The notes under the pieces were generated by a model. That model was not told the origin of the DNA and ran no database searches. It saw only the letters and a list, made by a program, of their open reading frames with translations. The translations under genes and the position numbers were made by a program. Below, one piece after another: positions 1 to 64,000 of a DNA stretch of 64,000 bases; positions within the stretch are counted from its first letter, which is position 1; every line of letters begins with the position of its first letter. Source of the DNA: Halorubrum sp. 48-1-W (GTDB taxonomy: Archaea > Halobacteriota > Halobacteria > Halobacteriales > Haloferacaceae); assembly GCF_003287355.1 (NCBI RefSeq), contig NZ_QMIM01000011.1:62001-126000 (forward strand), given 5' to 3'.

Positions 1-714
1 GCCGCAGCCGGGATGAGCTTCCTCGCGGTCGGGGTCGGCGCCCTCCTCTTGGAGGAGCCGAACCGGGACCGGTCGCGGGACCGGCGAACGACCGCGGTCG
101 GCCAGTTCCGCGACGCGCTCGCGTCCCCTGCGCTCCGGCCGCTCACGGTCGCGTACTTCGTCGTCGCCGTCGCGTTCGCGGGCGTCCAGGTGATGTTCAT
201 CCCGTACGTCGCCGACCGGTTCGGGTACGACGCGACCGCCGCGGCGTTCCTGCTCACCTACGTGGGCGTCCTCGGCGCGGTGAACCAGGGCGTGCTCGTC
301 GGACGGCTCTCCCGGATCGTTCCCTCGCGGACCCTCGTGGCCGCCGGCGCGGGGGTCCTCGCGTGCGCGCTCGCAGTGCTCCCGGCGACCGCGGGGGTCG
401 GCCGGAGGATCGACCTCGGCGGTCCGGCGTGGCTCACGGTCCCGCTCGTCGCGCTACTCGTCGCCCTCGCGGGGCTGTCGCTCGGGAACGCCCTCGTGAA
501 CGTCTCGCTGGCGACGCTGGTCTCGACGTCGGCCGACGACGCGGGCCAGGGCGCGGCGTTCGGCGTCACGCAGGGCGCGGCGAGCCTCGGACGGACCGTC
601 GGCCCGCCGGTGATGGCCGTCCTCTACACGGTCGCCGTCGCGTCGCCGTTCCTCGCGGGCGCGGCGCTCCTGGTCCCGGTCGCCGTCGCCTTCGGGCGAC
701 GCGCTGTGGAGTGA
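1..714 (+). CDS. MFS-type transporter, C-terminal part (cut by window start)
   Basis: The reading frame is open from base 1, so the gene starts before the window; the ATG at 13 is probably internal. About 235 residues are visible, with a charged loop (EEPNRDRSRDRR) followed by roughly six hydrophobic helices containing short loop arginines such as VGRLSR. This matches the C-terminal six-helix half of a major facilitator superfamily permease of the inner membrane. The substrate cannot be read from this half. It ends 71 bases before the histidine kinase gene, which probably has its own promoter. Confidence 0.75.
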   Translation, partial: AAAGMSFLAVGVGALLLEEPNRDRSRDRRTTAVGQFRDALASPALRPLTVAYFVVAVAFAGVQVMFIPYVADRFGYDATAAAFLLTYVGVLGAVNQGVLVGRLSRIVPSRTLVAAGAGVLACALAVLPATAGVGRRIDLGGPAWLTVPLVALLVALAGLSLGNALVNVSLATLVSTSADDAGQGAAFGVTQGAASLGRTVGPPVMAVLYTVAVASPFLAGAALLVPVAVAFGRRAVE

Positions 715-785
715 AGACGCCGAACCGACGGACGGGGGGAACTACACGACAGCTTTAGGCTGGGCGTCTCCGTCGTACCGGGCGT

Positions 786-2597
786 ATGGTCCCCCTCCCC
801 GCGTGGCCCGCCGTCGGGTCGCTCGCCGGCGGGGTCGGCGCGCTCGCGCTCGCGTGGGCGATCCGTCGTCACCGCGGCCGGCCGGGCGTCGACTGGTTCC
901 TCGGCGTGTTCGCGGCGCAGGCGACGTGGTGTCTCTCCTACGGGGTCGCCCTGCTCGTCGACGACCCGACGCTTCGGGTCGTCCTGGAGGCGACAACGTG
1001 GCTCGGTATCGTCTGGACGGGGATCGCCTTCCTCGGGTTCGCGCTCGAGTACACCGGGCGCAGCGACGTGGTCCGGAGCCGCCCCTTCGCCGCCGTCGTC
1101 GGGTTCGGGCTCCTCTCGACGGTCGTTCTCGCGACGAACCCGTTCCACGGCGCGTTCTGGACGGGGCTCCGGTTCGACCCGGTCTTCGGCGTCTCGGCCG
1201 TCTCGTACGCCTTCGGCCCGTGGGCGTACCTCGTCGTCGCCGTCGAGTCGGTCCTCGTCGCGAGCGCGGTCTTCCTGCTCGTCGACACCCTGCTCAGCTA
1301 CGGGCCCCTCTACCGGCGCGAGAGCACGGCGGTGGCGTTGAGCTCGCTGCCGCCGGGGTTCGCCCTCGTCGCCTGGACGCTCGGAGCGGGACCGGTGTCA
1401 CAGCTCCAGTTCGCGCCCCTCATGTTCGTCCCGCACGTGCTACTCGACGCGTACGCGTTCAACCGCGCGGAGATGTTCGACCGGAACCCGACCACCAGCC
1501 GCACAGCAGAACGCACGGCGATCGACGACCTGGCAGACCCCGTCGTGGCGCTCGCGCTCGATCACCGGGTCGTCCGGCTCAACCCCGCCGCCGAGACGGT
1601 GCTCGGCGTCGACGCCGAAACCGCCCGCGAACGCCCGTTCTCGGCGTTCCTCGACGTGCCGGTGACCGTCGACGAGGACGCCGAGATAACCGTCGACGCC
1701 GGCGGTCGACGTCGCACCTACGCGGTGTCGACCTCACGGCTGGCCGACCCGAACGGGACCCACGTCGGGTACACCGTCGTCCTCTCGGACGTCACCGAGC
1801 GCGAGCGCCGCCGCCAACAACTGGAGGTGCTCAACCGGGTCCTCCGGCACAACCTCCGCAACGACGCCGGCCTCGTCCACGGGTACGGCGAACTGCTCGT
1901 CGACCGGCTCGACGACCCCGAACTCGTCCGGATGGCCGACGCGATCGAGCGACGATCGGGGGCGCTGACTGCGCTCGGCGAGAAGGCCGGCACCGTCGAG
2001 TCGCTGCTCGCCGACGCCGACCCCGTCGCGATCGACGCCGCCGACGTCGTCGAGGGGGCCGTCGCCGACGCGCGCGAGCGCGACCCGGACGCGGCCGTCG
2101 ACCTCACGATCGACGTGGGCGAGGAGGGAGGGGGAGAAGCGGCGGGGACGGGAGGAACGGGAGAAGCGGAGGGAGCGGAAGGAGGGAACGTGGCGGGCGG
2201 ACCGACCGCCCGGCTCAGGCCCGACGCGCTTCGGGCGGTCGTCGTGAACACCGTCGAGAACGCGCTCGAGCACCACGACGGCGCGGGCACCGAACGCGAG
2301 GACGGCGGCGCGTGGGTCCGGGTGACGCTCCGACGCGAGGGCGTGGAACGCGACGAGGGTCCCGCCGGTGGCGACCGGCTCGTCCTCGTCGTCGAGGACG
2401 ACGGTCCCGGGATCCCCGACCACGAGGTGAGCGCGGTCGAGTCCGGCCAGGAGACCGCGCTCGAACACGGCTCGGGGCTCGGGCTGTGGGTCGTCGAGTG
2501 GGCCGCCGGCGCGCTGGGTGCCGACGTGGCGTACGCCGACCGCGACCCGCGCGGGACGCGGGTGGCGGTGGAGATGCCGATCGAGAGCGATCTATAA
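786..2597 (+). CDS. Membrane sensor histidine kinase (7TM-PAS-HisKA-HATPase)
   Basis: 603 residues. Residues 1-225 form about seven membrane helices, resembling the N-terminal 7TM sensor region of haloarchaeal kinases. A PAS-like domain (about 245-340) follows, then the H-box RVLRHNLRND with the likely phosphorylated His355. The ATPase domain has the N-box NTVENALEHH, the G1 box DDGPGIPD and the G2 box GSGLGLWVVEW. A Gly/Glu-rich low-complexity insert (roughly 445-475) splits the kinase region. No response regulator is adjacent, which is common for haloarchaeal orphan kinases. The signal sensed is unknown. Its stop codon overlaps the 3' end of a tiny convergent ORF. Confidence 0.88.
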   Translation: MVPLPAWPAVGSLAGGVGALALAWAIRRHRGRPGVDWFLGVFAAQATWCLSYGVALLVDDPTLRVVLEATTWLGIVWTGIAFLGFALEYTGRSDVVRSRPFAAVVGFGLLSTVVLATNPFHGAFWTGLRFDPVFGVSAVSYAFGPWAYLVVAVESVLVASAVFLLVDTLLSYGPLYRRESTAVALSSLPPGFALVAWTLGAGPVSQLQFAPLMFVPHVLLDAYAFNRAEMFDRNPTTSRTAERTAIDDLADPVVALALDHRVVRLNPAAETVLGVDAETARERPFSAFLDVPVTVDEDAEITVDAGGRRRTYAVSTSRLADPNGTHVGYTVVLSDVTERERRRQQLEVLNRVLRHNLRNDAGLVHGYGELLVDRLDDPELVRMADAIERRSGALTALGEKAGTVESLLADADPVAIDAADVVEGAVADARERDPDAAVDLTIDVGEEGGGEAAGTGGTGEAEGAEGGNVAGGPTARLRPDALRAVVVNTVENALEHHDGAGTEREDGGAWVRVTLRREGVERDEGPAGGDRLVLVVEDDGPGIPDHEVSAVESGQETALEHGSGLGLWVVEWAAGALGADVAYADRDPRGTRVAVEMPIESDL

Positions 2598-2696
2598 CGC
2601 CCGCGCCTCGCCGTACGCCTGTGCCTTCAGGCGGTCGTAGCGTTCTCGTGAGTCGAGAACCCACTTGTATTCGAAGCCCGGGGGCGGGTTCCCCAT
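2592..2696 (-). CDS. Possible 34-residue microprotein overlapping the kinase 3' end
   Basis: The minus strand reads MGNPPPGFEYKWVLDSRERY, then DRLKAQAYGEARAL and a TAG stop. The composition (Pro/Gly start, then a charged amphipathic helix) looks more like a protein than the surrounding noise, and third positions are mostly G/C. The frame stays open upstream of the ATG, so this may instead be the surviving C-terminus of a decayed longer gene. The 3' end overlaps the kinase stop codon by six bases, tail to tail. I do not recognise a family. It could be chance. Confidence 0.3.
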   Translation of the reverse strand: MGNPPPGFEYKWVLDSRERYDRLKAQAYGEARAL

Positions 2697-2697
2697 C

Positions 2698-2918
2698 CAG
2701 TCGAGAAAAGCGGGAGATTCCGGGCGTGAGAATCGGATCTCTCCCCGTTGGAAACCGGGATCGAACCCGTGACTCCGGAACAGATCGAGAAGGAATTCGG
2801 ATCGATTCGACTCGGTTCGTACTCGGATCGTGGCTCGTGGCGTTCGATCGCGATCGACGTCGAGACAGCCCTCGGAAATGTACCAAAATTTTACTATTTC
2901 CAGGTCGGACAGACCGCG
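2698..2918. other. Spacer between kinase and PCNA genes
   Basis: No convincing gene. A plus-strand frame beginning METGIEPVTP is present, but that peptide is a well-known artefact of T-arm-like DNA. On the minus strand, 2754-2770 resembles a tRNA T-arm with one mismatched pair, but no matching acceptor or anticodon stem could be found nearby. The 3' part is AT-rich and probably holds the PCNA terminator. Confidence 0.4.
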
Positions 2919-3662
2919 TTAGTCACTTTGTATTCTCGGAGCTAGCATGAACGTAACGTTCCCGAGCCCCTCAGCGAACCCGTAGTGGAGCTTGACGGGG
3001 AACTCCTCGCCGAGCTCGACGGTGACCTCGGCGTCGCCGGGGATCGCCTTGTTCATGTCCTTGAGGTAGTCGAGGCTGAAAAGCGAGTCCGCGGGGCCGG
3101 CGGTGAGCGCGATGAGGTCCTCGCGGGCGAGTTCCAGGTCGACGTCGTCGGTGTCGCCCTCGGCCTCGATGAGGAACGTCTCGGCGGCCTCGTCGACGCG
3201 CAGGCGGATGTGGTCGGAGACCATGTCGGCGGCTTTCACGCCGCGGTCGAGCTGGGCCCCCTCGACGACGATCTCGGCGGGGAGATCGAGCTCGGGGATG
3301 TCCGGCTCCTGGCGGATGGAGTCCGGGTCGATGAGCGCGAGGGTGTACGAGAGCCCGTCCGTCTCGATGTGGAGCTTGCGGGTCTCCTCGTCGAGTTCGA
3401 GGTGGATCAGGTCCCCGGAGTTGGCCATGCCGGCGATGTCCTCGAGGCGGGCGAGGTTGACGCCGATGACGCCGCCGTCGGCCTCGTAGGACTCGAACGC
3501 GGCGGCCTCGAGGGTGAGATCGACCATGCCGACGTTCGCGGGGTCGACCGCGCGGATCGAGAGCGCCTCCTCGTTCAGGCGGATCTTACACTCGTCGACC
3601 AGCACGCTCACCGAATCGAGCGCGTCCTGTAGCGTCGACGCGCTCACGATGGCCTTGAACAT
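2919..3662 (-). CDS. pcn: DNA polymerase sliding clamp (PCNA)
   Basis: 247 residues, the usual archaeal PCNA length. It starts [20 protein letters not shown] and ends with the conserved clamp tail [13 protein letters not shown] forms a ring around DNA and tethers replicative polymerases, Fen1, ligase and other partners in replication and repair. The ATG at 3662 is chosen because family members start with MFKA and because a TATA-like box lies 27 bases upstream. The frame continues upstream without another plausible start. The protein is very acidic, as expected for a haloarchaeal clamp. It is a single-gene unit, 92 bases downstream of the phosphohexomutase stop and on the same strand. Confidence 0.96.
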
Positions 3663-3688
3663 ATACGCCCGACTAGGGTGGTATCCCC

Positions 3689-3694
3689 TAAAAA
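3689..3694 (-). promoter_or_regulatory. TATA-like box for PCNA
   Basis: On the minus strand TTTTTA lies about 27 bases before the PCNA ATG, within an AT tract of an otherwise GC-rich spacer. The spacing fits a leaderless haloarchaeal transcript starting at or very near the ATG. Confidence 0.5.
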
Positions 3695-3754
3695 GGCACC
3701 CAATCCGAGCGCGTCGGGACGGGGCGCCCGGGGCGTCTGCCCGATGTGCTCGGC

Positions 3755-5134
3755 TCAGACGAGCGGCTCGACGAGTTCCCGGCCCGCCGCCAGCAACGAC
3801 TCGACGCGCTCGTCGCTGTCGGCCTCGGCGTACACCCGCAACTTCGGCTCGGTCCCCGAGGGGCGGACGAGCAGCCAGGATCCGTTCTCCAGGAGGAGCT
3901 TGAAGCCGTCGAGCGTGACGACCTCGGCGACCGCGTGCCCGTCGACGGACTCGGGGATGTGCGCTTCCAACTCGTCGAGGACGCCCGCCTTCCGGTCGTC
4001 GGGACAGTCGAGCGAGACCTTCCCGGCGACGATCCGGCCGTGTTCCGCGAGCAGGCGGTCGACGCGGGCGTCGAACGGCTCCGCGACGGCGGCGTCGGCC
4101 GCGAGTAGCCCCATCAACACGCCGTCCTTCTCGCGGACGTGCCCCCGCACGGAGAACCCCCCGGACTCCTCGCCGCCGAACAGCGCGTCGTGTTCGCCCA
4201 TCGCCTCGGCGACCCACTTGAACCCGACCGGCGTCTCGTACACCGCCTCGCCGTGTGCCTCCGCGATCCGGTCGACGAGGAACGTCGTCGAGACGGTCCG
4301 GACCGCCGGGCCGGAGTCGTCCTCCAGCAGGCGGTCGTAACAGGCGACGTAGAACAGGTTCGCGTCGAGGACGCCGCGTTCGGGCGTCACCACCGCGACT
4401 CGGTCGGAGTCGCCGTCGTTGGCGACCCCCAGGTCGACGTCGGTGCCGGGGTCGGTGACGAGGTCGGCCAGCTCCTCGAGGTGCTCCGCGCTGGGCTCCG
4501 GGGGCTCGCCGCCGAACGTCGGATCCCGGCCACAGCGCAGACGGCGCACCTCCGCGCCGGCCGACTCGAGCAGGGCGTCCGTGACTCCGCGGCCGCTGCC
4601 GTACATCGCGTCGTACGCGACCGTGAGCCCGTCGAGGTCGGCGTCGACGAGGTCGCGGGCCGCCTCCGCGTGTGGGGTCACGAAGTCGTGTCGGCGGACC
4701 TCGCCGTGTTCCTCCTCGGGGAGGAGGTCCGGTTCCGCGAGCCGCGCGACGACGTCCTCGGTCACGTCGGGGAGCGCGGGGGCCCCGTCGCTGGGGATGA
4801 ACTTCACGCCGTTGTATTCGGGCGGGTTGTGGGAGGCGGTCACCATACACGCGCCCGCGAGCCCCTCCGCGACGATGGCGTACGCGACGAGCGGGGTGGG
4901 GACGTCGCGCTCGGGGATCAACACGTCGAAGCCGTTCCCCGAGAGCACCTCCGCGAGGCTCTCCGCGAACCCCTCCGAGGTCTCGCGGGCGTCGTAGCCG
5001 ACGGCGACCGGCTCGTCGTGGCCCGCCGCCGTGAGATGGTCGGCGACCGCCTGTCCCACGATCCGCACACGGTCGTCGGTGAAGACGTCGAGGGTCGCTC
5101 GCCAGCCGTCCGTGCCGAAAGATATCTCGTCCAT
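3755..5134 (-). CDS. Phosphoglucomutase/phosphomannomutase family protein
   Basis: 459 residues of the alpha-D-phosphohexomutase superfamily, interconverting hexose 1- and 6-phosphates in the cytoplasm. Four signature sites are visible in order: the phosphoserine loop [11 protein letters not shown], the Mg2+ loop [11 protein letters not shown], the sugar-binding loop GGEESGGFS and the phosphate-binding loop [14 protein letters not shown]. The start [13 protein letters not shown] at 5134 is the standard family N-terminus; the frame is open further upstream but carries no family sequence. Which sugar (glucose, mannose or glucosamine) it prefers cannot be decided, and haloarchaea usually carry several paralogues. 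A 24-bp tandem repeat lies about 60 bases upstream of the start. Confidence 0.92.
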
Positions 5135-5194
5135 GTTCGTCCCTCGGATGCCGGGACCATAACGTCCGGTGTCGCCTGCGAACCTTGCGTGGGC

Positions 5195-5242
5195 GAGTCG
5201 ACGGGGCCGATCCGGTGAGAGTCGACGGGGCCGATCCGGTGA
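5195..5242. repeat. 24-bp direct tandem repeat, two exact copies
   Basis: The unit gagtcgacggggccgatccg plus gtga occurs at 5195-5218 and 5219-5242, in the spacer upstream of the phosphohexomutase gene. It is too GC-rich to be a promoter and is similar in style to the other short tandem repeats in this window. Confidence 0.85.
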
Positions 5243-5409
5243 GAGACGAGAGCAGACCTCTCGCGTACAACCGACGCTACGCGCCGGCGACGAGGGCGAG
5301 GAATCGTGAGGTGCGGGGCCGTGTCGGGTGCGCTTCGCGAGCGTTCTCCGCGGAAGGATCGGTCTCGTCCCGAACGGCTCGAGGAACCCACCGTAACACG
5401 ACGAGCGGA

Positions 5410-5652
5410 CTACGCCGTCCACCTGATCTCGTACTCGAGTTCGTACCGCTGTTCGCCGGTCTCCGAATCCGTGAGTCGTTCGAGTTCGACTTCGAACCGA
5501 GGTCGCTCCGGGACGGTTACGTGCCGTTCTTCCGCGTCGCTCACTAACGTGACGTCGCCCGTTTCGACCTGCTCAGCCGCGTCGCGTAACGCTTCGGCGA
5601 TCTCCGTTCTCGACACCTGTTTTTCGGTTTTGAACAGCTCTTCTTCGGGCAT
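5410..5652 (-). CDS. Amphi-Trp domain-containing small protein
   Basis: 80 residues starting MPEEELFKTEKQVSRTEIAE and ending YELEYEIRWTA. This matches the haloarchaeal amphi-Trp family: a short N-terminal helix-forming region (SRTEIAEALRDAAEQVETG) followed by amphipathic beta strands rich in alternating Glu and hydrophobics, with a C-terminal Trp. The biochemical role is not established. It is a lone gene facing away from the neighbouring FMN reductase. Confidence 0.75.
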   Translation of the reverse strand: MPEEELFKTEKQVSRTEIAEALRDAAEQVETGDVTLVSDAEERHVTVPERPRFEVELERLTDSETGEQRYELEYEIRWTA

Positions 5653-5782
5653 CAGTTCCGACTACGAACCCAACTGTCATATAGCCAATCGTTGATCCCG
5701 GACCGAGAGGACCGATCGACACGGCTCGGATACCCTACGGCGAACCGCCCCCGTTTTTGCCGCCACACCCCGAACCCGCGGT

Positions 5783-6316
5783 ATGACACGGATCGTCGCG
5801 ATCTCCGGCAGCCGAAGCGGAGCGAGCACGACGCGGGCCGCCCTCCGGGTCGCGCTCGGCGCCGCGGCCGACGTCGGCGCCGAGACCGACCTGATCGACC
5901 TCGGTCGGGTCGAGCTCCCGTTGTACCACCCCGACGAGGACGAGCAAGGCGACAGCGAGCGGCTCACACGGCGGGTCAGGGAGGCCGACGGGGTCCTCGT
6001 CGGCACGCCGGTGTATCACGGCTCCTACTCCTCGACGTTCAAGAACTTCCACGACTTCTGTGGCTCCGAAGAGTACGAGGACACCGCGGTGGGGCTGCTC
6101 GCCACCGCCGGCGGGGGTTCGTACGGCGGCACGCTCGAACACCTCCGATCGACGTTCCGGAACGTCCACGCGTGGACCGTCCCCCACGAGGTCGGGATCC
6201 GCGGGGCCTCCTCGGAGATCGACGAGGAGGGACGGATCCGCGACGGGGACCTGCGACGGCGGACAGAACAGCTCGGCCGCGTCGTCACCGAACACGCCGA
6301 GCGGATGCGGGAGTGA
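5783..6316 (+). CDS. NADPH-dependent FMN reductase family protein
   Basis: 177 residues with a flavodoxin-like fold. The phosphate-binding start MTRIVAISGSRSGAST and the segment GTPVYHGSYSSTFKNFHDF are the hallmarks of FMN-binding NAD(P)H:quinone/FMN reductases (SsuE/ArsH-like). The likely activity is two-electron reduction of flavin or quinone-type substrates in the cytoplasm, with an unknown physiological partner. The ATG at 5783 fits the family N-terminus directly. It is monocistronic and followed by a double hairpin. Confidence 0.85.
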   Translation: MTRIVAISGSRSGASTTRAALRVALGAAADVGAETDLIDLGRVELPLYHPDEDEQGDSERLTRRVREADGVLVGTPVYHGSYSSTFKNFHDFCGSEEYEDTAVGLLATAGGGSYGGTLEHLRSTFRNVHAWTVPHEVGIRGASSEIDEEGRIRDGDLRRRTEQLGRVVTEHAERMRE

Positions 6317-6321
6317 CTTCT

Positions 6322-6357
6322 CCCACGACTACAGTCGTGGGCTTCCCTCACTGAGGG
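6322..6357. repeat. Two adjacent hairpins downstream of the FMN reductase gene
   Basis: A perfect 9-bp stem cccacgact/agtcgtggg (6322-6330 with 6333-6341, 2-base loop) is followed by ccctc/gaggg (6345-6349 with 6353-6357). From memory, similar cccacgact-type palindromes occur at ends of haloarchaeal IS200/IS605-type (tnpB) elements. No tnpA or tnpB is present, so this could be a remnant end or simply a terminator. Confidence 0.5.
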
Positions 6358-6390
6358 TAACCCGGAACGGGACCCGTCCGGACACGACCG

Positions 6391-6396
6391 TTTAAT
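6391..6396 (+). promoter_or_regulatory. TATA-like box for mgtE
   Basis: TTTAAT lies 30 bases before the mgtE ATG. A GAGGA stretch directly before the ATG could also act as a ribosome binding site. Confidence 0.5.
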
Positions 6397-6420
6397 TGAC
6401 TCCGCTCCGTTCCACGAGGA

Positions 6421-7668
6421 ATGAACGATCTGACAGGCGCCCAACAGTCGATCGCGACCTCCGCGAACCCGTCCGCGGAGTTCGATCGGCTGTCGCCGAG
6501 CCGGCGACGGGAGGTGTTCTTTCTGCTTCCGGAGACGATGCGACGGGCCCTCGTCGAGGACCTCGACGACGAACGGCTGGGCCGGTTCGTCAACCGGCTC
6601 GACCCCGACGAGGTGGCGGACGTGCTCGGGCTCGCGGACGAAGCGAGACGGGAGACGGTGCTCCGGCGGCTCGAGGAGGATCGCCGCAGGAAAGTCGAGT
6701 TCCTGCTCGAGTTCGGCCCGGAGAGCGCGGCCGGCCTCATGCGGCTCAACTACGTCACCGTCGACGTCGACCGCGACCTCGACGTCGTCGCGAGCAGGGT
6801 CCAGCGACACGAGGAGCGTACCGGCGAGTTCCCGACGATCCTGCTCACCGAGGGCGAGGAGCTCCTCGGCGAGCTTCCGGGACAGGTGCTCGCGATGGAC
6901 CACGGGGGGACCGTCGACCTCCGGGGGCACGTCCTCGAGCTTCCGGTCGTCGCCTACGACACCCCCCAGGAGTCCGTCGTCGACGTGTTTCGGGAACATC
7001 CGGAAAGCACGGTCGCGGTGTTGAACGACGACCGGACCGTTATGGGGGTCATCCACGCCGAGGACCTCCTCCGCGTCGTCGAGGAGAGTGCGGCCGGCAC
7101 GCTCTACGAGTTCACGGGCGTCAGGAAGGAGGAGAGCATCCTCGACGGCCCGGTCTCGAAGATCCGGTACCGGTACAAGTGGTTGATAATCAACCTCGGG
7201 ACGGCGTTCCTCGCAGCCGGGATGGTCGGCGTCTTCGAGGACACCATCCAGGCGTTGACGCTACTCGCGGTGTACATGCCGGTCGTCGCCGGGATGGGCG
7301 GGAACGCGGGCACGCAGTCGATGGCCGTGACCGTCCGCGGGATCGCCCTCGAGCAGATCTCGCTGGCGACCGGGAGTCGTGCCGTGGTCAACGAGGTGAT
7401 CGCGGGGGCCGCGAACGGGCTCATCACGGGCGTGCTCGTCGCGATCATCGCGTCGGTGTTCAACCAGAGCCCGCTTCTCGGGCTCGTCCTCGGCGTCTCG
7501 ATGGTGTTGAACCTCGTCATCGCGGGCTTCTTCGGGACGCTCATCCCGTTGCTACTCGACCGGATCGACAAGGACCCCGCGACGTCGGCGACCATCTTCA
7601 TCACGACGATGACCGACGTGCTCGGGTTCTTCGTCTTCCTCGGGCTGGCGCGAGCCGTGCTGATGTGA
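6421..7668 (+). CDS. mgtE: MgtE-type magnesium transporter
   Basis: 415 residues. The N-terminal acidic helical domain (about 1-120) contains the family pattern LPETMRRALVEDLDDERLGR. It is followed by a CBS pair (about 120-235, including EHPESTVAVLNDDRTVMGVI) and five membrane helices starting near KWLIINLGTAFLAAG. The helix containing MPVVAGMGGNAGTQS holds the conserved pore-region Asn/Gly signature. MgtE is a Mg2+-gated Mg2+ channel of the cytoplasmic membrane in which the N and CBS domains sense internal Mg2+. It is monocistronic and tail-to-tail with argF, 20 bases apart. Confidence 0.93.
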   Translation: MNDLTGAQQSIATSANPSAEFDRLSPSRRREVFFLLPETMRRALVEDLDDERLGRFVNRLDPDEVADVLGLADEARRETVLRRLEEDRRRKVEFLLEFGPESAAGLMRLNYVTVDVDRDLDVVASRVQRHEERTGEFPTILLTEGEELLGELPGQVLAMDHGGTVDLRGHVLELPVVAYDTPQESVVDVFREHPESTVAVLNDDRTVMGVIHAEDLLRVVEESAAGTLYEFTGVRKEESILDGPVSKIRYRYKWLIINLGTAFLAAGMVGVFEDTIQALTLLAVYMPVVAGMGGNAGTQSMAVTVRGIALEQISLATGSRAVVNEVIAGAANGLITGVLVAIIASVFNQSPLLGLVLGVSMVLNLVIAGFFGTLIPLLLDRIDKDPATSATIFITTMTDVLGFFVFLGLARAVLM

Positions 7669-7688
7669 AGCGGACGCGTCGGGGGGCC

Positions 7689-8600
7689 CTACGACACGTC
7701 GTCGTCGGCACCCAACAACTCGACCAGCAACGCGTTCTGGGCGTGCATCCGGTTCTCCGCCTGTTCCCACACCAGGGCACGGTCGGACTCGAGCACGTCG
7801 TCCGTGATCTCCTCGCCGCGGTGGGCGGGCAGACAGTGCATCACCGTCGCGTCGGTGCCGGCGAGGAGGTCGGCGTTCACCTGGAAGCCGTCGAAGGCGG
7901 CCAGCTTCTCGTGGCGCTCGTCCTCCTGGCCCATCGAGATCCACACGTCGGTGTAGACGACGTCGGCCCCGTCGACGACCGCCTCCGGGTCCGTCGTCGG
8001 CTCCACGTCCGCGCCGAAGGCGGCCGCCCGCTCGAACACCCCGGGGTCCATCCCGTAGTCGGCGGGGGTGGCCACCCGCACGTCGATGCCGGCCATCGCC
8101 GCGCCGACGACGAAGGACTGACCCACGTTGTTGCCGTCGCCGACCCACGCCACGGTCGCGTCCTCGCCGACCGACTCCCGGATCGTGAGCAGGTCGGCGA
8201 GCGTCTGGCAGGGGTGGGCCTCGTCGGTGAGCCCGTTGATCACTGGGCAGTCGGCGTGCTCGGCGAGCGTCTCGACGTCGGCGTGGTCGAACAGCCGCGC
8301 CATCACGACATCGACGTAGCGACCGAGCACGCGGGCGGTGTCCCGAAGCGGCTCGCCGTGGCCGAGATGGACGTCGTCGGGGCCGAGGAACATCGCGTGG
8401 CCGCCGAGCCGCGTCATCCCCGTCTCGAAGGAGATCCGCGTCCGCGTCGAGGGTTTCTCGAAGATCATCCCGAGCGTGGTGTCGGGGAGCCGCGGGTCGG
8501 TTTCGCCCGCCTTCATCGCTGTCGCGCGATCGAGCAGGGCGTCCAGTTCGGCTGGCGTCACGTCGTCGATGTCGAGGAAGTCGTCGGTAGCGAGTGGCAT
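7689..8600 (-). CDS. argF: Ornithine carbamoyltransferase
   Basis: 303 residues, full length. It carries the carbamoyl phosphate site EKPSTRTRISFE, the HPCQTLADLLT motif and the ornithine/catalytic loop MHCLPAHRGEEI. It makes citrulline from ornithine and carbamoyl phosphate, the step between the LysW-ornithine route and argG. It is the last gene of the arginine cluster, separated from argE by 128 bases without overlap, unlike the upstream genes, so it may also have its own promoter. Confidence 0.96.
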   Translation of the reverse strand: MPLATDDFLDIDDVTPAELDALLDRATAMKAGETDPRLPDTTLGMIFEKPSTRTRISFETGMTRLGGHAMFLGPDDVHLGHGEPLRDTARVLGRYVDVVMARLFDHADVETLAEHADCPVINGLTDEAHPCQTLADLLTIRESVGEDATVAWVGDGNNVGQSFVVGAAMAGIDVRVATPADYGMDPGVFERAAAFGADVEPTTDPEAVVDGADVVYTDVWISMGQEDERHEKLAAFDGFQVNADLLAGTDATVMHCLPAHRGEEITDDVLESDRALVWEQAENRMHAQNALLVELLGADDDVS

Positions 8601-8728
8601 GTGGGTTCGTGGATGTGGTGGGTACGGGTGGCGTCGTTCGTCGGGTTCGAGTCGGTCGGATCGGCCGGATCAGGTTCGGTAGCGTCGGTCCCGTCGAGAT
8701 GGGTGCGCCGCGGCACGCGGCCGCGACG

Positions 8729-9919
8729 CTAGGGTCGGTCGCGACAGACGTCCGCGAGGACGGTCGTCGCCCGGTCCAGCTCCGAGAGCGGGAGCCGCTC
8801 GTCGGGCGCGTGGTCCAGCTCGGAGTTCCCGGGGCCGTAGGTGACCATCGGGCAGTCCCACTCGGCTGCGAAGAGGTTCATGTCGCTCGTCCCGGTCTTC
8901 CTGAGCAGGCGGACGTCGCCGCCCGCAGAGCGGATCGCCACGCGGAACGCCCGCGCGAGGTCGGTCCGGGGGCTCTCCATCACGGGCGGGATCGGCTCCT
9001 TCCAGTGGACCGACCCCGTCGAGAGCTCCGCTTCGGCCAGCTCGTGGACCTCGTCGACGGTCCGCGAGGGCGGCACGCGGAGCTGGACGTCCATCGCGGC
9101 CTCGACGGCGAGCCCGTCGTCGGTCAACCCGCCGTCCATGGAGACGGGTTTCGTCGTCACCTGCTCGAAGACGGGCGTCCCCGGGTCCGCCGGCGAGAAC
9201 GCCTCCTCGACGCCGTGCCACCAGTCGATCGCGTGCTGGATCGCGTTCGGCTCCGGCCGCGAGGAGTGGCCCGACTCGCTAGTGTTGACGTACGTGCCGG
9301 CGAGGAAGCCGCGGTAGCCGAGGGTGACGCCGTCCCAGCCGGACGGCTCGCCGTTCACCACGGCGTCGGGCGCGTCGCGGTCGGCGACGAGGTGGCGTGC
9401 CCCCCGCGAGCCGGTCTCCTCGCCGACGACCCCCGCGAAGGAGACGCCGGTCTCGACGGCGGCGACCGCCATCGCGACGAGCGGCCCGGTCGCGTCGACC
9501 GACCCCCGACCCCACAGCACGGGCTCGCCCGGCTCCCCGATCCGGACGTCGCTCGCACCGAGGTCGTCGGCCTCGGCGGGGGCCGGCCGTACCTCGACGG
9601 GGATGTCGCCGGGGACGGTGTCGACGTGGGAGGTGAGGAGGACCGCGTCGTTCGCGGGCGCGCGGACGTTCCCGACCTCGTCGATCCACGCCTCGCGGCC
9701 GTTGGCCTCGAAGAAGTCGACGAGCCGCTCGGCGGCTGACGCCTCCTCGCCGGAGGGTGAAGGGATCGACACGAGGTCGAAGAGCAGCTTTCGTCCCGGC
9801 GTGTCGCAGGCCTCGGGGTAGCCGCCGCCGGCGACGACGTCGGTGCCACGTTCGTCGGTGGCAGTATCGCCGGTTGTGTGCTCATCGGTCGACTCCGCCG
9901 AGTCGGGCGCGGCGGTCAC
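8729..9919 (-). CDS. argE: [LysW]-ornithine hydrolase (LysK/ArgE type, M20 family)
   Basis: 396 residues of the M20 metallopeptidase family. Visible metal and catalytic motifs are LTSHVDTVPG, GRGSVDATGPL and VVGEETGSRGA. A variable low-complexity stretch of about 25 residues precedes the conserved start near GRKLLFDLVSIPSPSG. By context it releases ornithine from the LysW-type carrier protein; the family also acts on LysW-lysine. The start overlaps the argD stop by 4 bases, implying translational coupling. A later start inside the low-complexity N-terminus cannot be excluded. Confidence 0.9.
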   Translation of the reverse strand: MTAAPDSAESTDEHTTGDTATDERGTDVVAGGGYPEACDTPGRKLLFDLVSIPSPSGEEASAAERLVDFFEANGREAWIDEVGNVRAPANDAVLLTSHVDTVPGDIPVEVRPAPAEADDLGASDVRIGEPGEPVLWGRGSVDATGPLVAMAVAAVETGVSFAGVVGEETGSRGARHLVADRDAPDAVVNGEPSGWDGVTLGYRGFLAGTYVNTSESGHSSRPEPNAIQHAIDWWHGVEEAFSPADPGTPVFEQVTTKPVSMDGGLTDDGLAVEAAMDVQLRVPPSRTVDEVHELAEAELSTGSVHWKEPIPPVMESPRTDLARAFRVAIRSAGGDVRLLRKTGTSDMNLFAAEWDCPMVTYGPGNSELDHAPDERLPLSELDRATTVLADVCRDRP

Positions 9920-11043
9920 GCGATCACCTCCGCCAACGCGTCGACCACGGTGTCGACGTGCCCGCGATCGACCGTCAGCGGGGGGAGTAGCCGCAACACG
10001 GTACGACCCGCCGGCAACGCGAGGATCCCGTGGTCGAGGGCGAGGTCACGGAGGAGCCGGTTGGAGCCGCGTTTCACCTCGATCCCGACCATCAGGCCCT
10101 CGCCGCGGACTTCGCGGACGTCGTCGCCGAGCCGCGTCTCGACCTCCTCGCGGAGGTACGACCCGACCTCGGCAGCGTGGTCGGCGAGCGCCTCCCGTTC
10201 GATCACGTCGAGGGTCGCGCCGGCCGCCGCCGAGACGACGGGGCCACCCGAGAAGGTCGAACCGTGGTTCCCGCAGTCCTCCGCGATCCAGTCGCGACAC
10301 AGCGTCGCGCCGATCGGGAGCCCGCTCGCGAGCCCCTTCGCCGTCGTGAGCACGTCGGGGACCACGCCGTGGCGCTCGACAGCCCACATCGAGCCCGTCC
10401 GGCCGAGGCCGGTCTGGATCTCGTCGAGGACCATCGCCGCGCCCGCCTCCTCCGTGGCCTCCCGCACCGCACGCAGGTAGTCGGTCGAGGCCGGGTTGAT
10501 CCCCCCCTCACCCTGGAGGGGCTCGAGGATCACCGCGGCGGTCTCCTCGTCGACGGCCTCCAGCATCGCCGCCGTGTCGCCGTACTCGACGAACTCGACG
10601 CCGCCGGCGAGCGGCTCGAACCCCCGCTTGTACTTCCCCTTCCAGGTGGTCGCGAGCGCGCCCATCGTCCGGCCGTGAAAGCCCTGCGTCGTCGCGACGA
10701 TCTTCTCGCGACCGGTCGCGTGCCGCGCGAACTTCAGGGCGGCCTCGTTGGCCTCGGTGCCGGAGTTACACAGCCAGACGTCGTCGACGTCGCCCGGCCC
10801 CGCGTCGGACAACCGCTCGTACAGCGCCGTCCGCGCTGCGTGCGGGTACGACGCCTGGACGTACATGAGCTCCTCCAGCTGGCTCGTCGCCGCGTCGACG
10901 ACCTCGGGGTGACAGTGGCCGACCGGGGTACACGCGTAGCTCGCGCCGAAATCAAGGTACTCGGTGCCGTTCGTGTCGGTGAGGTGGACCCCCTCCCCGC
11001 TGGCGATCGCGATCGGTTTCTCCGAGAAGACGAAACCGCTCAT
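9916..11043 (-). CDS. argD: [LysW]-glutamate semialdehyde (acetylornithine-type) aminotransferase
   Basis: 375 residues of the class III aminotransferase family. The PLP lysine lies in TTAKGLASGLPIGAT, the cofactor-binding Asp in VLDEIQTGLGRTG, and the phosphate-cradle region is NSGTEANEAALKFAR. It transfers an amino group from glutamate to the carrier-bound semialdehyde to form carrier-bound ornithine. It starts MSGFVFSEKPIAI and overlaps argB and argE by 4 bases on each side. Confidence 0.94.
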   Translation of the reverse strand: MSGFVFSEKPIAIASGEGVHLTDTNGTEYLDFGASYACTPVGHCHPEVVDAATSQLEELMYVQASYPHAARTALYERLSDAGPGDVDDVWLCNSGTEANEAALKFARHATGREKIVATTQGFHGRTMGALATTWKGKYKRGFEPLAGGVEFVEYGDTAAMLEAVDEETAAVILEPLQGEGGINPASTDYLRAVREATEEAGAAMVLDEIQTGLGRTGSMWAVERHGVVPDVLTTAKGLASGLPIGATLCRDWIAEDCGNHGSTFSGGPVVSAAAGATLDVIEREALADHAAEVGSYLREEVETRLGDDVREVRGEGLMVGIEVKRGSNRLLRDLALDHGILALPAGRTVLRLLPPLTVDRGHVDTVVDALAEVIA

Positions 11044-12014
11044 GCGTCGACCGCCTCCGTGTCCTCGGCGTCGTCGCCGTCCTCGACGCCATCACCGTCC
11101 TCGACGCCATCACCGTCCTCGACGCCGTCCGCGCCGAGCGCCGAGCGCTCGATCGTCGTCCCGCCGCCGCCGAGCGCGGCGAGGACCGGATCGTCGGCGT
11201 TCGCGTCCCCGACGACGACGCGACCGGAACCGCCGGCGAGCGCCTCCGTCGCGGCCATCACCTTCTTACCCATGAACCCCTCCGCGGCCCCTTCGAGGGT
11301 CGCGAGTTCGTCGGGCGTCGCCGCAGACTCGATCAGTGTGTCCGGGTCCTCGGGGTCGGCGTAGACGCCCGCCACGTCCGTCAGCAGGACGAGGTCCGCG
11401 CCGAGCGCGCCCGCGACCGCCCCAGCTGTGCGGTCGGCGTCGGCGTTGACGGGGGTCACGCCGCCATCACCTTCGTTGCCCGCCATCGGGGGCGAGACGA
11501 CGGGGGTGTAGCCGTCCGCGAGCAGGCCGGCCAGCAGGTCGGCGTTCACCGACTCGATCCTGCCGGAGTGTTCGCCGCGGCGGATCTTCCGTTTGCCGTC
11601 CTCGACCACGCGGACCGCGGACTTGCGGGGCCCCGAGAGGAGCCCGCCGTCGACGCCCGAGAGGCCGACCGCGTCGACGCCGGCCCCGCGGAACAGCGCC
11701 GTCAGTTCGGTGTTGAGTTTTCCCGCCATCGCCATCGTGAACGCCTCCATCGCGTCGGCGTCGGTGAACCGGCCGGTGACGCCGGAGGCGGACTCGACGT
11801 ACTCGGGTTCCATCCCCAACTGCTCGATGGTCTCGTCGACGACCGTCGAGCCGCCGTGGACGACGACGACCTCTCTGCCGTCGTCGACGAGGGTTGCGAC
11901 GTCCGCGACCGCGCCGGCCGGGTCGACCGCCTTCGCGCCGCCGATCTTGACGACGACGGGGGGGTCGACAGCGTCGCCTCCGCCGTCGGCGGACGCGCGT
12001 CCGGTCCCGCTCAT
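11040..12014 (-). CDS. argB: [LysW]-L-glutamate kinase (ArgB/LysZ type)
   Basis: 324 residues of the amino acid kinase family. The phosphate loop VVKIGGAKAV and the second glycine site VVVHGGSTVVDE are visible near the N-terminus. It phosphorylates the carrier-bound glutamate. The C-terminus carries an acidic tail of repeated GVEDGD units encoded by an 18-bp tandem repeat at about 11077-11128, probably dispensable and of recent expansion. It overlaps argC and argD by 4 bases. Confidence 0.93.
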   Translation of the reverse strand: MSGTGRASADGGGDAVDPPVVVKIGGAKAVDPAGAVADVATLVDDGREVVVVHGGSTVVDETIEQLGMEPEYVESASGVTGRFTDADAMEAFTMAMAGKLNTELTALFRGAGVDAVGLSGVDGGLLSGPRKSAVRVVEDGKRKIRRGEHSGRIESVNADLLAGLLADGYTPVVSPPMAGNEGDGGVTPVNADADRTAGAVAGALGADLVLLTDVAGVYADPEDPDTLIESAATPDELATLEGAAEGFMGKKVMAATEALAGGSGRVVVGDANADDPVLAALGGGGTTIERSALGADGVEDGDGVEDGDGVEDGDDAEDTEAVDA

Positions 12015-13096
12015 GGCGACCCCACGGGGTGAAGCCCCCCGAACTCCAGGCCGGCGGTCTCGGGCAGTCCGAGCGCGACGTTCACAGCGTGGACCGCCTG
12101 GCCGGCCGAGCCCTTCGTCATGTTGTCGATCGCCGAGAAGACGACGACGCGCCGGTTGCCGGGGTCGAGTTCGAAGCCGACCTCGCCGTGGTTCGTCCCC
12201 GCGACCGACTTCGGCTCGGGGTAGCGGTAGACGCCGCCCCCGCCGGAGACGATCCGCATGAACGGCTCGTCCGCGTACGCGTCGCGATAGCTCGTCCAGA
12301 GGTCCGCCTTCGAGACGGGCTCGTCGGGGAAGACGTGGCAGGTCGCGCTCGCGCCGCGGACCATGTCGACCGCGTGGACAGTGAAGGAGACGGAGAGTCC
12401 GAGGTACGCCTCGATCTCCGCCTCGTGGCGGTGGCCGGTCGGCGCGTACGGCCGCACGACGCCCGAGCGCTCCGGGTGCGAGGAGGCCGCGCCGCCACCG
12501 GCGCCTCCCTCCGAGGAGCCGACTTTCACGTCGACGACGACCTCGCCGGTCTCGGAGCCGAGCACGCCCGCGTCGACGAGCGGTTTGAGCCCGAGGATCG
12601 TCGCGGTCGCGTTACAGCCGCCGCCGGCGATCAGCTCCGCGCCGGGGAGGTTCTCGCGGTTAAGCTCGGGGAGCGCGTACTCCGCGCGCTCGAGGTACTC
12701 CGGCGACTCGTGGCCGTCGTACCACTCGTCGTAAGCGTCCTCGGCGGGGAGCCGGAAGTCGGCCGAGAGGTCGACCACCGTGTCCGCGACCTCGAAGTAC
12801 TCGTCGACCCGTCCCATCGAGACGCCGTGGGGCGTCGCCGAGAAGAGCACGTCGACGGACTCGAGGTCGTCGGGGTCCGAGAAGCGCAGGTCGAGCCCGC
12901 GCAGGTTCGGGTGCGAGCGACCGACGGTCATGTTGTCGGCCGAGCGCGACGTGGCCTGGACGACGTCGAAGTTCGGGTGGGACGCGAGGATCCGCAACAG
13001 CTCGCCGCCGGTGAAGCCGGTGCCGCCGACGACGCTCGCGGTGTAGGTTTCGGCCGTTTCCCGTTCTGCGTCCATCCCTCCGGCCGTCCCGCTCAT
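12011..13096 (-). CDS. argC: [LysW]-glutamyl-phosphate reductase (ArgC/LysY type)
   Basis: 361 residues. The NADP-binding start is TASVVGGTGFTGGELLRIL, and the catalytic cysteine is in IAGGGCNATATILGL. A loop rich in Ser/Gly (VGSSEGGAGGGAASSHPER) matches the family's substrate region. It reduces carrier-bound glutamyl phosphate to the semialdehyde. Overlaps of 4 bases join it to argX and argB. The first dozen residues are variable, so the true start could be an internal Met (MDAERETAE). Confidence 0.94.
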   Translation of the reverse strand: MSGTAGGMDAERETAETYTASVVGGTGFTGGELLRILASHPNFDVVQATSRSADNMTVGRSHPNLRGLDLRFSDPDDLESVDVLFSATPHGVSMGRVDEYFEVADTVVDLSADFRLPAEDAYDEWYDGHESPEYLERAEYALPELNRENLPGAELIAGGGCNATATILGLKPLVDAGVLGSETGEVVVDVKVGSSEGGAGGGAASSHPERSGVVRPYAPTGHRHEAEIEAYLGLSVSFTVHAVDMVRGASATCHVFPDEPVSKADLWTSYRDAYADEPFMRIVSGGGGVYRYPEPKSVAGTNHGEVGFELDPGNRRVVVFSAIDNMTKGSAGQAVHAVNVALGLPETAGLEFGGLHPVGSP

Positions 13097-14061
13097 AGGA
13101 CGACCTCGTCGGCGGCGTCTTCGGCGTCGGCGTCTTCGGCGTCGGCGTCTTCGGCGTCCGCGTCGATAGCGTCACCGTCCGAGCCCGCGGCGTCGGCCGC
13201 GAACGCCTCGGCTTTGGTCTCCAGCCAGTCGACGACCCGTGCGGGGACGTCGACCTCGCTGGCCTCCGTGAGCGCTTTGAACTCCACCGTGTGGTTCACC
13301 TCGTGGACGGTGTACTCGCCGGAGTCCTCGCCGCCGACCTCCATCAGGTCGATGCCGAGCATCCCGCCGCCGACGGCGTCGGAGGCCCGCTCGACCAGGT
13401 CGAGCGCGCGGTCGTCGATCTCGAACTCCGCGGTCGTCCCGCCCTTCGCGGCGTTCGTGAGCCAGTGGTCCGACGAGCGCGTCATCGCGGCGATCGGCTC
13501 GCCGTCGACCGCCACGACCCGGATGTCCCTGCCGGGTTTGTCGACGAACTCCTGGACGTAGAACACCTTGTGCTCGTAGTGACCGAGCGTCTCCTTGTGC
13601 TCTAAGATCGCCTCGGCGGCGCTGCGGGTGTCGATCTTCGCCATCAGCCGGCCCCACGAGCCGACGACGGGTTTGAGCACGCAGGGGTAGCCGAACGACT
13701 CGATCGCCTCCATCGCGGCCTCCTTCGTGAACGCGACCTCCGTCGCGGGCGTGGGGACGTCCGCCTCCGCGAGCGCGAGCGAGTTCTTCGCTTTGTCCGC
13801 ACAGACGTCGCCCGTCTCGGGGGAGTTCACCACGGGGACGCCGTAGCTGTCGAGGAACTTCGTCGCGTACAGCGAGCGGCTCGTGGAGAGACAGCGGTCG
13901 ACGACGATGTCGAGGTCGGCGACGTTCGCCGTCGTCGACTCCAGGCCGAACCGCTGTTTGCGCACGTCGATCTTCTCGACGTCGTGGCCGCGGTCGCGGA
14001 GCTCCTCCAACAGGAGCTTCTCGTCGCGGCGGACCCGCGAGTAGAGGATCCCTATGCGCAT
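13093..14061 (-). CDS. argX: Glutamate-LysW ligase ArgX (LysX family, ATP-grasp)
   Basis: 322 residues of the ATP-grasp LysX/ArgX family, which ligates glutamate (ArgX) or alpha-aminoadipate (LysX) to the C-terminal Glu of the carrier protein. The N-terminus MRIGILYSRVRRDEKLLLEE is typical, so the ATG at 14061 is chosen over the GTG nine bases upstream. VLKPVVGSWGRLMAK and EVNHTVEFKAL are ATP-grasp motifs near residues 125 and 270. Haloarchaea usually make lysine by the diaminopimelate route, so an arginine role is inferred. The C-terminus is an Asp/Ala/Glu repeat tail (DADAEDADAED). Confidence 0.92.
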   Translation of the reverse strand: MRIGILYSRVRRDEKLLLEELRDRGHDVEKIDVRKQRFGLESTTANVADLDIVVDRCLSTSRSLYATKFLDSYGVPVVNSPETGDVCADKAKNSLALAEADVPTPATEVAFTKEAAMEAIESFGYPCVLKPVVGSWGRLMAKIDTRSAAEAILEHKETLGHYEHKVFYVQEFVDKPGRDIRVVAVDGEPIAAMTRSSDHWLTNAAKGGTTAEFEIDDRALDLVERASDAVGGGMLGIDLMEVGGEDSGEYTVHEVNHTVEFKALTEASEVDVPARVVDWLETKAEAFAADAAGSDGDAIDADAEDADAEDADAEDAADEVVL

Positions 14062-14102
14062 GTCGACCACTCGCGTGTCGCCGTCGTGACGGTCGTCACC
14101 AT

Positions 14103-14291
14103 CTATTCTCCCCAGTCCTCCTCGAGTTCGGGCGCCTCCTCCAGCGTGACGGGGTCGAGCGAGATGACCTCCAGTTCGGTCCCGGTGACCGGACTGTCGA
14201 TTATCTCGCCGACCTCGACGTCGGCCGGAAGTTCGATCTCCTCGCCCGTGATCGGGTCCTCTGCCAGCACCGGGTCGGTTTCGGTCGTCAT
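14103..14291 (-). CDS. argW: LysW/ArgW-type amino-group carrier protein, without cysteines
   Basis: 62 residues from the ATG at 14291 (an in-frame ATG at 14321 would add 10 basic residues that do not fit the family). It ends ELEEDWGE, the hallmark C-terminus of LysW, whose final Glu carries the growing amino acid. Where typical LysW has two CPxCG zinc-ribbon knuckles, this protein reads DPITG and SPVTG, so all four Cys positions are replaced. The remaining core (ELPADVEVGEIIDSP) aligns well. It heads the argWXCBDE(F) block with its own TATA-like region and lies 41 bases from argX. Confidence 0.9.
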   Translation of the reverse strand: MTTETDPVLAEDPITGEEIELPADVEVGEIIDSPVTGTELEVISLDPVTLEEAPELEEDWGE

Positions 14292-14401
14292 CGTGAACGG
14301 TACTCGCCGCCGATAAAACATAAACCCTTCGAACTTATAATCTGTGTTACATTACACGAAGAGTCCTCTAACGGTACAGAAAGGCAACGGACGGGCCGTG
14401 T

Positions 14402-14448
14402 GAAATCCGATATCAGATTTCAGTAATTAGTTGTCCCCTCGCGGGGAC
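14402..14448. promoter_or_regulatory. Hairpin and 20-bp inverted repeat in the argH-argW spacer
   Basis: Two symmetric elements lie between argH and argW. 14433-14448 is a perfect hairpin gtcccc/ggggac with a 4-base loop, well placed to terminate argGH transcripts. 14402-14421 is a near-perfect 20-bp palindrome (gaaatc-cgatatca-gatttc, one mismatched pair), which could be an operator for the downstream argW promoter. The argW TATA-like AT tract lies at about 14309-14340. Confidence 0.45.
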
Positions 14449-14550
14449 GGCGGCGATCGCGGCGGTCGCGGCGGCTGTTTGGGCTGCCGGGAGCGCTGGA
14501 ACCGTTTGGGGTGCTGGGACGGGGGGGTCGAACCCGCGTCGCGGACCGGC

Positions 14551-16137
14551 TCAGACATACGTCGCCACCTCCGCCTCCAGCCGGTCGCTCGCGACGGCGA
14601 GCGCGTCACTGCGCGCCTCCAGCGCCCCGCGGTCGTCGTCGATACCCGCCTCGCTCGCCGCGAGCGCCTCGGCGACCGCCCCGGGGGCGGGCCCGCCGGT
14701 CGAACCGCGGCTCGCGACGCTGTGGACGGGGTCGAGCACAGCCTCCACGTCCTCGCGGCTCACGTACGTCGAGAGGGGGTCACCCGTGATCTCCCGTGCG
14801 GCCTCGTCGACTTTCCCGGCCGCGGTCGCCGGCGTGTCGTCGTCGCCGATCCCCTCGGCGGCGGCCGCGACGATCTCGTGGGCGCTCCGGAAGGGCATCC
14901 CCCCCATCGCGAGCAGGTCGGCGACGCCCGTCGCCGTCGAGAAGCCGTCGCCGGCGGCCGACGCGAGCTCCTCGACCGCCCAGTCGGCGGTCGCGACCGC
15001 GCCGGCGGCGACCGCTGTCGCCTCCCGCACGTCGTCGGCGATCGCGAACACGCTCGCGTGCGCGCGCTGGAGGTCGCGGTTGTACGCGCGGGGGAGCCCC
15101 TTCAGAAGCGAGAGCGTCCCCGTCGCCTCGCCGATCGCGTCGCCGGCGACGCCGCGGGTCAGCTCCAGCGTGTCGGGGTTCTTCTTCTGGGGCATGATCG
15201 AGGAGGTCGACGAGTAGTCGTCGGACAGCTCGAGAAACCCCCTGTTCGAGAAGAGGATCAGGTCCTCCGCGAGCCCGGACAGCGTCGTCGCGAGCGTCGC
15301 GCACGCGGTCGCCCCCTCCGCGAGGAAGTCGCGGGCGGAGGCCGCGTCCATCGAGTTGTGGACGAGCCCGTCGAACCCGAGCAGGTCGGCGGTGCGCTCG
15401 CGGTCGACGTCGAACGGCGTGCCCGCGAACGCGGCCCCGCCGAGCGGCGAGCGGTTCGTCCGGTCGTACGCGCCGAGCAGGCGCTCGGTGTCGCGGGCGA
15501 CCCCGCCCGCATACGACAGCAGGTAGTGGCCGACCGTCGTGGGCTGGGCGGGCTGGAGGTGGGTGTACCCCGGCATCACGGTCTCCGCGTGCTCGCCCGC
15601 GACGTCGACGAGCGCCTCCCGCAGGGTCAGCGTCGCCTCGGCCGCCGAGAGCAGGTCCTCTCGCAGCCGGTAGCGGATACACGTCGCCACCTCGTCGTTC
15701 CGGGAGCGCGCCGTGTGCATCCGGCCGCCGTCGGGGCCGATCCGGTCGATGACGGCCGTCTCGATCGCCTCGTGGACGTCCTCGCCGTCCGGGAGCGCGC
15801 CGTGGCCGGCGTCCTCGACGTCCGCGAGCGCTACGAGGATCTCCCCCGCGACCGCGTCGTCGACGATCCCCTGCTCCGCGAGCATGACCACGTGCGCGCG
15901 ATCGACCGCGAGGTCGGCGGGGAAGATGGCCTCGTCGGCTGTGAGACTCGAGAGGAACTCGCGGGCGGGGCCGCCGCTGAACCGATCGCGGCGGACCGCG
16001 GTACCGCCCTCGGCCGCGTCGCCGTCGCTCGAGGAGCCCGCGGCCGCGTCGCCGTCGGCACCGATCCCGCCAGGAGCGGGGCCGTCCTCGCCGGGAGCGG
16101 AGCCGTCCTCGCCGGAACCGGAGTCGTCCTCGCTCAT
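14551..16137 (-). CDS. argH: Argininosuccinate lyase
   Basis: 528 residues. The fumarase-superfamily signature SSIMPQKKNPD carries the catalytic serine loop, and TARSRNDEVAT and YTHLQPAQPTT are further substrate-site motifs. It cleaves argininosuccinate to arginine and fumarate. The first about 45 residues are a Gly/Asp/Ser-rich low-complexity extension before conserved sequence starts at RDRFSGGPAREFL, so translation could start later. The ATG directly abuts the argG stop codon. Confidence 0.95.
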   Translation of the reverse strand: MSEDDSGSGEDGSAPGEDGPAPGGIGADGDAAAGSSSDGDAAEGGTAVRRDRFSGGPAREFLSSLTADEAIFPADLAVDRAHVVMLAEQGIVDDAVAGEILVALADVEDAGHGALPDGEDVHEAIETAVIDRIGPDGGRMHTARSRNDEVATCIRYRLREDLLSAAEATLTLREALVDVAGEHAETVMPGYTHLQPAQPTTVGHYLLSYAGGVARDTERLLGAYDRTNRSPLGGAAFAGTPFDVDRERTADLLGFDGLVHNSMDAASARDFLAEGATACATLATTLSGLAEDLILFSNRGFLELSDDYSSTSSIMPQKKNPDTLELTRGVAGDAIGEATGTLSLLKGLPRAYNRDLQRAHASVFAIADDVREATAVAAGAVATADWAVEELASAAGDGFSTATGVADLLAMGGMPFRSAHEIVAAAAEGIGDDDTPATAAGKVDEAAREITGDPLSTYVSREDVEAVLDPVHSVASRGSTGGPAPGAVAEALAASEAGIDDDRGALEARSDALAVASDRLEAEVATYV

Positions 16138-17367
16138 CTACGCGGAGTCGTCGTTCGTGGCGCCGCCGTCGGTGGCGATCTCGGGCTTTCTCACGCCCGC
16201 GCTCACGTCGTTGGCGAGGCGCTCCTGGAGCCCGTGGTACTTCGCGACGCCCGTCGCGTCCGACTGGGCGATACCGGCGACGTCCTCCGTGTTGAACGAG
16301 GCCATCTCCTCGGAGTACACCGCGTACTCGGAGTCGCGGGCGACGACGCGGCAGTTGCCGCCGGAGACCTTGACCGTCGCCGTGCCGGTCACCACGTCCT
16401 GCGTCTCGTCGATGAAGGCGTTCAGCGCGTCCACGACGGGCGCGAAGGTGAGCCCCTGGTAGGCCTTCTCGGACCACTCGTGTTCGATCCCCTTCTTGAA
16501 CGAGCGCTCGTTCTTCGTCAAGACGAGGTCCTCGAGCGCGCCGTGGGCGGTGAGCAGGACGGTCGCGGCCGGGTGCTCGTAGTTCTCGCGCACCTTCAGC
16601 CCGAGCATGCGGTCCTCCATCACGTCGGTGCGGCCGATCCCGTAGCCGCCCGCGTACTCGTTGAGGTGCTGGATGAGCGGGACCGGGTCCATCTCCTCGC
16701 CGTCGACGGCGACGGGGACGCCCTCCTCGAAGGTCACCTCGATGGTCGTCTCCCCCTCGGGCTCGGCGGTCCACTCGTAGATGTCCTCCGGCGGCTCGTA
16801 GTTCGGGTTCTCCAGTTTCCCGCCCTCGACCGCGCGTGACCAGATGTTCTCGTCGATGGACCAGACGCCGCCGTCGCCGGCCTCGACGGGCAGGTCCTTC
16901 TCGGCCGCGTACTCGATCTCCCACTCGCGGGTGAGCCCGAGCTCGCGGACGGGCGCGATGACCTCGAGGTCGGAGCCGCGCCAGACGGCCTCGAACCGGA
17001 GCTGATCGTTCCCCTTCCCCGTACAGCCGTGTGCGATCGCGTCACAGCCCTGCTCCTCGGCGACCTCGAGGATCGCCTCGGCGATGACGGGACGCGCCAG
17101 GGCGGTCCCGAGCGGGTAGCCCTGATACGTCGCGTTCGCCTTCACCGCATCGAAACAGAGATCGGCGAACTCGGCCTTGGCGTCGACGACGTGGAGGTCG
17201 AGTCCCAGCGCCTCCGCGGTCTCTTCGGCCTCGTCGAACTCGTCGGTCGGCTGCCCGACGTCGACGTTGACGCCGATGACCTCGTCGTAGCCGTACTCCT
17301 CTTTCAGGATCGGTACGCAAACCGTGGTGTCGAGTCCTCCGCTGAACGCGAGTGCAACGCTCGTCAT
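16138..17367 (-). CDS. argG: Argininosuccinate synthase
   Basis: 409 residues. The PP-loop ATP site is ALAFSGGLDTTVC at the very N-terminus, and AHGCTGKGNDQLRFE and YEHPAATVLLTAHG are family motifs. It condenses citrulline and aspartate with ATP. It is the first gene of the arginine cluster, with a TATA-like box about 28 bases upstream and no leader, so argGH form the leading transcript. The N-terminus exactly matches the family start (MTSVALAFSGG). Confidence 0.96.
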   Translation of the reverse strand: MTSVALAFSGGLDTTVCVPILKEEYGYDEVIGVNVDVGQPTDEFDEAEETAEALGLDLHVVDAKAEFADLCFDAVKANATYQGYPLGTALARPVIAEAILEVAEEQGCDAIAHGCTGKGNDQLRFEAVWRGSDLEVIAPVRELGLTREWEIEYAAEKDLPVEAGDGGVWSIDENIWSRAVEGGKLENPNYEPPEDIYEWTAEPEGETTIEVTFEEGVPVAVDGEEMDPVPLIQHLNEYAGGYGIGRTDVMEDRMLGLKVRENYEHPAATVLLTAHGALEDLVLTKNERSFKKGIEHEWSEKAYQGLTFAPVVDALNAFIDETQDVVTGTATVKVSGGNCRVVARDSEYAVYSEEMASFNTEDVAGIAQSDATGVAKYHGLQERLANDVSAGVRKPEIATDGGATNDDSA

Positions 17368-17392
17368 TACCGGGATAGAACCACCTCACACC

Positions 17393-17398
17393 CTTAAA
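17393..17398 (-). promoter_or_regulatory. TATA-like box for argG
   Basis: TTTAAG on the minus strand is 26-31 bases before the argG ATG, fitting a leaderless transcript. Confidence 0.5.
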
Positions 17399-17685
17399 TT
17401 CATCGGTTTAGATATTGTAACAAATTTACGGAGCCGACGCTCGCGAACGATATGGAGACGGCTCTTGGGGACGAAACGGCGCGAACGCGACGAGTGAAAC
17501 CTACGGCCTCAGGGGGCCGGTCGTCGCGCCGCGCCGGAGACCGGTCGCGGCGGTCGGACTGCTCGTCGCGGTCGCGGGGCTCGTCGCTGTCGGAAGAGGG
17601 CGAGGTCGCGACGAGCCTCCGCGGTCATCACTAGGACGTAATTCCGTTCCCGGATAAAAAGGTTCCGCAACCGTCCCGGGCGACG
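17399..17685. other. Spacer between argG and hemL
   Basis: No gene is supported. The argG side is AT-rich (promoter region). A 60-codon plus-strand frame starting at 17452 has shadow-like composition with many Arg and Ser and no family resemblance. An A/T-rich stretch at about 17653-17662 downstream of hemL is a likely terminator. Confidence 0.4.
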
Positions 17686-19023
17686 TCAGAGCGCCTCGCG
17701 GTACGCCTCCAGCGTCTCCTCGACGTCCGCCTCGGTGTGTGCGTAGGAGGTGAACTGACACTCGAACTGGTTCGCGGTGAGGAAGACGCCGCGGTCCTTC
17801 ATCTCCTGCCAGAACACCCGCTCCCAGCGGTCGGTGGCGGCGTCCGCGACGTCCGCGCCAGTCTTCGGACAGGCGTCGTAGCGGGCGCAGTCAGGGCTCT
17901 GTCGACAACCGCCCGCACAGCAGGCGTCGACGTCGTCGGGGGCCTCCCGGGTGAAGATCGTCTTGAACATCGAGTCGGTGCCGACGACGGTGTACTCGGG
18001 CGCTCGATCGGCACAGATCTCCGCGATCCCCTCCCTGAGCGTCCGGCCGAGCCGGTTCACGTGTTCGTACACGTCGTTCTCGGCGGCGTACTCCAGGGTG
18101 GCCTTCCCCGCGGCCATCGTGACCGGATGGCCGGAGAACGTGCCCGACTGGAAGACGTCGCCGGCGGGGGTGAACCCCTCTATCACGTCCGCCCGGCCGC
18201 CGATCGCGCCGACCGGGAACCCGCCGCCGAGTATCTTCCCGAAGGTGGTCACGTCCGGAGTGACGCCGAACTTCGACTGCGCACAGCCGAGCCCGCCCAC
18301 GCGGAACCCGGTGATCACCTCGTCGAACACGAGGAGCGCACCGTAGTCGTCACAGAGGTCCCGAAGCGTCTCGTGGTAGCCGTCGACCGGCATGACGATA
18401 CCCGTGTTCGCGAGGATCGGCTCGACGAGCACCGCCGCGATCTCGTCGCCGTGTTCGGCGAACACCTCCTTCGCGGCTGCCGGGTCGTTGAACGGGATCG
18501 GCAGGGTGTGTTCGGCGAACGACTCCGGGATCCCCGCCGTCGACGGACGGGGGTTCTCGGCGGAGCCCTCCACGAGCGTCGACTCCTGTGCGCCGTGGTA
18601 CCCGCCCTGCATCACGACGACCTTGTCGCGGCCGGTGTGGCCGCGCGCCAGCCGGACCGCCGACACCGTCGCCTCCGTCCCCGAGTTGACGAACCGGATC
18701 GACTCGACGCTCGGGACGTGTCGCGCCACGAACTCGGCGTGTTCGACCTCGACCTCCGTCGGCGCGCCGTACATCGGCCCGGCAGCGACGTGCGACTGGA
18801 TCGCCGCCTCGACCGGCTCGGGGAGGTCGTGACCGTACAGCAGCGGCCCGTACCCCATGACCCAGTCGACGTAGCGGTTGCCGTCGGCGTCGATCACGTG
18901 ACCGCCGTCGCCGCGCTCGATGAAGAACGGGTGCGGCATCGTCGCCCGGACCGAAGAGTTGACCCCGCCCGGCATGACCGACAGCGCGCGGTCGTACAGT
19001 TCGCGGGAGCGCTCGTGGTTCAT
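17686..19023 (-). CDS. hemL: Glutamate-1-semialdehyde 2,1-aminomutase
   Basis: 445 residues, class III aminotransferase fold. The PLP lysine is in [18 protein letters not shown], and [12 protein letters not shown] carries the cofactor Asp. It forms 5-aminolevulinate for tetrapyrrole (haem, cobalamin) synthesis. The start [20 protein letters not shown] at 19023 is the family N-terminus; the frame is open upstream only through a tandem repeat. Near residues 360-380 there is a cysteine-rich insert, [18 protein letters not shown], absent from the bacterial enzymes I know. No other haem gene adjoins it. Confidence 0.94.
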
Positions 19024-19072
19024 ACGTACCGGTTCGGCCGCCCCGTGGAAAGGTGTTACCGAGTCGGCCGCG

Positions 19073-19160
19073 GTCGCCTCAGTCGGCCCAGTCGTCTCCG
19101 CCGGCCCAGTCGCCTCAGTCGGCCCAGTCGTCTCCGCCGGCCCAGTCGCCTCAGTCGGCC
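19073..19160. repeat. 36-bp tandem repeat, about 2.4 copies, upstream of hemL
   Basis: Copies at 19073-19108 and 19109-19144 and a partial copy to about 19160. Each contains gtcgcctcagtcggcccagt followed by cgtctccgccggccca. Being a multiple of three it keeps an open minus frame (Thr-Gly-Pro-Ala-Glu type repeats), which artificially extends the hemL frame upstream. Confidence 0.85.
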
Positions 19161-19172
19161 GGGACCGATCGC

Positions 19173-19619
19173 CTACATACCGTCGTCGCTGCGGAGCATT
19201 ATCGCGCCGCTGGCGAGCATGAGGGACGCGAGCACGACCATCCCGAGGTCCCACGGCATCGCCGCGGTCATCGTTGCGTCACCGCCCATGCTCCCCATCG
19301 CGCCACCCCCACCGTCCATCGATCCGTCCACGCCACCCATACCGTCCCCGGCCAGTCCACCCATCAGGCCGGTCGCCAGCGCCGCCTGGTTCGCGAGCAT
19401 GACGACGGCGTACGCGAGCATCAGCCCGCCGCTCGTCCCGTCGGCGAGGGGAACCGACGGCGCGAGGAGGAGGGCACCGTGGACGACGACCACGAGGCCG
19501 AGAAGGAGCATGAGCCACATGCTCGCCGTCGTTCGAGTCGCCCCGAGCGCGCTCGCGAGCGAGTAGCCGCCGGAGGCGAACGCGATCGCCGCGCCGTACA
19601 GTCGGCTGTCGGATACCAT
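19173..19619 (-). CDS. Small haloarchaeal membrane protein with Met/Gly-rich loop
   Basis: 148 residues starting [14 protein letters not shown]. Four hydrophobic helices are visible, at about 6-25, 35-57, 65-85 and 122-142. Between helices 3 and 4 lies a loop of alternating Gly, Met and Asp ([19 protein letters not shown]), with further Met residues after it. I do not recognise a characterised family. The Met-rich loop is reminiscent of soft-metal (copper) binding stretches, but there is no supporting context. It lies between hemL and the ammonium transporter, all on the same strand. Confidence 0.7.
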
Positions 19620-19740
19620 GCGGTACGTGGCGACGGTGGGGACAAAAGCGTTGGTCGGTCGTGTGCCGGTTCCGCGAGGAAGTGGTCCGCGGAGGGTCAC
19701 CCCCGAGAAGCCACCGGAGCGAGCGCGTTCGGCCGTCGAA

Positions 19741-21420
19741 CTACACCGCCTCGGGACCGGTCTCGCCGGTCCGGACCTGAAGGGCGTCCTCGACCGGCAG
19801 GATGAACACCTTGCCGTCGCCCGGTTCGCCGGTCTCCGCGGCCCCGCGGATCGCCTCCGCGACTTCGTCGGCCGGGATGTCGGCGACGACCACGTCGACT
19901 TTCACCTTCTGGTGGAGGTCGACGGTGAACTCCTCGCCGCGCCACTGGCCCGTCTTCGCGGGCTGTGAGCCGCGTCCGGAGACGTTCGTCACGGTGAGCG
20001 AGGGCGCGTTGACCTCGGCGAGCGCCTGTTTGATGTCGCCGAGCTTGTCCGGGCGGACGATGGCGGTGACCATCTTGATCGCCGTGCCGTCCTCCGCGCC
20101 GCCGTCGGCACGCGGGGAGCCGTCGACATCGCTCGAGGAGGCGACCGTCCCGCCGTCGGTGCTGACGGTCGGCTTGCCGAACTCGGGATACGTCTCGACG
20201 CCGTGTTCGCTGACGTCGAGGCCGTCGCGCTCGTGTTCGGGCGTGACGCGGGCCTGACCGACGGCCTTGAACACGCCGAAGACGGCGGCGGTCGCGGCGA
20301 CCGTCCAGACGGTGATGACGGCGACCCCGATCACCTGCGAGACGAGCAGGCTGGAGGAGAAGCCGTCGACGTGGACGAACGGCAGCGCGAGCACGCCGAT
20401 GACGCCGGCGGAGCCGTGGACGGGGAACACCGCACAGACGTCGTCGATCTTCATCCGGTCGGCCGCGAACTCGAAGACGAGCGGGAGCTGGAGGCCGCAG
20501 ACAAGCGCGACCAGGATCGCTCCCCACCACGTGACGGCGTTCGCGATACCCGTCACGCCGACGAGACCCGCGAGCAGGCCGTTCGCGACGTACAGCGTGT
20601 CGACCTTCTTCGTGAGGTACAGCGAGGCGAGCGCGCTCCCGACCCCGCCCGCGGCCATGCCGAGCGTCGTCGCCAGGGCGACCCGGCCGACGACGGCGTA
20701 GCCGCCGAGCACGAGTTCGCCGCCGTCGACCGCGAACACGGTGGCGGTCGTGCCGACGTTGAAGCCGTACCAACCGAACGCCAGGACGAGGGTGCCGAGC
20801 ACCGCGAACGTCATCGAGTGACCGGGGATGACGTTCGTGGAGCCGTCCTCCGCGTAGCGGTCCATGCGCGGACCGATCACGTACGCCGCGGTGAGGCCGG
20901 CGATGCCGCCGACCCCGTGGACGATCATCCCGCCCGCGAAGTCGGTGAATCCGAGCCCCGCGCCGCCGAGGAAGCCGCCGCCCCAGGTGATGCCCGCGAC
21001 GACGGGGTAGATGACCGCCGAGAGGGCGATCGTGTACCCGACGTACGCGCGGAGTTTGGCTCTGCCGGCCACCGCCCCGGAGACGATCGTCGCGGCCGTC
21101 ATCGCGAAGACCGCCCCGAACAGCCAGCTGTTGACCCAGTCGCCGTCGCCGAGGGCGGTCGCCGGGGAGAAGCCCGCGCCGCCGGCGACGCCCTCGATCC
21201 CGAAGCCGATCAGGAAGTACACGAGGACGCCGACGCTCCACGTGAGCAGGTTCTTCGTGAGCTGGTTGGCGACGTTCTTCGCGCGGACCTGCCCCGCCTC
21301 GAGCATCGCGAAGCCGGCGTGCATGAAGAAGATGAGGAAACACACCACCGCCACCCACATCAGGTTCACCCCTTCCGCGAGCACGCTCGGGTCGATGCTC
21401 GCGAGAACGCCGGTCGTCAC
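19741..21420 (-). CDS. amt: Ammonium transporter fused to a PII (GlnK-like) regulatory domain
   Basis: 559 residues. Residues 1 to about 400 are an Amt/Mep/Rh ammonium transporter with 11 likely helices (signatures include [16 protein letters not shown] and [12 protein letters not shown]). After a variable linker, residues 448-559 are a complete PII domain: [13 protein letters not shown], the T-loop [17 protein letters not shown] and the C-terminal [19 protein letters not shown]. Separate GlnK proteins plug Amt pores when nitrogen is plentiful; here the regulator is covalently attached. The T-loop Tyr that is uridylylated in enterobacteria is Trp. The start codon is GTG at 21420. The upstream region is long and AT-rich. 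Confidence 0.93.
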
Positions 21421-21898
21421 GCCGAAGGCACCTCAATTAAACGTACGTCTAGCAGACGGTTCGATTTATCCGTGTTCATGTGCTGAATCACGTTCCTGGG
21501 TCGGGTATCACGGATATATAAACGTTTGAGTTGAGTTTCACAGGAAATATCTCTAATAATACAACTGATGTCAGATATAAGGACAACACTATTGAATATA
21601 AGGACGTATTCTCGCCGATCGTTCGGCAATCATTGCGAAAGAATCGATCGGATGTAGTGTACTATATTCGATGGTTCCGCTCGAACGGCGGGGATCGTGG
21701 GGGCGTCACGCCGGCCGCGACGCCTTCAAGCGAATATTGCCGACCGGGAACCCGGACTCATCATAGAACATCCGGTAGATCGGCCGATATCGGACGATAC
21801 AGCGGGTGTATAGAGAAGTTGACGTTCGTACACCGGACGACGACGGGCATCGCGAAAGAACGCGACGGATACGGGTGAACTGGGGGCGAACGGCCAGA
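21421..21898. other. AT-rich regulatory spacer between amt and radA, with direct repeats
   Basis: About 480 bases without a convincing gene. The half next to amt is AT-rich and holds a TTTAAT-type box near 21437. The 10-mer atataaggac occurs twice, at 21575-21584 and 21596-21605, centres 21 bases apart (two helical turns), suggesting a tandem protein binding site upstream of amt. The half next to radA is GC-richer and probably holds the radA terminator. Confidence 0.45.
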
Positions 21899-22930
21899 TT
21901 ACTCCGGTTTCAGTCCCTCACCCTGAACGCGCATCACGGCCTCGCCGTCGGCGAGGTTCGGCGCGTCGACGAGCCGGACGATCCGCTTGTTCCCCTTCGA
22001 CTTGCGGAGGTACATCCGGAACGTGGAGGCGTGTCCGAGGATGTTGCCGCCGATCGCCTGGGTGGGGTCGCCGAAGTAGGAGTCGGGGTTCGACGCGACC
22101 TGGTTGGTGACGAGGATGGCGGTGTTGAACAGATCGCCGATCCGCATCAGGTCGTGGAGGTGTTTGTTGAGCTTCTGCTGTCGTTCGGCGAGTTCGCCAC
22201 GCCCGACGTACTCGGCACGGAAGTGGGCGGTCAGCGAGTCGACGCAGACGATCCGGATGGGCCACTCGCCCTCCTCGTGTTCGCCCGCGAGTTCCTTGGC
22301 CTTCTCGGCCAGCAGGATCTGGTGGTTGGAGTTGAACGCCTTCGCGACGTGGATCTGATCGAGGAAGGCCTCGATCAGTTCCTCCATCGCCTCCTCGTTC
22401 CCCGGCGTGCCCTCGATCTCGCGCCGTTCCATCTCGTCGGCGAGGACCTCGTCGTCGAGCCCGCGTACCATGTCGTCGATCCGCTCGGGCCGGAACGTGT
22501 CCTCGGAGTCGACGAAGATACAGCCGCCGTCGAGACCGCCGTTCTCCCGCGACAGCTGGACGTTGACGGCCATCTGGTGGGTCACCTGCGACTTGCCGGA
22601 CCCGAACTCGCCGTACACCTCCGTGATCGACTGGGTCTCGATGCCGCCGCCGAGGAGCTCGTCGACCTCCGGGATCAGCCAGGAGAGCTTGCCGATCTCC
22701 TGGCGGCGTTCGAGCACGGTCGCGCCCGTCTCGAACCCGCCGACGTCGGCGGCGTCGCGGGCGGCGTTGATGATGTCGCTCGCGGACGACTCGCCGATGT
22801 CGGCCGTGTTCGACATCTCGCCGGGGCTCGCCACCGCGATCGACTGGTAGCTCTCGAATCCGTTCTCGACGAGCTTGTCCGCGGTCGCCGGGCCGACTCC
22901 TGGGAGGTCCTCGAGTTCGTCTTCAGGCAT
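21899..22930 (-). CDS. radA: DNA repair and recombination protein RadA
   Basis: 343 residues, full length. The N-terminal helix-hairpin-helix domain ([19 protein letters not shown]) is followed by the RecA-type core with Walker [10 protein letters not shown] and Walker [14 protein letters not shown], plus the DNA-binding loop region [16 protein letters not shown]. RadA forms filaments on single-stranded DNA for homologous recombination. The ATG at 22930 gives the standard [11 protein letters not shown] start; a GTG six bases upstream is also in frame. There is no intein in this copy. Confidence 0.97.
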
Positions 22931-22954
22931 GTACACCCGGCTTGTGCGGCTTCG

Positions 22955-22964
22955 GATATAAACC
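22955..22964 (-). promoter_or_regulatory. TATA box for radA
   Basis: GTTTATATCC on the minus strand lies about 25-34 bases before the radA start codons, a strong haloarchaeal TATA match. Confidence 0.6.
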
Positions 22965-22976
22965 CTGGTTAACAGC

Positions 22977-23024
22977 CAAGTGGAAGTGAAGTACAGCCGA
23001 CGGTGATGGACAAGTGGAAGTGAA
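22977..23024. repeat. Imperfect 34-bp direct repeat upstream of radA
   Basis: The 14-mer caagtggaagtgaa occurs at 22977-22990 and 23011-23024, each followed by a related ccgacgg tract. It sits just upstream of the radA TATA box, in the position of a regulator or BRE-flanking site. Confidence 0.6.
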
Positions 23025-23080
23025 ACGGCCGACGGATCGACGGGCCAGAGAACGGTTCGCGCGTCCGAACGCGAGCCGGG

Positions 23081-23581
23081 TCAGAACCCGACGCGACGGA
23101 CGTATCCCAGTTCGCGGATCTCGACGAGCAACTGGCCGGGAAGTTCGACGTCCGTGATCACGTACAGTTTGGGGTCGTCGGTGAACTCGGGGTCGTCGCT
23201 CAACACCTGTCGGATGGGAACGCCGTGGTCCGCGAGGATCCCGGTGACCTCGGCGACGATCCCGGCCTCGTCGGCCGCGGCGACCTCGATCGTGAGGACG
23301 GTGAGATCGAGGACGGGAGCCAGGTCCATCAGACTCGGTACCGACGAGATGTTGGTGAAGATGCGTTTCAGTTCGGGGTCCGCGAGGATCGCGTCGGTCG
23401 TGGAGTCGACGACCCGCCGGTCGACGTCGAGCTCGCGCGCGATCCCCGTGTAGGGGATCTCGATCCCGCCGGAGACGACCCGCCCCTCCTCGTTGATGGA
23501 GAAGCCGCGCTCCAAGAAGAGCCGGATGACGGCCTGCTGGCTCGGGGACCCCTCGAACTTCTCGAGGATCTCGTCGAACAT
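23081..23581 (-). CDS. ACT domain-containing regulatory protein
   Basis: 166 residues. The N-terminal half (MFDEILEKFEGSPSQQAVIR to about residue 70) looks like a winged-helix segment. The C-terminal half (about 90-165, LTVLTIEVAAADEAGIVAEV to the end) is an ACT-type ligand-binding domain. This layout matches the archaeal group described as regulators of amino acid metabolism with an ACT domain. The ligand and targets are unknown. It lies on the same strand as radA but is separated by a radA promoter and repeats. Confidence 0.78.
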   Translation of the reverse strand: MFDEILEKFEGSPSQQAVIRLFLERGFSINEEGRVVSGGIEIPYTGIARELDVDRRVVDSTTDAILADPELKRIFTNISSVPSLMDLAPVLDLTVLTIEVAAADEAGIVAEVTGILADHGVPIRQVLSDDPEFTDDPKLYVITDVELPGQLLVEIRELGYVRRVGF

Positions 23582-23666
23582 TCGTTACTACCGATGATCG
23601 TCGCTCGTTCTTAAAAGGACGCGGTGACGAGCGGACGGGGACGACCGCGGAGCGAGTGGTACAGCC

Positions 23667-24140
23667 CTACTCCGCGAGCGCGGAGTAGACGCCGCCGAGG
23701 ACCGTCCCGTAGACGACGTGGCCGACGAGGCTCTCGACGCCGACGTTCGGTAGCGGCGGCGCGCCCGGGAAACCGACGGCGCCCAGCCAGATCGGCATCA
23801 CGATCACCGCGAGCACGATCCACACGAGGAGCCCGTAGCCGGCACCGACGGCGAGACTCGTTCCGGCGGAGCGTCCGAGGTCCGGCTTCAGGCTCGCGAT
23901 CGCCGCGAACCCGAGACCGATGACCGCGCCGTGAGACATGTGGATCGCCCAGCCGACGGCGCCGGCCGGACCCTCGATTCCGTACATCGCCGGGATCGCC
24001 ATCTGCAGTACGCCGGGGGTCATCATCGACATCATCGCGCCGAAGACGAGACCGCCGACCAGTCCACCGGTCACGCCCGCCTTCCAGTTACCGGTCTCCG
24101 TCGATACCTCGGTCGTCGCGGTGGCGGTTTCGGTTGCCAT
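23667..24140 (-). CDS. Conserved haloarchaeal membrane protein (DUF6789-like)
   Basis: 157 residues, starting MATETATATTEVSTETGNW. A hydrophilic N-terminus is followed by four hydrophobic helices. GGLVGGLVFGAMMSMMTPG and MSHGAVIGLGFAAIA are characteristic of a haloarchaeal family often annotated as a histidine kinase by error; there is no kinase motif here. Function unknown. It is divergent from the XPD-like helicase gene. Confidence 0.7.
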   Translation of the reverse strand: MATETATATTEVSTETGNWKAGVTGGLVGGLVFGAMMSMMTPGVLQMAIPAMYGIEGPAGAVGWAIHMSHGAVIGLGFAAIASLKPDLGRSAGTSLAVGAGYGLLVWIVLAVIVMPIWLGAVGFPGAPPLPNVGVESLVGHVVYGTVLGGVYSALAE

Positions 24141-24210
24141 ACCGGTCCGTCGACACGTAACCGGTAATATATGCCGCAATGTGGCGGGGAGGACGCACGC
24201 TCGCGGAACG

Positions 24211-24218
24211 TATATATA
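24211..24218 (+). promoter_or_regulatory. TATA box upstream of the helicase
   Basis: TATATATA lies 26 bases before an in-frame ATG at 24237 and further from the preferred GTG start at 24375. The strong box and exact leaderless spacing suggest transcription begins near 24237. Confidence 0.55.
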
Positions 24219-24374
24219 CGTTGTGAAACTAATGTGATGGGGGAAACTCGCCGCGACCGTTCGTTCGGAGGCAACTCCATCGAGTTCTCGTTCGACCGCC
24301 CATCGGCGTTCCCCCCCGACCACTTCCGCCGAGGTACCCGACCCCTTTTGCCCGATGGCGCCGAAACGGCGACC

Positions 24375-26564
24375 GTGTCAGAGTCGCCGCACCTGCGGTT
24401 CTTCCCGTACGAGGAGCCGTACCCGAACCAGCGCGAGGCGATGGATCGGGTCGCCAACGCGCTCTCTCGGGGCCAGGACGTGCTGTTCGAGGGCGCACCG
24501 GGGACGGGGAAGACCCTCTCCGCGCTCGTGCCCGCGCTCGAGCACGCACGTGAGAACGATCGAACGGTCGTCATCACGACGAACGTCCACCAGCAGATGC
24601 GCCAGTTCGTCGAGGACGCCCGGTCGATCACCCGGACCGAGCCGATCCGCGCGGTCGTGTTCAAGGGGAAGTCGTCGATGTGTCACATCGGCGTTGACTA
24701 CCAGGAGTGTCAGACGCTCCGGGACACCACCCGCTCGATGGTGGAGACGGAGTCCGAGAAACGCGAACTCGAACGGCGCCAGCGCGAGCTGCTCGCGGAG
24801 AGCCGCGAGGGCGACGCCGGGGCCGCCGAGGCCCGCGAGGCCGTCATGGACGAGCTCGACGACCTCGAAGGGGAGCTCGACGAGTTCGAGGCGACCAACG
24901 TCTGTGAACACTATCACAACAACCTGACCCGAGATACGGACGGCTTCTTCGAGTGGCTCTTCGAGGACGTTCGGACCCCGGAGGACGTCTACGAGTACGC
25001 CGAAAAGCGCGACCTGTGCGGATACGAGCTGTTGAAGGAGGGGATGAACGGCGTCGACCTCGTCGTGTGTAACTACCACCACCTGCTCGATCCGAACATC
25101 CGCGAGCAGTTCTTCCGCTGGATCGACCGCGACCCTTCGGAGGTGATCACCGTGTTCGACGAGGCGCACAACGTCGAGGACGCCGCCCGCGAGCACGCCT
25201 CCCGGTCGCTCACGGAGAACACCCTCGACGGCGCCCTCGAGGAGCTCGCCGACAGCGACGACTCCCGTGCCGAGCCCGCAGCGAACGTGCTCTCGGCGTT
25301 CCGCGACGCCCTCGTCGACGCGTACGACGGCGCGCTCGGGTTCGGCGCGCGCGAGTCCGTCGGCGAGGGCTGGGAGGACGTCTCGATCGCCAACGACGAC
25401 CGCCGGGACGACCTCACGCTGGCCTTCCTCGAGCGGTACGAGGGCCGGGGGATCGACGCCGAGCTCGAGCTCGCCGTCCAGCTCGGGAAGGCGATAGACG
25501 AGGAGTACGAGCGGGCCTACCGCGAGGGCGAGGCGACGAGTCGGGCGGAGTGTCGCACGCTCCAGGCCGCCCGGTTCGTCTCGACGTGGATGGAGGAGGG
25601 GACCACGCTCGGCCAGTACCCGGTCGTCTCCGTGCGCAGGGACGGCGGCACCGACGAGGTGTACGGCCGCGCCGAACTGTACACGTGTATCCCGCGTGCG
25701 GTCACCTCGGCGCTGTTCGAGGAGGTCGCAGCCTCGGTGTTGATGAGCGCGACCCTCCGCCCCTTCGACGTGACCGAGGACGTGCTCGGCCTGGCGGACG
25801 TCGCCACCCTCGCGTACGGGATGGGGTATCCGGCGGGGAACCGGCGGACGTACGCCGTCGACACGCCGCCGCTTTTCGCCTCCGAACGGAACGACCCGGA
25901 GACCCAGGAGGCGGTGGCCGGGCTCCTCCGCGACGCGATCCGGTTCACGCCGGGCAACACGCTCGTCTTCTTCCCGTCGTACGGCGAGGCCGAACGGTAC
26001 TACGAACGGCTCGGCGGCGGCGGCGGGCTCTCCGGGGCCGACCTCGGATCGCTGTACCTCGACGGCCCCGGCGAGGACGAGGAGGACCTCCGTCGGCGGT
26101 TCGTCGCGAGCGACGACGCCGCGCTCTTCACCTCCCTGTGGGGGACGCTCGCGGAAGGGGTGAGCTTCGACGGCGACGACGCCCGGACGGTCGTCGTGGT
26201 TGGCGTTCCGTACCCGCACCTCTCCGACCGGATGGAGGCGGTCCAGGACGCCTACGATCGGGCGTTCGCCGACCGTGACCGCGCACGCGATCCCGGCTGG
26301 GCCTACGCCGTCGAGATACCGACGGTTCGAAAGACGCGGCAGGCGATCGGTCGGGTCATCCGCGGACCCGACGACTTCGGCGTCCGGATCCTCGCCGACC
26401 GGCGGTACACGACCGCCGACATGGGGAAGTACTCCGTGCGGGGGACGTTCCCGCCCGAGGAGCGTGAAGAGTTACTCGACGTCGACCCCGGGAAGCTGAA
26501 GTTCGCGATGCTCAACTTCTACGGCGACCACGACGCCTACGGCGGTGACCCGCCGCAGCCGTGA
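24375..26564 (+). CDS. XPD/Rad3-like superfamily 2 DNA helicase
   Basis: 729 residues from the GTG at 24375 (VSESPHLRFFPYEEPYPNQR, the usual family start). Walker A is GAPGTGKTLSAL and the DEAH box is VFDEAHNVED. Four cysteines in XPD spacing (SSMCHIG, YQECQTL, TNVCEHY, DLCGYELL) indicate a 4Fe-4S cluster. Motifs VI-like residues QAIGRVIRGPDDFG lie near the C-terminus. Such 5'-3' helicases act in nucleotide excision repair or recombination. An in-frame ATG at 24237 would add 46 residues and sits at leaderless distance from a TATA box, so a longer form is possible. Confidence 0.9.
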   Translation: MSESPHLRFFPYEEPYPNQREAMDRVANALSRGQDVLFEGAPGTGKTLSALVPALEHARENDRTVVITTNVHQQMRQFVEDARSITRTEPIRAVVFKGKSSMCHIGVDYQECQTLRDTTRSMVETESEKRELERRQRELLAESREGDAGAAEAREAVMDELDDLEGELDEFEATNVCEHYHNNLTRDTDGFFEWLFEDVRTPEDVYEYAEKRDLCGYELLKEGMNGVDLVVCNYHHLLDPNIREQFFRWIDRDPSEVITVFDEAHNVEDAAREHASRSLTENTLDGALEELADSDDSRAEPAANVLSAFRDALVDAYDGALGFGARESVGEGWEDVSIANDDRRDDLTLAFLERYEGRGIDAELELAVQLGKAIDEEYERAYREGEATSRAECRTLQAARFVSTWMEEGTTLGQYPVVSVRRDGGTDEVYGRAELYTCIPRAVTSALFEEVAASVLMSATLRPFDVTEDVLGLADVATLAYGMGYPAGNRRTYAVDTPPLFASERNDPETQEAVAGLLRDAIRFTPGNTLVFFPSYGEAERYYERLGGGGGLSGADLGSLYLDGPGEDEEDLRRRFVASDDAALFTSLWGTLAEGVSFDGDDARTVVVVGVPYPHLSDRMEAVQDAYDRAFADRDRARDPGWAYAVEIPTVRKTRQAIGRVIRGPDDFGVRILADRRYTTADMGKYSVRGTFPPEEREELLDVDPGKLKFAMLNFYGDHDAYGGDPPQP

Positions 26565-26592
26565 TTGGCCCCTTCTCGGACCGAACCCGAAC

Positions 26593-26952
26593 TCACGTCG
26601 GGCGCGTCGAGAGCAGTAGCGCGACGCCGCCCAGAACGACGCCGACGAGGATCGTGACGGCAGCGTGGATGACGGTCAGCAACGCGACGACCCGCGGCGG
26701 CTGGTCGTAGCTCCACCGGAACATGAGGGCGTCGAGCGCGAACGCGACGGTCACCGTCACGCCTGCCGGAACGGCGAACCCGCCGCCGACGACGCTGACG
26801 GCGGCTGGGAGCGGCCCGACGTAGAGCGCGCGGCGCGGGTCGACGTCGCCGAGGACGTTGCGGGCGGCGAGGTGGGCGGTGACGGAGAGGAACAGCGCGA
26901 AGAGCAGGGTCGTCACCAACACCGACAGCGGCGTCACCGTCTGAGCGGGCAT
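26593..26952 (-). CDS. Small haloarchaeal membrane protein (DUF7473-like)
   Basis: 119 residues with four hydrophobic helices, starting MPAQTVTPLSVLVTTLLFAL and including DALMFRWSYDQPPRVVALLT. The pattern resembles a conserved haloarchaeal membrane family of unknown function. It is tail-to-tail with the helicase gene and 53 bases downstream of tbp on the same strand. Confidence 0.65.
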   Translation of the reverse strand: MPAQTVTPLSVLVTTLLFALFLSVTAHLAARNVLGDVDPRRALYVGPLPAAVSVVGGGFAVPAGVTVTVAFALDALMFRWSYDQPPRVVALLTVIHAAVTILVGVVLGGVALLLSTRPT

Positions 26953-27005
26953 ACCCGGCGTAGGCGGCCGAGACTAAAAGGACCGACGGGATCCGGCGGT
27001 CGGGG

Positions 27006-27566
27006 TCACCCGAGGAGACCGAGCCCCGAGAGTTCCTCGACGATCACGTCCACGGCCGCGGCCGCGTCCGCCGGATCGGTGCCGCCGGTGACGACGAGCT
27101 TGCCGCTGCCGAAGAGCAGGGCGACGACGTCGGGCTCGTCGATCCGATAGACCAGTCCGGGGAACTGCTCGGGCTCGTACTCGATGTGCTCCAACCCGAG
27201 CCCGATGGCGATCGCGTTGAGGTTGAGGCTCTCGCCGAGGTCGGCGGAGGTGACGATGTTCTGGACCGTTATCTCGGGGTCGTCCTCTATCGGGATCTGG
27301 AGGGCTCGAAGCTTCTCGAAGACGATATCGAGGCTCTCGTGGACCGCCTCCGTCGAGTTCGCGCCGGTACAGACGATCTTCCCGGAGCGGAAGATGAGCG
27401 CCGCCGACTTCGGATCGGTCGTGCGGTAGACGAGTCCGGGGAACTGCTCGGGGTCGTAGTCCGCGCCCTCGAGGTCCATCGCGACGCTCTGGAGGTCGAG
27501 CTCCTGTCCGATCCCGGTAGAGGCGACGACGTTCTCTATTGTGATCGTGTCCTTCGGGTCGGCCAT
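27006..27566 (-). CDS. tbp: TATA-box-binding protein
   Basis: 186 residues made of two tandem TBP repeats. Repeat 1 contains FPGLVYRTTDPKSAALIFRS and GKIVCTGA; repeat 2 contains FPGLVYRIDEPDVVALLFGS and GKLVVTGG. It is the general transcription factor that recognises TATA boxes and recruits TFB and RNA polymerase. The ATG at 27566 matches the family start MADPKDTITIENVVAS and is 27 bases from a TATA-like box. Haloarchaea often carry several tbp genes. Confidence 0.97.
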   Translation of the reverse strand: MADPKDTITIENVVASTGIGQELDLQSVAMDLEGADYDPEQFPGLVYRTTDPKSAALIFRSGKIVCTGANSTEAVHESLDIVFEKLRALQIPIEDDPEITVQNIVTSADLGESLNLNAIAIGLGLEHIEYEPEQFPGLVYRIDEPDVVALLFGSGKLVVTGGTDPADAAAAVDVIVEELSGLGLLG

Positions 27567-27592
27567 TCACCCGGACGTACGACGGTCGGGAT

Positions 27593-27598
27593 CTTAAA
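27593..27598 (-). promoter_or_regulatory. TATA-like box for tbp
   Basis: TTTAAG on the minus strand, 27-32 bases before the tbp ATG. A second AT-rich candidate lies further upstream near 27700-27730. Confidence 0.5.
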
Positions 27599-28202
27599 GC
27601 GGTCGGTAGCCGGATCGACGGATCAGTGACCCAGGGCTTCATCGTGGGTGATTTCCTCGTACGTCCGGGGAAGGGGACGAACAGCCCGACCACAAACCTA
27701 TTCAATAAAAATAATACAATTTTTTCTGATAAGTATGCGCAGAGAGGGCGGCCGATCCCTCGAAAACTGACGTAAGGGATCGATCCGGTTCGAGTCGCTC
27801 TCCGGTCGTAAAGTCCAAACAGCGCCACGAATCGGGAGATACTGTTTTCATATGCTCTTCGTCACGGATAGTCGTGAGAACGTATTCGAGCGATAGAACA
27901 AAAAAAAAACGATTTACACGGGAAATAGCTAGGATACGAACTCTTTAAGCGATATAGTAGAGAATAGATAGCAGGCTATGAGAGAGAAGACAATGTTCGT
28001 TGGAAAGTGAGCGGTATAAAGTATAATTCAAATAGATGGTTAGAGAAATACTAATTTAGATTAGTAATTTGACGCCACGCCGCCGGAAGCGTCGAACGGG
28101 AGTGTACACACATACATTACAACAATAGGATTGTAACGCCAACGGCGGGCAGCGAGCCCGACTGGACCTCACGATCTGTCGAAGGTGATCGTCGGGTGAG
28201 GG
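27599..28202. other. Long AT-rich intergenic region between tbp and the accessory cluster
   Basis: About 600 bases with no supported gene. Much of 27690-28080 is far more AT-rich than the flanks, including runs such as ten A residues near 27899. Visible symmetric elements are cgatccct/agggatcg (27751-27784) and ctaatttagattag near 28050-28065. It may hold promoters, a non-coding RNA or degraded foreign DNA marking the boundary of the catabolic cluster. Confidence 0.4.
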
Positions 28203-28232
28203 TTTTTTACCTCAGTGCGTGATACGGAATCC

Positions 28233-29135
28233 ATGAACCTCAAACGCACGCTCCTCATCACGCCCGCCTCGGACGAGGAACTGATTCGAAAGGGTCGTAC
28301 GACGGACGCGGACGCGTTGTTCCTCGACCTAGAGGACGCGATCCTTTCCGAGGAGAAAGCGAGGACCCGGAGCGACCTCGTGGAGTTCTTGACGTCCGGT
28401 CCGGACCTCGAGAAGTCGGTCGCCGTGCGGATCAACGCGGTGACCACCAAGTGGTGGTACGAGGACCTGATCGAGACCGTCACCGCCGCTGGAGGGGAGG
28501 TCGACAGCCTCATCGTCCCGAAGGTCACGGAGGTGGAACAGCTCCACGCCGTCGACTTGCTGTTGCGACAGGTGGAGCGGAACGCCGGGATACCAGTCGG
28601 CGAGATCGGACTGATCCCACAGCTGGAGAGCGCGGAGGCGATCAACAACGCGACGGGGATCGCTCGGTCGGTCGATCGGTTGACCGCCCTGCTCTTCGGG
28701 CCGGGCGACTACGCGGCCAGTATCGGCGTCGGGGAGACGAGGGACGGCACCGAGGCCGGTCAACACTGGGAGTACGCCCGTTCACGGGTCGTGAACGCCG
28801 CGCGGGAGGTCGGGATACAGGTGATAGACGGAATGTATCCCGACACCGGCGACACACAGGGGTTCCGCACGGCGTGTCAGCGGAGCCGTGCCCTCGGGTT
28901 CGACGGGAAGACGGTCGTCCACCCGAACCAGATCCACATCGCGAACGAGATATTCACCCCGAGTCCACAGGACGCCCGTCGGGCGCGCCGGATCTACGAG
29001 GCGTACACGGCGTCCGATCACGGCGAACACGGGACGGTCGAGGTCGACGGACAGGTCATCGACGAGGAAACGTTCGCGATGGCGAAAGAGATCGTCGAGA
29101 AGGCGACGGAGGCCGACGAACTGGACGACCTCTGA
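28233..29135 (+). CDS. HpcH/HpaI aldolase/citrate lyase family protein (CitE-like)
   Basis: 300 residues, starting MNLKRTLLITPASDEELIRK. The CitE-type pattern is clear: a Mg2+-site region FLDLEDAILSEEKARTR, VRINAVTTKWWYEDL, IPQLESAEAINNATGIA, LLFGPGDYAASIG and KTVVHPNQIHIANEIF. Family members cleave or form C-C bonds in citryl-, malyl- or methylmalyl-CoA esters. Without a CoA ligase nearby the substrate is unknown. The ATG at 28233 follows a T-rich TATA-like box by about 25 bases; an in-frame GTG at 28215 is less likely. It converges on the IclR gene, stops 2 bases apart. Confidence 0.85.
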   Translation: MNLKRTLLITPASDEELIRKGRTTDADALFLDLEDAILSEEKARTRSDLVEFLTSGPDLEKSVAVRINAVTTKWWYEDLIETVTAAGGEVDSLIVPKVTEVEQLHAVDLLLRQVERNAGIPVGEIGLIPQLESAEAINNATGIARSVDRLTALLFGPGDYAASIGVGETRDGTEAGQHWEYARSRVVNAAREVGIQVIDGMYPDTGDTQGFRTACQRSRALGFDGKTVVHPNQIHIANEIFTPSPQDARRARRIYEAYTASDHGEHGTVEVDGQVIDEETFAMAKEIVEKATEADELDDL

Positions 29136-29137
29136 GG

Positions 29138-29932
29138 TCACTTGAAGTGGCCGTGCCAGGAGTGCTTGGGGGAGAACGTCGAGCGGGAGTCGTACCAGGA
29201 CGTGAGCGAGAGTTCGATGCGCTCGACCGTCTCGAGCAGCTGATCACCCGCCGAGAGCGGGCTGCCGACCTCGCCCGGAACGGTCACCGTCAACGCCCCG
29301 ATAACCGTCCCGTCCCGGCGAGAGAGCGCGCCCGCGAACGTCCGGTCCGACCCCTCCGGTCCCGGTTCGACCGCGTATCCCCGGCGGCGGATGCGGTCGA
29401 ACCGGTCCCGGACGTCGTCGGCGATCTCGGGTATGTCCCCGGCGGCGGTGCGATCGTCGCCCCCCTCGTCGTCCTCGCCGGCTCGCTCGTACTCGACGAG
29501 CATCACGGGTCCGGCGATCGACTCGGAGAGCGGCGTCCGCTCCCCGAGGTGTCGCTCCCGAACCCCCGGGTAGTACCCTTCCTCGGCGATCATCGTCGCG
29601 TCGTCCCCCTCTTTGAGGTAGAGACGGACGACGCCGTCGGTCTCGGTCGCCAGCGACTTCATCTCGATCCGCGCCGCCTGATACAGCGGCGACTGGTCGC
29701 GGAGTCTGCCGCCGAGCCGGAGGAGCTTCGTCGAGACGTGGTACTGTCTGTCGTGATGGGTCACGTATCCGCAGTCGACGAGCGTCGTCAGGTGACTGTG
29801 GACGGTGCTCTTGCTCATCCCGAGCGCGGTGGCCACCTCGGTGACGCCGGCACCGTCCTCCCGCTGGAGGAACTCCAAGATGGTGAACGACTTCTCGGTG
29901 GTCCCCACCCGGTTCCGCGATGGTTCGGTCAT
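29138..29932 (-). CDS. IclR family transcriptional regulator
   Basis: 264 residues, starting MTEPSRNRVGTTEKSFTILE. The N-terminal winged helix-turn-helix contains GVTEVATALGMSKSTVHSHL (about 30-50). The C-terminal GAF-like effector domain spans about 85-255, with a hydrophilic insert (EDDEGGDDRTAAGD). IclR proteins typically control catabolic operons and bind small organic acids, fitting the surrounding cluster. The ATG at 29932 is chosen because family sequence begins there. Its divergent spacer contains a perfect hairpin. Confidence 0.9.
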   Translation of the reverse strand: MTEPSRNRVGTTEKSFTILEFLQREDGAGVTEVATALGMSKSTVHSHLTTLVDCGYVTHHDRQYHVSTKLLRLGGRLRDQSPLYQAARIEMKSLATETDGVVRLYLKEGDDATMIAEEGYYPGVRERHLGERTPLSESIAGPVMLVEYERAGEDDEGGDDRTAAGDIPEIADDVRDRFDRIRRRGYAVEPGPEGSDRTFAGALSRRDGTVIGALTVTVPGEVGSPLSAGDQLLETVERIELSLTSWYDSRSTFSPKHSWHGHFK

Positions 29933-30358
29933 ACGTAACGATCGATCTATGTATACTAATCTGTTCGGATATGCTAAATATATGATGTGTATGTCGACGC
30001 GATCGGCGTCCGATCGGGGATGGGGACGGTGCGATCCTGGTCCGAGAACCGCTATACTACACAGATATTCATTATAGTTGAACGGGATCGTGGGTTGTGA
30101 AGACAACCCACACGAGAATACGGGATATATAGCCGTCAAATCGGTCGTTTTCGGGTCTCACGTCCGTTCGCGAGTTCAGCGGATCGAAGCAGAACGTCGG
30201 CGTTCAGCGATATTGAACGGGTCATCGAGGAGGATTCGACACCTCGGGTACGGGACGACGAACGGTGGCGAAAAGGGATGGAACGTCGAGGGTGGCGAAG
30301 GTGGCGAAGGCGGGGTGAGGGTGGCGAGAACGGACAGCGTAGGAGAGTCTCCCGACCG
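29933..30358. other. Spacer between IclR and aldo/keto reductase genes, with hairpin
   Basis: No gene supported. AT-rich sequence at 29940-30080 holds the iclR promoter. 30090-30111 is a perfect hairpin gtgggttgt/acaacccac with a GAAG loop. 30285-30325 contains repeated ggtggcgaa units downstream of the reductase stop. The hairpin could be a terminator or a remnant of an IS605-type element end. Confidence 0.45.
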
Positions 30359-31177
30359 TCAGTTCGACCACGTCGGCGCGTACGGCGGGTCGTACTGCCG
30401 GTCGCGCCGATCGAGCGCGTCGATCCGGTCGATCTCCTCGTCGGTCAGATCGAGGTCCCGAGCCCGAACGTTGTCGACGATGTGGTCGCGGCTCGTCGCC
30501 TTCGGGATCGGGACGACGCCCTTCCTCATGGCCCACGCGAGGCTGACGCGTGCCGGGCTGACGTCATGGGCGTCCCCGATCTCGGCGAGTTCCGGCACGT
30601 CGAGGACGCGTCCGTTCCCGAGCGGCGCGTACGCGACGAGGTCGATGTCGTGGGAGTCACAGTACGACCGGAGTCGTCGCTGGGGGAGGAGCGGGTGCAT
30701 CTCGACTTGAAGCGCGTCGATCGGGATGGGTGACCGATCGCGTGCTTCGTCGATCCCGTCGGGGGTCATGTTACAGACACCGAGCCGGTCGAAGAGTCCC
30801 TCGTCGTGGAGCTCGGCGACCGCGTCGAACGTCGTCTGCGGGCCGTAGCCGTCGGCGGGCCAGTGGACGGCGTAGAGGAGGTCGACTCGATCGACCCCGA
30901 GCCGGTCGAGACACGCACGCGCGTTCTCCTTGACGCTCGCCGCCGAGTAGTCGTCGGTGAACTTCGGGTGTAACACTTTGGTGGCGAGGAAGACGTCCTC
31001 GCGGTCGACGTCGGCGGCGGCGAGTCCCTCACCGACGGCGACTTCGTTCCCGTACGCCTCCGCGGTGTCGACGTGGCGATACCCCTCCTCCAGTGCGGTC
31101 CGGACGCTCCGGACGCAGTCGTCGTGGTCCGTGACCCGATACGTACCGAGCCCCGGCGCAGGGATGTCCGTTTTCAT
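30359..31177 (-). CDS. Aldo/keto reductase
   Basis: 272 residues with a TIM-barrel AKR layout. The catalytic tetrad is visible as Asp and Tyr in DTAEAYGNEVAVGE, Lys in FLATKVLHP and His in LYAVHWPADG. The NADPH-binding C-terminal site is IPKATSRDHIVDN. It likely reduces an aldehyde or ketone with NADPH in the cytoplasm. It lies 60 bases downstream of the RraA-family gene on the same strand, probably one transcript, and within the putative catabolic cluster. The physiological substrate is unknown. Confidence 0.9.
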   Translation of the reverse strand: MKTDIPAPGLGTYRVTDHDDCVRSVRTALEEGYRHVDTAEAYGNEVAVGEGLAAADVDREDVFLATKVLHPKFTDDYSAASVKENARACLDRLGVDRVDLLYAVHWPADGYGPQTTFDAVAELHDEGLFDRLGVCNMTPDGIDEARDRSPIPIDALQVEMHPLLPQRRLRSYCDSHDIDLVAYAPLGNGRVLDVPELAEIGDAHDVSPARVSLAWAMRKGVVPIPKATSRDHIVDNVRARDLDLTDEEIDRIDALDRRDRQYDPPYAPTWSN

Positions 31178-31237
31178 GCGAGCGATTCACACATGCGGAA
31201 CGAGGGTAGTAAGTGTTGTCCTCGCCCCGGGTTCAGC

Positions 31238-31921
31238 TCAGACGTCGTCGGGCGAGTCGACGACCCGGACGTCGGCGTCGTCGATCAGTTCGTGGATCCC
31301 GAGCAGGTCGGCCAGGGTCTCCCCGTCGTCGATCCGCTCCCGCAGGGTGGCCTCGTGGTCGGCGATCCCGGCGACAGCCGTAGCCGTCGCGTCGACCGCC
31401 TCACGCGGGACCACGGTGACCCCGTCCCGGTCGCCGACGACGACGTCGCCCGGGCGGACGGCGACGCCGCCGACCGAGACCGGCACGTTCACCGACCCGG
31501 GGGTCTCCTTCACCGCGCCCGCCTGCGAGACGGCAGACGAGAACACCGGAAACTCGCTTTCCGACAGGTGTGCCGTGTCCCGGACGTTGCCGTCGGTGAC
31601 GATCCCTCCGAGCTCCTGTCGCTTCGCGTTGCGCGTGAGTAACTCCCCCCAGACGGCCGCCCGACGCGACTCGGCGGCGACGACGAGGACGTCGCCCGGC
31701 TTCGCCAGGTCGGACGCGAGGTGGACCATCGCGTTGTCGCCGGGCGGAACCCGGACCGTACAGGCGGGGCCACAGACCGTGACGTCCTCGTTTATCGGGC
31801 CGATCTCCGGGTCCATCGCCGTCCGTTCCCCCACCGCCTCGTGGACGCTCGCGGCATCGAACCGGTCGAGCGCGTCGATCGTGTCCCGGTCCGGCCGTTC
31901 GAAGTCCTTCACGACGACCAT
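31238..31921 (-). CDS. RraA family protein (HMG/CHA aldolase or oxaloacetate decarboxylase type)
   Basis: 227 residues, starting MVVVKDFERPDRDTIDALDR. The RraA-like core is seen in VCGPACTVRVPPGDNAM, KPGDVLVVAAE, GELLTRNAKRQELGGIVTDG and VRDTAHLSE. Enzymatic members cleave 4-hydroxy-4-methyl-2-oxoglutarate or 4-carboxy-4-hydroxy-2-oxoadipate to pyruvate/oxaloacetate; others inhibit RNase E, an enzyme absent from archaea. A role as a retro-aldolase or decarboxylase is therefore favoured. It is divergent from the amidase gene, with 111 bases between them. Confidence 0.85.
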   Translation of the reverse strand: MVVVKDFERPDRDTIDALDRFDAASVHEAVGERTAMDPEIGPINEDVTVCGPACTVRVPPGDNAMVHLASDLAKPGDVLVVAAESRRAAVWGELLTRNAKRQELGGIVTDGNVRDTAHLSESEFPVFSSAVSQAGAVKETPGSVNVPVSVGGVAVRPGDVVVGDRDGVTVVPREAVDATATAVAGIADHEATLRERIDDGETLADLLGIHELIDDADVRVVDSPDDV

Positions 31922-32032
31922 ACGAGCGAGTGTCACCCGCGGGTCAAGAACGTATCGGCGATCGGAGCCCCGCGACGTTCGTGTCCGGGCCGGGAGCAAA
32001 CACTTTTTCCGGTCCGCGTGTTCGGTCGGATC

Positions 32033-33472
32033 GTGAGCCGAGTTCACACACGATCGGCGACGGCGCTCGCCGAGGACATCCGCAGGGGGGATCGATCCCC
32101 GGTCGAAGTCGTCGAACGCCTGCTCGACAGGATCGACGAGCGGAACGACCGGACGAACGCGTTCGTGACGGTGGCCCGAGAACGGGCGCTCGAGCGCGCG
32201 AGGGAGGCGGAACGGGCCGTTGAGGCCGGCGAGGACCTGGGGCTGATCCACGGAGTCCCCGTGGCGATCAAGGACCTCGACGACGTGGCGGGCGTGCGGA
32301 CGACCTCCGGCTCGCTGCTGTTCGAGGACCGGATCGCCGAGGAGTCGGACCCGTTCGTCCGCCGGCTGGTCGACGCGGGGGCGATCGTGATCGGGAAGAC
32401 GAACACGCCGGAGTTCGGGCTCGGGTGTACGACGGACAACCGGGTCGTCGGCCCGACGGGGACCCCGTTCGACCCGACGCGGATCGCCGGCGGCTCCTCC
32501 GGGGGAGCCGCCGCGGCGCTCGCGGATCGGCTGGTTCCGCTGGCACAGGGGACCGACACCGGCGGGTCGATCCGAACGCCGGCGTCCTGTTGCAACGTGT
32601 TCGGTCTCAAGCCGTCCTTCGGCCGGGTCCCCCGCGTCGGTCGACCGAACGCGTTCGGCGACCACACGCCGTTCTCGCACACGGGTCCGATGACCCGAAC
32701 GGTCGAGGACGCCGCGCTCATGCTCGACGTGATGGCCGGGCCGGACCCGCGTGACCCGTTCAGCCTGCCCGACGAGGGGACGGACTACCTCGCTGCGACC
32801 CGGGAACCGATCGACGACCTCACGGTCGCGTACAGCCCGGACCTCGGCATCTATCCGGTCGCGTCGTCGGTTCGGGCCGTCGTCGACGAGGCGGTCGGAG
32901 CGTTCGAGGACAGCGGGGCGACCGTCGAGCGAGCCGACCCCGACCTCGACCTCGAGAACTCGGACGTCCTCGACGCGTTCTACACGTTCGCGAAGGTGAA
33001 GTGGGAGGCGTTGTTCGACGGCCTCGAGGAACGGGGGTTGGACCCACGGGGGGAAGACCGGTCCGAGCTTCGACCGATCACGGTGGAGACGATCCTCGAG
33101 AGCGACCCGGTCACGACCCGGGAGTACAAGACGGCCGACCGGACCCGGACGCGAGTGTACGACGCGGTCGTCGACCTCCTCGGGGAGTACGACCTCCTCG
33201 TGACGCCGACGCTCGGCGTCGAGCCGTTCCCCCACGGGGAGTACCCCACGGAGATCGAGGGAACCGAGATCGAGCCGCTCCGTGGATGGCTCCTCACCCA
33301 GCCGTTCAACTTCTCGGGCCACCCCGTGGGGGCCGTCCCCGCCGGGATCTCCGAGGACGGGCTCCCCGTCGGGATGCAGGTCGTCGGGCGACGTCACGCC
33401 GAGGCGGACGTGCTGGCCGCCAGCGCCGCGATCGAGCGCGAACGCTCGTGGCACGACGACTACCCGGCGTGA
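32033..33472 (+). CDS. Amidase (amidase signature family)
   Basis: 479 residues from the GTG at 32033, which lies about 27 bases after a T-rich TATA-like box. The Ser-cisSer-Lys triad region is visible: VPVAIKDLDDVAG holds the lysine, and IAGGSSGGAAAALA with GTDTGGSIRTPAS holds the serines. The family hydrolyses amides, or acts as GatA in tRNA amidation; without gatB or gatC nearby a catabolic amidase is favoured. Within this cluster it could release an organic acid from an imported amide, but that is inference. Confidence 0.88.
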   Translation: MSRVHTRSATALAEDIRRGDRSPVEVVERLLDRIDERNDRTNAFVTVARERALERAREAERAVEAGEDLGLIHGVPVAIKDLDDVAGVRTTSGSLLFEDRIAEESDPFVRRLVDAGAIVIGKTNTPEFGLGCTTDNRVVGPTGTPFDPTRIAGGSSGGAAAALADRLVPLAQGTDTGGSIRTPASCCNVFGLKPSFGRVPRVGRPNAFGDHTPFSHTGPMTRTVEDAALMLDVMAGPDPRDPFSLPDEGTDYLAATREPIDDLTVAYSPDLGIYPVASSVRAVVDEAVGAFEDSGATVERADPDLDLENSDVLDAFYTFAKVKWEALFDGLEERGLDPRGEDRSELRPITVETILESDPVTTREYKTADRTRTRVYDAVVDLLGEYDLLVTPTLGVEPFPHGEYPTEIEGTEIEPLRGWLLTQPFNFSGHPVGAVPAGISEDGLPVGMQVVGRRHAEADVLAASAAIERERSWHDDYPA

Positions 33473-33495
33473 GATCTGGTCGCGGTGGCGGACCG

Positions 33496-33942
33496 TCAGT
33501 CCGTCATCACGGTGACGACGGGACAGTCCACGTCGAGTAGCACGTCCTGGGTGACGCTCCCGAACAGCGCCTTGCCGACGGGCGATCGGCGTCGACCGCC
33601 GAGCACGAGGAACCGCGGATCGAGCTCGTTCGCCATCGAGACGATCTCCTCGGACGGCTCTCCGACGGCCCCACGCGCGTCGACTCGCGCGTTGTCGGAC
33701 TCCGGGACGGCATCGCGGACCGCACGGCGGGCGAACCGGGCGGCGCTCTCCTTCTCCTGGGTGATCGAGATGTCGTGAAACCGCTTCGAGCTCTCGATGG
33801 TTTCCTTGTGGTCCTCGAACTCCGATCGCGGGACGACGTGGAACGCCGTGGCGGTGTCGTCGTATCGCTCCGCGAGCTCGTAGCCGAGAGGGATGACACG
33901 GTTCATGGCCTCGGTCTCGCCGACAGCTATTAGAACGGTCAT
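33496..33942 (-). CDS. Universal stress protein (UspA family)
   Basis: 148 residues, starting MTVLIAVGETEAMNRVIPLG. The C-terminal ATP-binding pattern LVLGGRRRSPVGKALFGSVT, then DVLLDVDCPVVTV, matches nucleotide-binding Usp proteins (G-2x-G-9x-G-S/T). The central helix contains a run of Arg and Ala (ESAARFARRAVRDAVPE). Usp proteins are common in haloarchaea and often sit beside transporters. The role here is unknown. It converges on the amidase gene. Confidence 0.9.
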   Translation of the reverse strand: MTVLIAVGETEAMNRVIPLGYELAERYDDTATAFHVVPRSEFEDHKETIESSKRFHDISITQEKESAARFARRAVRDAVPESDNARVDARGAVGEPSEEIVSMANELDPRFLVLGGRRRSPVGKALFGSVTQDVLLDVDCPVVTVMTD

Positions 33943-34155
33943 ACCCGTGATGATCGATTCCACCTGTAATATAGGTTGGCCCGGGACCGACAGCAGTCCA
34001 CGTGTCCGTGCTGAACGGTGTTCGGAGGGAGGAGGCCAACGGTGTTCGGAGACGGAGGAGGGCGACCGGAGCAGAGGAGATGGCGCGTCCGTCGACGACC
34101 GAACCGTTCCGTTGCGGAAGCGTTTATATAGATACGGTGACCGGATAGGGACACC

Positions 34156-34821
34156 ATGTCAGCCGACAACCCGCTTTTCGCGTCCGGCGTCCTCACCACC
34201 GAGGAGAGATCGGTGACGCTCTCCGAGGGGTTCGAGGAGGCGGTCGAAACGTACCTGTCACGGTTCGAGGGACACACGAGCGAGGAGTTCGCCGCCGAGA
34301 TCGAAGCCGCCGTCGACGACGACGTCGCGGTCGAGCCGCTCGCGGCGCTCGGCGAGGAGGACCCGCGAACGATCGCCGAGCTGTGCGTCCTCGCCGAGCG
34401 CCTGGGGGCCGACGACGCCAAGACGGACGGAAACCCGGTACAGCTGCTTCCGTCCCTGCGGCTGTTTCGGGACGACGACGTTCGGTCCGACGGCGCCCCC
34501 GAGTCGTTCGTCCCCGTTGCTGCGACGCAGCTTCCACAGCTGTTACGGATCTACTCGCCGGCGCTGGTGTACGTGTGGCTGGACGACTCCGAGAAGTGTG
34601 ACCTCGCGAAACGCGACCTCGAGACGGTGTTCGAGGAGCCACAGGATGTGATGCCGTTCGCGGTGTACGGCCCGGCGTACAAGGAGTTCCTCGACCGGGA
34701 GTACTCCCTGACGGCGGGTCCGGCGGTGTTGTTCACGCGTGACGGCGCGGTAGAGGCACGGATCTACGGCGCTCACGGACCCGGGACCATCGAGACGGAA
34801 CTCGAACGACATCGACGGTGA
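34156..34821 (+). CDS. Thioredoxin-fold-like haloarchaeal protein
   Basis: 221 residues. The N-terminal 100 residues are acidic and helical (GFEEAVETYLSRFEGHTSEE). From about 120 the pattern LLRIYSPALVYVWLDDSEKC, then FAVYGPAYKEFLDREYSLTAGPAVLF, looks like a thioredoxin fold with cis-Pro (TAGPAVLF). The active-site region keeps only one cysteine (SEKCDLAK), so disulfide reductase activity is doubtful. I do not know a characterised homologue. It stands between the Usp gene and the ABC operon, 160 bases upstream of the first permease. Confidence 0.65.
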   Translation: MSADNPLFASGVLTTEERSVTLSEGFEEAVETYLSRFEGHTSEEFAAEIEAAVDDDVAVEPLAALGEEDPRTIAELCVLAERLGADDAKTDGNPVQLLPSLRLFRDDDVRSDGAPESFVPVAATQLPQLLRIYSPALVYVWLDDSEKCDLAKRDLETVFEEPQDVMPFAVYGPAYKEFLDREYSLTAGPAVLFTRDGAVEARIYGAHGPGTIETELERHRR

Positions 34822-34894
34822 ACACGTCCCGCCGGACACTGACCCGAGAGGATCACCGAGCCGTCCCGGATTGACACCCTCATCCACCCGAACT

Positions 34895-34902
34895 TTTATT
34901 AA
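34895..34902 (+). promoter_or_regulatory. TATA-like box for the ABC transporter operon
   Basis: TTTATTAA at 34895-34902 would start transcription near 34925, only a few bases before the ATG of a 20-codon leader ORF that overlaps the permease start. Confidence 0.5.
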
Positions 34903-34932
34903 GTATTGGAAGAAGCCGACATACACCCCACA

Positions 34933-34995
34933 ATGGCAATAACGGAGAGTATACACACTATCGAGAGGTCCGCACAGACCGATGAGCATTGCTGA
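34933..34995 (+). CDS. Possible 20-residue leader ORF overlapping the first permease start
   Basis: The first ATG downstream of the TATA box opens MAITESIHTIERSAQTDEHC and stops at 34993-34995, 13 bases inside the permease gene, whose ATG is at 34982. On a leaderless or nearly leaderless transcript this ORF would be translated first. Ribosomes terminating at its stop could re-initiate on the permease start, giving coupling. No homologue is known to me. Confidence 0.35.
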   Translation: MAITESIHTIERSAQTDEHC

Positions 34996-35887
34996 CAAGA
35001 TCCACGCGTACCGCAACAGCGATCTCGCGATCATCGCGAGACGGGCGCTAGGGAACCTCCTCGAGGAACGGATCACCAAGGCGGCCTTCGTGATCCTGGC
35101 GATCATCCTCGTCATGGGTCTCGTCGGCCCGGTGATCGCGCCGTACTCGTACAACACCCAGCAGACGACGGACGACGGCGAGTTGATGCGGTACGCCGAG
35201 CCGTCCCTCGAACATCCGCTCGGTACGAACGACCGCGGGGAGGACGTGCTCTCGCGGCTGTTGTTCGGGGCGCGGTCGACGCTCATCACCGGCCTGCTCG
35301 CCGGTGGCCTGATGATGGTGATCGGGTTGACGGTCGGGATGACCGCCGGATACGTCGGGGGGAGGACGGAGAGCGTCCTCATGCGGTTCGTCGACTTCAT
35401 GTACGGGATCCCCTTCATCCCGTTCGCGATCGTCCTCATCACGTTCTTCGGGGCGGGGTTCTACACGACGGTCGCGATCCTGGGACTCGTGCTCTGGCGG
35501 TTCATAGCCAGGGTGATACGATCCCAGGTGCTTCAGATAAACCAACGGCCGTACATCATGGCCGCACGAGCGACCGGGGCGAGCACTCCGTGGATCATGC
35601 GGAAACACATCCTCCCGAACATCGCGAACATGGCGGCGCTGTTCTTCGCGATGGGCGTCGGGTTGGCGATCCTCGAGCAAGCCGGACTTTCGTTCATCGG
35701 CGTCACCGACCCGTTCACGCCGACGTGGGGGATCATGATCCGGAACGCCAACCAAGCGGGTCGTATCGCCGAAGCCTGGTGGTGGACGTTCCCGCCGGGC
35801 ATCATGATCGCGTTGACCGTGCTGTCGCTGTACCTCCTCGGCCGCGGGTACGAGGGGAGCGGCGGAGACGACGAGGTGGTGGTGTAA
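34982..35887 (+). CDS. Dipeptide/oligopeptide-type ABC transporter permease (DppC-like)
   Basis: 301 residues. The family N-terminal segment ends at a first helix (AAFVILAIILVMGLVGPVIA), followed by the DppC landmark HPLGTNDRGEDVLSRLLFGA and five further helices. The EAA loop that contacts the ATPase is MAARATGASTPWIMRKHILP. Substrates of this class include peptides, nickel chelates and sugar oligomers. It is the first gene of a five-gene transport operon in an unusual order (C-D-F-B-binding protein). Confidence 0.9.
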   Translation: MSIADKIHAYRNSDLAIIARRALGNLLEERITKAAFVILAIILVMGLVGPVIAPYSYNTQQTTDDGELMRYAEPSLEHPLGTNDRGEDVLSRLLFGARSTLITGLLAGGLMMVIGLTVGMTAGYVGGRTESVLMRFVDFMYGIPFIPFAIVLITFFGAGFYTTVAILGLVLWRFIARVIRSQVLQINQRPYIMAARATGASTPWIMRKHILPNIANMAALFFAMGVGLAILEQAGLSFIGVTDPFTPTWGIMIRNANQAGRIAEAWWWTFPPGIMIALTVLSLYLLGRGYEGSGGDDEVVV

Positions 35888-36931
35888 ATGACGGACCCGA
35901 TACTGGAATTCGAGAACGTCGACATTCGCTATCGGACGGAGAAAGGAAACGACGTATACGCGGTCAACGACGCGTCGTTCTCGATAGACCGGCACGACTA
36001 CTTCGGGCTGGTCGGCGAGAGCGGGTGCGGCAAGAGTACGATCGCGGACGCCATCGTCGGTGGCCTCGACTCCAACGGCGAGGTCACCTCCGGGACGATC
36101 CGGTACAAGGGCGAGGAGATCCAGGACTACTCCGAGTCGGAGTTCAACGAGAACGTCCGGTGGAAGGAGATATCGGTCATCCCCCAGTCGTCGATGAACA
36201 GCCTGGACCCGGTGATGAAGCTGAGCAACCAGGCGGTCGAGATGGCGAAGTACCACACCGACCTCACGAAGACGGAGGCGGTCGACCGCCTGCGTGAGCT
36301 GTTCGAGGTCGTCGGGCTCTCCGAGTCGCGGATCCACGACTACCCGCACCAGTTCTCCGGCGGGATGCAACAGCGGGCGATCATCGCGTTCGCGCTGTAC
36401 CTCCAGCCTAGCCTCATCATCGCCGACGAGCCGACGACGGCGCTGGACGTGATCATGCAGGACCAGATTATCGACTACATCAACGGCCTGAAAGACGAGT
36501 GGGACATCAGCATGCTGATGATCACCCACGACATCTCGGTCGTCTTCGAGAACTGCGACTCGATGGCCGTGATGCACGGCGGGCAGGTCGCCGAGACAGG
36601 GAGCGTGGTCGACGTGTACGACAGGCCGCGTCACCCGTACGCGATCCTGTTACAGAACGCGTTCCCGGACGTACGGTTCCCGGACCGCGAGCTGGCGGTC
36701 ATCGACGGGCACCCGCCGCAACTCCGCGACGAGGTGGACTTCTGTACGTTCGCCGACCGGTGTCCGTGGGCCCAGCCCGAGTGTCGCGAGGGTGCCCCGG
36801 ACGCCCAGCCCGTCGCCGGCGACGACGACCATCAGGCCTGGTGTGTCCGGGCCGACGAGATGGAGGAACTGGCGGCCGATCACCTCGAACCGAACGCCGA
36901 CGAGGAGAGCATCCTGGAGGGACAAGAATGA
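35888..36931 (+). CDS. ABC transporter ATP-binding protein (DppD-like)
   Basis: 347 residues, directly abutting the permease stop. Walker A is [12 protein letters not shown], the signature [16 protein letters not shown] and Walker [13 protein letters not shown]. The C-terminus has the oligopeptide-transporter cysteine motif [14 protein letters not shown], which in some homologues binds an iron-sulfur cluster. It pairs with the next gene as an ATPase heterodimer. Its stop overlaps the next start (ATGA). Confidence 0.92.
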
Positions 36932-37992
36932 GCGCGAACGATCCCGTCCTCGAACTCCAGTCGGTGGACAAACACTTCCAGACGACGTCGAGCTTCGTCG
37001 AGTCGGTCAAAGAGCGGATCTTCGGGGAGGGCCCGAAGCTGGTCCGTGCCGTCGACGACCTGGACATGACGCTCGAACAGAACCAGGTCCAGGGCGTCAT
37101 CGGCGAGAGCGGCTGTGGAAAGACGACGCTCCTGCGGACCGTGATGGGGCTGTACGACCCGTCTGGCGGAGACATCCGATTCCAGGGGCAGTCGACGAGC
37201 GAGTTCGACAAGTCCGACTGGAAGGAGTTCCGTCGGAAGGTTCAGATCGTGTTCCAGGACCCGTTCAACTCTCTGGACCCGAAGTTCAGCGTCCGGCGCA
37301 CGATCGCCGAGCCGCTGGAGATACACAATATCGAGTACGAGCGGTCGGACATCGAGGAGATGCTGGAGAAGGTCGGACTGACGCCCGCGAGCCAGTACAT
37401 CCAACAGTTCCCGAACCAGCTTTCGGGCGGAGAGAAACAGCGCGTCGCCATCGCGCGAGCGCTCATTACCGACCCCGAAGTGATCCTCGCCGACGAGCCG
37501 TCGTCGATGCTCGACGTCTCGACGCAGGCGTCGATCCTCAACCTGTTGAACGATCTGACCACCGAGTTCGGCGTCTCGATGATCTACATCTCCCACGACC
37601 TCTCGACGGTATCGTACGTCTGTGACGAGATCAACGTGATGTATCTGGGACGGATCGTCGAGAAGGCCGAGACCCGGAAGCTACTCTCGGACCCGAAACA
37701 CCCGTACACGAAGGCGCTGATCCAGTCGATCCCGATCCCCGACCCGCACCACGAGCGCGAGCGAGCGACGATCGGCGGGGAGCCGGGCGACCCGATCGAC
37801 ATGCCGGAGGGGTGTCGGTTCAAGACCCGCTGTCCGGAACGGATGGACGTCTGTGACCACGAACCGCTGGACGTCGATCCGGACGGTGACGGGGAGCGCA
37901 CGGTCGCCTGTCACCTCTACTACGATCACGAAACGACGGCCGGCCAGGTGAACGAGCCGGCCGGGGAACACACTCCGGAGACACCGACATGA
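36928..37992 (+). CDS. ABC transporter ATP-binding protein (DppF-like)
   Basis: 354 residues, start [20 protein letters not shown]. Walker A is GESGCGKTTLLRT, the Q-loop VFQDPFNSLDPKFS, the signature LSGGEKQRVAIARAL and Walker B VILADEPSSMLD. The C-terminal cysteine motif is CRFKTRCPERMDVC. The ATG overlaps the upstream stop by 4 bases, and its own stop overlaps a 40-codon ORF in the same ATGA manner. Confidence 0.92.
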   Translation: MSANDPVLELQSVDKHFQTTSSFVESVKERIFGEGPKLVRAVDDLDMTLEQNQVQGVIGESGCGKTTLLRTVMGLYDPSGGDIRFQGQSTSEFDKSDWKEFRRKVQIVFQDPFNSLDPKFSVRRTIAEPLEIHNIEYERSDIEEMLEKVGLTPASQYIQQFPNQLSGGEKQRVAIARALITDPEVILADEPSSMLDVSTQASILNLLNDLTTEFGVSMIYISHDLSTVSYVCDEINVMYLGRIVEKAETRKLLSDPKHPYTKALIQSIPIPDPHHERERATIGGEPGDPIDMPEGCRFKTRCPERMDVCDHEPLDVDPDGDGERTVACHLYYDHETTAGQVNEPAGEHTPETPT

Positions 37993-38111
37993 CTCGATAC
38001 GACCCGAGAGCGAACACGCGACCCGACGTGCAACGAGCGACGAACGCCCTCGTAGCCGGAGACGGCGAGGGGGGCAGAGCGAGATCCCAACCCGGAGGTG
38101 AGCGCCCGTGA
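37989..38111 (+). CDS. Possible 40-residue bridging protein in the ABC operon
   Basis: It starts MTRYDPRANTRPDVQRATNA and ends GGRARSQPGGERP. Its ATG overlaps the DppF-like stop (ATGA) and its TGA overlaps the GTG start of the next permease (GTGA), so all 123 bases are accounted for by interlocked starts and stops. The composition is basic and Gly/Arg-rich, unlike the acidic neighbours, and no membrane helix is seen. It may be a translational relay rather than a functional protein. No family is recognised. Confidence 0.45.
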   Translation: MTRYDPRANTRPDVQRATNALVAGDGEGGRARSQPGGERP

Positions 38112-39106
38112 GCCGTCTGAGCTACTTCGTCCGCCGGACGGCGATAACGGTGGGGCTGATCTTCCTCGTCGCCTCGGCGCTGTTCTTCTTCTTCCGGGCG
38201 ATGCCGGGGGATTACTCGTCGCTACTGGTCCAACAGGGGATGAACCCCGAACAGATCGAACGGCTCCGGGCCGACTGGGGACTTGACGCACCCCTGTACG
38301 TCCAGTACTACGAGTACATCACCAACCTCCTGACCGGGAACGCGGGGCAGTCCTTCCGCTTCAGCGAGCCGGTCTGGGAGCTCGTGGCCCCGCGGATCTT
38401 GAACTCGTTCGTGCTGGTCGCACCGGCCATCACGGCGACGTACATCGTCGGCGGGCTGTTCGGCGCGTACATCGGGCGTCGCCGCGGGAGCCCGCTCGAG
38501 AAGTCGGGGATCATCTCGGTCTCCGTCTTCCACTCGATCCCGGACTTCTTCCTCGGGATCATGCTGATCGCGCTGTTCTCCTCGACGCTGGGGATCTTCC
38601 CGACGTCGGGGATGCTCCCGCCGGCGGCGATGCTCCAAGTCCAGGACCAGGCGTACTGGCAACGGTTCCTGTTGCCGGAGTTCTGGAGACACTACACGCT
38701 ACCGTTCATGACGGTGCTCCTCTACTTCATGCAGTATCCGACGCTGATCATGCGTAACAGCGTCGTCGAGGTGAGCAACCAGGAGTACCTCCACTACCAC
38801 CGGCTGAAGGGGCTTCCCGAGTCGAAGCTACTCCGGAAGATCATTCGTCACGCCTCGCTACCGGTCATCACGCTGTATCCGATCTCGCTGGCGGCGTCGA
38901 TCAGCGGGCTCGTCCTGATCGAGGTCGTGTTCAACTGGCCCGGGATCGGCCAGCTGCTCGTCTCCTCGGTTCTGGCGAGGGACTTCCCCGTGATCCAGTT
39001 CGTGTTCCTCATCGCGGCCGTCTGGGTCATCATCGGGAACTTCGTCGTCGACCTCCTGTACGGCGTGCTGGATCCGCGCGTGTCCGTCGCCGGCGACGAG
39101 GACTGA
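38108..39106 (+). CDS. Dipeptide/oligopeptide-type ABC transporter permease (DppB-like)
   Basis: 332 residues from the GTG at 38108. The DppB hallmarks are the first helix after YFVRRTAITVGLIFLVASA, then RAMPGDYSSLL, LRADWGLDAPLYVQYYEYI and NLLTGNAGQSFRF. The coupling loop is YLHYHRLKGLPESKLLRKII, and the C-terminal YGVLDPRVSV is typical. It would form the membrane channel with the DppC-like permease. The start overlaps the small bridging ORF's stop. Confidence 0.9.
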   Translation: MSRLSYFVRRTAITVGLIFLVASALFFFFRAMPGDYSSLLVQQGMNPEQIERLRADWGLDAPLYVQYYEYITNLLTGNAGQSFRFSEPVWELVAPRILNSFVLVAPAITATYIVGGLFGAYIGRRRGSPLEKSGIISVSVFHSIPDFFLGIMLIALFSSTLGIFPTSGMLPPAAMLQVQDQAYWQRFLLPEFWRHYTLPFMTVLLYFMQYPTLIMRNSVVEVSNQEYLHYHRLKGLPESKLLRKIIRHASLPVITLYPISLAASISGLVLIEVVFNWPGIGQLLVSSVLARDFPVIQFVFLIAAVWVIIGNFVVDLLYGVLDPRVSVAGDED

Positions 39107-39215
39107 GGGCGTCCTCGTCGACACCGACGGCCACGCCGGCCCGTTCATATGTTCGATCTCGAGCCATGAGGCGGGTCGAGACGTAACGTACGTCAGAAAT
39201 TCTAAGTATCACAAA

Positions 39216-39225
39216 TTTTTTAAAT
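39216..39225 (+). promoter_or_regulatory. TATA-like box for the substrate-binding protein gene
   Basis: TTTTTAAATA lies about 25-32 bases before the ATG at 39248, so the binding protein probably has its own strong transcript beyond operon read-through. Confidence 0.5.
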
Positions 39226-39247
39226 AGTTCCTTCGAACGCATAAGAC

Positions 39248-41098
39248 ATGCCACCAAGTGGCAACCGCGTGGAGGAGAAGGGTATCGACCGTCGGCAAGC
39301 ACTGAAAGTCATCTCCGTGGCCTCTGCCGCGGCCCTCGCCGGCTGTGGCGGGAACGGCGAGGGCGGCGACGGCGGCGACGACGGGGGGGGCGGCGACGAC
39401 GGAGGAGGCGACGACGACGGCGGCGACGACGACGGCGGCGACGGAGGAAGCAGTCCGGAGGGCCTCGGGGAGCGCGTCCCCACGTTGACCTTCCAGTACT
39501 GGTCGGACCAGGGGCCGCCGACGGTGCTGTTCGAGGAGACCATCTCGAGCATCCAGTCGGTCGCCTCGGACATCGGCATCGAGGTGGAGACACAGCCGAT
39601 GACGACCGCGGAGGGCATCACGGCGGTCAGCGACGACGTGCGCGACTTCCACCTGGCCGTGAACAGCCACGGGCCGGACCCGGGCCGACTCGATCCCAAC
39701 GGGCTGTTACAGGCGTACAGCATCGGTAACGCCGGATCGAACGGGCAGTACAACCCGTCGAACTACGCCAACACGGAGTACTCGGATCTCGTCAACGAGC
39801 AGGTGTCGATGGGCGTTCCCGACGAGCGTCGAGAGGTCGTCGGCGAGGCGATGAGCCTCTACTCGGAGGACCTCCCGTTCATCCCGACGATCGAGCGACC
39901 GACGACGGCCGCGATCAACACCGACATGGTGGAACCGGTCGAGGCGGGCGGTGCGGGCCTCTCCGCGGTTAACTGGGCCGCACTGGTCGAGTCGGGTGCT
40001 CAGACGACGGGCGGCACCGACACGATCCTTGCGAACCTCCCGGGGGAGTTCCTCACGGACAGCTTCTACCCGACGGTCGGCGACACCGACTCGCTGGGGC
40101 TGTACACGCAACTGACGCACTCGCCGCTGATGCTGTACGACTCCGACTACGAACGGGTTCCCGTGCTCGCGGAGGACTGGGAGGTCTCCGACGACGGGAC
40201 GGAGGTGACGTTCAACCTCCGCGACGCCACGTTCCACAACGGGGAGCCGGTGACCGCGAGCGACGTCAAGTGGACCTACGAGTTCCTGAGCGAGCAGTAC
40301 CACGACGGGCCCTACCAGTGGACGGACCTCCCGGAGGACCTGACCGTAGAGGCCGTCGACGAGACGACCGCTCGCTTCGAGACGCCGGAGCCGGCACCGA
40401 CGCTGTTGACCGCACAGTTGCCGACGTTCGGCGTGTTGCCGCGTGACGCATACGTCGACGCCGGCATCGAGGAGAACCCGACCGACTTCGAGGACCCCAT
40501 GATCGGCGCGGGCCCCTACGAGATCGCGACGTACAACAACCAGGAGAACATCGAGCTGGTGCCCCACGACGGGAACCCGGCGTTCGAAGTGGAGTCGCCG
40601 ATCATCATGTCGATCTACGACAGCGTCTCGGCGGTCCGCCGGGCCTTCGAGAACGGGGAACTCGGCATCGCGGTAACGCTGACGCCGGACGCCGGCCGAC
40701 AGATCGGCGAGACGATGGGCGACACCGCCCAGATCGTCAACGGGGCGGCGTTCCTGCCGTTCGGCATGATGCCGCAGATGTCCTACGCGCCCGGGATGCA
40801 CCACGAGTTCCGGCAGGCGCTCTCACACATGGTCGACCGGCAGGGCCTGAACGAGACGTACGCCTTCGGGGAGTCCGACGTGGTGACGTACTGTACGTTC
40901 AACTCCCAACAACACCCCTGGTACAACGAGGACGTCCTCACGGAGGCCGGCCCGGAGACTCGCGACGTCGAGGCTGCCCGGCAGGTCCTCGAGGACGCTG
41001 GCTGGGGCTGGGACGACGACGGCAACCTCTACTACCCCGAGGACGCGGACCTCGAGGCGTGGCCCGAGGGCGAGGAGCCGAACCCGGACAACTTCTGA
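39248..41098 (+). CDS. SBP_bac_5-type substrate-binding lipoprotein, apparently circularly permuted
   Basis: 616 residues. A Tat-type signal (DRRQALKVISVASAAALAGC) ends at a lipobox Cys33, followed by an Asp/Gly linker to about 72. Residues 78-245 (LTFQYW, then IGIEVETQPMTT, then NYANTEYSDLVNEQ, then SEDLPFIPTIERP) look like the segment that normally closes the C-terminus of SBP_bac_5 proteins. The usual N-terminal start only comes at about 256 (GTDTILANLPGEFLTDS, then VPVLAEDWEVSDDGTEVTFN and FHNGEPVTASDVKWTYEFL). The protein stops at LEAWPEGEEPNPDNF, where ordinary members would continue into that closing segment. It is probably the ligand receptor of the upstream ABC transporter. Confidence 0.88.
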   Translation: MPPSGNRVEEKGIDRRQALKVISVASAAALAGCGGNGEGGDGGDDGGGGDDGGGDDDGGDDDGGDGGSSPEGLGERVPTLTFQYWSDQGPPTVLFEETISSIQSVASDIGIEVETQPMTTAEGITAVSDDVRDFHLAVNSHGPDPGRLDPNGLLQAYSIGNAGSNGQYNPSNYANTEYSDLVNEQVSMGVPDERREVVGEAMSLYSEDLPFIPTIERPTTAAINTDMVEPVEAGGAGLSAVNWAALVESGAQTTGGTDTILANLPGEFLTDSFYPTVGDTDSLGLYTQLTHSPLMLYDSDYERVPVLAEDWEVSDDGTEVTFNLRDATFHNGEPVTASDVKWTYEFLSEQYHDGPYQWTDLPEDLTVEAVDETTARFETPEPAPTLLTAQLPTFGVLPRDAYVDAGIEENPTDFEDPMIGAGPYEIATYNNQENIELVPHDGNPAFEVESPIIMSIYDSVSAVRRAFENGELGIAVTLTPDAGRQIGETMGDTAQIVNGAAFLPFGMMPQMSYAPGMHHEFRQALSHMVDRQGLNETYAFGESDVVTYCTFNSQQHPWYNEDVLTEAGPETRDVEAARQVLEDAGWGWDDDGNLYYPEDADLEAWPEGEEPNPDNF

Positions 41099-41238
41099 CC
41101 GGCGTCGGTCACGACCCGGGAACGCCCTATTATTGTTCGCAGAACGTACCGAGTTTCGACGCCGTGATGGATCTGAACGGCGGATCCGCGGCGTCACCCA
41201 GAACCTTTTTTTAGAAGAGTCTCACACAGTAACTCGCC

Positions 41239-42018
41239 ATGCGAAAGGTTAGATTCCGAGATCCGGCCGGATCCGTCCGTACCGGCGAATGGACCGACGA
41301 TGACGAGATCCGGTTCGGCGGGGAGCAGTTCGACCCGTCCGAGGTCGACGTCCTCCCACCGACCGAACCGAGCAAGATCGTCTGTGTCGGCCTCAACTAC
41401 TCCGCGCACGCCGAGGAGACCGACTCGGAGGTCCCCGAGCGGCCGCTGTTGTTCCTGAAGGGGCCGAACACCCTCGCGGGCCACGGTGACACGATATCGT
41501 TACCCGAAGGGAAAGAACGAGTCGACCACGAGGCCGAGTTCGGCGTCGTCATCGGCGAGCAGTGTCGAAACGTCCCCGAGGACCGCGTCGAGGAGGTCAT
41601 CGCGGGGTACACCTGCGTGAACGACCTCTCGAACCGTGACGACCAGCGGAAAGAACAGAACTGGGTCCGTGGGAAGGCGTTCGACAACTCCGCGCCGGTC
41701 GGGCCGGTCGTCGCCGACCCGGAACACGTCCCCGACGACGCGACGATCAAGCTGACGGTCAACGGCGAGGAGAAACAGCACTCCTCGATCGACGACCTGA
41801 TCTTCTCCGTCCCGGAGCTCATAAGCGAGATCACGAAGCTGATCACGCTCGAGCGCGGCGACATCATCGCGACCGGGACGCCCTCGGGCATCAGCCCGCT
41901 CAGTGACGGCGACACGGTCGCGATCGAGATCGAGGGGGTCGGTCGACTGGAACACGACATCGTCGGACCCGAGGAGTTCTCCGGCGACGTCGACCACCGG
42001 TTCATGCCGAACCAGTGA
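41239..42018 (+). CDS. Fumarylacetoacetate hydrolase family protein
   Basis: 259 residues. The FAH-fold motifs are IVCVGLNYSAHAEE, FLKGPNT, the metal-binding DHEAEFGVVIGEQC, GYTCVNDLSNRDDQR and the terminal IATGTPSGISPL. Members hydrolyse, decarboxylate or hydrate 2-oxo acids from aromatic or sugar catabolism. A TATA-like CTTTTTTTAG tract (41205-41214) is 27 bases before the ATG, so it has its own promoter. It closes the putative catabolic cluster. Confidence 0.9.
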   Translation: MRKVRFRDPAGSVRTGEWTDDDEIRFGGEQFDPSEVDVLPPTEPSKIVCVGLNYSAHAEETDSEVPERPLLFLKGPNTLAGHGDTISLPEGKERVDHEAEFGVVIGEQCRNVPEDRVEEVIAGYTCVNDLSNRDDQRKEQNWVRGKAFDNSAPVGPVVADPEHVPDDATIKLTVNGEEKQHSSIDDLIFSVPELISEITKLITLERGDIIATGTPSGISPLSDGDTVAIEIEGVGRLEHDIVGPEEFSGDVDHRFMPNQ

Positions 42019-42583
42019 CCGACGCCGAACGGGCTCGGAAGGCTCGGCGTGGACGGGCCTCCACGACGGACGCGTAACACGAGACGACGGGAACACGGGA
42101 CCGACCGAACCGAGAACGACGACACGGAGGCACACGATCGGCGGAGCCGAACTCGCACGACGCCCAAAAGGGAAACGGGACCGCGTGTCCGATCCGTCGA
42201 GTCCCACGACGACGCCCGTGAATCCCATAAACATCAATATTTTATATATCACCGTTTACCGATAGTATACGCCAATATTTTCCACAAGTTTTTGTATAGG
42301 TGAAAGTAGCTCGATAGACTAGAGGTTCTATATAGCGATTTAGAGCTGAATAATCGAATTCAGTCACGACGTGGTCCAACGATCGAGAGATATCGATGTC
42401 GGTTCGAAGAAAACACTGAGATGGGATCCAAACCAGGTTAGACGTCGACTGCGTCGGAACGCTCGGATCGTGTTTACGATCGTTGGCATACCGAGAAAGT
42501 ATAGTAATTCAGGTATTTCATGAGTATCATAGTATTTTCGATACTATGTCGGCGTCGATCCACAGCCCGGATCCGTCACGCTC
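42019..42583. other. AT-rich spacer between the accessory cluster and Trm-G10, with palindrome
   Basis: About 565 bases without a supported gene. 42230-42540 is strikingly AT-rich. At 42528-42548 there is a perfect palindrome catagtat/atactatg with a 5-base tttcg loop, about 40 bases before the next ATG, and related gtat half-sites precede it. Like the tbp-side spacer, it flanks the catabolic cluster. Confidence 0.45.
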
Positions 42584-43648
42584 ATGCGGCGTCCTCCCGG
42601 AGTTCCGGGCGTGTACTGGCTCGAACTCGCGGGCGAGACGGACGCGTTCGCGGCCTACGAGGCGACGACGGGCGCGGCCGGCGTCGAACTCCTCGCGCCC
42701 GGTATCGCGCGCGCCGGCGGCGTCGGCGAGGGGATCGACCGGCTGGCGTACACCCGCGCCGTTCACGAGGCGGTCGCCCGGACCGACGCGACGGTCCCTA
42801 CAGCGGTCGCCGCCCTCGAGGCCGTGCCGATCGATCGGGAGGGGAGCGTCGCGGTCCGCGCCCGCAACGTCCGGAACACGACCGACGTCTCCACGGCCGA
42901 CGCCGAGCGGGCGCTCGGGAGCGTCCTCGTCGACCGTGGGTTCCCGGTCGACCTCGACGACCCCGACCACGTCCTTCGCGCGCTGTTCGCCGCGGGTGAA
43001 CGCGCCGACCACGACGCGGTCGCCGGCGCGGACGGGGGGACCGCCTCCGTCTGCGCGCTTGGCTGGGTCGCCCGGGAGACGACCCGCGAGTTCGCGCCCG
43101 ATCCGACCGATCGGCCCTTCTTCCAGCCGGGGAGCATGGCCCCCGCGGACGCCCGCGCGTACGTCAACCTCGCCGGGGCGGCCCCCGGCCGGACCCTGCT
43201 CGACCCGATGTGCGGGACCGGCGGGCTCCCGCTGGAGGCGGGGCTCGTCGGGGCCAACTCGATCGCCTGCGACGCTCAAGCGAAGATGGTCCGCGGGACG
43301 AGGGAGAACCTCCGGGCGTACGTGGGGCACGGCGACGGCGACGGCTCGCCGGGGTGGCACGTCGCCCGCGGCGACGCCACCGACCTGCCGCTCGTCGACG
43401 ACGCGGTCGACGGCGTCGCCTTCGACGCGCCCTACGGCAGACAGTCCAAGATCGCCCGCCACGAGCTCGCGGACCTCGTCGCCGGCGCGCTCGCGGAGGC
43501 CGCCCGCGTCGCTCCCCGCGCCGTCCTCGTCGCCGACCGCGACTGGCGGGGTCGCGCCCGCGAGGCGGGCTGGGACGTCGCCACAGCCTTCGAGCGTCGG
43601 GTTCATCGGTCGCTGACCAGACACGTGCTGGTCCTCGACCGGGAGTGA
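42584..43648 (+). CDS. tRNA (guanine10-N2)-dimethyltransferase (Trm-G10)
   Basis: 354 residues. An N-terminal THUMP-containing RNA-binding half (to about 160) precedes a Rossmann methyltransferase domain with the SAM loop LLDPMCGTGGLPLEAGL and the amino-methylation motif FDAPYG (a D-x-P-Y type catalytic site). It methylates G10 of tRNA. An in-frame GTG at 42611 would start VYWLELAGETD, closer to the usual family N-terminus, so the true start is uncertain by nine residues. Confidence 0.88.
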   Translation: MRRPPGVPGVYWLELAGETDAFAAYEATTGAAGVELLAPGIARAGGVGEGIDRLAYTRAVHEAVARTDATVPTAVAALEAVPIDREGSVAVRARNVRNTTDVSTADAERALGSVLVDRGFPVDLDDPDHVLRALFAAGERADHDAVAGADGGTASVCALGWVARETTREFAPDPTDRPFFQPGSMAPADARAYVNLAGAAPGRTLLDPMCGTGGLPLEAGLVGANSIACDAQAKMVRGTRENLRAYVGHGDGDGSPGWHVARGDATDLPLVDDAVDGVAFDAPYGRQSKIARHELADLVAGALAEAARVAPRAVLVADRDWRGRAREAGWDVATAFERRVHRSLTRHVLVLDRE

Positions 43649-43793
43649 GCCGGGACCGTGAAGGCCGGTCCGGAAGCGACGTGAGAGTGAAACCGAACGT
43701 CGGGTTTCCGCGCGTTTCGGTGGTCTTCCGGACAGCTTTCAGTTTCGCCGTGGCCGGGCAATCGTTAAGTGATCGGCGGGGAGTGATCTCCCC

Positions 43794-44921
43794 ATGCCCG
43801 GGGACGCCGACGACGACATGCTCGCGTGGGACGAATCGGTGTTCCGCGACGAGTCGGTGTTCGAGATCGACCACGTCCCCGAGACGTTCCACCACCGCGA
43901 GAGCCAACTCGAGAGCCTCAAGTACGCGCTCCGTCCCGCGGTCAGGGGCTCCCGCCCGCTCAACACGATCGTCCGGGGGCCGCCGGGAACGGGCAAGACC
44001 ACCGCGGTACAGAAGCTCTTCGCGGAACTGCGCGCGCGTACCGAGGTCCGAACCGTCCGCGTGAACTGCCAGGTCGACTCGACCCGCTACGCCGTCTTCT
44101 CCCGGCTCTTCGAGGGGATATTCGAGTACGAGCCGCCCTCCTCGGGGATCTCTTTCAAGAAGCTGTTCGGCCAGATCACTGACCGGCTCGTCGACGAGGA
44201 CGAGGTGCTCGTGGTGGCGCTCGACGACGTGAACTATCTCTTTTATGAAAACGAGGCGTCGGACACGCTCTACTCGCTTTTGCGCGCGCACGAGGCGCAC
44301 TCCGGCGCGAAGATCGGGGTGATCGTCGTCTCTTCGGACCTCTCGCTCGACGTCATCGACGACCTCGACGGTCGGGTCCAGTCGGTGTTCCGTCCCGAAG
44401 AGGTGTACTTCCCGGTGTACGACGCGACCGAGATCTACGACATCCTCGGCGAGCGCGCGGATCGAGGGTTCCACGAGGGCGTCATCGGCGACGCGGAGTT
44501 GGACCGGGTGGCCGAACTGACCGCCGAGAGCGGCGACCTCCGCGTCGGGATCGACCTCCTGCGTCGCGCGGGGCTCAACGCCGAGATGCGCGCCTCGAAG
44601 GCGATCGCGACCGAGGACGTCGAGTCCGCCTACGACAAGTCGAAACACGTCCACCTCTCGCGGTCGCTCCGCGGGCTCTCGGAGTCCGAGCGCGCGCTCG
44701 CCCGCGTGCTCGCGGACGTCGACGGCGAGCAGGCCGGGACGGTGTACGAGGCGTTCCACGAGGCGACGGGCCTCGGGTACACCCGCTACTCGGAGATCAT
44801 CAACAAGCTCGACCAGCTCGGCGTGATCGACGCCGAGTACGCCGACGTCGAGGGACGCGGGCGCTCGCGCGAGCTCTCCCTCGCGTACGACGCCGAAGCG
44901 GTGCTCGACCGCCTGGAGTAA
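43794..44921 (+). CDS. Orc1/Cdc6 family replication initiator
   Basis: 375 residues. AAA+ motifs are Walker A VRGPPGTGKTTAVQ and Walker B VVALDDVNYLFY, with the arginine-rich sensor region GDLRVGIDLLRRAG. The C-terminal winged helix contains TGLGYTRYSEIINKLDQLG. Archaeal members recognise origin repeats and load MCM. Haloarchaea have many paralogues, only some origin-linked. The 145-base upstream spacer shows no ORB-like repeats, so an origin here is not supported. A short inverted gaaacc/ggtttc pair is present at about 43691-43710. Confidence 0.93.
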   Translation: MPGDADDDMLAWDESVFRDESVFEIDHVPETFHHRESQLESLKYALRPAVRGSRPLNTIVRGPPGTGKTTAVQKLFAELRARTEVRTVRVNCQVDSTRYAVFSRLFEGIFEYEPPSSGISFKKLFGQITDRLVDEDEVLVVALDDVNYLFYENEASDTLYSLLRAHEAHSGAKIGVIVVSSDLSLDVIDDLDGRVQSVFRPEEVYFPVYDATEIYDILGERADRGFHEGVIGDAELDRVAELTAESGDLRVGIDLLRRAGLNAEMRASKAIATEDVESAYDKSKHVHLSRSLRGLSESERALARVLADVDGEQAGTVYEAFHEATGLGYTRYSEIINKLDQLGVIDAEYADVEGRGRSRELSLAYDAEAVLDRLE

Positions 44922-44996
44922 GTCGACGACGGTCCCGTCGCGATCGAGTCGAACGACGGCGACGCCTTTTCAATCCCTCCACGCGCACCCGGGGAC

Positions 44997-45698
44997 ATGA
45001 AGACGAGCGGCGGCACGGACGCGATGAAACGACGCGCCGGCGAGTCGGCCGCGGAGACGGTCGACGGCGGCGACGTGGTCGGGCTGGGGACCGGCTCGAC
45101 GGCCGCACACGCGATCCGTGCGATCGGCGAGCGCGTCGACGCCGGGCTCGACGTCCGGGGCGTGGCGACCTCCTTCGCGAGCCGGGAACTCGCCATCGAG
45201 GAGCGGATCCCCCTCCTCGACCTCGACGAGGTCACCGGACCGGGAGCGGACGGGATCGACGTCGCCATCGACGGAGCCGATCAGGTCGCCGACGGCGACC
45301 TGATCAAGGGCGGCGGGGGCGCACACGCCCGCGAGAAGCTCGTCGACTCGGCCGCCGACCGGTTCGTCGTCGTCGCCGACCCCTCGAAGGAGACCGCGGT
45401 CCTCGACCGCCCGGTTCCGGTGGAGGTCCTCCCGAGCGGTCGCGGCGTCGTCGCCGACGCGGTGCGGGCCGCCGGCGGCGAGGCGACGCTCCGGCGGGCC
45501 GAACGGAAGGACGGCCCCGTCGTCACCGACAACGGGAACCTCCTCCTGGACTGTGCGTTCGGGTCGATCCCGGACCCGGAGGCGCTGGCTACGAGGCTCG
45601 CGGGCACGCCGGGCGTCGTCGAGCACGGACTGTTCGTCGGGCTCGTAGACGAGATCCACGTCGGGACGGCCGACGGGGTTCGGGTTCGGACCCCGTGA
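44997..45698 (+). CDS. rpiA: Ribose-5-phosphate isomerase A
   Basis: 233 residues. Motifs: GLGTGSTAAHAIRAI (phosphate loop), DVAIDGADQVA (catalytic Asp) and LIKGGGGAHAREKLVDSAA. It interconverts ribose 5-phosphate and ribulose 5-phosphate. The ATG at 44997 fits the family; a T-rich box (ccttttcaat, about 44966-44975) is at promoter distance. It is a single gene between orc1/cdc6 and the converging DUF1931 gene. Confidence 0.96.
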   Translation: MKTSGGTDAMKRRAGESAAETVDGGDVVGLGTGSTAAHAIRAIGERVDAGLDVRGVATSFASRELAIEERIPLLDLDEVTGPGADGIDVAIDGADQVADGDLIKGGGGAHAREKLVDSAADRFVVVADPSKETAVLDRPVPVEVLPSGRGVVADAVRAAGGEATLRRAERKDGPVVTDNGNLLLDCAFGSIPDPEALATRLAGTPGVVEHGLFVGLVDEIHVGTADGVRVRTP

Positions 45699-45769
45699 TC
45701 GGCCGAGAGTGACCGATAGCGGGCACTCACCGGGTCGATCGCGTCAAAAAAACGGCAGGGTCGGACGCC

Positions 45770-45937
45770 TTACAGGTCGCGAGGCTGGACCGTCTTTCGG
45801 TCGTTGGCCTCGGCGCGGCGTGCGGCGTCTTCGAGCAGCTCGTCCACTTCTTCGTCCAGCGCGTCGTAGAAGTCCGAAGCGACGTTCTTGTCGTCCAGGG
45901 CTTCCTTGACTGCCGCTTTGACAATGAGGTCTGCCAT
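45770..45937 (-). CDS. DUF1931-type small protein with histone-fold-like character
   Basis: 55 residues: it starts MADLIVKAAVKEALDDKNVA and ends DRKTVQPRDL. The helical pattern with conserved VKEAL, SDFYDALDEEVDELLEDA and the terminal KTVQPRDL matches the haloarchaeal DUF1931 family, related to half of an archaeal histone-fold pair. Function unproven; DNA binding or protein dimerisation has been suggested by fold. It is short, highly acidic, and typical of haloarchaeal chromosomes. The ATG at 45937 is the only sensible start. Confidence 0.9.
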   Translation of the reverse strand: MADLIVKAAVKEALDDKNVASDFYDALDEEVDELLEDAARRAEANDRKTVQPRDL

Positions 45938-46119
45938 GCGATCGGTGATATCCGTTGGGAGTTAATAAGAGTTCCTGAATTCGCCCGCGAGGGGCGCCGT
46001 GCGGGCGGTTCACGGCGAGGGGGCGATAGGAGAGTATATATGTCTTTTGAAGCCGGAGGTCGGACGGAACGCCGACGCGGATCGACGGCTACGAACCCCT
46101 GCGTCCCGAGGAGTCGACC

Positions 46120-46950
46120 ATGCGCGAGGAACACGAGCACGGAACGGACGGTTCGCCGACGCGACGGACGTTGGAGGCGCTTTCGGCCGGCGAGATCGGC
46201 GTCGCGGAGGCGGAATCGCGGATCGCGGGGTACGCGACGACGGCTGTGGGTCGGTTCGACGCCGCCCGCGAGGACCGTCGCGGGATCCCCGAGGCGGTGC
46301 TCGCGGAGGGGAAACGCCCCGCGGAGACCGCCGCGCTGGCGACGACGGCGCTCGAGACGACGGGACGGGCGCTCGTGACCCGGGCGAGCCCCGACCACGC
46401 GGCGGCGGTCAGGGAGGCGGTGGGGGACGTCGCGCCGGACGCCGCGGTCGACCACGACGAGGTGACCCGAACCGTCGTCGTCCACACCGACGGGTACGAA
46501 CGGCCCGCGCTCGCCGCGACCGTCGCGGTCGTGACCGCGGGGACCGCCGACGCGCCGGTGGCGGGCGAGGCGGAAGTCGTCGCCCGGGAGGTCGGCGCGA
46601 GGATCGACCGGATCGAGGACGTGGGCGTCGCGAACATCGACCGCCTGCTCGACCAGATCGAGCGGATCCGGGAGGCTGACGTGGTCGTCGTCGCCGCCGG
46701 CCGGGAAGGGGCGCTTCCCACGGTGGTCGCCGGGCTCGTGGCCGCGCCCGTGATCGCCGTGCCGGTCTCGACGGGCTACGGCGAGGGCGGCGAGGGCGCT
46801 GCCGCGCTCGCCGGAGCGCTCCAGTCGTGTACCGTCCTCACGACGGTGAACGTCGACGCCGGGTTCGTCGCCGGCGCGCAGGCGGGACTGATCGCCCGCG
46901 CGATCGACCGGGGCGGCGTCGACGGCGAGGGCGTCGACGGCGACGAGTGA
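46120..46950 (+). CDS. larB: Nickel pincer cofactor biosynthesis protein LarB
   Basis: 276 residues. The N-terminal helical part (LEALSAGEIGVAEAESRI) precedes a PurE-like AIR carboxylase fold with EARV-type sequence VGVANIDRLLDQIERI, EADVVVVAAGREGALPTVVAGL and VIAVPVSTGYGEGG, where the active-site region lies. LarB carboxylates nicotinate adenine dinucleotide in assembling the nickel pincer nucleotide used by lactate racemase. Neither larC nor larE is in the window, so partners must lie elsewhere. It is followed after 6 bases by the GIY-YIG gene. Confidence 0.9.
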   Translation: MREEHEHGTDGSPTRRTLEALSAGEIGVAEAESRIAGYATTAVGRFDAAREDRRGIPEAVLAEGKRPAETAALATTALETTGRALVTRASPDHAAAVREAVGDVAPDAAVDHDEVTRTVVVHTDGYERPALAATVAVVTAGTADAPVAGEAEVVAREVGARIDRIEDVGVANIDRLLDQIERIREADVVVVAAGREGALPTVVAGLVAAPVIAVPVSTGYGEGGEGAAALAGALQSCTVLTTVNVDAGFVAGAQAGLIARAIDRGGVDGEGVDGDE

Positions 46951-46956
46951 CCGGCC

Positions 46957-47205
46957 ATGGCCGACCACCACGTCTACGTGCTCGAGTGTGCCGACGGCAC
47001 CCTCTACACCGGCTACACCACCGACGTGGAGCGTCGGGTCGCCGAACACGACGCCGGCGAGGGGGCCAAATACACCCGGGGGCGGACCCCCGTGACCCTG
47101 CGACACGTGGAGTCGTTCAACTCGCGGTCGATGGCGATGTCGCGCGAGCACGCGATCAAGTCGTTGTCGCGTGCGGAGAAGGAGGAACTGATCGACGAGG
47201 GGTGA
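46957..47205 (+). CDS. GIY-YIG domain nuclease-like protein
   Basis: 82 residues, a stand-alone GIY-YIG domain. The core reads [20 protein letters not shown] (V-Y then T-G-Y replacing the two tripeptides), followed by the catalytic Arg in [12 protein letters not shown], and [19 protein letters not shown] with the conserved Glu. Similar to UPF0213-type proteins of unknown in vivo function, possibly DNA repair. It is probably co-transcribed with larB. A tandem repeat starts at its stop codon. Confidence 0.88.
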
Positions 47206-47247
47206 GCGCGCGACGAGGGGTGAGCGCGCGACGAGGGGTGAGCGCGG
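47194..47247. repeat. 18-bp tandem repeat, three copies, spanning the GIY-YIG stop codon
   Basis: The unit gacgaggggtgagcgcgc occurs at 47194-47211, 47212-47229 and 47230-47247 (last base differs). The first copy contains the end of the gene and its TGA, so the stop codon itself is triplicated in frame. Confidence 0.9.
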
Positions 47248-47265
47248 CGGTAGCCGAGGAGAGCG

Positions 47266-48156
47266 CTACTCGACGAGCCGTTCTATCTCGGTGACCAGGA
47301 TGCCGCTCGCGCCGACCGCCTTCAGCTCCGAGATGGTCGCGAAGACGTCGCGCTCCTCGACGACGGCGTGGACCGCGACCATGCCGTTCCCCTCCGCGTC
47401 GGCCTCGACGTCCATCACGGTCGGGCCGCCGAGCCCGGGGATCACGTCCTTCACCTCCTCGAGCCGTCCCTTCGGCGCGTTCATCATCAGGTAGCGCCGG
47501 CCGTCGGCGGCCAGCACGGACTCGAAGGCCGTGGTCACCTGCTCGACCTTCGGGTCGTCGACGACGTCCGGGCGGGCGAACAGCCGGACCGAGGAGTCGA
47601 GCACGTCGTCGAGCACGGCGAGGCGGTTCACCTTCAGCGTCGTCCCCGTCGAGGTGATGTCGACGATGGCGTCGGCCATCTCGACGTGGGGGGTCAGCTC
47701 CGTCGCGCCGGTGACGGTGACCACGTCGGCGTCGACGCCCATCCGGTCGAGGTAGTCCCGGGTGACGGCCGGGAACTCGGTGGCGACCGTCTTCCCCGAA
47801 AGGTCCTCGACGGTCGCCACCTCGCCGTCCTCCGGCGCGGCGAGGACGAGCCGACAGGAGCCGTACCCCAGGTCCAGGAGATCGACGAGGTCGTCCTCGG
47901 ACGCGTCCGCGGGATCCGCAACGACGCCGCCGGACTCGGCGGCCTGATCGAGGCCGGTGACGCCGAGGTCGGCCGCGCCGTCGCGGACGTACTCGGGGAT
48001 GTCGGCCGCCCGGACGTAGAGGACCGTCACGTCCTCGTCGACCGTGTCGGCGTACAGCTGTCGGTCGGCGGTCTCCGCGACGTGGAGCCCGGCGCGCTCC
48101 AGAAGCGAGAGCGTCGGTTCGTGTAGGCGACCCTTGTTGGGGACGGCGATGCGCAT
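47266..48156 (-). CDS. hisG: ATP phosphoribosyltransferase, long form
   Basis: 296 residues, starting [20 protein letters not shown]. The catalytic domain contains [15 protein letters not shown] and the PRPP loop [13 protein letters not shown]. The C-terminal about 75 residues (from [20 protein letters not shown]) form the ACT-like allosteric domain of long-form HisG, which binds histidine. It catalyses the first step of histidine synthesis. It stands alone; no other his gene is in the window, as is usual for scattered haloarchaeal his genes. Confidence 0.95.
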
Positions 48157-48317
48157 ACGGAGAGCGTCGCGGGGGGACGGGGAAACGTTTTCGTCCGGTG
48201 GCTCGGTCGCTGCGAACCCGAGACCGACGGCGGATCCGGGATATCGGACGAGCTACGTGCGAGTTAGCGCGCTAATATACGCTATCTTATATACTTATAA
48301 AACGTTATGAATATGGC

Positions 48318-50228
48318 ATGAGTACAAAACCCACCGCCGCGAGACGCCGAACCGGAGGCCGTACCGACGGACTCGGACCGACGAGACGGGCGGTTCTCGC
48401 CGCCGGTGGGGTAGTCGCGCTCGGCGGGCTCGCGGGGTGTTCCGGCCTCGACGGACTGGTGGACCGCGCCGGCGAGCAGGTGCTCGGGACGACGGTCTCC
48501 ACGCCGGCGGCGTTTTACGTCGGACGGCCGTCGGTAGACGGGTTCGCGGGCGGCGCCGGCGACGACGGAAGCAGCGGCCAGACGCAGGTCCGCCGAACCG
48601 GTCCGGTCGAGGTCGCATACGTGCCGGCGACGGCTCGGGCCGACTCCCGGGAGATCGAACTCGAAGGCTTTTCGACAAGTGGGGTGACGAAAGCCCGGGA
48701 TTACAACTCCTCGCGCTCGAACAAACCCAGCTCGGAGTGGTGGGCCGGTCCCGACGACGACATCGACGACGCCGACGATGACGCAGACGGCATTCTGGAC
48801 GTCGAACTCGAGTTGCTGGGCCACGTCGTGACCGCACAGGGCGCCGTGGACAGACGCGCTCCGGACGAAGCGAGACGCGCCCTCGACGCGTTTATCGACG
48901 CCACCGTGAACGCTCTCAGACCGGCCCTCGACAAGTGCGGGACCGGCGTCTGTGAGACGGTCCGTGAGAACTCCGAGATCCGAGAGCAGGGAATCCGGAA
49001 CGCACGCCGGGGCGTCGAGGACGCCAACTGGGCCGTGGCGGTGCGAGAGCTCGCGGGCGTCGAGGAGATCGTCCTCGGAGACATCGAGCGGCTCGACGAC
49101 CTCCTCGTCGAACGTCGCCCCGGGCGACCGCGGTTCATCGATGTTATCGAGTACCTGCGAGGCACGCCGACCGTCGGCGAGCGCTTCACCGTCAGCCTGC
49201 CCGACGCCAGGCTGCCGGGCGATCTCGGCTCGCTGGCCGAGGAACTCACGCCGGGACGCGTGCTCAGCTACTTCGCCGCGTCGTACGAGGAGGGCGGCAA
49301 GCGGGCGCCGTTTCACGATCGGTACGGCGCGAGCGGCGTCTCGTACGACGAGGAGGGCTGTATCCGGCTCGACGGCCCCGTCTCGTTCCATCGGGACATC
49401 TCCTGTGGGACGATACTCTCGGCCGAACTCGACACGTACCGCACCGAGAACCGGGGTATCGTCGGCTACAGCACCGAGGGCGGTGCCGTGGTGAGCGGCG
49501 CGCCCGCGTCGGCCGACACCGACGGGAAGTGCGTCTTCGTCGCGGCCGACGGCACCCTCCGCGAGCCCGAGACGCTCGACTCGTGGGGCGAGATCATCCT
49601 GGGTGAGGACAGGGATATGGTGATGCCGGGAGACGGCGACGTCTCAGTGAGCCCGACACTCGTCTGTCCCGTGGCCGTGACGCCTGCGGACTGCCCGTGT
49701 CCGTTACCCGGGTTGTTCTACGTCCGGCGGATCGTCCGCGACGATCAACTCGTCTTCGCCGGCGGGTGGATCCTCGACGAGGGCGCACTGTACGAGGATT
49801 CGGTGACCCTCCTCTTCGACGAGGGGCCGACCGAGGTCGCGAGCGTGGCCCCGGAAGACATCGAGAGCGATGACTACGACGACCGCGTCGTCGAGGGGTT
49901 CTCCCGCGACCGGAGCCGATACGGGTCGGCGATCGGTAGCGCTCGGGTACAGGGAACCGAGATGAACAAGGCGGAACTGATCGAGGCGATGGCGTCGCAC
50001 GCGTTGACGCAGACCGATACGGGGCGGAAGGGACTCAACGCCGTGAACGTCAAGATACTCGGCAGACAGGGAGACGATGACGGCGACGAGGGGCCGACCT
50101 ACGCGAGCGCAACCGCCTTGGACGCCCCGCTCGTCCATCTGGCCGGAGCCGGAGAGCGATCGCCGGACGAGAATATCGGGCTGTTGTTGCGAGGTATCGA
50201 TAAGAAAGATATCCGCAGGGGGATGTGA
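48318..50228 (+). CDS. Secreted Tat lipoprotein, haloarchaeal family of unknown function
   Basis: 636 residues. The N-terminal signal has a twin-arginine motif and lipobox (GPTRRAVLAAGGVVALGGLAGC), so the mature protein is probably lipid-anchored outside the cell. The body is acidic with several cysteines: KCGTGVCE, SYDEEGCIR, DISCGTIL and VCPVAVTPADCPCPLPG. No enzyme motif is recognised. An acidic low-complexity stretch (DDDIDDADDDADG) lies near residue 150. An AT-rich promoter with TTATATAC sits 30-40 bases upstream of the ATG. Confidence 0.75.
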   Translation: MSTKPTAARRRTGGRTDGLGPTRRAVLAAGGVVALGGLAGCSGLDGLVDRAGEQVLGTTVSTPAAFYVGRPSVDGFAGGAGDDGSSGQTQVRRTGPVEVAYVPATARADSREIELEGFSTSGVTKARDYNSSRSNKPSSEWWAGPDDDIDDADDDADGILDVELELLGHVVTAQGAVDRRAPDEARRALDAFIDATVNALRPALDKCGTGVCETVRENSEIREQGIRNARRGVEDANWAVAVRELAGVEEIVLGDIERLDDLLVERRPGRPRFIDVIEYLRGTPTVGERFTVSLPDARLPGDLGSLAEELTPGRVLSYFAASYEEGGKRAPFHDRYGASGVSYDEEGCIRLDGPVSFHRDISCGTILSAELDTYRTENRGIVGYSTEGGAVVSGAPASADTDGKCVFVAADGTLREPETLDSWGEIILGEDRDMVMPGDGDVSVSPTLVCPVAVTPADCPCPLPGLFYVRRIVRDDQLVFAGGWILDEGALYEDSVTLLFDEGPTEVASVAPEDIESDDYDDRVVEGFSRDRSRYGSAIGSARVQGTEMNKAELIEAMASHALTQTDTGRKGLNAVNVKILGRQGDDDGDEGPTYASATALDAPLVHLAGAGERSPDENIGLLLRGIDKKDIRRGM

Positions 50229-50300
50229 CCGCTCGCACGGGACCGCGCCGCCGTCGATCCCCGCGCCGCTCAAGTGCCTCCATCGCCAACGACGCGTATC

Positions 50301-52355
50301 GTGAGCGACGCCGACTCCCCCCTCTCGGAGGACCGCCCGACCGTCGACCGCCCCCTCCGCGTCGACGCCCCGTTCGAGCCCGCGGGCGACCAGCCCGAGG
50401 CGATCCAGGAACTCGTCGAGGGGTTCGAGTCGGGCGCGGACACGCAGACCCTCCTCGGCGTGACCGGCTCCGGAAAGACCAACACCGTCTCGTGGGTCGC
50501 CGAGGAGTTGGACCGGCCGACCCTCGTGTTGGCCCACAACAAGACGCTCGCGGCCCAGCTGTACGAGGAGTTCCGCGAGCTGTTCCCGGACAACGCCGTC
50601 GAGTACTTCGTCTCCTACTACAACTACTACCAGCCGGAGGCGTACGTCGAGCAGACGGACACGTTCATCGACAAGGAGATGTCGATAAACGAGGAGATCG
50701 ACCGCCTGCGCCACTCCGCGACGCGCTCGCTGCTCACCCGCGACGACGTGATCGTGGTCGCCTCGGTGTCGGCCATCTACGGACTCGGCGACCCGGGGAA
50801 CTACCGCGACATGGCGCTCCGCTTAGCGGTCGGCGAGGCGGTCGGTCGCGAGGAGCTGCTCGCCCGGCTCGTCGACCTGAACTACGAGCGCAACGACGTG
50901 GACTTCACGCAGGGCACGTTCCGCGTGCGCGGCGACACCGTCGAGATCTACCCGATGTACGGCCGGTACGCGGTCCGGGTCGAGCTGTGGGGCGAGGAGA
51001 TCGATCGCATGCTCAAGGTCGACCCGATGAAAGGCGAGGTCGTCTCCGAGGAGCCCGCGGTGATGCTCCACCCGGCGGAGCACTACTCGATCCCGGACGA
51101 CCAGCTGGAACAGGCGATCGCCGAGATCGAGTCGCTGATGGAGAAGCGGGTCGGCTACTTCGAGCGCCAGGGCGACCTCGTCGCGGCCCAGCGCATCGAG
51201 GAGCGCACCACCTTCGACCTCGAGATGCTCCGCGAGGCGGGCTACTGTTCGGGCATCGAGAACTACTCCGTCCACATGGACGACCGCGACCCCGGCGACG
51301 CCCCCTACACGCTCCTCGACTACTTCCCCGACGACTTCCTCACCGTCATCGACGAGTCCCACCAGACGATCCCCCAGATCAAAGGGCAGTACGAGGGCGA
51401 CAAGTCGCGAAAGGACTCGCTCGTCGAGAACGGGTTCCGGCTCCCGACCGCCTACGACAACCGCCCGCTGACGTTCGAGGAGTTCGAGGAGAAGACCGAC
51501 CGGACGCTGTACGTCTCCGCGACGCCGAGCGAGTACGAACGCGAGGAGTCGGCGAACGTCGTCGAACAGATCGTCCGCCCCACCCACCTCGTCGACCCGA
51601 AGGTGGAGGTGACGGGCGCGACCGGGCAGGTCGAGGACCTCCTCGAACGCGTCGACGAGCGGATCGACCGCGACGAGCGCGTCCTCGTCACCACGCTCAC
51701 GAAGCGCATGGCCGAGGACCTCACGGAGTACTTCGAGGAGGCCGGGGTCGACGTGGCGTACATGCACGACGAGACGGACACCCTGGAGCGACACGAGATC
51801 ATCCGCGACCTCCGGCTCGGCAACATCGACGTGCTCGTCGGGATCAACCTGCTCCGAGAGGGGCTCGACATCCCCGAGGTGAGCCTCGTCGCCATCCTCG
51901 ACGCCGACCAGGAGGGATTCTTACGCTCGACCACCACCCTCGTCCAGACGATGGGGCGGGCAGCCCGCAACGTCAACGGCGAGGTGGTCCTCTACGCGGA
52001 CCGGGTCACCGACTCGATGGAGCAGGCGATCGAGGAGACCCAGCGTCGCCGGGAGATCCAACTGGCGTACAACGCCGAGCACGGCTACGAGGCGACCACC
52101 ATCGACAAGCCGGTCGGCGAGACCAACCTCCCGGGCTCGAAGACGGACACGAGCGGCGTCAGCGTCGGCGACGTGGAGAGCGAGGACGAAGCGAAAGCGC
52201 AGATCGAGGCGCTCGAAGACCGGATGAACGAGGCCGCGAGCAACCTGGAGTTCGAGCTGGCCGCGGACATCCGCGACCGGATCGCGGAGCTACGCCGGGC
52301 GTTCGAGCTCGACGGCGACGAGGAGGGCGTGCCCGCGCCGATGCTTGACGAGTAG
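50301..52355 (+). CDS. uvrB: UvrABC system protein B
   Basis: 684 residues from the GTG at 50301 ([13 protein letters not shown]); an in-frame GTG at 50274 would add nine residues. Walker A is [13 protein letters not shown], the DNA-clamping beta-hairpin is [17 protein letters not shown], and helicase motifs VIDESHQTI and [19 protein letters not shown] are present. The C-terminal UVR motif ([20 protein letters not shown]) contacts UvrC. UvrB verifies DNA damage in nucleotide excision repair, a bacterial-type system that haloarchaea also carry. Confidence 0.97.
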
Positions 52356-52509
52356 CGGGGGCGGGCGGTTTCGGGACGAAAACCGATCCGGGGCGACACG
52401 ATCGGTTGCCTCGAGGGGGTATCGGCCGCCGGTGAGAGACCGATACCAAATATCACGCTGGCGAGTCGGGGCGACGGAGTTTTCATCCGCGAGCGACCGA
52501 CCGGGGAGC

Positions 52510-53037
52510 ATGTACCGTCGCGCGCTCGTGGTCGGCGCGCTCGCCGTCGCGACCGCGGGGTGTACGGACCGGCTCCACGACCTCGCGGCGTCGACCCCGC
52601 GGGACCTCGCGGTTGCGAGCCGATACGTGGACGACGACCCGCTCGTTCCCGCGGAGAGCGTGCGCGCACAGCCGCCGGGCCTCCCGACACACGCCCTCGC
52701 GTTTCGGTCGTCGACGGGGGCAAAGCGGGCGATCCTCGGGGACGCGGAGCGGACGCTGTCGTTCGTCGACGCGACGCCGTTCGTCGACGACGGGGGCGAC
52801 GCCGTGCTCGTGGTGCTCCAGCGGCTGGCTCCGCCGGGGCTCGACGTCCGGCTCGGGTCGGTGAGCCGGATCGGCGACCGCGCGCTGCGGGTCACGGCCG
52901 ACGAGATCGGCCACCGGCCGGGCGACGAGGACGACCCCGCGGTCCACACGCTCCTCGTCCGCCTGGCCGACGGGCGCGGGCAACCGGAGCGCGTCGTCGT
53001 CTCGGTCGAGGGCGACCGGGCGGGCGTGACGGTGTGA
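52510..53037 (+). CDS. Small putative lipoprotein, unknown function
   Basis: 175 residues. Signal and lipobox MYRRALVVGALAVATAGC suggest lipid attachment at Cys18. The rest is a mixed alpha/beta acidic domain (RSSTGAKRAILGDAERTLSF, VLVVLQRLAPPGLDVRLGS) of the sort common among haloarchaeal-specific secreted proteins. No family recognised. The C-terminal GVTV and stop lie inside a 24-bp tandem repeat. Confidence 0.65.
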   Translation: MYRRALVVGALAVATAGCTDRLHDLAASTPRDLAVASRYVDDDPLVPAESVRAQPPGLPTHALAFRSSTGAKRAILGDAERTLSFVDATPFVDDGGDAVLVVLQRLAPPGLDVRLGSVSRIGDRALRVTADEIGHRPGDEDDPAVHTLLVRLADGRGQPERVVVSVEGDRAGVTV

Positions 53038-53086
53038 CACCGCGCCGGCGTGACGGTGTGACACCGCGCCGGCGTGACGGTGTGAC
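53023..53086. repeat. 24-bp tandem repeat, about 2.7 copies, spanning the lipoprotein stop codon
   Basis: The unit ggcgtgacggtgtgacaccg plus cgcc occurs at 53023-53046 and 53047-53070 with a partial copy from 53071 to about 53086. Each full unit repeats the gene's last codons and TGA stop in frame. Confidence 0.9.
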
Positions 53087-53151
53087 GTCTCCCCCGCCGG
53101 TCTCGGCTCCGTCCCGCGACCGCTTTGTGCCCCGGCGGCCTTCCGGTCGGT

Positions 53152-53646
53152 ATGGCCACCCTACGCCGTCGCCTCCTCGGACTCGGGCTGCTCGCTGTCG
53201 GCGTCGCCGCCTTCGCGACCGCGGCGACCGTCGCGCCCACGGTCGTCCCCGGCTCGGCGACCGCGTCCGGCGACCCCGACCTCGTCGTCCCGTCTCCGAC
53301 CTCGCTTCTGGCCGCGCCCGGGCTCGGCGCTGTCGGCGCGCTGGCGCTCGGCACGGGGGTCGGCACCGACGTCGGGGCACCCTTCGCCGCGTTCGCCGCC
53401 TCGGAGGGACTCGCGACGCTACGCGCCGGTCCCCCCGCCACGGTCGCGGCCGGCACTCTCGCCGGCGGCGCGGTGGCACCCGTCGTGCGCGCGTCGACCA
53501 CGGAAGACACGATCGCGCTGCTCGCCGGCGCGGTCCTGCTACTCGCGTCGGTCGCGGTCGCGTCGGCCGATCCGCTCGCGCTCGTCGCCGGCGTCCTCGC
53601 GGTCGGCGCGCTGTGGGCGGTCGATCCGGTGAACTGGCGGCCTTAA
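53152..53646 (+). CDS. Small haloarchaeal membrane protein
   Basis: 164 residues, starting MATLRRRLLGLGLLAVGVAA. Five or so Ala/Val/Gly-rich hydrophobic segments follow, ending VAVGALWAVDPVNWRP. Low-complexity Ala/Thr composition limits recognition. The stop is followed immediately by the degraded SPFH fragment on the other strand. Function unknown. Confidence 0.6.
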   Translation: MATLRRRLLGLGLLAVGVAAFATAATVAPTVVPGSATASGDPDLVVPSPTSLLAAPGLGAVGALALGTGVGTDVGAPFAAFAASEGLATLRAGPPATVAAGTLAGGAVAPVVRASTTEDTIALLAGAVLLLASVAVASADPLALVAGVLAVGALWAVDPVNWRP

Positions 53647-53678
53647 GTGGTGGCTCGCCCCCGCACCGACCTCCGTTA

Positions 53679-53795
53679 TCAGCTCCCGAGCCGCTCGCTC
53701 TCGGTCACTAACTCGATGTCGTGGTCGGCCTCGCGGGTCTCGCCCCCCGGCGGGCGAGGTCGACATCGTCCGAGTCTCACGTCTCGTCGGTCTCT
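53679..53795 (-). pseudogene. Decayed 3' fragment of an SPFH/stomatin-type gene
   Basis: The minus strand reads TREADHDIELVTESERLGS then stop, closely matching the C-terminus TREADRDIELETESERPGT of the intact SPFH protein at 57116. Upstream, TDET-stop-DSDDVDLA matches TDETRDADTARDVDLA of the intact copy, with an in-frame TGA, a three-codon loss and a 1-base deletion before TREAD. So it is a truncated, frameshifted paralogous fragment in the same orientation as the intact gene, about 3.4 kb away, with the RNR genes between. Confidence 0.8.
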
Positions 53796-54190
53796 CGCTC
53801 GCGCCCGGTTCCGGGTTCGCGCTTCTCGCCGAACTGCTCGACGGGACCTCCGCGATCGGACTCGCGTGGGGGCTTGACGCTACCAGTTGGGCACTGTAGC
53901 GACCACCCGTAACCGGAGATCACCACTCAGTCTCCGTCTCGGCACCGTCCGTTCGTGGATCGGAGGAACGACTCTGCCCTCAGCATGAAAGCTAATTTGT
54001 TATACTACAATTTTGTTGGTAATACTTATAACAGTGGAGTCAGTGGGATCCGATACGGTTCACACGGCTAAACTCACGTTACGCTGTAAGACCGTCTCCC
54101 GAGCGACACGACTGCGGTCGGACTCACCAGACTGATGCGAGACAGTGGCAGAGGCAATCCAACGCAATCGGTCACGTTTGAGGTGGCCAA
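53796..54190. other. Spacer leading to the ribonucleotide reductase genes
   Basis: No gene supported. GC drops sharply after about 53985. An AT-rich stretch (taatttgttatactacaatt region, 53992-54031) ends in a TATA-like ACTTATAAC at 54025-54033, about 160 bases before the nrdB ATG. This would leave an unusually long leader for a haloarchaeal gene, consistent with imported expression signals. Confidence 0.45.
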
Positions 54191-55219
54191 ATGAGTGAAA
54201 GCGAAGACGCAAACACGAACGCGAGTACAGGCGCAGATATCGAGACGGACATCTTCTCGGAGAGAAAACAGCTGAAGCCCTACGAGTACAGCGAGTTTCT
54301 CGACTACGTCGAGGCGATCCGGAACAGCTACTGGGTACACACGGAGTTCAATTTCGACGGAGATGTCCAAGACTTCAAGGTCAACACGACTCCTGCTGAG
54401 CGGACCGTTATCAAGCGGACGATGTTGGCTATCGCGCAGATCGAGGTGCAAGTGAAGACGTTTTGGTCGGATATCTACGAGGAGATGCCCAAAGCCGAGG
54501 TCGGGAACGTGGGTATGACCTTTGCGGAAAGCGAGGTGCGGCACATGGATGCCTACAGTCACCTACTCGACGTCTTAGGGATCACGGACGATTTCGAGCA
54601 GGTAACTGAGGAGCCAGCGATCAAAGAGCGGATCGAGTATCTCGATGAGTATCTGGAGAAGAGCGAGAGCGACGACGAACGAGAGTACGTGATGAGCATC
54701 CTGCTGTTCAGTACGTTCGTCGAACACGTATCGCTATTCAGCCAGTTCCTCGTAATGACAAGCTTCGACAAGCACGAAAAGAAGTTCAAGGGAATAGCGA
54801 ACGCGGTCGAAGCAACCAGCAAAGAGGAGCAGATTCACGGGCTGTTCGGGGTTGAGCTGGTGGAGACGATCAGAGAGGAGAACCCGGACCTCTTCGATGA
54901 CGACTTCGGGGCGGACGTCCGGGAGGCCTGTCAGCAGGCCTACGAGGCAGAGATGGAGATACTGGATTGGATATTCGCCGACGGCGAGCTGGATTTCCTT
55001 CCCAGAGCGCATGTCGACGCGTTTCTGCGAGATCGGTTCAATCAGAGTCTCGAAACCGTCGGCGTTGAACCGATATTCGAGACGGACGACGACCTGCTTG
55101 AGGAGACGCGCTGGTTCGACGAGGACGTTATGATGACGAAGGATAACGACTTCTTCAGCAAGCGGTCGACCACGTACAACAAACACACACAGAGCGTTAC
55201 CGCCGAGGACATGTTCTAA
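54191..55219 (+). CDS. nrdB: Class I ribonucleotide reductase, small (radical) subunit
   Basis: 342 residues. The ferritin-like di-metal site is visible as an Asp in KTFWSDIYEE, SEVRHMDAY (E-x-x-H plus the tyrosine four residues on, the radical Tyr position), FVEHVSLFS and KEEQIHGLFG (E-x-x-H). It supplies the radical to the large subunit for making deoxynucleotides. Codon use differs from neighbours, with many AGA/AGG Arg and AGC/AGT Ser codons and more A/T third positions. One base separates it from nrdA. Confidence 0.93.
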   Translation: MSESEDANTNASTGADIETDIFSERKQLKPYEYSEFLDYVEAIRNSYWVHTEFNFDGDVQDFKVNTTPAERTVIKRTMLAIAQIEVQVKTFWSDIYEEMPKAEVGNVGMTFAESEVRHMDAYSHLLDVLGITDDFEQVTEEPAIKERIEYLDEYLEKSESDDEREYVMSILLFSTFVEHVSLFSQFLVMTSFDKHEKKFKGIANAVEATSKEEQIHGLFGVELVETIREENPDLFDDDFGADVREACQQAYEAEMEILDWIFADGELDFLPRAHVDAFLRDRFNQSLETVGVEPIFETDDDLLEETRWFDEDVMMTKDNDFFSKRSTTYNKHTQSVTAEDMF

Positions 55220-55220
55220 A

Positions 55221-56909
55221 ATGGCACAAACAGAACTCGACAGCGTTGAGCAACAACATACCGAACCGTTTTACTGGCTGAACGAGGACAGCAGGGAGTT
55301 CCTTAGAGAGGGGTACCTGCTTGACGGCGTCGAAGCGGAAGAGAGAGTCAGACAGATAGCGGAGCGCGCCGAAGAGATCTTGGGTGAGGAAGGCTTCGCG
55401 GACAAGTTCTACGAGTACATGAGCCGCGGCTTCTACAGTCTCGCCAGCCCAGTATGGTCCAACTTCGGACTGGACAGGGGCCTTCCTATCAGTTGCTTCG
55501 GTAGCTACATGCAGGATAACATAGAGAGCATCCTCTACACCCAAGCCGAGGTGGGTGAAATGACCAAGCAGGGTGGGGGCACGAGCGGATACTTCGGTGA
55601 GCTGCGGCCGCGGGGCAGTCCGATAACGAACAACGGCAAGAGCAACGGGAGTTACAGTTTCACAGAGCTGTTCGATACGATCATCAACGTCATCAGCCAG
55701 GGAGAAACCCGGAGGGGGCAGTTCGCCGGCTATATCGACGTCGAACATGATGACTTGGAAGAATGGCTTAACATCAAAACCGAAGGGGACCCAGTACAGG
55801 ACATCTACTACGGCGTCATCATCGGGGACGACTGGTTTCAGTCGATGATTGACGGCGACGAAGAGAAGCGAGAGACCTGGGCGGATATCATCGAGACCCG
55901 GATCAATATCGGCGTTCCGTATATCATCTTCCGGGGGAATATGAACGAGGGGAAACCACAGGTCTACAAGGACAAAGACTATCAAATAAACGCGTCCAAC
56001 CTGTGTACCGAGATAGCACTGCCAGCCACGGCGGACGAGAGCTTCGTCTGCTGTCTCTCAAGTATGAACGCTCTCCACTACGACGAATGGAAGGACACCG
56101 ATGCGGTGGAGACTCTGACGCGGTTTCTGGACGCGGTGATGGAGGAATTCATCCAGCTCACGGAGGGAGTACAGTTCATGGAGCGGGCTGTGCGGTTTGC
56201 GAAGAGACACAGAGCGATAGGAATCGGCGTCCTCGGTTGGCACAGCTACCTCCAGAGCAACATGATTCCCTTCGACAGCATGGAGGCGATGGAGAAGAAC
56301 GGAGAGATGTTCCGGACGATCAAAGAGCGAAGTTACGAGGCGAGTGAAGCGCTTGCCGATGAGTTCGGGGAGCCAGAGGTTCTTGAGGGCTACGGCAGGC
56401 GGAATACGACGACGATGAGCGTGGCTCCGACAAAATCGAGCAGCGTCATTCTGGGTCAGGTCAGTCCGAGCATCGAGCCGCTGAAAGCGAACTACTTCGT
56501 GCGAGACAGTGCGAAGCTAAAGTCGACGCAAAAAAACAGGTTTCTTCAGGCGATACTGGCGGAGAGGGGCAAAGACACCCGCGAAGTCTGGGACAGCATC
56601 GCGAATAAGGACGGGAGCGTTCAACATCTCGACTGTTTGACGGACGAAGAGAAAGAGGTGTTCAAGACCTTCGCCGAGATACCGCAGATGGCGATCATCA
56701 ATCAGGCAGCACAGAGACAAAAATACATAGACCAAGCGCAGAGCGTGAACGTCTCGATCGACCCGAGTGAAGTGAGCGTCAAGGAGATCAATCAGCTCTA
56801 CATAGAAGCTTGGAAGAAGGGGGTCAAGAGCCTCTACTATCAGAACAGCGTGAATGCCGCACAGAAATTCAGTCGGGATATTCTCGAGTGTAGAGCCTGT
56901 GAGAGCTGA
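55221..56909 (+). CDS. nrdA: Class I ribonucleotide reductase, large (catalytic) subunit
   Basis: 562 residues, compact. Catalytic elements are present: the redox Cys in LPISCFGSYMQ, the N-x-C-x-E active site in NASNLCTEIALP, the radical-relay Tyr pair in KSLYYQNSVN and the reducing C-terminal pair CRACES. There is no N-terminal ATP-cone (conserved sequence begins within 20 residues), so it lacks the common overall-activity allosteric switch. Haloarchaea usually rely on a B12-dependent class II enzyme, so this pair is atypical and resembles virus- or plasmid-borne sets. GC is visibly below the flanks. Confidence 0.93.
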   Translation: MAQTELDSVEQQHTEPFYWLNEDSREFLREGYLLDGVEAEERVRQIAERAEEILGEEGFADKFYEYMSRGFYSLASPVWSNFGLDRGLPISCFGSYMQDNIESILYTQAEVGEMTKQGGGTSGYFGELRPRGSPITNNGKSNGSYSFTELFDTIINVISQGETRRGQFAGYIDVEHDDLEEWLNIKTEGDPVQDIYYGVIIGDDWFQSMIDGDEEKRETWADIIETRINIGVPYIIFRGNMNEGKPQVYKDKDYQINASNLCTEIALPATADESFVCCLSSMNALHYDEWKDTDAVETLTRFLDAVMEEFIQLTEGVQFMERAVRFAKRHRAIGIGVLGWHSYLQSNMIPFDSMEAMEKNGEMFRTIKERSYEASEALADEFGEPEVLEGYGRRNTTTMSVAPTKSSSVILGQVSPSIEPLKANYFVRDSAKLKSTQKNRFLQAILAERGKDTREVWDSIANKDGSVQHLDCLTDEEKEVFKTFAEIPQMAIINQAAQRQKYIDQAQSVNVSIDPSEVSVKEINQLYIEAWKKGVKSLYYQNSVNAAQKFSRDILECRACES

Positions 56910-56953
56910 TCGCCACTCGTAGCGGCTCGCCTACCGTCACAGTCAACCCGTCT

Positions 56954-57018
56954 CCGCCTCGGGATCGATGTCCGGTCCGCCTCGGGATCGATGTCCGGTC
57001 CGCCTCGGGATCGATGTC
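56954..57018. repeat. 23-bp tandem repeat, nearly three copies
   Basis: The unit ccgcctcgggatcgatgtcc plus ggt occurs at 56954-56976 and 56977-56999, with a partial third copy at 57000-57018. It lies just past the end of the RNR island, between nrdA and the SPFH gene, which converge. Confidence 0.9.
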
Positions 57019-57115
57019 TTCGGCTCCGGGAACGTCACCGATCCATGCGGCGGCGCCGCGATCGCGGTGCCGGCGATCTTCTCCGTCGACGACGTGTGGC
57101 AACCGTGAGTCGGGC

Positions 57116-58345
57116 TTACGTTCCCGGTCGCTCGCTTTCGGTCTCCAGTTCGATGTCGCGGTCGGCCTCGCGGGTCGTCGCCTCCTGTTTGGCGAGGTCG
57201 ACGTCGCGGGCCGTGTCGGCGTCCCGCGTCTCGTCGGTCCGCAGGTCGCTGTCGGCCACCGTATCGAGCTGTTCGAGGGCGCTCTCGATGTCCTCCAAGC
57301 CGAGCATCTTCTCCGTCTCCTCGTCGAACTCCTTGCTCGCTAACCCCTCCATCTGCTGGACATCGGAGCCGGAGAGCGCCTTGCCGTAGCGGCCGACGAG
57401 GCTCGTGAGCTCCTGGGGGAGGACGAACGTGGTGGACTCGCCTTTTCCGATCTCCGCGAGCGTCTCCATGCCGCGCTCGATGATGGCGCGTTCGCCCATC
57501 GATTCCGCGGAGCGCGCGCGCAGCACGGTCGATATCGCGTCCCCCTGCGCCTCGAGGATCTGGCTCTGTTTTTCCCCCTGTGCGCGGATGATGTTCGACT
57601 GTTTGTCACCCTCGGCCTGCTCGACGGCGGAGCGGCGTTCCCCCTGCGCTTCGAGGATCATCGCCCGCCGCCGGCGTTCGGCGCCGGTCTGTTGTTCCAT
57701 CGCGCGCTGGACCTCCTGGGAGGGGCTCACCTCGCGGACCTCGACGCCCTCGACGCGGATCCCCCACTCGTCGGTCGGCTCGTCCAGCTCCTCGTTGATC
57801 CGGTCGTTGATCTGCTCGCGCCGGGAGAGCGTGTCGTCGAGCTCCATGTCGCCGAGGACGGCCCGGAGCGTGGTCTGCGCGAGGTTGGAGGTCGCGTTCT
57901 TGTAGTCGTCGACCTCGAGGAAGGCCTTCTTCGCGTCCATCACCTTGATGTACACCACGGCGTCGGCGGTCACCGGCGAGTTGTCCCGCGTGATCGCCTC
58001 CTGACGGGGCACGTCCAGCGTCTGCGTCCGCATGTCGAACGCGTACGTCCGCGAGACGAACGGCGGGATGAGGTGGACGCCGGGCTCCAACAGCTCCCGG
58101 TACTCGCCGAACACCGTCAACGCCTCCTTCTCGTAGGCGTCGACGATCTCGACCGCGCTGGCGACGGTGACCAACGCGAGCAGGACCGCCAGCACGCCGA
58201 CCCCGTAGACGAGGCTCTGGCTCAACACCGCGAACCCGACGACCAGCGCGAACGCCAGCGCCGTGTACTGCCAGACCGAGTCGGGGATCCCGCCGGCCAG
58301 GTCGCCGAGCTCCGGAGGGCCACCCCGCGGACCTTGTGTTCCCAT
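57116..58345 (-). CDS. SPFH/Band 7 (stomatin-like) membrane protein
   Basis: 409 residues from the ATG at 58345. Two N-terminal hydrophobic helices (about 24-65) are followed by the SPFH domain (FGEYRELLEPGVHLIPPFVS, then MRTQTLDVPRQEAITRDNSP and VEVREVSPSQEVQRAMEQQ) and a charged coiled-coil region with repeated EAQGE/RAQGEKQ units. Such proteins oligomerise at the membrane and organise proteases or channels; an NfeD partner is not adjacent. The acidic C-terminal tail is also found as a decayed copy at 53679-53795. Confidence 0.9.
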   Translation of the reverse strand: MGTQGPRGGPPELGDLAGGIPDSVWQYTALAFALVVGFAVLSQSLVYGVGVLAVLLALVTVASAVEIVDAYEKEALTVFGEYRELLEPGVHLIPPFVSRTYAFDMRTQTLDVPRQEAITRDNSPVTADAVVYIKVMDAKKAFLEVDDYKNATSNLAQTTLRAVLGDMELDDTLSRREQINDRINEELDEPTDEWGIRVEGVEVREVSPSQEVQRAMEQQTGAERRRRAMILEAQGERRSAVEQAEGDKQSNIIRAQGEKQSQILEAQGDAISTVLRARSAESMGERAIIERGMETLAEIGKGESTTFVLPQELTSLVGRYGKALSGSDVQQMEGLASKEFDEETEKMLGLEDIESALEQLDTVADSDLRTDETRDADTARDVDLAKQEATTREADRDIELETESERPGT

Positions 58346-58468
58346 ACACAACGTTACGGTTCGACGACGTTAACAGTTCGCACGAAACCGCACTCCGCAG
58401 ATCCGAGCTACCGGTAGCATACGCGAACGTCTGCCGGGTTTAACCCACCCCGGAACGGAGGGGTCTAC

Positions 58469-59773
58469 ATGCCGACCGACGAGGACGACGACGGCCACGA
58501 GTTCCGCACGCGAAGCGTTCACGCCGGGTCGACACCGGACCCCACGACCGGGGCGCGCGCGACGCCCATCTACCAGACGACCGCCTACGAGTTCGACGAC
58601 GCCGACCACGCCGCACGGCTGTTCGCGCTGGAGGAGGCCGGCAACGTCTACTCGCGGATCATGAACCCGACGAACGCCGCCTTGGAGGAGCGGATCGCCT
58701 CCCTCGAGGGCGGCGTGGCCGCGATCGCCACCGCCTCGGGAATGGCGGCGCTCGACCTCGCGACGTTCATGCTGGCTTCGGCCGGCGACAACGTCGTCAC
58801 CTCCTCGGCGCTGTACGGCGGCACCTACACCTACCTCACCCACTCCGTCGAGCGACGTGGCGTGTCGACGCGGTTCGTCGACCCGCTCGACTACGAGGGG
58901 TACGCCGACGCGATCGACGACGACACCGCCTACGTCCACCTCGAGACGATCGGCAACCCGTCGCTCGTCACCCCCGACATCGAGCGGGTCGCCGAGATCG
59001 CCCACGAGCACGGCGTGCCGCTCTTCGTCGACAACACGTTCGCGACGCCGTACCTCTGTCGACCCATAGAGCACGGCGCGGACCTCGTCTGGGAGTCGAC
59101 GACCAAGTGGCTCACCGGCAACGGGACCACGATCGGCGGGATCCTCGTCGACGGCGGCTCCTTCCCCTGGGGCGAGTACCCCGAGAAGTTCCCGGAGATA
59201 GCCCAGGACAACCCCGCCTACCACGGGATCAACTACGTCGACGCGTTCGGCGACACGGCGTTCACGTTCGCGGCGGTGACCCGGGGGCTACGCGACCTGG
59301 GTAACCAGCAGGCCCCCTTCGACGCGTGGAACACGCTCCAGCAGACCGAGTCGCTCCCGCTGCGGATGGAGCGCCACTGTGAGAACGCCGGGATCGTCGC
59401 GGAGTACCTCGAGGGACACGAGGACGTGGCGTGGGTGAACTACCCCGGGTTGGAGAGCCACGAGACCCACGAGGAGGCGGGCGAGTACCTCGAGGGCGGG
59501 TACGGCGGCATGATCGCGTTCGGGCTTGCGGGCGGCTTCGAGACCGCGAAGGCGACCGTCGAGAACGCGGAACTCGCCTCACTCCTGGCGAACGTCGGCG
59601 ACGCGAAGACGCTCGTGATCCACCCCGGCTCGACGACGCATCAGCAGTTGACGGAGGAAGAACGGGAGGCTGCGGGCGTCACCGGCGACATGGTGCGGCT
59701 CTCGGTCGGGATCGAGGACCCCGCCGACATCGTCGCGGACCTGGAGACGGCGATAGAGACTGCGACCGAGTGA
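58469..59773 (+). CDS. metY: O-acetylhomoserine aminocarboxypropyltransferase (MetY type)
   Basis: 434 residues of the Cys/Met metabolism PLP family. The PLP lysine is in WESTTKWLTGNGTTIGG, and SRIMNPTNAALEERIASLEG and SGMAALDLATF are cofactor and substrate sites. The length and the NPAYHGINYVD-containing insert favour O-acetylhomoserine sulfhydrylase over cystathionine lyases. It makes homocysteine from O-acetylhomoserine and sulfide. No metX is adjacent in the window. Confidence 0.92.
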   Translation: MPTDEDDDGHEFRTRSVHAGSTPDPTTGARATPIYQTTAYEFDDADHAARLFALEEAGNVYSRIMNPTNAALEERIASLEGGVAAIATASGMAALDLATFMLASAGDNVVTSSALYGGTYTYLTHSVERRGVSTRFVDPLDYEGYADAIDDDTAYVHLETIGNPSLVTPDIERVAEIAHEHGVPLFVDNTFATPYLCRPIEHGADLVWESTTKWLTGNGTTIGGILVDGGSFPWGEYPEKFPEIAQDNPAYHGINYVDAFGDTAFTFAAVTRGLRDLGNQQAPFDAWNTLQQTESLPLRMERHCENAGIVAEYLEGHEDVAWVNYPGLESHETHEEAGEYLEGGYGGMIAFGLAGGFETAKATVENAELASLLANVGDAKTLVIHPGSTTHQQLTEEEREAAGVTGDMVRLSVGIEDPADIVADLETAIETATE

Positions 59774-59794
59774 GGAGGGCCTCCCGACGGACGC

Positions 59795-60994
59795 TCACGC
59801 CGGCATCAGCCGCACGACCGGGGCGTCGCCGGCGTCGACCGCGACGTAGAGGTGGCCCGTGTCGGGAGCCTCGGCGACGGTGCGGACCCGCCACCCCCGG
59901 TCGGCGAGCAACCGCTCCTCGCCGGTCACCGTGCTCCCCTCGACGGTGAGGCGCCCGAGCGCCCGCACAGCGAGCCCGCCGACGAACAGGTCCCCCTCCC
60001 AGTCGGGGAACGCGGTCCCGGTACAGAACGTCATCCCGCCGGGCGGGAAGCCGCCGCTCCCGCAGGGCCACGAGTACGCCGGGGCGGTCACGTCCTCGCG
60101 GTCGTCGTGGGAGACGCCGATGGGCTCGCCCGAGTCGTAGGTACACCCCTCGTCTGCGACCGGCCAGCCGTAGTTTTCCCCCTCACGTATCACGTTTATC
60201 TCGTCGCCGTCCCGCTCGCCGTACTCGCTCTCCCAGAGCGCCCCCGTCTCGGGGTGGACCGTCAACCCCTGCGCGTTGCGGTGGCCGAAGCTGAAGATCG
60301 GATCCCGCGCGTCGGGGTCGTCGACGAACGGGTTGTCGTCGGGGACCGACCCGTCCGCAGTGAGCCGGAGGGTCTTGCCGAGTTCGACGCCGAGGTCCTG
60401 GGCGACGTGGTCCGGGCCGAAATCCTTGAACTGGCGGTCGCCGACGGTCACGTACAGCCGGCCGTCGTCGCCGAAGACGACCCGCGACCCGTAGTGGCCC
60501 GTCGAGTCGACGAAGGGCTCGGCGACGTGGAGCACCTCGAACCCCTCCAGCCGGGCGGACTCCGGGTCGAGCCGTCCGCGGCCGAGGTGGGTGGCCGTGT
60601 CGCCGTCGGCGTTCGCCGCCGAGTACGTGAGGTACGTCCAGCGCCGGTCCGGATACTCGGGGTGGAGCGCGACGTCGAGGAGGCCGCCCTGGCCGCGAGC
60701 GTCGACCGCCGGGGTCCCCTCGACGACCCGGAGGTCGCCCGATCCGCGGTCGACGAGGTCCAGCGTCCCGGCGCGCTCGGTGACGAGGAGGTCGCCGTCG
60801 GGGAGGAACGCGAGCGCCCAGGGGTGTTCGAACCCGGACGCGACGGTCTCGACCGCGTACGCGTCGGACGACGTGTCGCCGTCATCGACGCCGTCGCCGG
60901 TAGGATCGTCGGGCCTGCCCTCGGGGGCCGTACAGCCGGCGAGCGTGCCGGTCCCGGCGAGGCCCGCGAGCGAGAGGAATCGGCGTCGGTCCAT
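59795..60994 (-). CDS. PQQ-dependent (soluble GDH-type) sugar dehydrogenase, Tat lipoprotein
   Basis: 399 residues. Tat/lipobox signal DRRRFLSLAGLAGTGTLAGC from the ATG at 60994, then a six-bladed beta-propeller of the glucose/sorbosone dehydrogenase family: HPWALAFLPDGDLLVTER, GQGGLLDVALHPEYPD, DGRLYVTVGDRQFKDF and SFGHRNAQGLTVHPETG. It probably oxidises aldose sugars outside the cell with pyrroloquinoline quinone, although PQQ use in haloarchaea is not certain. It converges on metY. Confidence 0.88.
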   Translation of the reverse strand: MDRRRFLSLAGLAGTGTLAGCTAPEGRPDDPTGDGVDDGDTSSDAYAVETVASGFEHPWALAFLPDGDLLVTERAGTLDLVDRGSGDLRVVEGTPAVDARGQGGLLDVALHPEYPDRRWTYLTYSAANADGDTATHLGRGRLDPESARLEGFEVLHVAEPFVDSTGHYGSRVVFGDDGRLYVTVGDRQFKDFGPDHVAQDLGVELGKTLRLTADGSVPDDNPFVDDPDARDPIFSFGHRNAQGLTVHPETGALWESEYGERDGDEINVIREGENYGWPVADEGCTYDSGEPIGVSHDDREDVTAPAYSWPCGSGGFPPGGMTFCTGTAFPDWEGDLFVGGLAVRALGRLTVEGSTVTGEERLLADRGWRVRTVAEAPDTGHLYVAVDAGDAPVVRLMPA

Positions 60995-61058
60995 GGACGG
61001 ACGGTGGGTCGGCGCGGGGATGAACCACACGGTGGTCGTGAGACCGGGAGAGGTCGCG

Positions 61059-61874
61059 TCAGAGGTCTTCGCGGTCGAACTTCAACAGGCCGGCCAGCGG
61101 CGGCGCGAGCGCCCAGAAGACCAGCATCGCGACCGCGGAGACCTGCCGGTTCGCCGACTCGCCGGAGAACAGCTGGTCGGCGAGGAAGCCGTTCGCGAGC
61201 ACCTCGATCCCGGTCGTCGGGTTCGCGACCTCGAGGAACGTCTGGATCTGTCGCATCGAGACGGGGAGCGCCTCGATGGGACCGGAGAAGGCGCCGATCA
61301 CGCGCCCGGTGAACAGTCCCCACAACAGCACGAAGAGGGCGTAGACGCCGATCCCGGCGATCAGCGCGCGCTGGCGGGTCGCCACGGCGGCCGAACAGCC
61401 GACCGCGATGGCGACGAACACCACCCCGAGCGCCGCGGCGAAGACGGTGTACCCGAGGAACGAGCCCGCGTTGAACGTCACCGGGACGACGATCAACACG
61501 AGCGCGGGCAGGAGGAAGCCGGCGAAGACCGCGAGCGCCAACGCGGCGCTCCGCCCGAGCACCTTGCCGAAGACGACGTCCGCCCGCGAGTGGGGCAACG
61601 AGAGGAGCAGTTTCAGCGAGCCGGACTCGCGCTCGCCGCTCACGGCGTTGTACCCGACGACGACGCCCACGAGCGGGACCAGGCCGGTGACGAGCACCGG
61701 GCCGACGAACGTGCTCAAGAGGAGCTCCGTCGCGAACTGGTCGGCCTGCCCCTGGGGACGGACGACGTACGCGAAGACGGCGACGAGGAGCGAGAACAGC
61801 GCGACGAGAAGCACCATCCCGCGCGAGCGGACCGTGTCCTGGAAGTCCTTGTTCGCGACCGCGAGGAGGCTCAC
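61059..61874 (-). CDS. ABC-2 type transporter permease
   Basis: 271 residues with six hydrophobic helices; the N-terminus MSLLAVANKDFQDTVRSRGM and the loop SGERESGSLKLLLSLPHSRA are hallmarks of NosY/ABC-2 permeases. Its start overlaps the ATP-binding gene's stop by 4 bases, so they form a two-gene exporter. The substrate is unknown. Confidence 0.9.
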   Translation of the reverse strand: MSLLAVANKDFQDTVRSRGMVLLVALFSLLVAVFAYVVRPQGQADQFATELLLSTFVGPVLVTGLVPLVGVVVGYNAVSGERESGSLKLLLSLPHSRADVVFGKVLGRSAALALAVFAGFLLPALVLIVVPVTFNAGSFLGYTVFAAALGVVFVAIAVGCSAAVATRQRALIAGIGVYALFVLLWGLFTGRVIGAFSGPIEALPVSMRQIQTFLEVANPTTGIEVLANGFLADQLFSGESANRQVSAVAMLVFWALAPPLAGLLKFDREDL

Positions 61875-62824
61875 GCGTCCACCCCTCCGACGGCCGGGTC
61901 CTCCCGTCCGGTCGGCGTCGCCTCGCCCTCCGTGTACGCCAAGAAGAGGTCCTCGAGCGACGCCTCCGACGTGTGGAAGTCGTCGACGACGGCCCCGGCG
62001 TCCTCGGCTGCGGCGATGACCCGCGTCTTCACGCCGGGGTCACAGCTCACGAGGAGCGTGTCGCCGTCGGCGTCCACCCGGTCGACGCCCTCCACCGCGC
62101 GGACCGCGTCGAGGACGTCGTCGGACGGGGCGTCGACGGTCACCTCCAGCGTCTCACCGTCGCCGACCGCCTCTCGGAGCCCCTCGATGGAGTCCTCGGC
62201 GACGAGCTCGCCCGCCCGGAGGATGCCGACGCGGTCACAGACCGCCTCGACCTGTGCGAGCACGTGCGAGGAGAAGAAGACGGTCGCACCGCGGTCGGCC
62301 TCCGCGGTGACGATCTCGCGCATGTCCTTCACGCCCGCGGGGTCCAGCCCCGAGGACGGCTCGTCGAGGATCAGAAGCTCCGGCTCGCCGACCAGCGCCA
62401 TCCCGAGTGCGAGCCGCTGGCGCATCCCCTTGGAGTAGCCGCCGGCCTTGCGGTCGGCGTCCTCGAGGAGGCCGACCCGGTCGAGGACGGCGTCGGGGTC
62501 GACGTCGACCTCCTTCGACTCGATGGCGAACTCGACGTGTTTCCGGCCGGAGAGCCGGTCGTACACGGAGAACCCGTCCGGGAGGACGCCGGTCCGCCGA
62601 CGGATCTCGACGCTGTCGACGGTGGCGTCGCGCCCGAGCACCGTCACCGTCCCCTCGGTTGGCCTGACGAAATCGAGCACCATGTCGATGGTCGTCGACT
62701 TGCCGGCCCCGTTGGGGCCGAGGAAGCCGTACACCTCTCCCTCCTCGACCGTGAGGTCGAGGTCGCGCACGGCCGTGACACCCGGGAACTCCTTCGTCAC
62801 GCCGCGCAGGTCGATGGCGGTCAT
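61871..62824 (-). CDS. ABC transporter ATP-binding protein
   Basis: 317 residues. Walker A is GPNGAGKSTTID, signature YSKGMRQRLALGMAL (a variant of LSGGQ), and Walker B LLILDEPSSGLD. The C-terminal about 90 residues form a small extra domain typical of exporters with ABC-2 permeases. The start MTAIDLRGVTKEF at 62824 is the family start; a further upstream in-frame ATG is less likely. Confidence 0.92.
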   Translation of the reverse strand: MTAIDLRGVTKEFPGVTAVRDLDLTVEEGEVYGFLGPNGAGKSTTIDMVLDFVRPTEGTVTVLGRDATVDSVEIRRRTGVLPDGFSVYDRLSGRKHVEFAIESKEVDVDPDAVLDRVGLLEDADRKAGGYSKGMRQRLALGMALVGEPELLILDEPSSGLDPAGVKDMREIVTAEADRGATVFFSSHVLAQVEAVCDRVGILRAGELVAEDSIEGLREAVGDGETLEVTVDAPSDDVLDAVRAVEGVDRVDADGDTLLVSCDPGVKTRVIAAAEDAGAVVDDFHTSEASLEDLFLAYTEGEATPTGREDPAVGGVDA

Positions 62825-62907
62825 ACGTCCCCGTTCCCGTGGCATCCGATAAAGGGCTGCGGGTCGTCACGACGAGGCACCCGAAACGGGCGTCACAACG
62901 GCGTTCA

Positions 62908-62996
62908 CCGCTGGCGGCCGTCGATCGTGGCCGGCCACGGGTCCGCCGCTGGTGGCCGTCGATCGTGGCCGGCTACGCGTCCGCCGCTGGCGGCCA
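62908..62996. repeat. 38-bp tandem repeat, about 2.3 copies, spanning the ligA stop codon
   Basis: Units at 62908-62945 and 62946-62983 (three or so differences) and a partial copy to about 62996. Each contains ccgctggcggccgtcgatcg then tggccggccacgggtccg. The last copy encodes the end of the ligase, so the repeat begins inside the gene and runs past its stop. Confidence 0.85.
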
Positions 62997-64000
62997 CGCG
63001 ACCCCGCGCTCCTCGAGCAGGTCGGCGAACGCGGCCTCGTCGAGGACGGGCACGCCCTCCGCGTCGGCGTCGTCGCGTTTCGATCGGCCGGGGTCCTCGC
63101 CGGCGACGAGGTAGTCGGTGTTCCCCGACACCGACGAGGTCGCGTTCGCTCCGTGGGCCTCGACGTGCGCCTGCGCCTCGCCGCGCGTCACCGACAGCGA
63201 CCCGGTGAAGACGAACGTGAGCCCGTCGAGGGGGGCAGTGTCGGCGTCGCCGGGAGTCTCGACCGGCTCGGGGTCGACCCCGCGGTCGCGGAGCGCCGCG
63301 ATCGCCTCCCGGTTCTCGGACGCGTCGAGGAACGTCCGGATCGACTCGGCCACCGTCGGGCCCACGTCGTCGACCGCGCGGAGGTCGGCCTCGTCGGCGG
63401 CGAGCAGTGAGTCGAGGTCGCCGAAGTGCGCCGCCAGCGCCCGGGCGGTCGTCGGGCCCACGTCCGGGATCCCGAGGCCCGCGAGGAACCGGTCGAGAGG
63501 GGGCTCCCGGGTCGCCTCGAGCGCCGCGATCAGGTTCTCGGCGCTGGTCTCGCCCCACCCTTCCAGGTCGGCGAGGTCCGCGACCGTCAGGTCGTAGAGG
63601 TCCGGCAACGACTCGACGAGCCCGGCCTCCCGGAGCGTCTCGACGCGCTCGGGACCGAGCCCCTCGACGTCGAGACCGTCCCGGCGGGCCCAGTGTTCGA
63701 CCGCGCGCTCCAGCTGGGCCGGACAGCCGAGCCCGCCGGTACAGAAGGCGAGGGGGCCGTCGCGCTCGACCGGCGCGTCACAGACCGGACACGTCTCGGG
63801 GAACGCGTACGTCCCGTCCGAGCGCTTCTCGACCACCTCCGGCACGTACGGGATCACGTCGCCGGCGCGGTAGACCCGCACCCGATCGCCGACGTTCACG
63901 CCGAGCGCCTCGATCTCGGCGGGGTTGTGGAGCGTCGCCCGCGAAACGGTGACGCCGTCGACGTCGACCGGGTCGAGCTCCGCGACGGGGGTGAGCCGGC
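62973..64000 (-). CDS. ligA: NAD-dependent DNA ligase, C-terminal part (cut by window end)
   Basis: About 342 residues are visible and the frame runs off the right edge. In order: the end of the OB-fold (GDVIPYVPEVVEKR), the four-Cys zinc finger (CPVCDAPVERDG then FCTGGLGCPAQ), helix-hairpin-helix repeats (GLGIPDVGPTTARALAAHF, VDDVGPTVAESIRTFL) and a BRCT domain (LTFVFTGSLSVTRGEAQAHV). The adenylation domain lies outside the window. It seals DNA nicks with NAD+; haloarchaea often have it besides an ATP-dependent ligase. Confidence 0.95.
   Translation of the reverse strand, partial: RLTPVAELDPVDVDGVTVSRATLHNPAEIEALGVNVGDRVRVYRAGDVIPYVPEVVEKRSDGTYAFPETCPVCDAPVERDGPLAFCTGGLGCPAQLERAVEHWARRDGLDVEGLGPERVETLREAGLVESLPDLYDLTVADLADLEGWGETSAENLIAALEATREPPLDRFLAGLGIPDVGPTTARALAAHFGDLDSLLAADEADLRAVDDVGPTVAESIRTFLDASENREAIAALRDRGVDPEPVETPGDADTAPLDGLTFVFTGSLSVTRGEAQAHVEAHGANATSSVSGNTDYLVAGEDPGRSKRDDADAEGVPVLDEAAFADLLEERGVAWPPAADA

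Follow-up and report, generated by a model that had tools for sequence, protein, structure and literature searches.

We detected that the ammonium channel Amt and its regulator PII are encoded as one protein in the 64,000-nucleotide stretch of Halorubrum DNA analysed here (the window). Taken as a whole, the evidence is quite probably explained by a self-regulated ammonium channel carrying a tethered PII, the Amt half of which has been replaced repeatedly by recombination.

Both domains were found in a single stop-free reading frame of 559 codons, as the earlier note on this DNA had proposed, and the interval's own frame on the plus strand is broken by a stop (Table 1). Pfam Ammonium_transp (PF00909) matched residues 22-411 (E 3.6e-86, 289.8 bits against a cut-off of 23.2, profile positions 2-399 of 399) and P-II (PF00543) matched residues 449-553 (E 8.1e-26, 90.8 bits against a cut-off of 25, profile positions 2-102 of 102). 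The NCBIfam model TIGR00836 (amt) gave 304.6 bits, below its curated subfamily cut-off of 343.3, and the equivalog models of E. coli GlnK/GlnB and AmtB (NF007946, NF008111 and NF007947) gave 86.0, 85.4 and 111 bits, below cut-offs of 181, 202 and 657; the fused protein is a relative, not an equivalog, of these E. coli proteins. The Amt half terminates in a YPEFG tail, identical in 141 of 141 fused proteins, and D160, H168, F220 and H335 are among its invariant residues in an alignment of 44 sequences; we take D160, the twin His and F220 to be the pore and gate residues. The best PDB matches were 4ozj for the PII part (E 1e-51) and 6eu6 for the channel part.

Table 1. Features of the fused gene and its upstream neighbour, in window positions
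Feature	Position	Strand	Remarks
Fused amt-PII gene	19741..21420	-	559 aa; GTG start at 21420; stop at 19741-19743
Amt (channel) half, residues 8-415, type A	20176..21399	-	Profile match and genus comparison
Linker, residues 416-447 (about 32 residues)	20080..20175	-	Variable, acidic, Gly/Ser-rich
PII (GlnK-type) half, residues 448-559	19744..20079	-	Q39, R47, K58 and K90 (E. coli numbering) retained
T-loop, residues 484-501	19918..19971	-	Motif GQWRGEEF; conformation in the model not confident
Phe498 codon	19927..19929	-	Equivalent of the uridylylated E. coli PII Tyr51, by alignment
Trp493 codon	19942..19944	-	Equivalent of Tyr46, not the modified residue, by alignment
5' recombination-border zone, residues 7-12	21385..21402	-	Estimated from nine type A/type B comparisons
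radA recombinase gene, upstream neighbour of amt-PII	21899..22936	-	92-97% identity across the Halorubrum loci compared, whatever the Amt type

The fused gene is the sole PII and the sole Amt found in its own genome (3.58 Mb, 69 contigs, 99.87% complete), which carries one glutamine synthetase gene; a separate glnK-amt pair, raised as a check in the earlier note, was not found elsewhere in the assembly. The chance that amt and glnK are two adjacent genes joined through a sequencing or assembly error is negligible. Such neighbours do exist, amt-glnK pairs being described in PMC3831643 as usual in haloarchaea; many haloarchaea have a short separate PII gene (46 of 80 genomes of the family contained short PII frames only), and the loss of one stop could fuse neighbouring genes. 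Nevertheless, a PII match was detected in 51 of the 52 genus genomes, in every one of the 51 with a match in a stop-free frame of 559-620 aa and with the Amt half detected. The same in-frame fusion in these independent assemblies, and at loci of other genera, refutes the error reading and bears out the absence of a frameshift.

Two genomes of the genus sample stand apart. The lone genome that lacks a PII match (G020; 2.7 Mb, 92% complete) has glutamine synthetase and may represent an assembly gap. Another (G030) has a second, separate PII adjoining a frame with an Amt match, the only such case in the sample.

The fusion is not an oddity of one genome, being genus-wide and recurring in other haloarchaeal genera. 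The nearest named relatives (best-segment identity 83-93%) are Halorubrum, one 'Halobellus captivus' record, one metagenome bin and Halopenitus, and the other genera with fusions include Halopenitus, Halostella, Natrinema, Halorussus, Halobaculum and Natronomonas. From 188 loci we obtained 197 PII frames, of which 142 also contain an Amt match and 55 lack one, counts that hold duplicates where the genome set and the named contigs partly overlap (e.g. G003/L123 and G049/L137); L001 and L002 are the same gene, both kept in the residue counts, with L002 left out of the trees and identity tables. By frame length, 23 genomes of the same family outside the genus had fused PII only, 11 had both forms and 46 separate PII only (80 of 86 listed genomes, the six removed including five from group g6 with separate PIIs), and the corresponding numbers for other families were 37, 12 and 31 (80 hand-picked genomes, spread over genera and favouring multi-PII genomes); a fusion in both tallies is an open frame of at least 500 aa, its Amt content not verified one by one. 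In a quick tree built from 169 Amt sequences, 11 changes between fused and separate are required, which makes repeated fusion or fission probable. Outside the class, no PII in a frame longer than 343 aa was present among the matches listed for a 246-genome phylum sample.

Several loci (L166, L154, L113, L045, L053, L128 and L132) contain a fused amt-PII together with one or two nearby free PII genes, as if an extra soluble PII were kept beside the tethered copy.

The T-loop motif GQWRGEEF reported in the earlier note is present in the translated protein, and its Trp had been read there as the replacement of the uridylylated Tyr. The uridylylation site of bacterial PII is given as Tyr51 in PMC7919409 and PMC8395244, and in our alignment with E. 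coli GlnB the Trp falls at position 46 (Tyr46) and the Phe of RGEEF at position 51. We therefore rejected Trp as the uridylylated residue; Trp46 is normal in haloarchaea, occurring in 196 of 197 PII frames (142 of 142 fused and 54 of 55 separate). The conclusion drawn in that note, lack of uridylylation, still looks right for the fused PII, resting now on Phe at position 51 and on no GlnD-family enzyme being found: a PF08335 search gave no match in the host genome and was positive in the E. coli, Caulobacter and Corynebacterium controls. The combination of Tyr51 and GlnD that characterizes the proteobacterial uridylylated PII is thus not seen here. The GlnKs of Haloferax mediterranei are uridylylated according to evidence cited in PMC3831643; the Haloferax volcanii control genome gave no PF08335 match, so any enzyme there would, by this test, lie outside that family.

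All 55 separate PIIs have Tyr at position 51; the 142 fused ones are divided between Tyr (78) and Phe (64). The loci with Phe51 come from the genus search and from the named Halorubrum, plus L062 ('Halobellus captivus') and L075 (the metagenome bin), and Tyr51 is retained in Halopenitus and Haloparvum. Phe51 was accordingly rejected as a general result of fusion; its limitation to Halorubrum-type loci shows that it marks the genus and not the fusion as such. The substitution was probably one event, and any connection of it with the fusion is conjectural.

The L062 contig, labelled Halobellus captivus, carries a Halorubrum-type gene (Amt 94% and PII 90% identical to the window, with Phe51) in the Halorubrum gene order, and the label may be outdated or wrong.

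Arg47, Gln39, Lys58 and Lys90 were found in 197 of 197 haloarchaeal PII frames, and the B-loop TGxxGDGK is present and, together with Q39, K58 and K90, invariant across the 142 fused PIIs. We take the B-loop and these three residues to be those that contact ATP and 2-oxoglutarate. Their retention with Arg47 makes a tethered, effector-gated plug the likely mechanism, by analogy with GlnK-AmtB. The Amt halves would form the usual trimeric channel of the family; the C-terminal tail would lead through the flexible linker to the GlnK-type PII, with a PII trimer beneath the same channel trimer. At low 2-oxoglutarate the three T-loops are predicted to put Arg47 into the three pores, and with Mg-ATP and 2-oxoglutarate the T-loops would rearrange and PII would undock yet stay tethered, both steps being modelled on the conserved residues and the GlnK-AmtB precedent. 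Covalent modification of residue 51 would have no part in gating, as the position is Phe. Since the cell's only PII would be tied to the membrane, PII regulation of soluble targets (e.g. glutamine synthetase) would be either lost or exerted at the membrane. The earlier note had held that gating must work by tethered movement; with the fusion confirmed, tethered docking and undocking is what follows if the protein works like GlnK-AmtB.

Conservation, expressed as the mean share of the commonest residue, was 0.94 in the T-loop, 0.89 on the cytoplasmic face and 0.60 on the extracellular face, the two faces being separated by the helices of the structural model and an N-out topology that we assume from AmtB. 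The AlphaFold model is a monomer (44 sequences; mean pLDDT 73.8, with the means of the five models ranging from 56 to 74). The T-loop and most of the linker have pLDDT below 50, as does the stretch 399-445; low confidence in the linker is as expected of a flexible tether. Arg47, present in 142 of 142 fused PIIs, lies in a T-loop that the monomer model leaves at low confidence.

It is unlikely, in our judgement, that the fusion is translated and then processed, through a cut in the linker or an internal start (e.g. Met450), to release a free soluble GlnK trimer. The linker does look flexible, no PII other than the fused copy was found in the genome, soluble Haloferax GlnK activates glutamine synthetase in vitro by the account in PMC3831643, and Met occupies PII position 3 in 130 of 142 fused proteins. 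The same Met, however, is common in separate GlnKs (40 of 55), so it does not indicate a fusion-specific start, and the linkers of 20 proteins have no standout conserved Met. A conserved internal Met start for free PII is thus unsupported by the linkers and the Met tallies, which considered Met starts alone and not GTG or TTG.

A vestigial PII, forming merely a structural tail on an ungated channel, is very improbable: Tyr51 has been lost and GlnD was not found, but every one of the 142 fused PIIs has R47, Q39, K58 and K90, and few parts of the protein are as well conserved as the T-loop.

The tethered plug is combined in Halorubrum with strongly divergent channels. Counting each genome once, the 51 genus genomes have Amt halves of type A (30), B (17), C (3) or D (1), with between-type identities of 57-65% (74-76% for B versus D) using one reference per type, and the PII halves of the other 50 genomes are 87-97% identical to that of the window. 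The gene order ACT-like gene (our own label for a gene without a Pfam match), radA, amt-PII, hemL, followed by argG where the contig reaches it, is shared by the named Halorubrum loci of types A, B and C. As judged from these comparisons, the four Amt types share a single conserved locus and are each attached to a PII that varies little.

The closest Amt outside the genus differs by type: Halopenitus and code group g3 for type A (88%; g22, 84%, for the type-A locus L079), g11 for type B (87%), g8 or g72 for type C (86-88%) and g10 for type D (87%). These identities span 84-88% for the seven loci examined, drawn from the locus set that holds duplicates. The PII halves of the same seven loci are 91-100% identical to other Halorubrum versus 83-89% to outside sequences.

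For DNA, nine A/B pairs were 73-76% identical in the Amt half, 92-97% in radA and 90-95% in PII. Their best change points fell at residues 7-12 and 417-448, the latter within the linker region, with log-likelihood gains of 74-137 compared with 7-36 in four same-type controls; the search excluded the 560 bases 5' of the gene. The A/B exchange borders are thereby placed close to the start codon and within the linker. Over the 250 bases preceding the start, identity was 69-84% in the A/B pairs (at least 79% in seven of nine, 74% and 69% in the others) and 79-85% in the four same-type controls. Over the 400 bases after the gene it was 80-94% in eight A/B pairs; the ninth, which includes the window, gave 47%, and the window has an extra frame there. 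One A/C pair gave less clean borders, with the 5' change point in the upstream region and the 3' one inside PII (residue 460).

Forcing the Phe51 group (34 of 81 rows) into one clade lowers the log-likelihood of the Amt data by 202.9 and is rejected by them (p-AU 1.2e-5). The PII data with column 51 masked do not reject it (p-AU 0.62), which is weak evidence because the PII half is short (110 columns); the group was chosen for this test after the pattern had been seen, and in the free PII tree two Halopenitus rows fall inside it. The radA+ACT tree (23 type A including the window, 9 B, 2 C) requires 10 type changes against a shuffled mean of 10.1, and, counting its well supported branches only, type A still needs at least 7. 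The unlinked glutamine synthetase tree (19 A, 8 B, 3 C; the best 30 of 52 genus genomes) likewise requires 10 against a shuffled mean of 9.8, with at least 6 forced for type A. Both marker trees are weakly resolved (inner branches starred: 14 of 34 and 9 of 27, respectively). Five type changes were needed on the argG tree (25 rows), 10 on the PII-half tree and 2 on the Amt-half tree. Among 14 syntenic genes compared in ten genomes, 13 had all pairwise identities of at least 80% and amt-PII alone fell to 67%; the filter, which asked for a match covering over 60% of the length in six or more of the ten genomes, may drop other strongly diverged genes. In nine genera with at least two named loci, the Amt tree required more changes than the PII tree for four (Halorubrum 4/2, Natrinema 4/2, Halorussus 2/1, Halostagnicola 2/1) and equally many for five.

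The types look randomly distributed on the trees of flanking and unlinked genes, which points to repeated exchange of the Amt half by recombination. On this comparative evidence, homologous recombination has time and again put divergent haloarchaeal versions in the place of the Amt half while the PII half and the flanks stayed, and the two halves are separable in evolution, with different histories. The types could alternatively be ancient paralogues sorted by differential loss, with the PII halves kept alike by gene conversion. Other haloarchaea do have two or more PII copies, and G030 has its second PII beside an Amt-matching frame. We consider the paralogue account quite improbable, given one fused gene per genome in all 51, named Halorubrum loci lying without exception between radA and hemL, 10 changes required on each of two trees, and types that are closest to different outside genera, as expected of imports.

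Under the favoured account, repeated recombination of the Amt half, a further possibility is that the four channel modules circulate genus-wide as cassettes on a fixed tethered PII and that selection keeps several of them, as a trans-species polymorphism. If so, selection could act, for instance, through pH and ammonia regimes or through viruses that use the outer face. We hold this tentatively and find it on balance doubtful, because neutral recombination at the conserved linker and cytoplasmic face could yield the pattern, divergence of the outer face is ordinary and type C includes just two named species. Arms-race divergence of the outer face was not supported: A and B are 38% identical outside, compared with a mean of 40% (sd 6) for 1148 non-Halorubrum pairs of like transmembrane identity. 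H. alkaliphilum and H. vacuolatum, the two species named in type C, are presumably soda-lake alkaliphiles, a habitat that would fit ecological sorting with n of two; on the radA+ACT tree the neighbouring row of H. vacuolatum, L079, is type A.

Several neighbouring features were observed. Upstream of radA, a small DUF6789 membrane protein gene (window 23667-24323, minus strand), which is not in the 14-gene set, falls into identity classes of 80-89% and 54-61%, with one value of 72%, among the Halorubrum loci that have it; both classes occur with Amt types A and B, and this gene is perhaps another exchanged one. Between amt-PII and hemL lies a 175-aa hydrophobic frame without a Pfam match (window 19173-19700, minus strand), with a similar stretch in L062, L063, L064, L070, L082 and weakly L084 among 80 named loci. 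Upstream of the likely hemL start, a 36-bp tandem unit (window 19062-19160, 2.6 copies, 96% match) lengthens the hemL open frame by a repetitive extension.

A co-directional LysW-type arginine/lysine biosynthesis cluster (window 11040-17367), encoding an amino acid kinase, a semialdehyde dehydrogenase, a LysX-like ATP-grasp protein, argH and argG, lies downstream of amt-PII and hemL. Cyanobacterial PII controls the arginine-pathway kinase, and by that analogy the proximity of the cluster to amt-PII is suggestive. Within it, a 72-aa frame ending in EEDWGE (window 14103-14321, minus strand) resembles the LysW carrier protein; it has DPITG and SPVTG at the positions where we would expect the zinc-binding Cys pairs.

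A channel joined to its own plug has a fixed Amt-PII stoichiometry and cannot dissociate fully, so that the roles of ATP/ADP/2-oxoglutarate and of Tyr51 modification become testable one by one. In genomes with no PII besides the fused copy, the question arises whether PII exerts any control over glutamine synthetase and other soluble targets. Repeated exchange of the channel half alone suggests that several channels, about 60-75% identical, each work with the same regulator. At this locus domain-by-domain recombination in archaea, and perhaps balancing selection too, has left a clear natural record. We recognised no report of a haloarchaeal Amt-PII fusion or of Amt-half exchange in the literature searched, most subscription journals lying outside the search; reviews of PII evolution may mention them.

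Both families and their partnership are well known, and the single-chain form is widespread in haloarchaeal genomes. The AmtB-GlnK systems of E. coli and Haloferax mediterranei (AmtB1-GlnK) comprise the same two families, the latter being the same haloarchaeal amt-glnK partnership, and the fused PII keeps Arg47 and the ligand residues. By the account in PMC3831643, ammonium shock is followed by co-precipitation of Haloferax GlnK with AmtB1, and the free GlnKs reported there activate glutamine synthetase in vitro, whereas the only PII of the Halorubrum host is tethered. AmtB and GlnK are two proteins able to part; the Halorubrum protein is one polypeptide with Phe in place of Tyr51. The PDB entry 4ozj, named Nitrogen regulatory protein P-II by the search tool, is one we take to be Haloferax mediterranei GlnK2. 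Within QWRGEEYTVDLHQK it differs from the fused PII at residue 51 alone and shares Trp46; it is free-standing and keeps Tyr51, whereas the Halorubrum PII is fused and has Phe51. The channel match 6eu6 is presumably the Ks-Amt5 entry. Ks-Amt5 of anammox bacteria is described in PMC12918730 as an Amt-histidine kinase fusion, with a cytoplasmic signalling domain covalently attached; there a kinase is attached and Amt serves as the sensor, whereas in Halorubrum the attached domain would be the channel's own inhibitor. Haloarchaea are described in PMC4500145 as replacing resident genes by divergent homologues from distant relatives; compared with such replacements, half a gene is the unit exchanged here, its borders lie close to the start codon and the domain boundary, and the types are scattered genus-wide.

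Follow-up and report, generated by a model that had tools for sequence, protein, structure and literature searches.

Does the receptor gene of a Dpp/Opp-type importer in Halorubrum sp. 48-1-W encode an ordinary substrate-binding protein (SBP), or one whose fold segments follow each other in exchanged order? The window analyzed here is a stretch of 64,000 nucleotides (contig NZ_QMIM01000011.1, positions 62,001 to 126,000). In it, an open reading frame on the plus strand (39248-41098) encodes a Tat-type lipoprotein of 616 amino acids within a haloarchaeal Dpp/Opp-type ABC importer operon. A preliminary description had claimed that the order of the fold segments is swapped by circular permutation. 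Profile searches, rotation of the sequence, colinearity across a whole family and the close canonical relatives that other permuted lineages have agree with this claim. From the sequence comparisons, we are highly confident that the gene encodes a circularly permuted, membrane-tethered cluster C receptor of a Dpp/Opp/Nik-type ABC importer.

The translated frame begins with a twin-arginine signal and a lipobox (RRQALKVISVASAAALAGC, Cys33), and the two arginines and the AGC motif are invariant across 30 aligned members of the permuted family. By composition count, 38 of the 40 residues following the cysteine are D, E, G, S, T or N, in line with the signal and Asp/Gly linker described before. The two SBP segments follow (Table 1). 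Segment A corresponds to the second half of the C-lobe of the canonical fold plus the return to the hinge, and segment B ends in the loop after '..EDAGWGWDDDGNLYYP'. The earlier boundaries were close to ours: residues 78-245, compared to the closing segment of the C-terminal lobe, are off by a few residues at most, the canonical N-terminal start had been placed at about residue 256, and the protein indeed stops where canonical members enter the closing segment. By eye, an A/T-rich stretch (39200-39248) contains TTTAAATA about 30 bases ahead of the ATG. This candidate archaeal TATA box suggests that the receptor may have its own promoter.

Table 1. Features of the receptor gene and its surroundings (positions in the window)
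Feature	Position	Strand	Source
HpcH/HpaI aldolase	28215-29135		Pfam
IclR-type regulator	29138-30058		Pfam
Aldo/keto reductase	30359-31177		Pfam
RraA-like (aldolase)	31238-31930		Pfam
Amidase	about 32036-33472		Pfam
DppC/OppC-type permease (OppC_N, BPD_transp_1)	34982..35887	+	Pfam
DppD-type ATPase (ABC_tran, oligo_HPY)	35888..36931	+	Pfam
DppF-type ATPase	36928..37992	+	Translation read by eye
DppB/OppB-type permease (BPD_transp_1, BPD_transp_1_N)	38108..39106	+	Pfam
Receptor: Tat-type lipoprotein signal, lipobox LAGC, residues 1-33, predicted lipidated Cys33	39248..39346	+	Translation
Receptor: Asp/Gly-rich disordered linker, residues 34-72	39347..39463	+	Translation
Receptor: segment A (residues 78-244), homologue of the C-terminal portion of canonical SBP_bac_5 proteins	39479..39979	+	Profile searches/alignments
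Receptor: canonical C-terminus fused to canonical N-terminus, residues 245-255	39980..40012	+	Alignment
Receptor: segment B (residues 256-603), homologue of the N-terminal and middle portion of canonical SBP_bac_5 proteins	40013..41056	+	Pfam, phmmer, profile alignment
Receptor: newly created C-terminal tail (residues 604-616) with stop; canonical members run on into segment A here	41057..41098	+	Translation, alignment
FAH-family hydrolase (PF01557, E 2.5e-66), downstream of the receptor	41239..42018	+	Pfam

The genes for the DppC-type permease, the two ATPases, the DppB-type permease and, as last, the receptor form a run on the same strand, and the FAH-family hydrolase comes next. With OppC_N, BPD_transp_1, and ABC_tran plus oligo_HPY domains around the receptor, this run has the composition of an Opp/Dpp-type operon. 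Directly upstream of the DppC-type permease, a 221-aa acidic protein (34156-34821) had no match in Pfam. The genes flanking the importer (28215-33472 and 41239-42018) look like a catabolic island as judged from their families, in which the FAH-family hydrolase is a likely catabolic partner. From the nearby genes for an amidase, an HpcH/HpaI aldolase, an RraA-like protein and a FAH-family hydrolase, we tentatively expect the ligand to be a small amide or carboxylic compound and not a peptide.

Homology of segment B was evident from single-sequence searches. Residues 304-594 match positions 3-286 of the 368 positions of Pfam SBP_bac_5 (PF00496; E 5.8e-51), with 174 bits for the receptor against a curated cut-off of 32.4, and phmmer searches of the PDB placed residues 288-598 on the N-terminal and middle part of 5isu (46-348). 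The same search placed residues 110-216 on the C-terminal part of 7ofw (393-496, E 3e-7). Residues 78-245 as a single sequence gave no match in Pfam, which is what speaks for a gain of an unrelated N-terminal domain together with loss of the SBP C-terminal part, i.e. for an arrangement without any permutation. Against this stand the results obtained with the family. A profile of segment A matched 69 distinct PDB sequences at E<=0.01; among the matches listed (60 of the 69), all are SBPs of the SBP_bac_5 family, nearly all hit in their C-terminal part, and no unrelated family appeared among them. DppE (364-518, E 1.5e-19) and DppA (1dpp, 357-493, E 3.6e-15) are examples. Moreover, 11 of 14 segment A sequences of the family match SBP_bac_5 on their own. 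When the permuted-family profile was aligned to AppA, profile positions 231-564 fell on residues 17-351 and positions 69-217 on residues 365-506, that is, in reversed order. Comparison of the family profile with a canonical profile (hhalign) gave the same picture, with permuted positions 134-539 on canonical 1-393 (E 8e-113) and permuted positions 1-199, the segment A region, on canonical 359-536 (E 1e-36). By these values the swapped match far exceeds chance.

The preliminary description had also expected that the segments, joined end to end, would make one normal SBP. Rotating the sequence by hand (residue 256 onwards, then 76 onwards) widened the SBP_bac_5 match from 3-286 to 3-360 of 368 positions and lifted the PF00496 score from 174 to 185 bits. 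Order and breakpoint agree across 30 members, with identities falling to about 20%. Because segment A precedes segment B in the window protein and throughout its family, contrary to the canonical linear order of the profile, we classify the receptor by its sequence as a permuted variant of SBP_bac_5 (cluster C) and not as an ordinary member.

Predicted structures are consistent with this assignment. AlphaFold2 modeling of residues 71-616 with a 17-sequence alignment resulted in a pTM of 0.83 and a mean pLDDT of 81, whereas segment A alone (14-row alignment) reached a pTM of only 0.36 and a pLDDT of 55, a gap of which alignment depth (14 versus 17 rows) and length may account for a part. Since segment A does not fold alone in these models and the whole protein does, segment A would need segment B, as a half-lobe would, and is not predicted to be an extra, independent domain. 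Together with the swapped profile alignment and the segment A profile matches, this leads us to reject domain gain with truncation, a reading to which we give very little credence. Top matches in Foldseek searches with the receptor were NikZ, AppA, YntA, CtaP and DppA, all of them cluster C SBPs, with about 350-370 columns aligned colinearly at a TM of about 0.5. Since this aligner works colinearly and cannot span a permutation, the value is no test of the full fold; a partial colinear match of this size would be as expected for a permuted chain. A search of a viral structure library with the receptor gave no match.

Where the chain is cut can be read from the alignments. In EppA, the C-terminal lobe (domain III, residues 303-530 of 27-563) is a continuous stretch (PMC7312458), and in cluster C receptors the chain re-enters the hinge at the end of this lobe. 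The cut lies inside the C-lobe, in a variable loop after the conserved 'A..LL.EAGY' helix ('LLxEAGy'), which corresponds to a position between about 339 and 357 in DppA numbering. Both new termini lie in this loop, and a few residues link the canonical C-terminus to the canonical N-terminus. In the permuted protein L167, for example, the join reads SRINLHDV-ELEGGD-TLVVG, while the canonical relative L174 ends with SRINLHDVYLLKK and begins with ILVVG. R383 and D436 are ligand contacts of DppA (PMC12136057), and segment A spans the stretch that holds both (mapped position 1dpp 357-493). The same loop is cut in every permuted lineage seen in our searches, which were seeded with this arrangement and would therefore miss cuts elsewhere.

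The permuted order is widespread. Ten SBP_bac_5 genes were counted by profile in the source genome, and at least five of them are permuted by segment order (the window gene, L002, L003, L004 and L006). A sixth gene (C7:7860-8714) is probably permuted as well, judged by inspection: 8 residues separate the end of its B segment from the stop, and an A-like stretch lies in front, which the A profile did not recognize at E<=1. The permuted form thereby appears about as common as the canonical form among the ten receptors. With a full-length permuted profile, matches were detected in at least 91 of 194 genomes of Halobacteria and at least 8 of 190 genomes of Alphaproteobacteria (both E<=1e-100), and in at least 6 of 249 genomes of Bacillota and at least 1 of 229 genomes of Gammaproteobacteria (both E<=1e-90), all lower bounds because 6-7 candidates were scored per genome. 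Canonical proteins gave far weaker, half-length matches to this profile, beginning at about 160-208. Permuted order is consequently found in about half of the sampled Halobacteria and sporadically in Alphaproteobacteria, Bacillota and other groups. Some of the sequences, such as L064, stem from metagenome-assembled genomes (MAGs), which could point to an artefact of assembly or annotation. The same order and breakpoint, with proper signal and stop, recur in scores of genomes including low-contig assemblies, and this recurrence rules such an artefact out for all practical purposes.

Several individual loci deserve mention. In L166 (G000:C3), the permuted gene (about 6804-8675) is followed by a gene at 8672-9568. 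Permuted receptors of the type of L006 and L123 (Halorubrum saccharovorum) have an integral membrane protein as neighbor in place of ABC permeases, and their A segments match more weakly; they may be receptors that serve another role. Two apparent irregularities were dismissed: an in-frame TAG in the paralogue L004 is simply where the protein ends, the search having read past it, and a 1324-aa open frame in L032 consists of masked runs read as X.

Did the permutation arise once? In a first tree, into which close canonical sisters had not yet been included, the permuted L064 of a Bacillota MAG was placed among canonical proteins, and the test of one origin gave p 0.17. The nearest relative found for L064 (L157, in G547) is canonical; aligned gap-free in swapped order, the two share 65% identity across 349 residues and 56% across 155. 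Similarly, L167-L173 from seven Bacillota genomes are permuted and their nearest relatives, L174-L178, are canonical, with 50-56% identity in segment B and 39-48% in segment A. Gene order is SBP-B-C-D in the operons of both the permuted L182 and the canonical L180, whose B and C permeases are 65% and 58% identical, respectively; when L181 and L184 are compared as well, the order is kept and the permeases are 57-65% identical. A tree including the close canonical sisters requires four changes, at least three of them forced by strong branches, and a single origin was rejected (AU test, p 1.8e-63).

One ancient permutation, with the present spread due to inheritance, lateral transfer and reversion, may still hold for one group, which unites the clade of the window receptor with the main haloarchaeal clade and with most of the permuted proteins of bacteria. 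This is the largest permuted clade (support 90), with members from haloarchaea, Proteobacteria and Bacillota. For the permuted set as a whole it is highly improbable and is ruled out by the AU test; both L064 and the L167 group sit within branches of canonical proteins that are 50-65% identical to them. These results show that the permutation at this loop arose at least three times independently, in archaea and bacteria. Because the rearrangement arose in at least three separate instances, the cluster C receptor fold tolerates this one particular cut and swap unusually well. Among the relatives found there is no close canonical sister of the window protein, so that the events of other lineages, but not its own, can be dated and directed.

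A very divergent second permuted receptor of Martelella (L162/L179, G064:C26), with a join of about 85 residues, may represent a fourth independent origin. In L064 (22-1485, 5812-7554), genes for two permeases and two ATPases form one run with those for a canonical and for the permuted SBP, and the permuted SBP is closer to the canonical protein of another genome than to its canonical neighbor. Tandem duplication followed by fusion and deletion is a plausible route to the permutation, since neighboring SBP copies occur (e.g. in L055, G473 and G512).

We propose the following working of the receptor. The two-lobed 'Venus flytrap' of cluster C SBPs would be built from a circularly permuted chain, with the canonical termini fused by the short linker at about residues 245-255 and new termini opened in the C-lobe loop. 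The lipid anchor thereby comes to lie on the C-lobe side instead of the N-lobe side, a relocation already foreseen in the preliminary description. Most likely, ligand would be bound between the same two lobes, which would close on it, and would then be handed to the neighboring DppB/DppC-type permeases as by any cluster C receptor, while the long flexible linker would tether the receptor to the membrane beside the Dpp-type importer. Operon order is conserved around permuted and canonical receptors, so the translocator would see the same surface, and we expect no large change in docking.

Why the permuted form spread is a separate question. The shift of anchor and N-terminus from N-lobe to C-lobe could alter the seating of the receptor at the membrane or S-layer and its docking, and so explain the spread in haloarchaea; a change in membrane seating and in docking to the permeases had been suggested in the preliminary description. 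Repeated independent fixation at one loop and the frequency of the form in Halobacteria would fit, and the authors of the TpMglB-2 study raised this idea for their own receptor, a permuted member of cluster B (PMC4990184). We nevertheless consider this explanation unlikely, because a linker of this length (about 40 residues of low complexity) should uncouple anchor and fold, and because several permuted proteins of bacteria, among them L046, L051 and L061, have, by inspection, cleavable Sec signals lacking a lipobox. Long flexible linkers are found in permuted as well as canonical haloarchaeal members, and either receptor form occurs in operons that agree in gene order and encode homologous permeases. 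Slightly more credible, if still doubtful, is that the C-lobe loop is a natural hot spot of permutation (used at least three times) whose product became a main form of peptide-type receptor in haloarchaea because moving the tethered terminus to the C-lobe brings a real advantage in docking, folding or export.

The surprising part of these observations is the recurrent origin at one site. Besides a large permuted cluster C family, we find at least two younger lineages whose canonical sisters are 50-65% identical to them, and for one of these lineages the gene order of the operon is conserved. Such close pairs make the effects of chain order on folding, tethering and docking, and the way in which permutations arise, directly testable. 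Annotation overlooks the permutation because the HMM matches look like those of a truncated SBP_bac_5. Our search of the open-access literature found no description of permuted cluster C receptors; natural permutations of transport receptors are rarely described, and the one found belongs to another fold class.

Canonical SBP_bac_5 receptors (DppA, OppA, AppA, NikA, NikZ) are homologous to the window receptor over both segments and are encoded in the same type of operon, with two permeases and an oligo_HPY ATPase. The window receptor differs from them in the reversed segments, the new termini in the C-lobe loop and the fused canonical termini. TpMglB-2 (Tp0684) of Treponema pallidum, assigned to 'Cluster Bc', is a tethered ABC receptor whose chain is circularly permuted; its structure has been solved, and it binds glucose (PMC4990184). 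Like the window receptor it is permuted by nature, and it proves that a permuted receptor can work; unlike it, TpMglB-2 has the type I (cluster B) sugar receptor fold with the breakpoint in the N-lobe, whereas homology and fold matches of the window receptor point to cluster C only. Engineered circularly permuted binding proteins used as biosensors are likewise rearranged and can keep their function. These are man-made, while the permutation described here is natural, recurrent and widespread, and the permuted receptors offer natural templates for biosensor design.
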